Below are positions 1 to 32,222 of a stretch of DNA of 32,222 nucleotides, in pieces. Position 1 is the stretch's first letter. Each line of letters starts with the position of its first letter. This DNA comes from Geobacteraceae bacterium. Lineage in GTDB: Bacteria > Desulfobacterota > Desulfuromonadia > Geobacterales > Geobacteraceae. The stretch is from assembly GCA_028683595.1 (NCBI GenBank), contig JAQUHM010000004.1:1-32222 (forward strand), given 5' to 3'. The notes beneath the pieces were generated by a model. That model had not been told where the DNA came from and did not search any database. It saw only the letters and a list, made by a program, of their open reading frames with translations. The translations under genes were made by a program, and so were the position numbers.

Positions 1-790
1 CAATAATTTCAGCTTTATACTCTTCAACAAGTGCTGCAATTGTTGGTTCATTACTTTTAATTGAAAAAGAGAGTTTCATTAATTTCTCTTTTCCTCTTGA
101 ATCTGTTATAGTGCGGAGATTATCGAGAATGAGCCGGTTGGAAACCCCGGTAAGCCTTTTATGCTCGACATCATCCATATGCTTGATGTCTGTCAGAACC
201 AGGTCTACATTTTCGAGAATCGAAACAAATGTTTCCCCTGGTACCGATGAGCTGGTTTCAATGGCGGTGTGAATGCCCCTTCGGCGGGATTCTTTCAACG
301 CTGCCTTGAGAAATTCCGGCTGTGCGGTCGGTTCTCCGCCAGAGAAGGTCACGCCGCCGTTGCTCTGTTCATAGAATTTGCGGTCGCGCTCGATCATCTG
401 CATCAATTCCGGCACGGAAAGATAGCGGCCAATAATGTTGATTGCCCCGGCATAGCAAAATTTTGCGCACTGGCCGCACAGGGTACAAAGTTCCCGATCA
501 ATGGCCAGTCCTGTTTCTGTCTGTCGGATAGCACCTGACGTGCATACTTCCAGGCATTTATTGCAGGCAACGCAGTTGTTCGAAACGAAGATGGTTTCCG
601 GTTTGGCGGCGAGGGATTCCGGGTTCGAACACCAGTGGCATTTCAGCGGACAACCCTTGAGGAAAACCAAGGTTCGAATACCGCCACCATCGTGAATGGC
701 AAACTTCTGAATATCAAAAACCAGCCCCTTAAGGCCTCCGCCATGATCTCCGATATGGTCGAAATCCAGGACCTTTTCTCTCCAGTTCAT
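1..790 (-). CDS. Glycyl-radical enzyme activating protein (radical SAM, two extra 4Fe-4S clusters), C-terminus truncated or altered at window edge
   Basis: Reverse-complement translation from ATG at 790: MNWREKVLDF...GLVFDIQKFAIHDGGGIRTLVFLKGCPLKCHWCSNPES (CxxxCxxC), ferredoxin motifs CVACNKCLEVC and CTLCGQCAKFC, and NGGVTFSGGEPTAQ. Adjacent to the GRE gene. Not in the ORF track because it runs off the window. Confidence 0.9.
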   Translation of the reverse strand, partial: MNWREKVLDFDHIGDHGGGLKGLVFDIQKFAIHDGGGIRTLVFLKGCPLKCHWCSNPESLAAKPETIFVSNNCVACNKCLEVCTSGAIRQTETGLAIDRELCTLCGQCAKFCYAGAINIIGRYLSVPELMQMIERDRKFYEQSNGGVTFSGGEPTAQPEFLKAALKESRRRGIHTAIETSSSVPGETFVSILENVDLVLTDIKHMDDVEHKRLTGVSNRLILDNLRTITDSRGKEKLMKLSFSIKSNEPTIAALVEEYKAEII

Positions 791-873
791 GGTTGTTCTC
801 CAGGTTTTCGTTGGTTCCATCCTTCCTCACCCATGACTGAGAAGGAAAGGACGGTGGGTAATCATATGAGGTG

Positions 874-907
874 AGACCTGCCAGGTTTTCGAAAACCTGG
901 CAGGTCT
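874..907. repeat. Dispersed palindrome copy 1 (34 bp, perfect)
   Basis: agacctgccaggttttc|gaaaacctggcaggtct, perfect self-complement; intergenic between GRE stop and activase start. Confidence 0.9.
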
Positions 908-914
908 TTATTCA

Positions 915-3314
915 TTAGAAAACCTGCTCGGTGCGGGAGATGATATCGTCCTGCAGCGACTTGTCGAGGGCCGTAAAGAACGCACTGTAGCCCGCCACAC
1001 GCACCACCAGGCTCTGATAATCGTCCGGCTTCTTCTGGGCTTCGAGCAGAGTGTTGCGATCTATCACGTTGTACTGCACATGGAACCCACCGTTTTTGAA
1101 ATAGGTTTCGGTAATTGCAATAAGGTTGCGCAAACCCTCCTCACCCTTTACGGCATTGGGATGGAATTTCTGGTTGAGAAGGGTACCGTTGGAAGTGACT
1201 TCATGGTCAAGCTTGGCCACAGAGTTAACCGTTGCGGTCGGACCCGAGATATCGAAGCCGCCGATGGGGGAAACGCCGTCGGCCAGGGGAGTTCCTTTTT
1301 TGCGGCCGTCCGGAGTCGCTCCGACAACACAGCCTAAAGGCACATTGGCGGATGCCGGATAGAGACCGGGCTGGAACTGGCCGCCACGCGGGTTACGGTA
1401 CTTGTTGACTTCGCGGCAGTAGATGTTGGCCGACTCGACGGCAATTTCATCTGCGTAGTCATCATCGTTGCCGTACTTGGGAGCACGGTTGATAAGCATC
1501 TGGCGGATTTCTTCAGCTCCTTCGAAGTCCTTGTCAAGGATCTCCTTGAGTTCCGACAGGCTAATTGCTTTATCGTCGAAACAGAGCTTCTTGATGGCAG
1601 TCAGGGAATCCCCGGCGTTGGCTACGCCAACCCCCTGCGGGCCGCTGAAGTTGTAGATGGCGCCGCCTTCCTGGAGCGACTTGCCGCGACCGATGCAGTC
1701 TTCGACCAGACTGGAAAGGAAAGGCAAGGGTACATTTTGACCGTGAGCCAGATCGACCATATTATCAGCGTGGCACATTAGGCCAACGAAATATTCCATC
1801 TGCTTGGTGTAGGCAGCCATGACGTCGTCGAAGGTCTGCATCTCGGTTATCACACCGGTCTGCGGACCTACCTGGATGCCGGTGCGCGGGTCATAGCCGT
1901 TATTGAGGACCAGCTCGACGACTTTGGCCATGTTGAAGAAGGCAGCATCGTGCCAGCCTTCGGTCTTGCCGCCCACCTGGGGTTCGACGCAACCGATGAT
2001 GCCGTAGTCGCGGGCGTCTTCCAGGGTTAAGCCACGGGACAGCAAGGCCGGAATGATGGTGCGGTCGCTGAAGTAGGCAGGCACGCCCAGGCCCATGCGG
2101 CTGACCTCGGCGGATTTCATATAGAGCACGTCAGGAGTCCCTTCATGGATACGGATCGACAGGGAGGGGGCGTAGAGCTTGGTGTTGGCCGCTGCCTGCA
2201 GCAACATCAGGGACAGTTCGTTGGTAGCGTCCTTGCCTTCGCGGTCCTGGCCGCCGACGATGATGTTCATGAACATCGGGTAACCGGCAAAAGCCATGGT
2301 TGAAGTTTCGTCGCGCACCTTGTTCAGTCCATTTAGTTTGAGCCACATCAGATCGAGCAGTTCCTGGGCTTTTTCAGGCGGTATGGAGCCTTTGCTGGCT
2401 TCGTAGAAGGGATAGCAGTACTGGTCGAAGCGCATCGGGGATATGGAGTGGCCGTTGGATTCCAGCTGGATGACCAGGTGGATAAACCAGAAAGATTGTA
2501 CCGCTTCCGGGAAGGTTTCCGCCGGTTCGGCCGGAACCTTGCGGCAGATTCGTGCGATTTCCAGCAGTTCGGCCTTGCGGGCGGCATCTTCTTCGACTGC
2601 GGCGAGGCGCTCGGCTTCATCAGCATAGCGGTTGGCGAAGGCGATTACTGCTTTGTTGGCGATGATAGTCGATTCCAGAAAGTGCAGGGACTTCATCTGG
2701 TGCGCATCGGCATAATCGAATTTCTCCTTGGCTTTTTCCGCTTCGGCAATGACGCTGTTCAGACCTTCGCGCATGACCTTGCCGTAGTTGGCCGAAATGT
2801 GGCCGACGCCGTTGAAGTAGTAGTTGCCAACGGTGTAGACGACTGCGTTCTGGGCGTCGAGGGCTTCCGGTTTCATCAAAGCGGTAGCGATCTCTTGGTT
2901 GGTCTTGCCTTTCCAGTAGGGGAAAACATCTTTACGCAGGGTCTGCTTGACATCTTCGCTGATCAGAAAGACGTCGGCCGAGCGCTTTGCAAGGCAGTCG
3001 AGTTCTGCTTCCAGCCACTCGCAGGAAAATTCGGGATACACGGGGGCAGAGCGGGGCATGCTGCTCTGATTGCCGACGATCAGTTCATCGTCGTCGATGA
3101 AGATTGACATTCCCATGAGGATTTTTTCAAGCGCCTTGGCACGACGAGTACTCATGGGAAGACCTTCGGTTTCCTTGTAAGATTCGGTGATGAGCTTGGC
3201 CCGTTCGGCGCAGATTTCCGGAGTAGTGGCCACAAATCTGGCCTTGATTTTCTCGATCCGTTCGCTGGGACCGAAGGTAGCAACGGATGGATCTAAACTC
3301 AGTTTGCGTGACAT
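915..3314 (-). CDS. dhaB1: Glycyl radical enzyme, B12-independent glycerol/1,2-propanediol dehydratase type
   Basis: Gly-radical motif RVAGYSAFF (G775); GCVEP with C442/E444; H172 in GHISANYG; H289-S290 in NGHSISP; D456. These match the C. butyricum glycerol dehydratase active-site set (H164, H281, S282, C433, E435, D447, G763) with a near-constant offset. RBS TTAGGAGGAA upstream of ATG. Confidence 0.88.
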   Translation of the reverse strand: MSRKLSLDPSVATFGPSERIEKIKARFVATTPEICAERAKLITESYKETEGLPMSTRRAKALEKILMGMSIFIDDDELIVGNQSSMPRSAPVYPEFSCEWLEAELDCLAKRSADVFLISEDVKQTLRKDVFPYWKGKTNQEIATALMKPEALDAQNAVVYTVGNYYFNGVGHISANYGKVMREGLNSVIAEAEKAKEKFDYADAHQMKSLHFLESTIIANKAVIAFANRYADEAERLAAVEEDAARKAELLEIARICRKVPAEPAETFPEAVQSFWFIHLVIQLESNGHSISPMRFDQYCYPFYEASKGSIPPEKAQELLDLMWLKLNGLNKVRDETSTMAFAGYPMFMNIIVGGQDREGKDATNELSLMLLQAAANTKLYAPSLSIRIHEGTPDVLYMKSAEVSRMGLGVPAYFSDRTIIPALLSRGLTLEDARDYGIIGCVEPQVGGKTEGWHDAAFFNMAKVVELVLNNGYDPRTGIQVGPQTGVITEMQTFDDVMAAYTKQMEYFVGLMCHADNMVDLAHGQNVPLPFLSSLVEDCIGRGKSLQEGGAIYNFSGPQGVGVANAGDSLTAIKKLCFDDKAISLSELKEILDKDFEGAEEIRQMLINRAPKYGNDDDYADEIAVESANIYCREVNKYRNPRGGQFQPGLYPASANVPLGCVVGATPDGRKKGTPLADGVSPIGGFDISGPTATVNSVAKLDHEVTSNGTLLNQKFHPNAVKGEEGLRNLIAITETYFKNGGFHVQYNVIDRNTLLEAQKKPDDYQSLVVRVAGYSAFFTALDKSLQDDIISRTEQVF

Positions 3315-3854
3315 GGTTTGTTCCTCCTAAATTTTTGTTGAGTTACGTGTGCGTTTCCGTCTACCACGATACAGACCGCCGGGTTTTATATATGAATCAG
3401 TGTGCAGGGCAACGGCTAGCCCCTTGCGATCTTTGCTCACTATTTGATAAAACCGTTCGCCAAGTTGAGAAGCAGGGCTCTCAGAGCAACGGCGCCTGTT
3501 GGTGGGTCCACATGACTGCTTCTACCGTTGTCCATGATTGTGCGGGCCATCAATCCCTGCAGCAGTCCTGCCAGACTGGAAATTTCTGTATTTCTCTGGA
3601 CCCTAACTGCAGGCCAAGAAGTCTCCCCGCTGCAATGCCCCAGGCACGACGAAAGCACCGGCAGCAGAGATGAACTCTTTAGCCAGCATGGGATCCAAAA
3701 TATTTTTCTCCTGCACCATAATAAAATTTTAACAGTGCTTCACCAATCGTAGACTACCTCTGCCGTTTACGAAGCGATTTTTTGCGCGCACTATACTTAT
3801 AATAAAGAAACCTGTTTGTAACAATCGCTAGAAGACGCCAATTCTTGTCCCCTT

Positions 3855-3881
3855 AAATAGTGATATTGGTCCTCACTATTT
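3855..3881. promoter_or_regulatory. Dyad AAATAGTG-N11-CACTATTT in the GRE/PocR-kinase divergent intergenic region
   Basis: Perfect 8-bp arms; TCACTATTT also occurs as a direct copy within 3436-3445. Confidence 0.4.
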
Positions 3882-4026
3882 CCGGAGAACATATTTCACT
3901 TTCTTGATGACATGGCTTATGCTATTAATAATTAAAGAGAAAATACGAAACGGGCAGGTTTTTGTTGCTGTACGGTGAGAAAGTTCTGCAAGACTTTCAT
4001 AGCAGCAGGAGGCGGAAGGAAGAGGA

Positions 4027-5688
4027 ATGGCTCGTAAGAAAATACAAATCCTTGATCTTATCGATAAAGAAATTCTCGAGGAAATCGTCCAGGATTTTAC
4101 TAAGGCGACGCAAGTGGCGTCGGTCCTGGTGGATTTGGACGGTCAGCCTATCACCCAGGAGCACAATTTCACCAGGTTCTGCAAAGAGTATTGCCGCTCG
4201 ACTCCGGAAGGACGCGCACGCTGTTATGCAAGTGACCGGTTCGGCGGTGAAGAAGGGAAGAAAACCGACAGGCCTTTTATTTATCAATGCTTGAATGCCG
4301 GACTTATGGACAGTGCCACACCAATTATCGTAGAAGGCTACCACGTGGCAACCCTGGTTATGGGACAGGCACTGACGAGGCCTCTTTCCATTGAAGAGGT
4401 TGTGGATAGGGCAAAGGAAATCGGCATACAGGATATCGGAGGGTATCTCCGTGCCCTACAAGAAATACCGGTGATGAGTTATGAAAGACTTCAGTCGGTG
4501 GTAAACCTCATGTGCACCATCGCAAAAACCATCAGTTCACTGGCAATTCAGAAATACCTGTCGCAGAAAGCCTATCAGAAAAACGTGCATAACATCATCA
4601 ACAGCGTTTCAGAGGCCATAATATCTACCGATACTACTGGAAACGTTACTTTGATCAACAAGGCGACGGCCACCATGTTGGGCCGTGACCCCCTGTCGAT
4701 CGTCGGACAACCGATCTTCGATCTTTTCGCCAATCCCGAGGCCTTTCGCGAATTTCTGGTTACGAGAAAGGATCCTGATAGTTACGACACTCCGCCGGTG
4801 TTTGATGTGCTTAAACCCAATGGCCAGATCTTTTATGCCCAGGCCTCCTGTCAGGATATTTATCTCACCAAGAAGCAAACGATGGGACTGGTAATCGTGT
4901 TGCGCGATGTAACGCAGGAAAAAGAAATCGAAAAGATGAAGGAAGATCTGATCGGCATGCTGACCCACGATATGGGCAATCCGATCCTCTCTATCCAGAG
5001 GGTGCTGGAATTGATGCTGGACGGCCATCTGGGTTCTCTCAACGAGAGGGGCAAGGATCTTGTTTCCCTGGCTGTGAACTCGACCCACAAATTGTCCGGG
5101 ATGTTAGCGAACTTTCTTGATATTTTTCTTGACGAAAGTACCGGCCTTACCCTCTACCTGGTCCCAGGGAATATGGACTCCACCCTTGTAGAAAGTATCC
5201 AGCAAGTCGGTTTCTCGGCAGACGACAAGAAAATCACCATTCACTTCCAACCAGGCAGTGCCGGGGTCTGCACGCTTGCCGACTGGAACCGTTTTCAGCG
5301 AACCTGCGTCAATCTGCTGGAAAACGCCATCCGCTTCAGCCCGGTGGGAAGTGAAATCTTTGTCAAGGCCAAGCAGAAACACAGCAAGAAACAGGGGGAT
5401 TTCATCCTGGTGACTATCGATGACCAAGGCAAGGGCATCGATCAGGATAAACAGACCGTTATTTTTGAGAAGTTTTATACCACCAGCGCCCAGGACGGCT
5501 ATGTACGACGCGGGGTGGGGTTGGGACTGACCTTCAGCAAGCTGGTCGTGGAAGCCCATGGTGGGGAAATCTGGGTGGAGTCGCCCTATCAGGACGACGC
5601 AGGGGCGGAGATAACGGGAGGGCGCTTCCGTTTCCGGCTTCCTGTGGAAGCGTCGGGCACCGGTAGTCCAGAGGAGGAAGGGCCATGA
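4027..5688 (+). CDS. Sensor histidine kinase with N-terminal PocR ligand-binding domain, PAS domain, HisKA and HATPase_c
   Basis: PocR-like FTRFCKEYCRSTPEGRARCYASDRFGGEEG...RPFIYQCLNAGLMDSATPIIVEGYHVATLVMGQ; PAS region; H-box MLTHDMGNPILS; G-box RRGVGLGLTFSKLVVEAHGGEIWVES. Confidence 0.9.
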   Translation: MARKKIQILDLIDKEILEEIVQDFTKATQVASVLVDLDGQPITQEHNFTRFCKEYCRSTPEGRARCYASDRFGGEEGKKTDRPFIYQCLNAGLMDSATPIIVEGYHVATLVMGQALTRPLSIEEVVDRAKEIGIQDIGGYLRALQEIPVMSYERLQSVVNLMCTIAKTISSLAIQKYLSQKAYQKNVHNIINSVSEAIISTDTTGNVTLINKATATMLGRDPLSIVGQPIFDLFANPEAFREFLVTRKDPDSYDTPPVFDVLKPNGQIFYAQASCQDIYLTKKQTMGLVIVLRDVTQEKEIEKMKEDLIGMLTHDMGNPILSIQRVLELMLDGHLGSLNERGKDLVSLAVNSTHKLSGMLANFLDIFLDESTGLTLYLVPGNMDSTLVESIQQVGFSADDKKITIHFQPGSAGVCTLADWNRFQRTCVNLLENAIRFSPVGSEIFVKAKQKHSKKQGDFILVTIDDQGKGIDQDKQTVIFEKFYTTSAQDGYVRRGVGLGLTFSKLVVEAHGGEIWVESPYQDDAGAEITGGRFRFRLPVEASGTGSPEEEGP

Positions 5689-6335
5689 ATGAAACACCTC
5701 CCATAACAGTTTTCATTGCGGACGACCATCCCATCCTGAGGATCGGCCTGAAACTCTATCTCGAATCGAAGCAGCACATTAAAATAGCGGGCGAAGCCGA
5801 AAACGGTTTTGACGCTGTCAATGCAATCACCAGTAATCCGCCGGATATCGTGCTTATGGATATTGACATGCCCGGTCTTTCGGGAATCGAAGCCATCCGT
5901 GTCTTACGAAAAACGCTGCCTGACCTGAAAATTATCGTACTTTCCACCTACTCGAAAAAAGAGTATGTTCAGGAAGCGATGCTCGAAGGGGCAAGCGGCT
6001 ATGTGGCCAAAAACACCAAAACCGATGAGCTGATCAAAATCATAGAAGACTTTGCCGAAGGGCGAGAGTGCAATTCGCCGTATCTTTTAAATCAGGCAGT
6101 AAAATGGCAAAAGGTGAAGGACGAAAACAGAGATGAATGTGAGCACTGCCTGACCAAAACGGAAGTCCGGGTTTTAAAAAATATCGCTCAAGGGAAAACT
6201 AACAGTGAAATTGCTGAGATAAATTTTGTCAGTATCGAAACTATCAAAACCCATGTGCAGAGGGTCTTCAAGAAACTCGGAGTCGGAAACCGTATGGAAG
6301 CCGTAGCCTTGGCGCGGGAAAAGCATATCATTTGA
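5685..6335 (+). CDS. NarL/LuxR-family response regulator (REC + HTH)
   Basis: REC DDHPILRIGL...VLMDIDMPG...VLSTYSKK; HTH LTKTEVRVLKNIAQGKTNSEIAEINFVSIETIKTHVQRVFKKLGVGNR; overlaps the kinase stop by 4 bp (ATGA). Confidence 0.95.
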   Translation: MNETPPITVFIADDHPILRIGLKLYLESKQHIKIAGEAENGFDAVNAITSNPPDIVLMDIDMPGLSGIEAIRVLRKTLPDLKIIVLSTYSKKEYVQEAMLEGASGYVAKNTKTDELIKIIEDFAEGRECNSPYLLNQAVKWQKVKDENRDECEHCLTKTEVRVLKNIAQGKTNSEIAEINFVSIETIKTHVQRVFKKLGVGNRMEAVALAREKHII

Positions 6336-6457
6336 CATTTTTAAAACATCTTTGAACAATTTTTGAACCGCAAAGAATGCCATGAAAGAGCTTCCTGTTT
6401 TGTAGCCGTTACGTCTTTGCGGAGAAAGTACCGTTTTGAGGAAACAAAAAAACCCTC

Positions 6458-6482
6458 CGCAACCACGCTCCGTGGGGTTGCG
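6458..6482 (-). terminator. Possible hairpin with minus-strand T-run
   Basis: cgcaaccacg-ctc-cgtggGGgttgcg, with aaaaaaa on the + strand at its left (T-run on - strand). Confidence 0.3.
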
Positions 6483-6510
6483 AAATACACCTAGCTGACA
6501 CCGGAGCATT

Positions 6511-8307
6511 ATGCATTTCGGCGGTATCTATGAAGACGAAATAGTCGGCAAAGCCTACGATCGAAAACTTCTGGGCAGGTTTCTCCGCTACCTGCGCCCC
6601 TACCGGTGGCTGGTTGTCTGGAGCCTGCTGCTGTTGCCCCTGATCGCAGCGGCTAAACTTGCCCAGCCCTGGCTCATCAAGATTGCCATCGACAGCCATA
6701 TCACCGTTGGCAAAATGGCAGGACTTCCCCTGCTGTCGTTCTGGTACTTTGCCCTTATCATTGCCGACGGACTCCTGACCTACCTGGAAATCTATCTCCT
6801 GCAGTACTTGGGACAAAAGGTCATGTTTGATCTCCGGATGGAGCTTTTCTCCCACATCCAGGGCCTTTCCTCGTCCTTGATGGACAGGACCCCCACCGGC
6901 AGCCTCGTGACACGGGTAACGAGCGATGTGGAGGTTCTTGGAGAGATGTTCACCGCCGGCATCATCTCCATTGTCGGCGACATCCTCGTGCTGGTGGGCA
7001 TTGTGGGTCTCATGCTGTGGATGAATCTGAAGCTTTCTCTGGTCACCTTCATCGTGCTGCCGATGCTCCTTTATATCGTCTTCACCTTTCGCCTCAGGAT
7101 GCGCAAATCCTTTCGGGAGGTGCGGGCCCGCCTGTCCAACCTCAACTCCTTTCTGGCCGAAAGTATCGGCGGCATGGCGGTGGTGCAACTCTTCAATCGT
7201 CAAAGAACCGAGCAAAAAGAATTCACCAGGCTCAACGCCTCTTACCGGGACGCAAACCTTCCGGTCATCACCTGGGACGCGGCACTTTTTGCCTCCGTGG
7301 AAGCCCTGTCATCGGTTGCAGTTGGCCTCATCATCTGGTACGGAGGAGGGGAAATCATCCGCGGCACCCTGACCTTCGGCGCCTTGGTTGCCTTCATCCA
7401 GTACATGGAAAAGTTTTTTTCGCCTATCCGTGATCTTTCCGCCAAATATTCTATCATGCAGGGAGCAATGGCCGCACTGGAGAGGATCTTCGGGCTGCTG
7501 GACGTGGAAAAAAAGGGAGAGAATGTTCAACGAAAAGAAGACCTGCCAGGTTTTCAAAATCTGGCAGGTCTGGATTCCGCCATTGAAACCATCGAATTTC
7601 GTGATGTCTGGTTTGCCTATAAAGACGAAGATTACGTGCTGAAAGGATTCAACCTCAAGATCCGGCGGGGAGAAAAGATCGCCCTGGTCGGTGAAACAGG
7701 CGGCGGAAAAACCACCGTTACCCGTCTTCTGTCCAGATTTTACGAGGTTAACCGGGGAAGCATTCTCATCAATGATTGTGAAATCCGGAAGATTCCGCTT
7801 CCCGAATTACGGGGGAGGATCGGCGTAGTTCTCCAGGAACCGTTCCTGTTCAGCGGCTCGCTGGAACACAATATAACCCTCGGAGATGAGGGCGCGCACC
7901 GAAGGATGGAAGAAGCCGCAGCAATGGTGGGAGCAGACCGCTTCATCTTACACCTCCCGAAAGGTTTCTCCGAGGAGGTACGGGAAAGGGGGGTGAATTT
8001 TTCGGTGGGCGAACGGCAGCTCATCTCCTTTGCCCGGGCGGTTGCCTTTGATCCGGAGGTCCTGGTGCTTGACGAAGCCACTTCCAGTGTCGACACGGCC
8101 AGCGAACGTCTGATCCAGGAAGGTCTGCAGGGTCTTCTGACAGGGCGAACCTCCCTGGTGGTTGCCCACCGGCTCTCAACGGTGCGGGACGCGGACCGGA
8201 TCGTGGTCATCCACAAGGGGGAAAAAGCGGAAGAGGGGAGTCATGATGAGTTGATGGCGCGCCAGGGGCTCTACTACCGTCTCTATCAGCTGCAGTTCAA
8301 AGACTGA
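6511..8307 (+). CDS. ABC exporter, fused TMD-NBD (MsbA/lipid or multidrug exporter family)
   Basis: Six-TM type N-terminus; Walker A GETGGGKTT; signature NFSVGERQ; Walker B VLVLDEATSSVD; H-loop VAHRLST. Confidence 0.93.
   Translation: MHFGGIYEDEIVGKAYDRKLLGRFLRYLRPYRWLVVWSLLLLPLIAAAKLAQPWLIKIAIDSHITVGKMAGLPLLSFWYFALIIADGLLTYLEIYLLQYLGQKVMFDLRMELFSHIQGLSSSLMDRTPTGSLVTRVTSDVEVLGEMFTAGIISIVGDILVLVGIVGLMLWMNLKLSLVTFIVLPMLLYIVFTFRLRMRKSFREVRARLSNLNSFLAESIGGMAVVQLFNRQRTEQKEFTRLNASYRDANLPVITWDAALFASVEALSSVAVGLIIWYGGGEIIRGTLTFGALVAFIQYMEKFFSPIRDLSAKYSIMQGAMAALERIFGLLDVEKKGENVQRKEDLPGFQNLAGLDSAIETIEFRDVWFAYKDEDYVLKGFNLKIRRGEKIALVGETGGGKTTVTRLLSRFYEVNRGSILINDCEIRKIPLPELRGRIGVVLQEPFLFSGSLEHNITLGDEGAHRRMEEAAAMVGADRFILHLPKGFSEEVRERGVNFSVGERQLISFARAVAFDPEVLVLDEATSSVDTASERLIQEGLQGLLTGRTSLVVAHRLSTVRDADRIVVIHKGEKAEEGSHDELMARQGLYYRLYQLQFKD
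7539..7571. repeat. Dispersed palindrome copy 2 (33 bp), inside the ABC exporter CDS
   Basis: agacctgccaggtttt-c-aaaatctggcaggtct, one arm mismatch; in-frame codons 344-354 read DLPGFQNLAGL. Confidence 0.9.
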
Positions 8308-8311
8308 CGGA

Positions 8312-8329
8312 TTCCCGTTATCACGGGAA
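8312..8329. terminator. Hairpin 1 in the convergent region (ttcccg ... cgggaa)
   Basis: Inverted repeat just after the ABC exporter stop. Confidence 0.45.
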
Positions 8330-8368
8330 AAGAGCGTGCCCGCACCTGTGCGGTGCTAACAAGCTCTT
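8330..8368. terminator. Hairpin 2 (aagagc ... gctctttt) in the convergent region
   Basis: Stem aagagc/gctctt followed by T-run on + strand; lies between convergent genes. Confidence 0.5.
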
Positions 8369-8444
8369 TTCATTGGCCATGGTTCTCGATCCCGAATAGG
8401 GACAGAAGAAATATCCACCGGAGTGAAGCTCCGCAGGAAAGCCA

Positions 8445-8792
8445 CTAGTTTTTGAATGCCTCGAATGCCTCAAGATAATTATGAAGCACCCGACTGCCCT
8501 CACCGTCGAATTCCAGAAATTCGATCCCGGCGCTGAAAGTCTTGTCATCCCGCTCTTCCGCATGCTTGACCAAACCCTTTAAGTCTACCAGGTCCTCTTC
8601 CAGACCGATCGTAATCAGCAGTACCTGGCCCGGTTCGAACTGGAGATGTGTTTCCAGCAGGATTCCTTTTTCGCTGATATTGAGAGTCCTTCCCATGGCG
8701 CGGGTTACTATCTCTCCCTTTTCATCAACGAGAACATAGTCGAGCAGATTCAGTGACTCCATCCGTACATAGCGTCGATCGCTGTTGCTCAT
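8445..8792 (-). CDS. PilZ-domain protein (putative c-di-GMP binding)
   Basis: RRYVRMESLNLLDY...GRTLNISEKGILLET...FSAGIEFLEF. Confidence 0.8.
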   Translation of the reverse strand: MSNSDRRYVRMESLNLLDYVLVDEKGEIVTRAMGRTLNISEKGILLETHLQFEPGQVLLITIGLEEDLVDLKGLVKHAEERDDKTFSAGIEFLEFDGEGSRVLHNYLEAFEAFKN

Positions 8793-8939
8793 CCTTTCCC
8801 CCTCTATGGTAAATCCGAAATATCCGGTTGAAAATGTCTATCGCTTGCAACAGATGGCATCCGAAATTTGTGAACTCTTGATGACGTACGAACATGACTC
8901 AAAAAAACATCAGTTTCATATACCACATTTTTTCCTGCC

Positions 8940-10919
8940 TCACCATATGTAATCCTTTGCAATTTCCCTTTTATCATTTCCGAAAAGGACATGGAACACC
9001 CGGAGCTTCTTCAGTTTCTGAGGCGACAGGGAGCCGAGGGGAATATAAACGATCTTCTTCCCGACCCGGGCCGCAATCTGTCTGAAACAGCTCCTGGGTG
9101 GGCGTGCCGCCACATAGACGACATGTTTTTCCCGTGAATAGTCCAATGCAGCCAACAGCAGTACTTCCGCTTTATCCCGGGCAAAGGAATAGTCGCTGTC
9201 CTGCCAGACATCAAACATTCGGCGGGGAGGGTAGGAGAGCAGGAATCCGCCGTATTCGCAGCGACAGATCCCCGGACCCACCACGTTGTCAGCCGGTTCG
9301 GTGCCGTAAAAAGCCATGTCCGACTCCTGATCGTGCTCACCGAGCCAGGTGGTCAGGTAGGGGAATTTCTTCCCTCCGCGGTCTTGGTCAAAGATCACGA
9401 CCAGGCTTCCTACTCCCCCCTGGACACGAAGATTTTCCCGCACATAGATCTTTCCCTGGTGGTGGTTGCGCAGGGTTTCCCGCATGTCGATGCCATCCAG
9501 CAGCGATGAAGAAAAGGCTTCGACGCGGCTCTGTTCCTCGGAGAGCTGCTTTGCACCCTTTTTTTTGAGAAAGCGGCCATAGTCTTCGATGATCAGATCT
9601 TCCGGTGGATACGAGCAGATGGAGGGGTTATCAAACCCTTCCAACCATTCGCCGGGCCGCTTTTCCCGCTTCCGCTTCAGAAACTGTAGGGGCGAGAGCC
9701 CCTTGCCCGGCTGCCGGGAACGGGGTCGAAAACGGATTCGCCTGCTGCCTCCGGCAATATCCTCGGGCCGGAGTCTGATGGTGGGCAGGTCCGAATCCAG
9801 CTTCTGCCACGGATAAAAGCTGGCAAGTCGGTAGAATGCATAGGCGAAATTGTCGTCAATGCAGCCGCGAGCCGCAGCCAGCATTTGAAAGAGATCGGGC
9901 AGAAGCCGGCCCATTACCAGCGCATAGTTGCGGGAAAAACGAAAAAAGGCCCGCTTCTGCCAGACATGAACAGGCTCTCCGGTTTCCTGCCGATAGTGCC
10001 GTGCCGCTTCCCGGAAAAGCCGGAAAACCACGCGCTGCCGATCCAGTCCTTCCCCGGCCCGCCCCACATGATGAGCGCTCCGCACCATCGCTTCGAAGAA
10101 AATCTCTTCCTCAGGCACCTCCCTTTTACCCCCTGCGATCAGTTCGAAAGCATTCCAGCTCTTCCTGAGGGAAGGACCTGCAACGGAAGGTTCCGGCGGA
10201 AGCGGACCCCGATGCAGCTCATAGAGGGAGGATAGGAAAGAATATTCCGCCAGTACCTCCCGGCACGACTCGGGATGAAGATTATAGAGGGAAATGCCCA
10301 ATCTTTTTACCCTTTCCAGCGGGGCCGCCTGGGAAAGATCGTAATACCCCTTCAGCCTCTCCAGGTGGGCCATGCCGCATACCAGGAGAATCCGGTTGAA
10401 ACGGGCCGACAACTGCTGGAGTCGGTAGGCCATACCTCTCTCACGGAGAAGATCTTCTCGTCCCGGCACAGACTTTCCGAAAACCTTCCGATATTCTCCG
10501 TAATAGGCGCTGAGTCCAATGCGCCGGACTGCATAGGAATCGGGAAATGGCTCCTCATGGCTGGGATAGCCTTCCACATCCACATCGATACAGTGGAGCG
10601 GGATATCCCGCTCTCCGGCCAGACGGGCCGCTTCCACAAGCGGATCGGCCGGCTCGATGAAGAGGAAGATTGTCTCGCCCCCGTCAGCTGGATGTCTCCC
10701 GGAGCTATCCAGCTCGTACCTGAGAACTGAGATTTCCGGCAGTCGTCGCACCGCTCGCAGAAAGTGAGCCTGGAGGGTAGGGGGAAGCTCGATGGCGATA
10801 CAGTCAGGTTGCAGCCGATTCACCGCTTGACGTACGAGCGTGGCAAATTCCATCGTGTAATGGAGAACCGGCAGCGCATGAACAGGGCCGAATTTTTCCA
10901 GGTAGAGTCTCTGGGGCAT
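8940..10919 (-). CDS. Uncharacterised ~660-aa protein; N-terminus possibly TraB/ChaN/DUF5682-like
   Basis: LYLEKFGPVHALPVLHYTMEFATLVRQAVNRLQPDCIAIELPPTL and LLVCGMAHLERLKGYY resemble the TraB/EreA/ChaN-superfamily pattern; the C-terminal half has no family I recognise. 16 bp downstream of the MoxR-like gene. Confidence 0.7.
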   Translation of the reverse strand: MPQRLYLEKFGPVHALPVLHYTMEFATLVRQAVNRLQPDCIAIELPPTLQAHFLRAVRRLPEISVLRYELDSSGRHPADGGETIFLFIEPADPLVEAARLAGERDIPLHCIDVDVEGYPSHEEPFPDSYAVRRIGLSAYYGEYRKVFGKSVPGREDLLRERGMAYRLQQLSARFNRILLVCGMAHLERLKGYYDLSQAAPLERVKRLGISLYNLHPESCREVLAEYSFLSSLYELHRGPLPPEPSVAGPSLRKSWNAFELIAGGKREVPEEEIFFEAMVRSAHHVGRAGEGLDRQRVVFRLFREAARHYRQETGEPVHVWQKRAFFRFSRNYALVMGRLLPDLFQMLAAARGCIDDNFAYAFYRLASFYPWQKLDSDLPTIRLRPEDIAGGSRRIRFRPRSRQPGKGLSPLQFLKRKREKRPGEWLEGFDNPSICSYPPEDLIIEDYGRFLKKKGAKQLSEEQSRVEAFSSSLLDGIDMRETLRNHHQGKIYVRENLRVQGGVGSLVVIFDQDRGGKKFPYLTTWLGEHDQESDMAFYGTEPADNVVGPGICRCEYGGFLLSYPPRRMFDVWQDSDYSFARDKAEVLLLAALDYSREKHVVYVAARPPRSCFRQIAARVGKKIVYIPLGSLSPQKLKKLRVFHVLFGNDKREIAKDYIW

Positions 10920-10935
10920 GATTAATTCCGCGTTG

Positions 10936-11754
10936 TCAGGTTAGATAGTGAAGAGCCTCATCTCCCAGGATTCTCATCACCGCCAGAGGGAATATCTCCT
11001 CCCGCTCTCCACCCGACGCCTTGAGCATCTTCAAGGCATAGCGGGCAATATTGATGCCGTCGCGAACCGAATAGAGCTCGTCAGCGGCATGGGCACGCTG
11101 AAGGAAATTCACCACATAGGCCAGGATGGCATCATCGGCAAAGGGAAGGTTTTCCTTCAGGATGAGCAGTTCTTCGTCAGCTTCGGGAAAGTCGATATAG
11201 ATCTGCGGCTGGAGTCGGGAATGGATGTATTCGGGAATTTCGAAGGTGGATGAGTCCTCATTCATGGTAACTACGATACGAAAGTCCCGGTTAGCCCGAA
11301 TCGTCAGACCGGTAATAATGGATTCCACGTAGCGCCGGTCATCCAAAAGGGGTGCCAGGGATGCCCAGGCTTTTTCGCTCATCCGGTTCCCCTCGTCGAG
11401 GATCAGCACGCCACCCTTGAGCATGGCAGTGACCAGGGATGAGGCAGCGTACTGGATCCGGTTATCCGGCCCAACCACCGGGGTCACGATCAGGTCCTCA
11501 GGCCGGGTATCCATGGTAGCCTGGAAAAGGAATACCTCCCGACCGAGCTTTTTCGCAGCCGCATAGGCAAGGGTGGTCTTACCGACACCAGGCTTGCCGA
11601 TCAGTCGCGGATTAAAGGGAATATCCTTGTCATCGATCACCATCCAGGCAGCCAGCAGTTGCTGGAGGATCTCTTCCGGACCGATCCATTTCAGCGGCAA
11701 CTCCACCGCATGGGCAAGGGAAAGAGAAATGTCGTCAATCGTTACACGTTCCAT
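10936..11754 (-). CDS. MoxR-like AAA+ ATPase
   Basis: Walker A GKPGVGKTT; Walker B GGVLILDEGNRM; sensor 1 FRIVVTMNED; SRLQPQIYIDFP; SD GGAGG 5' of ATG. Confidence 0.9.
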   Translation of the reverse strand: MERVTIDDISLSLAHAVELPLKWIGPEEILQQLLAAWMVIDDKDIPFNPRLIGKPGVGKTTLAYAAAKKLGREVFLFQATMDTRPEDLIVTPVVGPDNRIQYAASSLVTAMLKGGVLILDEGNRMSEKAWASLAPLLDDRRYVESIITGLTIRANRDFRIVVTMNEDSSTFEIPEYIHSRLQPQIYIDFPEADEELLILKENLPFADDAILAYVVNFLQRAHAADELYSVRDGINIARYALKMLKASGGEREEIFPLAVMRILGDEALHYLT

Positions 11755-11763
11755 AGTACCTCC

Positions 11764-11799
11764 ATAGTTTCCATCCGGAAACTCCGGATGTGAAACTAT
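11764..11799 (-). promoter_or_regulatory. Leader hairpin directly 5' of the MoxR-like gene SD
   Basis: atagtttccatccgga-aac-tccggatg(t)gaaactat, 16-bp arms with one bulge. Confidence 0.5.
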
Positions 11800-12136
11800 T
11801 GGTAATCAATCCGGAAAAACGGAATTTTTCACTCAGCCGTCGGCCGACCCCTTCGGGGCACCTTCAGGTCCGACTCGAATTGCTTGTTGTCTGCTTGCCA
11901 AGTAAACCCGCGGATTGACAACGCCAGAACGGAAAAGAACCGTTTCCGGATGAAATTCCTCAGGTAAGGATTCTGTTGTAGCATACCGGGCAGAATAATT
12001 GCAAACGCTGCAGTTTGGCCGTATACTTGCCTCAACTTTTCTGTACAGACCATTGAATCAAGTCAAACAGAAAAACGCAGATACGGCAGGAGGTTCTCAA
12101 CTGCCGAAAATTCATAATTCAAGATAGGAGACGTCC

Positions 12137-13039
12137 ATGGTCACCATTGACGATCTGAAGCGGCATTACCTTTTTTCCGATGAGGATACCGAGCTACTGA
12201 CCTCGTTTCTCCCTCATGCGGAAGGAAATAAAGTCAAATTGGCCGATGATCTGTACGATTATCTCCTCGGTATGCCGGAAACCGCCGTATTACTTCAGGA
12301 TGACGCCGTTTTACAGCGGCTGAAGAAAACCCATCAAACCTGGTTCATTGCCCTCTTTTCCGGAAAATTCGACAACCACTATCTGCGAACTCTAGAAAAA
12401 ATCGGTCTTGCCCATGTAAGGATCGGTCTGAACGCACACTTCGTTAACTGCGCCATGAATTTTGTCCGGCAAGCGGTGACGAACCTCATCCGGGACGCCT
12501 ATCCTGATAGAGAGATCCGCCGCAGGCTCACCGATGCCACCGAAAAGATCCTGGATATCAACCTGGATATCATGAGCGCCTCATACCTGGAAGAAGAGCT
12601 TAAAAAAGAGTTCGTCTCGCACCGTCTGGAGTCAAAGCTGATTCAGGCAACGGAGCGGTTCACCTACGGCCTGAACCTGATATTGGTCATGGCCCTGGCA
12701 GGAGTCTCTCTCTCCGTAGTTGCCCTGTTTGCCTGGGACCTCTTGCATATCTTCCGGGGTGACATTGAAAAGGGTATCCTGAGCGCGCTCGGAACACTGC
12801 TTATTCTCTGGATGATGATTGAACTGATGGGAAACGAGATCAAGAACCTGAAGGGGGGAAGGTTTAATATCCTGGTCTTTATCGGGGTCATCATGGTCGC
12901 CCTGATTAGGGAGATCCTCATCTCCACCCTGCGCCACGATGCCCTGGAAACCCAGGTCTTCCTGGCAGGAACCCTTCTGATCCTTGGAATTGTCTACTTC
13001 CTGGTAGCGAAAAGCCAACCGGAAGGGTTAGCACGCTGA
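12137..13039 (+). CDS. Protoglobin-domain heme sensor fused to PsiE-like C-terminal membrane domain
   Basis: Protoglobin/globin-coupled-sensor pattern with proximal-His motif LAHVRIGL; C-terminal half has about four hydrophobic segments resembling PsiE. Confidence 0.8.
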   Translation: MVTIDDLKRHYLFSDEDTELLTSFLPHAEGNKVKLADDLYDYLLGMPETAVLLQDDAVLQRLKKTHQTWFIALFSGKFDNHYLRTLEKIGLAHVRIGLNAHFVNCAMNFVRQAVTNLIRDAYPDREIRRRLTDATEKILDINLDIMSASYLEEELKKEFVSHRLESKLIQATERFTYGLNLILVMALAGVSLSVVALFAWDLLHIFRGDIEKGILSALGTLLILWMMIELMGNEIKNLKGGRFNILVFIGVIMVALIREILISTLRHDALETQVFLAGTLLILGIVYFLVAKSQPEGLAR

Positions 13040-13075
13040 TAGCGTCGGACACCAACCCTTCCATACAAATGTGCT

Positions 13076-14029
13076 TTATGAGAGTGATGTCCTCACCAGG
13101 TCGGCAAGACAGTCGATAAACAGGGGAGAAGTATTGAGGGAAGGAGCACGGCGGAAATTCGCAAATCCTCTCTCCTTCGCCAATGCAGCATACGTAACGT
13201 CGATCTCAAAGAGGGTTTCGATATGGTCGCAAACAAAGGAGACAGGAACCATAAGAAGATTCCGGCAACCCTCCGCTGCCAGCAGGGTAATGGCCTCTTC
13301 GGTGGACGGCTCCAGCCATTTTACCGGTCCCGCCTTTGACTGGAAGGCCAGCCGATACCTGTAGTTCGGGAACCGCTGCATCACCAGCTGCACCGTCTCT
13401 TCCACCTGGGAAAGGTACGGGTCGCCACTTTCGATGAAGGAAACGGGCAGGGAATGGGCCGAGAAGAGCAGGGTGACCTCTTCCCCCTCTGGGAAGAAGC
13501 CAATACCTTCTTCAAGGGTGCGGGCCAGGGCCGCGATGTACAGGGGATGATTGTGAAAGCTCTCGATACAGGAAAGGGGAAATTTCACCCCGGAAAGGGC
13601 AAGCACCCTTCGCAGCTCGTTGAAACTGGAACCGGCCGTGGCGCGCGAGTAATGGGGGTAGAGAGGCAGGGCGAATAGGCGAAAAATGCCCTCCTTTTTC
13701 ACGGCAGCCAGTGCATCGATGGTCGATGGCCGCCAGTAGCGCATGGTCGGGAAACAGCGAAACCCCTGACCGAGCTTTTCCTCCAGCGCAAGCGCCTGGG
13801 CTGAAGTCAGCTCCCGGATGGGGGAACGGCCACCGATCTTTTCATACTGGGCCTCCACCTTTGGTGCCCGGCGACGGGCGATCCAGCGGGCAAGGACCGG
13901 CTGGAAAAAAGCAGGGCCAAGTCGGATAATGTCCCGGTCTGAAAAGAGGTTCAGGAGAAAGGGCTCCACGGCATCAAGAGAATCGGGCCCCCCCATCTGG
14001 AGAAGAAGAATGGCGGTCTTGTCGATCAT
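13076..14029 (-). CDS. hemH: Ferrochelatase
   Basis: [35 protein letters not shown]...[19 protein letters not shown]...[10 protein letters not shown]; start trimmed from 14197 to ATG at 14029. Confidence 0.93.
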
Positions 14030-14168
14030 GGCAGCAATTTCCCCGCTGAAAGTAAGCAACCCCGGCCCCCTCCTGAGCCAAGAAAGGCGACCGGGGTTGT
14101 CAGGTGCACGTTTGAAAGTTCGTCTGAAAATGCTCCCCGCCAGGTAAAAACCAGGGGAAGAATGTCGA

Positions 14169-15191
14169 TCAGGACTTCCGTGACAGCCGATGGACACACT
14201 CTACCATGTGGATGGCGTTTTCCGGCGGCACCGTGGGCAGGATTCCGTGTCCAAGGTTGAAAATGTGGCCGGGTCGGTCCCCATTTTCATCAAGGACCCT
14301 TTTCACTTCTGCCTCAATGAGCTCTTTTGGTCCATAAAGCACCGTTGGATCCAGGTTCCCCTGGACGGCCATGCCGGGGCCGAGTTCATCTCGCGCTACG
14401 CCCAGATTAACATGCCAATCAAGGCCCATTACGTCCCCTCCCGCCTTCCGGACGCTCTTCAGCATCGTCCCGGCACCTTTCACAAAGTGAATCACCGGAA
14501 CATCCGTTCCCAGAGCGGAAATCACCCGTGAGGTATAGGGCAACACATATTTTTCATAATCACTCGGCGAAGGAATCCCTCCCCAGGTGTCAAACACCTG
14601 GATCGCCTGGGCGCCGGCTGCAATCTGCGCCTTCAGGTAGGCGATCAGCATGTCCGTTATCTTGTCCATCAGCGCGCCATAGACCTCGGGAGCGCAATAC
14701 ATCATCTTCTTGATGGCAGCGAAATCCTTGGAACCTTTGCCTTCGACCATGTAACAGGCCAGGGTAAAGGGTGCGCCGCCAAAGCCGATCAGGGGAACGC
14801 GCCCCTCGAGTTCCCGGCGGAGAATGCGAATGGTCTCCAGAACGTAGGGGACATCCTCCTCCATCTCGGGGATACGAAGGGCTGCCACGTCGGCCGCGCT
14901 TCGCACCGGGCTCTCGAACACCGGCCCGGGAACGAAATCGAGTTTCAGGCCCATTGGTTCCACCGGCGTGAGGATGTCGGAAAAGAGGATTGCTGCATCA
15001 ACATTGAGAATGTCGATCGGCTGAATGGTTACCTCAGCGGCCAGTTCCGGAGTCTTGCAAAGCTGAAGGAAGGTGCACTTCTCCCGCACTTTCATATATT
15101 GGGGCAGATAACGGCCAGCCTGGCGCATCAGCCAGACCGGTGTCCGGTCAACCGGAAGGCCCCGGCAAGCATCGAGAAATCGATTATTCAT
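14169..15191 (-). CDS. hemE: Uroporphyrinogen decarboxylase
   Basis: [37 protein letters not shown]...[19 protein letters not shown]...[18 protein letters not shown] at 15191 preferred over TTG at 15194. Confidence 0.97.
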
Positions 15192-15216
15192 CAAGCAACT
15201 CCTTTTCGATTAGGAC

Positions 15217-15249
15217 AGACCTGCCAGGTTTTGAAAACCTGGCAGGTCT
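15217..15249. repeat. Dispersed palindrome copy 3 (33 bp, perfect arms)
   Basis: agacctgccaggtttt-g-aaaacctggcaggtct, between hemE start and radical SAM stop. Confidence 0.9.
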
Positions 15250-15291
15250 TTGTAAGTCAGTATTCTTGAAGTATAAAAATCCAGAAAGATC

Positions 15292-16359
15292 TCACCTTTT
15301 TCGCATTTTCACCGGCACGTAGTTGCAGAACGGCTCCTCTGCCAGGTAGTCACCGTACACAGCATCGGCCCGGGCCCGACAACCGCCGCAGACGTTGAGA
15401 AACTCACACTCGCCGCACTTTCCTTTGTAGCTCTTGAAATCACGCAACTCCCTGAAAAGGGTGGATTTTTCCCAGATTTCCCGGAACGGGGTCTCTTTCA
15501 CGTTGCCGGCGATGCGGGGGAAGTAGGAACAGGGCTTGACGTTGCCGAAGCAGTCGATGAGGCAGATTGACTGGGCCGCGATGCAGCCCTTGCCGCCACC
15601 GGTGGAAAAGCTCAGGGAGCGCCGTTCGAATGTAACCCCCTCTGCCTTGGCTCGCTGGGGGGCAACCCGATAATAATGGGGCGCGCAGGTCGGGCGCATC
15701 AGGATGGCGTCCTCGTTCTTCTCCTGCTGGTAGTGCCATTCCAATATTTCCTCGTAATCTTCCTTGGAAATCAACTCGCTCATGATCTCCTCGCCGCGAC
15801 CGGTGGGAACGATCATGAACATATACCAGGCAGTAGCGCCGAGGGACTTGGCCAAATGGAAGACTTTTGGAATGTCAGCCTGGTTCCTCTTCGTGAAGGA
15901 AGAATTTATCAGAAATTTCTGCCCATTCCGCCGAAAGGTTTCTGCTGCCCGGATGACACCGTCAAAAGCGCCAGGACACTGCCGGAAATCGTCATGAATG
16001 GCCGCACTGCTCCCGTCTAGGGAAAGTGACACCATCTTGATATCAACCGCCCGCATCTTCCGGCACACCTCGTCGTCCACCAGTGCCCCGTTGGTGGCCA
16101 TGCACATGCGCAGACCCAGGGAAGAGCCGAAGTCAGCCAGCTCGAAGATATCTTTCCGCAGGAGCGGCTCTCCGCCGGAGAGAACCACAACCGGCTTGGA
16201 AAACCGGGCTATCTCCGTCAGAAGGTTTTTCCCCTCTTCGGTGGTAAAATCTCCTTCCGATGATTCCTCATCAGAGGAACAGCGGCAGTGGACACATTTC
16301 AGGTTGCATTTCTGGGTAACTTCCCAGGCAATCCATTTGGGAACGAATTCTTCCTTCAT
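15292..16359 (-). CDS. Radical SAM/SPASM protein, AhbD/NirJ-like (heme biosynthesis-associated)
   Basis: [10 protein letters not shown] radical SAM motif; [18 protein letters not shown]-terminal [17 protein letters not shown]; genomic link with hemE/hemH. Confidence 0.82.
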
Positions 16360-16437
16360 TCTAACTCCGGTGATAAATTTCCGGGAAGAGGGGCTCTTCC
16401 GCAGTTGGTTTTACAGTGTACCACAAATAATACAAAA

Positions 16438-16489
16438 ATTGGCAGTGGGAGGTTTCCGGAGTGAACAGTAGAAACCTTCGACTGCCAAT
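16438..16489. terminator. Large intergenic inverted repeat (19-bp arms, 17/19 paired, 14-nt loop)
   Basis: attggcagtgggaggtttc ... gaaaccttcgactgccaat. Confidence 0.5.
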
Positions 16490-16549
16490 GTGGAAATAGT
16501 CCCTTTGGGGATTAGGGTCTCCAGTTTGCGGTTGCCGCCGCCTCAGGGA

Positions 16550-16882
16550 TTATACTAACTGCGGGCATCTGACCATTTCCCGCGCCCGCCTGATGATCTT
16601 GCTTAGCGTCTGCCCGTCAGCCTGTTTTTCCGCAATATGGGCCTTGCACCCTTGTAGAAGTTCCTCAGCCAGAGTATCCAGAACCAGCCATCGCTCCAGC
16701 GGCATGACCGGCATGCCGTCCACCAGATCGCTCCCCAGCCACTCGGCGATCCCGCCCAAAACCTGTCCTGCCGCCTCCTTGCCACCCGCTGCCTCGGCAC
16801 GGAGAAACCTCTCCGCCCAGTCGGCAATGTCTTCCGCCAGAACAGAAAAGAGATCTTTCGTCTTTCCCCCTTCGCAAACCAT
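16550..16882 (-). CDS. Small hypothetical protein, ABC operon-associated
   Basis: ATG at 16882 with GAGGAGTAGGAGAG upstream; 5 bp after the permease stop; MVCEGGKTKDLFSVLAEDIADWAERFLRAEAAGG... Confidence 0.6.
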   Translation of the reverse strand: MVCEGGKTKDLFSVLAEDIADWAERFLRAEAAGGKEAAGQVLGGIAEWLGSDLVDGMPVMPLERWLVLDTLAEELLQGCKAHIAEKQADGQTLSKIIRRAREMVRCPQLV

Positions 16883-16887
16883 CTCTC

Positions 16888-17643
16888 CTACTCCTCGATT
16901 TTTCGGTTGAAAACCCAGACGGCAAGAACGAATGACACCGCAGCCGTCACTATCAGGGTAAGGCAAAACTGGGCATCAACGAATCCCCGTAACAGTGCGA
17001 GCCGGGCGCCCTCGAAAATGGCTGTCGTGGGTAATGCCCTGACAAAAGGAAGAACCTTTTCCGGATAGGAAGAAAGTGGGAAGAAGATCCCGGACATGAA
17101 GATCAGAGGTACTATAACCACACCCTGGACCCTGCCGATATTTTCCGGCTTCTCGATGACGGTACCGCAGATGGTGCCGACACAGGAAAAGATCATCGAA
17201 CCGAGGGCGATAAATAGCAGATAGGTAAGAAAATGGGCAAAAGGAAAACGGAACGGAGTAAACAGAAAGATAACACCAGCCACGGCAATCCCTTTAATAG
17301 CCCCGAGGGAAAAACCGGACATGATCTTGCCGATGACGATATCATACACCGTGATGGGCGTGACCCGGTACTCCTCGATAGTCCGCTGCACTTTCCGGTG
17401 GAACCACATGCTCCACGAGCCTTCATCGAAAGCGGCGCTGACTGCCGTCATGGAAATGAGGCCCGGCGCAATAAACTGGGCATAGGGGATTCCATCCACA
17501 TCGGAAATATAGCCCCTGAGTCCCACACCAAAGGCCAGGTAAAGGGTAATGGGATAGGCAATGACCGCCACGAGCTCGGAAAAGACACTCCTGCGCAGTA
17601 CCCACATATCCCTTCCCCAGATGGTAAACGCTCCTCTAAACAT
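16888..17643 (-). CDS. ABC-2 type transporter permease (NodJ-like)
   Basis: Hydrophobic; YAQFIAPGLISMTAVSAAFDEGSW...RKVQRTIEEYRVTPI...IFMSGIFFPLSSYPEKVLPFVRALPTT. Confidence 0.88.
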   Translation of the reverse strand: MFRGAFTIWGRDMWVLRRSVFSELVAVIAYPITLYLAFGVGLRGYISDVDGIPYAQFIAPGLISMTAVSAAFDEGSWSMWFHRKVQRTIEEYRVTPITVYDIVIGKIMSGFSLGAIKGIAVAGVIFLFTPFRFPFAHFLTYLLFIALGSMIFSCVGTICGTVIEKPENIGRVQGVVIVPLIFMSGIFFPLSSYPEKVLPFVRALPTTAIFEGARLALLRGFVDAQFCLTLIVTAAVSFVLAVWVFNRKIEE

Positions 17644-17658
17644 AAAAACTCCTCAGCT

Positions 17659-17790
17659 GTTCAATGTTCAACGTTTTTCTTGGTCTCGTTAATATCTGGC
17701 TCCCAGAGGAAGAACGGAACTGCCTATAAACGGTGCAAAACATTGACACCAAGACAATGTTATTTCAGTTTACAACCTTGAACATTGAAC
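17659..17790. repeat. 132-bp segment bounded by perfect 13-bp inverted repeats (GTTCAATGTTCAA / TTGAACATTGAAC)
   Basis: Sequence identity of termini; lies between ABC ATPase and permease genes; no credible ORF. Confidence 0.6.
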
Positions 17791-17795
17791 CTTCT

Positions 17796-18722
17796 TCACT
17801 CACGCACTTTCCTGCCGGTAAGTTCAAGAAAAACCTCTTCCAGGGAAGGCTCCTGCAGACAGATCTTCTTGATGTCGCTGCTACCGATGCTGTCCATCAA
17901 CGGTTTCAGATACTCTTCTCCCGGCAACGACAGCCGGAAGACCCCACCCCGGCGTTCGAAGGATTCGATAAATGGAAGCGAACGGATAAGCTCCTCGTAG
18001 CGGTCGGTATCAGCCCGGAATTCCAGTTCGTAGATATGGGAATGGGCAAAGGCCTCCTTGAGCTGCTCGGAGGTTCCATCAACCAGGATCCTGCCATGAT
18101 CCATGATCACGATGCGCTCGCAGAGTTCCTCTGCCTCGTCCATATAATGGGTGGTGAGAAAGATGGTCATCTTCGACCGCAGTGACTGGACATAATCCCA
18201 CAGGGCCCGGCGCGATTGGGGGTCGAGACCCGCTGTTGGTTCGTCAAGGAAGAGGACATGCGGGTTATGAACAAGAGCTCGTGCTACCACGAGACGCCGC
18301 TGCATACCGCCTGAGAAGGTGTCGGGAAAATCGTGCTGTCGCCCGGCCAGACCGATAAGCTCAAGCAGTTCGTCGATGCGGGGGTTGAAATCCCGGGGAC
18401 GCATGCCGTGCATGCGGGCATGGAGGGTCAGATTTTCGCGGGCGGTCAGGTAGCGGTCGAGATTGTTTTCCTGGGGGACAACGCCGATGAGTCTGCGTAC
18501 CTCCTTGCCATTCGCCTGGATGTCATTTCCTTCGACCGATGCAGACCCCGAGGTGGGGCGCATAAGGGTTGTCAGGATCTTGATCAAGGTTGTCTTTCCC
18601 GCTCCGTTCGGCCCGAGCAGGCCGAAGATCGTTCCTGAGCGCACCTCCAGGGAAAAGTCGTCCACGGCCCGCAGTCCACCATAAAGTTTGGTAATATTCT
18701 GGATAGAAATTGCATTTTCCAT
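17796..18722 (-). CDS. ABC-2 type transporter ATP-binding protein (NodI/DrrA-like)
   Basis: Walker A GPNGAGKTT; signature FSGGMQRRL; Walker B VLFLDEPTAGLDPQ; H-loop TTHYMDEAE. Confidence 0.93.
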   Translation of the reverse strand: MENAISIQNITKLYGGLRAVDDFSLEVRSGTIFGLLGPNGAGKTTLIKILTTLMRPTSGSASVEGNDIQANGKEVRRLIGVVPQENNLDRYLTARENLTLHARMHGMRPRDFNPRIDELLELIGLAGRQHDFPDTFSGGMQRRLVVARALVHNPHVLFLDEPTAGLDPQSRRALWDYVQSLRSKMTIFLTTHYMDEAEELCERIVIMDHGRILVDGTSEQLKEAFAHSHIYELEFRADTDRYEELIRSLPFIESFERRGGVFRLSLPGEEYLKPLMDSIGSSDIKKICLQEPSLEEVFLELTGRKVRE

Positions 18723-18756
18723 AGTTTGGATCCGAATGATCTTTAGCTAAAGGGTA

Positions 18757-20724
18757 TTACGGCAGCGTAAAATAAAAAGTCGCACCCTTGCCGACCTCGC
18801 CTTCGCCCCAAAGCCTGCCACCATGGCCTTCCACGATACGTTTCACCGTGGCGAGCCCTATACCGTGGCCGGAAAACTCCTCCTCGGAATGGAGGCGCTC
18901 AAAGGGTATGAACAGGGCGTCGGCACGCTGCATAGAAAAACCGACACCATTGTCACGGACAAAATAGACCTTCTCTCCTTGCTGATTCTGACAGCCGAAC
19001 TCAATGACTGCCGCTTCAGTTTTCGAGGTATATTTCCAGGCATTAGAAAAAAGATTTTCCAGGGCAATCTTGAGGAGCCGTTTGTCACCATCCACGAAGA
19101 GGTCCGGCTCAATGATGATTTCCACCGACCTTTCGGGCTCCCTCTGCCTCACATCAGCCGCCAAGAGAAACAGCATCGTGCTGAGATCTACTCTTTCCCG
19201 TTGGATCGTGCTTCGGGAAAGGGTGGAAAGCCTGAGAATTCCATCAATCAACCCCTCCATGCGCTTTCCGGCAGACTGAATCCTCTCCAGGTAATAGCGA
19301 CCATTCCCATCGAGGCGATCAGCATACCTAGTGACAAGTTCGCGGGAGAATCCTTCCAGTATCATAAGTGGCGTATGCAGGTCATGGGACACTGAATAAT
19401 TGAAGGCTTCCAGTTCGCGGTTGGCTATTTCCAGTTGAGCAGTCCGTTCAGCAACCCTTTTTTCCAGTTCGGCGTTCAGGAGGCGGATGTCATCTTCCGC
19501 ATGCTTTCGCTTTTCCTCGAGACTGATTGCACCGGCAACTATTCCCAGCAGCTGTTTTTCATCTTCACTGGGGAGATAGTCTTGCTAGTAAACGACGCAG
19601 AGTGTGCCGATATTTACCCCTCCGAAGGAAACCGCTTTGCCGATGTAGGTTTTAAGTTTATAGCGCATGACATTCGGGTCAGTTTGGGCATAGGAGGTCG
19701 AAGGGAGGTCCCTCAGCACCCAGATTTTTTCGGAACTGCCGTTAATCACGTCACTGCAGATATGACCCTCCGGCCTTTCCTTAAGAGGGAAGTCAGGCGG
19801 GGTGTGCCATTGGCCCACCGATTTAAGCCAGTCATTTTCGAGCCGGTTGTAGAGTGCACAACTTGCGTGCAGCTGTTCTCCGCAGAGAGCCACCAGACTC
19901 TTGATATTCTCATCCGCATCGGTACCGAATTCCAGGAGAACCTCGTTTATTTTTGCCAGCCGTTGCTCGGAGCGCTTCCGTTCGGAGATGTCCCGGATAT
20001 GCTCGATGACCAGAACCACGTTTCCGGAATCGTCGAACACCGGATAAGCATGAGCCTCAACGTACCCGATCCTGGGATTGATTTTTTCTAAAAAAACTGT
20101 CTTGCCCGTCCGGAATGCCTCCAGGACATGGCATGGTTCGCATGGCTTGCCCATGCCGGGATAATAGGCATCATAACAGAAGGAGTGTCCTTTGCGCTGT
20201 TCAGGGGTGACATAATCGTAGCCACCATGCCAGTTGCTGTATAGAATCTGCAGATCCCGGTTCTGAACGGAAAGCAGGTCGGGAATTGCATCAAAAATCC
20301 GATGAAGAAGTTCCTCTGACCTGCTCAGGGAATTTTCGATCCTTTTCCTGTCGGTAACATCAACCAGGACTCCGGCAATCCCGGTAGTTTTTCCCCTTTT
20401 ATCCCGCACCGGTTCCACGGACAACTCAAGGAAGAACTCCTCTCCTTGGTGGGAAAGGGATACCTCTTCTTTGATGAGCGTAATACCGCTGAGCGCCCGT
20501 TTCTTCAATTCGGTCAAACGATCAGCGTTTTCCGAAGAAAAGAGCTCATCATCGGTCTTTCCGATAACGTCTTTGCCCTCCATTCCCGGTAATGGATTAC
20601 ATATCCTGGTATAGCATAATTCACTGTTTTGGAAAAAAATGGAGAGCGGGGAATTCCTGATAGGCCGCAGGATCTTCTCCTCTTCTTCCTGAAAGCGGTT
20701 TCTATCAACGTGATGATCTCTCAT
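18757..20724 (-). pseudogene. PAS-PAS-GAF sensor histidine kinase interrupted by one in-frame TAG (19585-19587)
   Basis: ORFs 19585-20724 and 18757-19392 are in the same frame: ...[90 protein letters not shown]... with intact HisKA and HATPase (GHGIGLATVKRIVEGHGGRLWGEG). Confidence 0.85.
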
Positions 20725-20762
20725 GCCCCCCCCTTTTGAAATAGGGTATCATTTTACCGGCA

Positions 20763-22307
20763 TCAGGCTCCTGACAGTTCCTCCGGAACCATAGGGAACA
20801 AAACAGTAAAGACACTCCCTTTCCCCAGATCGCTCTCGGCCCAAAGCAACCCGCCATGGGCATCCATCACCTTGCGGCAAAAAGCAAGCCCAAGACCGGT
20901 ACCCCTGATCTTTCCTTCTCTGCGGTTTCGAGCCTGTACGAACTTGTCAAATATACTGCCGAGAGCATCCCCGGGAATGCCTATTCCGGTGTCGCTCACA
21001 TCAATCTTGACAAAACTCCCCCTTTCAGGGATCAATTCCGTCTGATACGTTCCGGGCGGGATGCGTTCCCGAATTCCTGTCAGATCTTTTACCACCCCGG
21101 CAGAGAGATTAACCTTTCCACCTTCCTCGGTAAATTTGAACGCATTGCTGAGGAGGTTTCCAAAGAGGCGGCCTACCTTGTTTCGGTCAAGCCGCAGGGG
21201 TGGGAGATCATCCGATATCTCAGCAATAAGAGTAATATCGGAACGTTCGGCAAGGGCGCGGAACGAAGCAAGGGACTTGCGGAGGATTGCTCCCAGGTCC
21301 TCCTCAGTAAAGGCCAGAGCCATTTTCCCGGATTCGAACCGATAGACGTCGAGAAGTGTGTCTATCATTTCCACTATTTCACCGCAACTCTCGGTGGCAG
21401 AGTCCAGATATTCCTTCTGTTCATCGTTAATTGCGCCAAGGCGACTTTCCCGTACCAGGTCGACTGAACCCATAACGGCAGTCAGGGGAGTCTTCAGATC
21501 ATGGGTGAGCATACTGACGAATTCCTCCCTCTCCCGCTCCAGAGCTTTGAGATGAGAAATATCACGGAGTATCTCCACGCTCCCCACCAGCTTGCCTGAG
21601 GCACTAAACAGAGGGGTTGCGCTGGAGAGAACAGGAATAATCCGGTCGCGGGCATGAATCGAATGGCTGACATCAAGACAGGGAGACAGGGTCCGAAGGA
21701 CAACTTTGCAGGGAAGGCGGGCAGGAGGCAGGTCAGAAGGCATGAGATCCTCAATCGGCACTCCGAAGGGAGATTCGAGATCAATAGCGAGGGCATTCGC
21801 TGTTGCCTGGTTAATGCTGATGACACGACCTTCACTATCAGTCGCCACCATCATGTCAGCCATTCCCGCAAGAATTGCCGCCATTTTTTTTCTTTCTTCC
21901 TCCAGCTGATTCTGGAGAAAAAGGTTTTCCTTCCTGGTTTTGTTGAATTCTAGAGCCCTCCCGACTTTTTTTAACAGATCCTCGGCCGAAAAGGGCTTGG
22001 CGATATAATCAAGAGCCCCCTTTTTCATGCTCTCCACAGCAACATCTTCGCTCCCGTGGGCAGTCATCATCACCACCGCCATTTCCTGCAATGCAGGACC
22101 AAGATGCTCAAGAACCTGAATACCATCAAGCTTCGGCAGCTTTATGTCCAGGAGGACAAGGGAGAACTCTTCCCGATGAAGCAACTCAAGGGCCTCTCCT
22201 CCATCCTTTGCACGGATCGTATCGTATCCTGCATCTTCCAGCTGAAGTTTCAGAATCAGCGCAATATCGGACTCATCATCGACGATAAGAATTCTCTCTC
22301 TTGTCAT
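20763..22307 (-). CDS. Hybrid REC-PAS-HisKA-HATPase sensor kinase
   Basis: N-terminal REC ILIVDDESDIALILKLQL...LVLLDIKLPKLDG...KPFSAEDLL; H-box MLTHDLKTPLTAV; G-box GTGLGLAFCRKVMDAHGG. Confidence 0.93.
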   Translation of the reverse strand: MTRERILIVDDESDIALILKLQLEDAGYDTIRAKDGGEALELLHREEFSLVLLDIKLPKLDGIQVLEHLGPALQEMAVVMMTAHGSEDVAVESMKKGALDYIAKPFSAEDLLKKVGRALEFNKTRKENLFLQNQLEEERKKMAAILAGMADMMVATDSEGRVISINQATANALAIDLESPFGVPIEDLMPSDLPPARLPCKVVLRTLSPCLDVSHSIHARDRIIPVLSSATPLFSASGKLVGSVEILRDISHLKALEREREEFVSMLTHDLKTPLTAVMGSVDLVRESRLGAINDEQKEYLDSATESCGEIVEMIDTLLDVYRFESGKMALAFTEEDLGAILRKSLASFRALAERSDITLIAEISDDLPPLRLDRNKVGRLFGNLLSNAFKFTEEGGKVNLSAGVVKDLTGIRERIPPGTYQTELIPERGSFVKIDVSDTGIGIPGDALGSIFDKFVQARNRREGKIRGTGLGLAFCRKVMDAHGGLLWAESDLGKGSVFTVLFPMVPEELSGA

Positions 22308-24583
22308 ATATTCTCCCCACAGACATGAACCGTAAAACTAAAGATATTCCCGCCTGCCTTTCCTGCTTGATAGCTGATCCTGCCATGATGCCTCTCAATA
22401 ATTTCCTTGCAGATGGCAAGCCCGAGTCCGGTTCCCCCGAACTCCCTGGCCTGGCCTCCCCGCAGCTGTGGAAATTTCTGGAATAGCATTTCGCGGTCTG
22501 CCCGCTCAATCGTTTTTCCTTCATCTATAACGGATACCTGCATGAAATTTCCATCCCTCTGTGCAGTCACGGTAACTGTCTTTCCCGGAGGTGAAAACTT
22601 GACGGCATTGGAAAGCAGGTTTGTCAAAACCTGGATGAGGCGGTCATGATCTCCCAGAACAGGAACCCCCGCTAGAGCGACCGAGTTTACCAGCTTTACA
22701 TTTTTTTCCCGGGCAAAAGAAGCAAGCTCCTCAAGAGAATAGGCAACAAGGCTGTTTATGGACTCGGGTTTCACATTGAGATCGACCCTGCCGGCTTCAA
22801 TCTTGGATATATCGAGTATATCATTGATCAGGCGGATCAACCTGTCGGTATTCCGGTGACAGACCCTGATCAACTCCCGTTCCGTTTCAGTCAAACCTTC
22901 ACCCTTGCCAAGAATGAGCTGGAGGGATCCTTTCATGGAGGTAAGGGGTGTCTTCAACTCATGGGAAACCGTTGATATGAATTCCGTTTTCATCCGGTCC
23001 ACCTCTTCTTCATGGGTTACGTCACGAATTGACATGACAACACCCGCAAAATCCAGAGATTGATCAAGGAAAGGGGAAAGGGAGACCCGAAGTTTCTTCC
23101 TCCCGACATTCACTTCTTTCTCATTCCCAACCAGCAGGTCTTCGTTTTTCACCTCGCGCATACTCTGCACCAACTGGTGGAATTCTCCCTTCATGTCGAT
23201 GTCTTCCACATGGCGGCCGATCATTTTATAGGGAGCGATTCCAAAAATCCTCTGGGCAGCGGAATTGAACAGGATCACCCGGTTATTTCCATCCGTTACC
23301 ACAATCCCCTCGGCCATACTCGCCAATATTGCTTCAAGCCTGCCTTTTTCCATCTCCAGCTCCGCTGTCCGATCTTTGACATTGGACTCAAGAAGCTCAT
23401 TCATCTCATAGAGACAGCGGTTGAGCATTTCCAGGTCAAAGGTCTTGTGCCTGATCGTTGTGTCTCTCTCGCGGAGTGCGTCGGCCATCTTGTTAAATGA
23501 ATCCGCAAGCATTTCGAATTCACCCGTTGCATCGATAGCCACGCGAAAGTCAAGATTGCCTTCTTCAATGCACTGGACACCCTTGGACAACTCCCTCAGG
23601 GGAGATGCCAACCAGCGTGAAGAAAAATAAGCAATGATGAAAGCAAGTACGGTGGCAAAAATCCCCGAAGCCATGGTGTCGCTGAAATAGTCGCGACGCA
23701 TGGTATTGAAATGCTCTTTCGAAAGGGCTACTGAGAGGGCGCCGATAAACTCTCCCTGTGAGTTCGTGATTGGTTCGAAGGCGGTCTTGTACAGTGTTTT
23801 GCCAAATTTTAATTCTCCACGGTAGGTTTTCCCTTTTTGTAACAACGGGAGAATTTCTTTGGCTGTCGCCGCTGGAATGACAATATCCTCATTCGAACCT
23901 TTAATAAACGTAAGGTTCTTGAGGGCAATGCCGGTTTCAAGATCATGCCCCAAAGCTTCCTGAACTTGGTTGGGAATTATGCTGCTGATATTGACGGGAA
24001 CCGCTGCAACCATGGCTCCGAGCAGCGCACCAGTTTCATCCTGTATCGGATAAGCAACCGCTGCCGCAAGCACGGATTCACCGGGTTGTCCGGAAAAACA
24101 GGACGACTCTCCTTCCCGGCAGAACATGTTGCTGTCGTTCAACTCAAAGGAAAGTACCACCTCTCGCTTCCTGAACGCTGTATTCACAAGGCCTTTCAGC
24201 GCGGATTGGCCGGTTTTGTGATTGTCCAGGCTTGTGATCACTCTTCCTTGCGGATCGGTAAATGAAGCAAAGGTGAGAAAAGGAAGGGTATTTTGAATGC
24301 TTTTCAGAACCCCGAAAAGCTCCTTCGCGTTTCGCTGCTGCAGGTACTTTTTCACATGGGGCCGTGATGAGGGAAAGAGAAGGACGTATCGGAGCTGGTT
24401 CGCCCCGCTAAAAAGCTGATAGCGGATGAAACGGAGATTAGTATCCAGTTCTCGGGCAATTCTGTTTTCAAAGGTATTTTCTATGCTGTGGATGGTAAGG
24501 AAAAGGAGGATTATGTAGGAGACAAGAATGGCCAGCAGGATTGAAAGAAAAAGTTTCACGCGTATGGAAAGGTGAAAATTCAT
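22304..24583 (-). CDS. Membrane sensor histidine kinase (dCACHE-like periplasmic region, HAMP, PAS, HisKA, HATPase)
   Basis: N-terminal TM; extracellular region ~35-310; second TM; HAMP SRWLASPLRELSKGVQCIEEGNLDFRV; STVSHELKTPLTSM; GTGLGLAICKEIIERHHG; overlaps the next gene by 4 bp. Confidence 0.92.
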   Translation of the reverse strand: MNFHLSIRVKLFLSILLAILVSYIILLFLTIHSIENTFENRIARELDTNLRFIRYQLFSGANQLRYVLLFPSSRPHVKKYLQQRNAKELFGVLKSIQNTLPFLTFASFTDPQGRVITSLDNHKTGQSALKGLVNTAFRKREVVLSFELNDSNMFCREGESSCFSGQPGESVLAAAVAYPIQDETGALLGAMVAAVPVNISSIIPNQVQEALGHDLETGIALKNLTFIKGSNEDIVIPAATAKEILPLLQKGKTYRGELKFGKTLYKTAFEPITNSQGEFIGALSVALSKEHFNTMRRDYFSDTMASGIFATVLAFIIAYFSSRWLASPLRELSKGVQCIEEGNLDFRVAIDATGEFEMLADSFNKMADALRERDTTIRHKTFDLEMLNRCLYEMNELLESNVKDRTAELEMEKGRLEAILASMAEGIVVTDGNNRVILFNSAAQRIFGIAPYKMIGRHVEDIDMKGEFHQLVQSMREVKNEDLLVGNEKEVNVGRKKLRVSLSPFLDQSLDFAGVVMSIRDVTHEEEVDRMKTEFISTVSHELKTPLTSMKGSLQLILGKGEGLTETERELIRVCHRNTDRLIRLINDILDISKIEAGRVDLNVKPESINSLVAYSLEELASFAREKNVKLVNSVALAGVPVLGDHDRLIQVLTNLLSNAVKFSPPGKTVTVTAQRDGNFMQVSVIDEGKTIERADREMLFQKFPQLRGGQAREFGGTGLGLAICKEIIERHHGRISYQAGKAGGNIFSFTVHVCGENI

Positions 24584-24612
24584 GGGTGCCGGCCTTGATG
24601 AAGGGACAGATG

Positions 24613-24656
24613 GTGTCCCATGCGGTTAGTTCGCCGGAATTAGCCGCATAGGACAC
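24613..24656. terminator. 44-bp near-palindrome between gpsA and the membrane kinase
   Basis: gtgtcccatgcggttagttc-gccg-gaattagccgcataggacac; 20-bp arms with three mismatches, G-T-type in RNA on one strand. Confidence 0.5.
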
Positions 24657-24692
24657 TAGGTCCCCTCACCGATAAGTTTTTCCCTGTTGGTT

Positions 24693-25715
24693 TCAACTGT
24701 TTTTCCCGAATTCCATGCCTTCCGCCTTCAGCTCGCGGGTCATCAGGTCCGTCATCGCCTGATGGGGCGATTTATCTTTGTAAAGTACTTGGTATACCTG
24801 TTCGGTTATGGGCATTTCAACGCCGAGCTTTTGAGCCAGGTGGTAGGCTGATTCCGTTGTTTTCACACCCTCGGCCACCATGTGCATCCCGGCAAGTATC
24901 TCGGTAAGTTTCTTCCCTTCACCAAGCTGCATGCCGACCGTTCGGTTCCGCGACAGATCGCCGGTACAGGTAAGCACCAGGTCGCCCATTCCGGCCAAGC
25001 CGGCAAAAGTTGCAGACTGACCTCCCAGTGCCAGCCCCAAGCGGGCTATTTCCGCCAGTCCCCGGGTAATAAGGGCAGCTCTCGGGTTGTAGCCAAGGTT
25101 CATGCCATCGGAAATTCCCGCAGCAATGGCAATAACATTTTTGATGGACCCGCCAAGCTCCACGCCCACCATATCGCTGTTGGTATAAACCCGGAATCGT
25201 GGTGTGGAAAAAATCTCCTGGACTCTTTGGGCAACCGAGGCATCAAGGGATGCAGCAACAACCGCCGTTGGCATTTCAAGCGCCACTTCCCGAGCAAAAC
25301 TGGGACCCGAAAGCACAGAAAAATTGGCATAGAGGGTTGACGGAAGCAGTTCGGCACTTATCTGGGAAATCGTCATAAGGGTATTCAACTCGATCCCTTT
25401 AGCCGCGTTCACCAGCAGAGTTCCCTCAGCAATGTATGGCAGTACGCCCGTTATAACACTACGAAACACCTGGGTTGGAGCGACAAAAAGAATAAGATCC
25501 TTGCCTGTCGCCACCTCTTGCAGTGAATTGGTGAAACGCAAACGGGACGAAAGGCTGATTCCAGGGAGAAAAGTGGCATTTACTCCGGTAGTCGCCATTT
25601 CCTTCACCAGTTCTGCCTCGTAGGCCCAAAGAGTAACATCATGACCTTTTTTAGCGAGCATATCAGCAAGGGTTGTCCCCCAGCTTCCGGCCCCGATGAC
25701 CCCTATGGTACGCAT
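24693..25715 (-). CDS. gpsA: NAD(P)+-dependent glycerol-3-phosphate dehydrogenase
   Basis: MRTIGVIGAGSWGTTLADMLAKKGHDVTLWAYE...LVNAAKGIE...LSGPSFAREVALEMPTAVVAA...SIKNVIAIAAGISDG; ATG at 25715 with GAGGAGG SD preferred over 25742. Confidence 0.96.
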   Translation of the reverse strand: MRTIGVIGAGSWGTTLADMLAKKGHDVTLWAYEAELVKEMATTGVNATFLPGISLSSRLRFTNSLQEVATGKDLILFVAPTQVFRSVITGVLPYIAEGTLLVNAAKGIELNTLMTISQISAELLPSTLYANFSVLSGPSFAREVALEMPTAVVAASLDASVAQRVQEIFSTPRFRVYTNSDMVGVELGGSIKNVIAIAAGISDGMNLGYNPRAALITRGLAEIARLGLALGGQSATFAGLAGMGDLVLTCTGDLSRNRTVGMQLGEGKKLTEILAGMHMVAEGVKTTESAYHLAQKLGVEMPITEQVYQVLYKDKSPHQAMTDLMTRELKAEGMEFGKNS

Positions 25716-25784
25716 ACTTTCCTCCTCTCGCCTTCTCATCATCTTGAAACGGTACCCGTGGTAGTAGCCGTTATTATAGCAGAA

Positions 25785-27365
25785 TCAATCCCATAACTCA
25801 TCATCGCCCCATTCCAGATCGTTTTGCCGCGGGTCATAGCCATCTGCCAAGGCATCACGGGCAAAGCTGAGGCTGTCCAAGGCAAAGCGACGTAGAAAAG
25901 GGTTTTTCAGGTATGGAACATCCTCATTCATGAGATGCAGCGCTGCGGCCAGAATTCGTTCTACAAGCTCTCGCTCTTTCCCTGTTCTCAGCATGAGATC
26001 CGCGATAAGGAAAAGTCGACGAGCAATCCTGTTCTTCTCCGGGGTTATGACTTCCTGCATGAACTGCATCAGTAAATCGGCAAGGTTCTTCTCGGACAGG
26101 CCGGAAGTCTCATCTTCCTGCAACTCCGCCAACTCGTCGGCAATATCAAACACTCTCCCTGTTGCGGGAAACCATCCCGCAAAGCACTCTTCATCAAGAA
26201 GCGTATCCCCTGTCTCAAAGAGAAAGGTTGACGCGGTAATATCGTCAAGATTGAATGTGGAAAAATCAGGAACAAAGGGCTCAGGCCTCGTCTTGCCGGT
26301 CTGCAGAATCCTGCGCCATACATAGAACTCCGGAGGAACAGGGAAGCCCTTATCAATGTTGAGGTACAAGGCATCCCGCAGAAGCGCATGTGCATAGTCA
26401 GGGGATATTTTCAGTAGGCTTTCCCCCAGGACAGCCTCTCTGAAAAGTTCATCGTGCCCAGTGGGATTCAGGTCGCCATAGCCGGCAGCATCCGTAATCC
26501 CACAGGTTTCATGGGTTTGCAGGATGAAAACATCGAGCCCCCCTTTGTGATTCCAGCGGGAAAACCAGAGTGAACGAAAACCGCTTCCTTCAATGGGACT
26601 TGCCGCCGCCAGGTGAAATGGCGTATCGTCCAACGGCACGTCTTCAGGCTCCGGCAGGATGCCCAGAAACGATAATCTCTTCAAACTTCGCTCCGCAAGA
26701 ACCCGGAATGCCCCATCTGCATGCTGTAGATAACGAAGGATAACATTTGCCGCACTCTGCCGCCTGATTCTGCCAAGGGAAATAATGACTTCCGTCACTA
26801 TCTCATCATCGGAATACCCCAGCAGGATTTCCAGGAATAATTCAGCTTCCGGTCCGGTCCTGGTTGCCAGAAGCCTGACCAGTGCAACCTGAGCTTCTGA
26901 AGAATAACCGACAAAATTCTCCATAAAGGAGACAAAACCAGCTTCACCCCTGTCAAGGAGTGCATCCAGCCCTGCTGGCGAAGAACTTCCCACTTCTTCC
27001 AAAAGACGCGAAAAAGGGAGTTCCTCAATATCGACTCCGGAACGCTCCAGACCGGCCAATAAAACCGTCTTGGCGTCCACTTCCAGATCTTTCCGTTTCA
27101 GAGTAATTCGTACAAGCTCATCGATCCAACTGCCATCTTCAAAAAAATCAAGGAGATAGAGATAGCGCGCGATAATGGAACTGCCCGTCACTTTTCTCAA
27201 GCGGCGTAGCAGTGGAGGAAGTGCCGGCAGGCCGGCCTTTTGCACCTCGCTGGCAATCATTTCCATCTCATCCAGGGAGATGTCTTCCCTCTCGAGGGTG
27301 TGGAAAAGCCGTAGCAGGTCGCTTCGTTGCGAAAGACTAGTATCAATTCGAGCGAATCTCGCCAT
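25785..27365 (-). CDS. HEAT-like repeat protein of unknown function
   Basis: Helical repeat character (LLRRLRKVTGSSIIARYLYLLDFFED..., VTEVIISLGRIRRQSAANVILRYLQHADGAFRVLAERSLKRL); between gpsA and gyrA. Confidence 0.7.
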   Translation of the reverse strand: MARFARIDTSLSQRSDLLRLFHTLEREDISLDEMEMIASEVQKAGLPALPPLLRRLRKVTGSSIIARYLYLLDFFEDGSWIDELVRITLKRKDLEVDAKTVLLAGLERSGVDIEELPFSRLLEEVGSSSPAGLDALLDRGEAGFVSFMENFVGYSSEAQVALVRLLATRTGPEAELFLEILLGYSDDEIVTEVIISLGRIRRQSAANVILRYLQHADGAFRVLAERSLKRLSFLGILPEPEDVPLDDTPFHLAAASPIEGSGFRSLWFSRWNHKGGLDVFILQTHETCGITDAAGYGDLNPTGHDELFREAVLGESLLKISPDYAHALLRDALYLNIDKGFPVPPEFYVWRRILQTGKTRPEPFVPDFSTFNLDDITASTFLFETGDTLLDEECFAGWFPATGRVFDIADELAELQEDETSGLSEKNLADLLMQFMQEVITPEKNRIARRLFLIADLMLRTGKERELVERILAAALHLMNEDVPYLKNPFLRRFALDSLSFARDALADGYDPRQNDLEWGDDELWD

Positions 27366-27395
27366 ATAGGTTCCTCCGGAGAAGAGATGACTCAG

Positions 27396-29966
27396 CTACT
27401 CGCTGGCATCCGTTTCCGGTTCCGTATTTTCAGCCTCATCATCATCCAGAAAATCAGGCTCATCGCCCTCTTCTTTTTCTGCAAGCCGTGCAACAGCGAC
27501 AATCCTTTCAGTCTCTTCGGTGACCATGAGCCGAACCCCTTGGGTATTACGGCCAATCACCGAAAAGCCTGCCACCGGCATGCGGATGATCTTACCCTGA
27601 TCGGTAATCAGCATCAGGTCATTTTCGTCGGTGACTTGCTTGATGTCAACAACACAACCATTCCGTTCGGTGGTCTTGATGGTGATGATACCTTTGCCCC
27701 CGCGGCTTTGCAAGCGGTAATCGTCCAAGGGAGTACGCTTGCCGAACCCGTTTTCGGTAACCGTGAAGATAGTGGAGGAAACAGTATTTGGATTGATAAT
27801 CTCCATGCCGATCACCACATCGTCACCCACCAGGGTCATTCCCCTTACCCCACGGGAAACACGCCCCATCGGTCGGGCATCCTGCTCATGGAAACGGATG
27901 GATTTGCCGTGATGAGAAGCCAGCAGCACGTCCTGACGTCCATCGGTGATGGCAACCCCAATCAACCGGTCTTCCTCATCCAGGTTCACCGCAATAATTC
28001 CGCCAGTCCTGATGTTGGCGTAGGCCTTGATCGGGCTCTTCTTCACCACTCCGTGACGGGTTGCCATGATCAGGTTGCGGTCGTCGTCAAAGCACTTCAG
28101 CGAGAGGATGGCGGCGATCTTCTCTCCGGCTTGAAGATTCAGAAGGTTGACGATTGCCTTGCCACGGGTCGCCCTGCCTCCTTCGGGGATTTCGTATACC
28201 TTGAGAACATAGACGCGTCCCGTGTCGGTAAAGAACATCATGAAATCCTTGCTGGAGGCGACGAACAGGTGCTCGACAAAATCCTCATCCTTGGTCTTCA
28301 TGCCCGACTTACCCTTGCCGCCCCGGCGCTGTGCCCGATACATGGAGACAGCGGTCCGCTTGATGTAACCGGTATGGGAAACCGTGACCACCACGTCTTC
28401 CTCGACAATGGTATCCTCCAGAGAAATGTCAGCCGTCTGATCGATGATCTCGGTGCGCCGTTCATCGCCGAACTTCTCCTTCAGCTCTGTCAATTCACCG
28501 ACAATGATCTTCAGAATTTCCGCCTCTGAGCCGAGGATTTCCTTGAGCCTGGCTATGAACCTCAAAAGCTCTGTGTACTCCTGCAGGATTTTTTCCCGCT
28601 CCAGACCAGTCAGTCGCTGTAAACGCATTTCCAGGATTGCCTGGGCCTGCTTGTCCGAAAGGCTCATGCTCGAGCTGAATACTGAGTCAGGGATCCCCAG
28701 CTTGCGCAGGTAGTCAGGGTCAGAGAAATTGCCGGCCATAAGGCCGTTCTTTGCTTCCTCCGGGTTTTTAGAGGCACGTATCAGTTCAATCACTGCATCG
28801 AGCCAGTCGAGGGCAATCTTGAGGCCTTCCAGAATATGGGCACGTGCCTCAGCCTTTTTCAGTTCGAAGATGGTGCGGCGGGTTACAATTTCCCTGCGGT
28901 GATCGATAAAATGCACCATGGCATCCCGCAGGGTTAGAACCTTCGGCCTGCCACCGGCAATGGCCAGCATGTTGATGCCGAATGAGCACTGCATCTGGGT
29001 CTGCTTGTAGAGATGATTGAGGATTACCTGGGGGTTCTCATCACGTTTCAGGTCAATAACAATTCTCATCCCGTCACGGTCCGACTCGTCCCTGAGGTCT
29101 GCAATCCCCTCTAACTTCTTCTCCCGCACCAGCTCGGCAATTTTGATAACCAGGTTCGCCTTATTCACCTGATAGGGTATCTCGGTTACAATGATTGATT
29201 GCCGCTCGGTCTTTTTCTGGGTTTCTATAAATGCCCGTGCCCGCATCTGTACAATGCCGCGGCCGGTCTTGTAACCCGAAATAATGCCCTCGCGACCATA
29301 AATGAAACCGCCGGTGGGGAAGTCAGGACCGGGAACTATTTGAATCAACTCTTCGAAGGAGAGATGCGGATTGCCGATAAGGGCAATGATACCGTCTATT
29401 ACCTCCGAGAGATTGTGAGGGGGGATATTGGTGGCCATGCCGACCGCGATACCGGAGGAACCGTTTACCAGCAGGTTCGGGAACTTGGCCGGGAGCACCA
29501 GCGGCTCATGGAGGGAACCGTCGTAATTGGCTCCCGTTTCCACTGTCTCCTTATCCAGATCTTCCAGTAGTTCGTGGGCAAGCCTGGACATACGAATCTC
29601 TGTGTAACGCATGGCCGCGGGAGAATCGCCATCCACGGAGCCAAAGTTCCCCTGGCCATCCACCAGCGGATAGCGAAGTGAAAAACTCTGGGCCATACGG
29701 ACGATGGTATCGTAGGCAGCAGAATCGCCATGCGGGTGATATTTACCAATAACGTCACCGACAACACGGGCCGACTTCTTGTACGGCTTGTTCCAGTCGT
29801 TGCTCATGTCGTACATGGCATACAGACAGCGCCGGTGCACCGGCTTCAGGCCATCCCGCACGTCGGGGAGGGCTCGACCGATGATGACGCTCATAGCATA
29901 GTCCATGTACGAGCGTTTCATTTCGTCTTCGATGTTGACAGAGGTTTTGTTGATTGTTTCGAGCAT
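27396..29966 (-). CDS. gyrA: DNA gyrase subunit A
   Basis: [71 protein letters not shown]; GyrA box QRRGGKG. Confidence 0.98.
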
Positions 29967-30062
29967 TGCTACCTCATGTATCAAAGCTACAGGCTGGGAA
30001 CTGAAGGTGGGAATCTGAATAACTCCCCTTTTTCATGTACCTCATAACCTGTGCCGGTTTTT

Positions 30063-32222
<2,160 letters not shown>

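Follow-up and report, generated by a model that had tools for sequence, protein, structure and literature searches.

MoxR-type AAA+ ATPases are generally explained via partner proteins with a VWA domain, and such a VWA cofactor generally co-occurs with MoxR proteins (PMC3893208). The NorQ–NorD system works via a finger of the VWA protein that is inserted into the ATPase ring, and McrBC offers a precedent for finger-in-pore docking by a partner without a VWA domain (PMC13036017). MoxR-based conflict systems have additionally been proposed from genomics (PMC7159879). Given the general co-occurrence with a VWA cofactor (PMC3893208), the gene pair described here is unusual: it couples a MoxR-clade ATPase to a large protein (hereinafter BIG) with no VWA partner encoded nearby. 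A conserved pair of this kind suggests that there is a further way of coupling such an AAA+ ring to its client and offers a small two-protein system in which such coupling can be tested. The domain libraries and literature that we searched contain no prior description of the pair, and in that literature we found nothing on the function of DUF5682, yehLMPQ or a MoxR–TraB pair.

The gene pair, its neighbors and its distribution

The two genes lie on the reverse strand of a 32,222-nucleotide stretch of a Geobacteraceae genome (the window). The first codes for the 272-residue ATPase (10936..11754) and is followed after 16 bp (10920..10935) by the gene for the 659-residue BIG (8940..10919), with both open reading frames located where the original prediction had placed a MoxR-like ATPase and a 659-aa protein 16 bp after it. 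The short gap is compatible with a single transcript and translational coupling. In comparisons with close relatives, the Ka/Ks ratio is 0.03–0.05 for the ATPase, 0.02–0.08 for the C-terminal domain of BIG and 0.13 for its N-terminal domain; this strong purifying selection on both indicates real genes rather than chance ORFs.

A gene for a 115-aa PilZ-domain protein (8445–8792; E 2e-9) follows closely downstream of BIG on the reverse strand; it is not a conserved neighbor across clades. Divergent from the ATPase gene, a forward-strand gene (12137–13039) codes for a 300-aa protein in which a protoglobin domain (E 2e-27) and a PsiE membrane domain (E 6e-20) are fused, possibly a haem-based membrane sensor. 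The reverse strand of the window further encodes a 799-aa glycyl radical enzyme (915–3314; PFL-like E 2e-254, Gly_radical 1e-35) and features two adjoining genes (27396–32162) that were read by eye as the A and B subunits of DNA gyrase. Based on these putative gyrase genes, the pair may be located near the replication origin region.

We surveyed presence and absence within the phylum of the window using an even draw of 148 genomes. A profile search recovered BIG in 31 of these, with one additional TraB-only match (a plain TraB protein in G150, counted apart from the 31), and the ATPase (E <= 1e-30) is present in exactly the same 31 genomes, among them G185, the bearer of a diverged version of the pair (locus L125). 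The idea of a fixed two-gene unit is thus supported: the result that was to refute it, BIG homologues occurring broadly without a MoxR neighbor, did not appear. Among 58 relatives from the same order and nearer, both genes are present in 49, neither in six, and three are discordant: G010 has a 29-aa remnant of BIG and no ATPase, G011 (90% complete) has a full BIG plus a fragment but yielded no ATPase, and G024 (78% complete) has an ATPase gene with an internal TGA and no BIG. The co-occurrence is partly phylogenetic, and the joint absences within the order help in this regard. The ATPase–BIG distance correlation (mirror tree) is 0.94, a value expected from shared descent alone and, without a control, uninformative as evidence for pairing. 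Taken as a whole, the pairing of BIG with the ATPase is almost obligatory.

Of 87 loci that had been selected for holding both genes, 82 have them on the same strand with less than 400 nt in between. Genes may also intervene: in L031 (genome G007) a same-strand gene for a 1169-aa SNF2-type helicase (2406–5912) is situated between the ATPase and BIG, and in L037 a HAMP-GAF-HD sensor gene takes this position. In several genomes (e.g., G062, G066, G080 and G103) the pair members are on different contigs or far apart, suggesting that adjacency is not needed for their co-retention. No third gene, VWA and SWIM genes included, recurs beside the pair across clades, and beyond the ATPase the neighboring genes provide no recurrent hint as to a substrate or pathway. 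In seven Desulfobacterota-like loci (L065–L068, L070, L071 and L079) a small DUF1232-type protein is encoded about 350–1900 nt downstream of BIG, the version from L067 having a DnaJ domain; this clade-specific protein could possibly be an accessory chaperone link.

BIG is present in 51 of the 58 genomes from the same order and nearer, nearly always at full length and with 62–88% identity. A scan of genome contigs recovered full-length relatives, down to about 41–46% identity, from Geobacterales, other Desulfobacterota, Acidobacteriota and Chlamydiota (Protochlamydia, Parachlamydia and Waddliaceae), as well as from one Myxococcales and one Armatimonadetes MAG (labels that may be imperfect). There is no match in the phage collection, and the single plasmid match is from a Neochlamydia plasmid, where a gene annotated as 'AAA family ATPase' lies directly upstream. 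The pair is chromosomal, occurs in single copy and has been conserved vertically.

Domain architecture of BIG

The structural model of BIG (60-sequence alignment; mean pLDDT 82.9, pTM 0.70) has an N-terminal domain (residues ~1–240; 10200..10919, reverse strand) with the TraB/TIKI fold of the DUF5682 type, featuring conserved H20, E24, E44, D112, E160 and H185. This domain combines the fold with the H/E...E...H metal-site motifs that characterize the TraB/TIKI superfamily, these residues being lost in some homologues. In Pfam searches the window BIG itself has only a sub-threshold match to DUF5682 (PF18934; 15.1 vs 26 bits, E 0.0075, residues 144–191), with matches being seen for 37 of the 60 homologues (5.4e-10 at best). 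A search of the phylum of the window with PF18934 recovers, over the curated cut-off, BIG genes and nothing else; five homologues exceed this cut-off, matching the N-terminal ~80–90 positions. TraB_PrgY_gumN of Pfam matches weakly in seven of the 60 homologues, NCBIfam TIGR00261 (traB) matches 11 homologues, and neither NCBIfam nor PADLOC finds anything in the window BIG. The top structural matches, both in the PDB and among viral models, are TraB family proteins: the best PDB match, with an E of 0.03 and a probability of 0.91, is subunit 7w5z_E of Tetrahymena complex IV, and a viral-model TraB match has an E of 8e-5 and a probability of 1.0. Profile, Pfam and structural matches hence uphold the earlier reading of the N-terminus as TraB/EreA/ChaN-like and of the DUF5682 type.

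A profile–profile comparison (hhalign) of BIG with DUF5682, the latter profile comprising 12 proteins from E. coli and plasmids, gives a probability of 98.5 (E 3e-15), with the aligned region lying within the N-terminal half only. When compared domain by domain, the N-terminal domain aligns with an E of 8e-16, the helical middle (residues ~270–395; 9735..10112, reverse strand) is weakly collinear (E 0.011, probability 4) and the C-terminal domain scores an E of 0.2 (probability 0.3). Thus, the homology to DUF5682 does not extend over the full length of ~700 aa including the C-terminal half. In line with the original prediction, no VWA domain was detected in either protein: for BIG, Pfam detects none in 60 homologues, and none is among the best 50 structural matches listed for either the whole BIG model or the C-terminal domain, on which basis a VWA domain hidden in the C-terminal half was rejected.

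The C-terminal domain (residues 418–659; 8943..9668, reverse strand) is hyperconserved, with the motifs CSYPPED, DGIDxRET, WLGEHDQESDMAFY and VGPGIxRCEYGG. Its mean identity is 63% as compared to 44% and 47% for the N-terminal domain and the middle, respectively, over the same sequences, and roughly 60 of its positions are near-invariant, among them C435, D441, E445, D475, D478, T482, Y492, W525, E528, H529, E532, S533, D534, R553, W572 and H643. Folded alone (60 sequences) it yields a model with a pLDDT of 87.9 and a pTM of 0.82. Searches of Pfam, NCBIfam, PHROGs, PADLOC and the PDB returned no convincing relatives, the best PDB match of the model having an E of 0.48. A relationship to dCMP deaminase was considered and rejected as not significant (E 0.48, probability 0.35, 46–57 columns); a strand-PP-helix-strand element near residues 599–627 recalls a deaminase-like half fold, which we offer as a lead only. 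The original prediction of a C-terminus matching nothing recognized therefore holds, with its boundary being shifted from residues 360–400 to near 415–420. Within the phylum the domain is found in 49 of 297 genomes, normally once and in long, BIG-size frames except at contig ends. Thus, a strictly conserved domain has neither a Pfam entry nor a solved relative that we could find. This strict conservation, in single-copy genes of Geobacter relatives, Acidobacteria and environmental Chlamydiae, suggests that its activity likely matters to basic physiology.

The patterns of residue decay point to which part of BIG matters most. The window BIG retains H20, E44, E160 and H185 as an H-E-E-H set, and most homologues keep the metal-site residues intact, suggesting from the conserved positions that their N-terminal domains may be catalytic. 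However, in four Acidobacteria-type loci (L090, L091, L097 and L099) H20 is replaced by P, H185 by L and E160 by A; in L121–L123 H20 is replaced by P and H185 by F or Q, with E44 being lost; and in L124 H20 and H185 are replaced by D and S, respectively. In all these loci, at most one of the 14 positions checked in the C-terminal signature is substituted and the ATPase is still present. L125 displays the reverse pattern, with the TraB residues largely kept and the C-terminal signature largely gone. The survival of this signature where the TraB metal site has decayed suggests that the C-terminal domain is probably the functional and indispensable part of the protein.

The ATPase, rival explanations and a proposed two-component machine

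The ATPase matches Pfam AAA_5 at 1.2e-20 and displays a Walker A motif (GKPGVGKTT, ~53–61), a Walker B motif (VLILDEGNRM, ~116–125), a sensor-1 asparagine (N165), an Arg-finger-like R180 and an RDG in the sensor-2 region, all of which are kept across phyla in an alignment of 28 sequences. It hence has the AAA_5/AAA_3-type P-loop, Walker motifs, sensor 1 and Arg finger expected of the MoxR clade; PADLOC gives only weak generic AAA matches. Among single-domain proteins of solved structure, NorQ and CbbQ come closest to it (about 50 bits, E ~1e-12). In sequence comparisons the region DLIVTPV...IQYAASSLVTAM aligns through with the AAA domains of midasin. The very low E-value of midasin arises from adding the scores of as many as eight AAA repeats (about 1–34 bits each); per domain NorQ and CbbQ score higher, and midasin was rejected as the nearest relative. 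In a tree that took in YehL-type ATPases, RavA and other AAA+ proteins of the source genome, the ATPases of BIG loci, including L125, group in a single clade (99/99 support) that is separate from the YehL type, although the long branches make this placement unsure.

Could the pair nevertheless be a YehL–YehM derivative without a VWA domain, with the ATPase corresponding to YehL, BIG to a YehM with a replaced C-terminus, and the VWA protein being encoded elsewhere? The homology of the N-terminal domain, and possibly the middle, to DUF5682 is consistent with this, as is the position of DUF5682 proteins, which are likewise encoded immediately behind, or in the vicinity of, a MoxR-type ATPase, and three VWA genes are found elsewhere in the source genome, on contigs other than that of the pair. 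However, one of these codes for a chelatase-like protein, DUF5682 lacks the C-terminal domain of BIG, and no neighbor beyond the ATPase, VWA or SWIM included, is conserved. Moreover, the window ATPase matches YehL in BLASTP with an E of only 0.027 and is separated from it in the tree within the limits set by the long branches, and we regard this derivation as unlikely. By analogy to AAA+ proteases, BIG might instead act mainly as a TraB/TIKI-type metal-dependent peptidase or esterase to which the ATPase would feed unfolded substrate. TIKI proteins are reported metalloproteases (PMC12329661), and most homologues retain the metal-site-type residues H20, E44 and H185, which lie within HxxxE, VELP and GxxH-like motifs; nevertheless, the pair and the C-terminal domain persist in the Acidobacteria group and L121–L124 where these residues are lost, and selection is strongest on the C-terminal domain and the ATPase rather than on the N-terminal domain, leaving this option quite improbable.

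A role in phage defense, with the ATPase serving as a sensor or threshold switch and BIG as the effector, as in the MoxR-vWA ternary conflict systems (PMC7159879), is suggested by L125 (positions 1383–11688 of this locus, from genome G185). This conflict-type island comprises RyR-AAA, ThsB_TIR, the diverged pair (a 782-aa BIG-like protein with its own AAA+), a TPR protein and an LDcluster4/TIR_2 protein, the pair thus adjoining ThsB_TIR, RyR-AAA, SLOG/LDcluster4 and TIR_2 genes. Yet L125 represents one genome in 395 from the phylum and has lost most of the C-terminal signature; such a diverged branch may have been co-opted into a mobile defense system. In the main family, single copy, retention as a core gene across the order, a slowly evolving C-terminal domain unlike a diversifying effector, near absence from mobile elements and the lack of recurrent defense neighbors argue against mobile defense, and PADLOC matches neither the window BIG nor any of 60 homologues. 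We hence consider a defense function very doubtful. Of the proposed undescribed ATPase–effector pair, the fixed and previously undescribed unit stands; the effector part, if taken as conflict or defense, does not sit well with a single-copy gene present in 51 of 58 relatives.

We favor, as a reasonably probable reading, that the two genes encode an AAA+ machine of two dedicated components, which would serve core physiology and not mobile phage defense. Across several bacterial phyla either both genes are retained or both are missing, which points to such an unstudied machine as opposed to a defense gadget. The ATPase would form a hexameric ring that docks BIG and, in the manner of NorQ on the NorD finger and of McrB on its partner McrC, probably grips a segment of BIG in its central pore; ATP hydrolysis would then remodel or activate either BIG itself or a substrate that BIG holds. 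The C-terminal domain would be the functional center, probably as an enzyme or else as a module that binds a highly conserved target, with the TraB domain potentially contributing regulation, binding or auxiliary hydrolysis. The core role might lie in protein or cofactor maturation or in stress, outside of mobile phage defense. More speculatively, and only as a tentative proposal, the pair might represent a widespread VWA-independent MoxR-type machine, in which the C-terminal domain of the partner is an enzyme with a new fold that strictly requires activation by the AAA+ ring, and the TraB domain is a dispensable regulatory part.

Comparison with known systems

The E. coli YehL–YehM–YehP–YehQ cluster, representing the DUF5682 systems, resembles the pair in having a MoxR-clade ATPase gene followed directly by one for a large protein with the same TraB/TIKI-type N-terminal domain. 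However, YehM lacks the C-terminal domain of BIG, the ATPases of the pair do not group with the YehL type, and the known DUF5682 systems usually add VWA, SWIM, DUF5691 or DUF4132 proteins, whereas the BIG pair has no conserved third gene. NorQ–NorD and CbbQ–CbbO, of the CGN subfamily of MoxR ATPases, likewise combine a small AAA+ protein with one dedicated large partner; this partner is a VWA protein, in contrast to BIG with no detectable VWA domain. The likeness to McrB–McrC is confined to the proposed logic of an AAA+ ring docked by a non-VWA partner (PMC13036017); BIG has no recognized nuclease domain. The MoxR-vWA ternary conflict systems (PMC7159879) also feature a MoxR-clade ATPase with a large partner, but the pair has no vWA, VMAP or variable effectors and consists of core, slowly evolving genes. 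Finally, the TraB/PrgY/TIKI/EreA superfamily shares its fold and motif type with the N-terminal domain of BIG, to which BIG adds a helical middle, an unrelated hyperconserved C-terminal domain and a companion ATPase.
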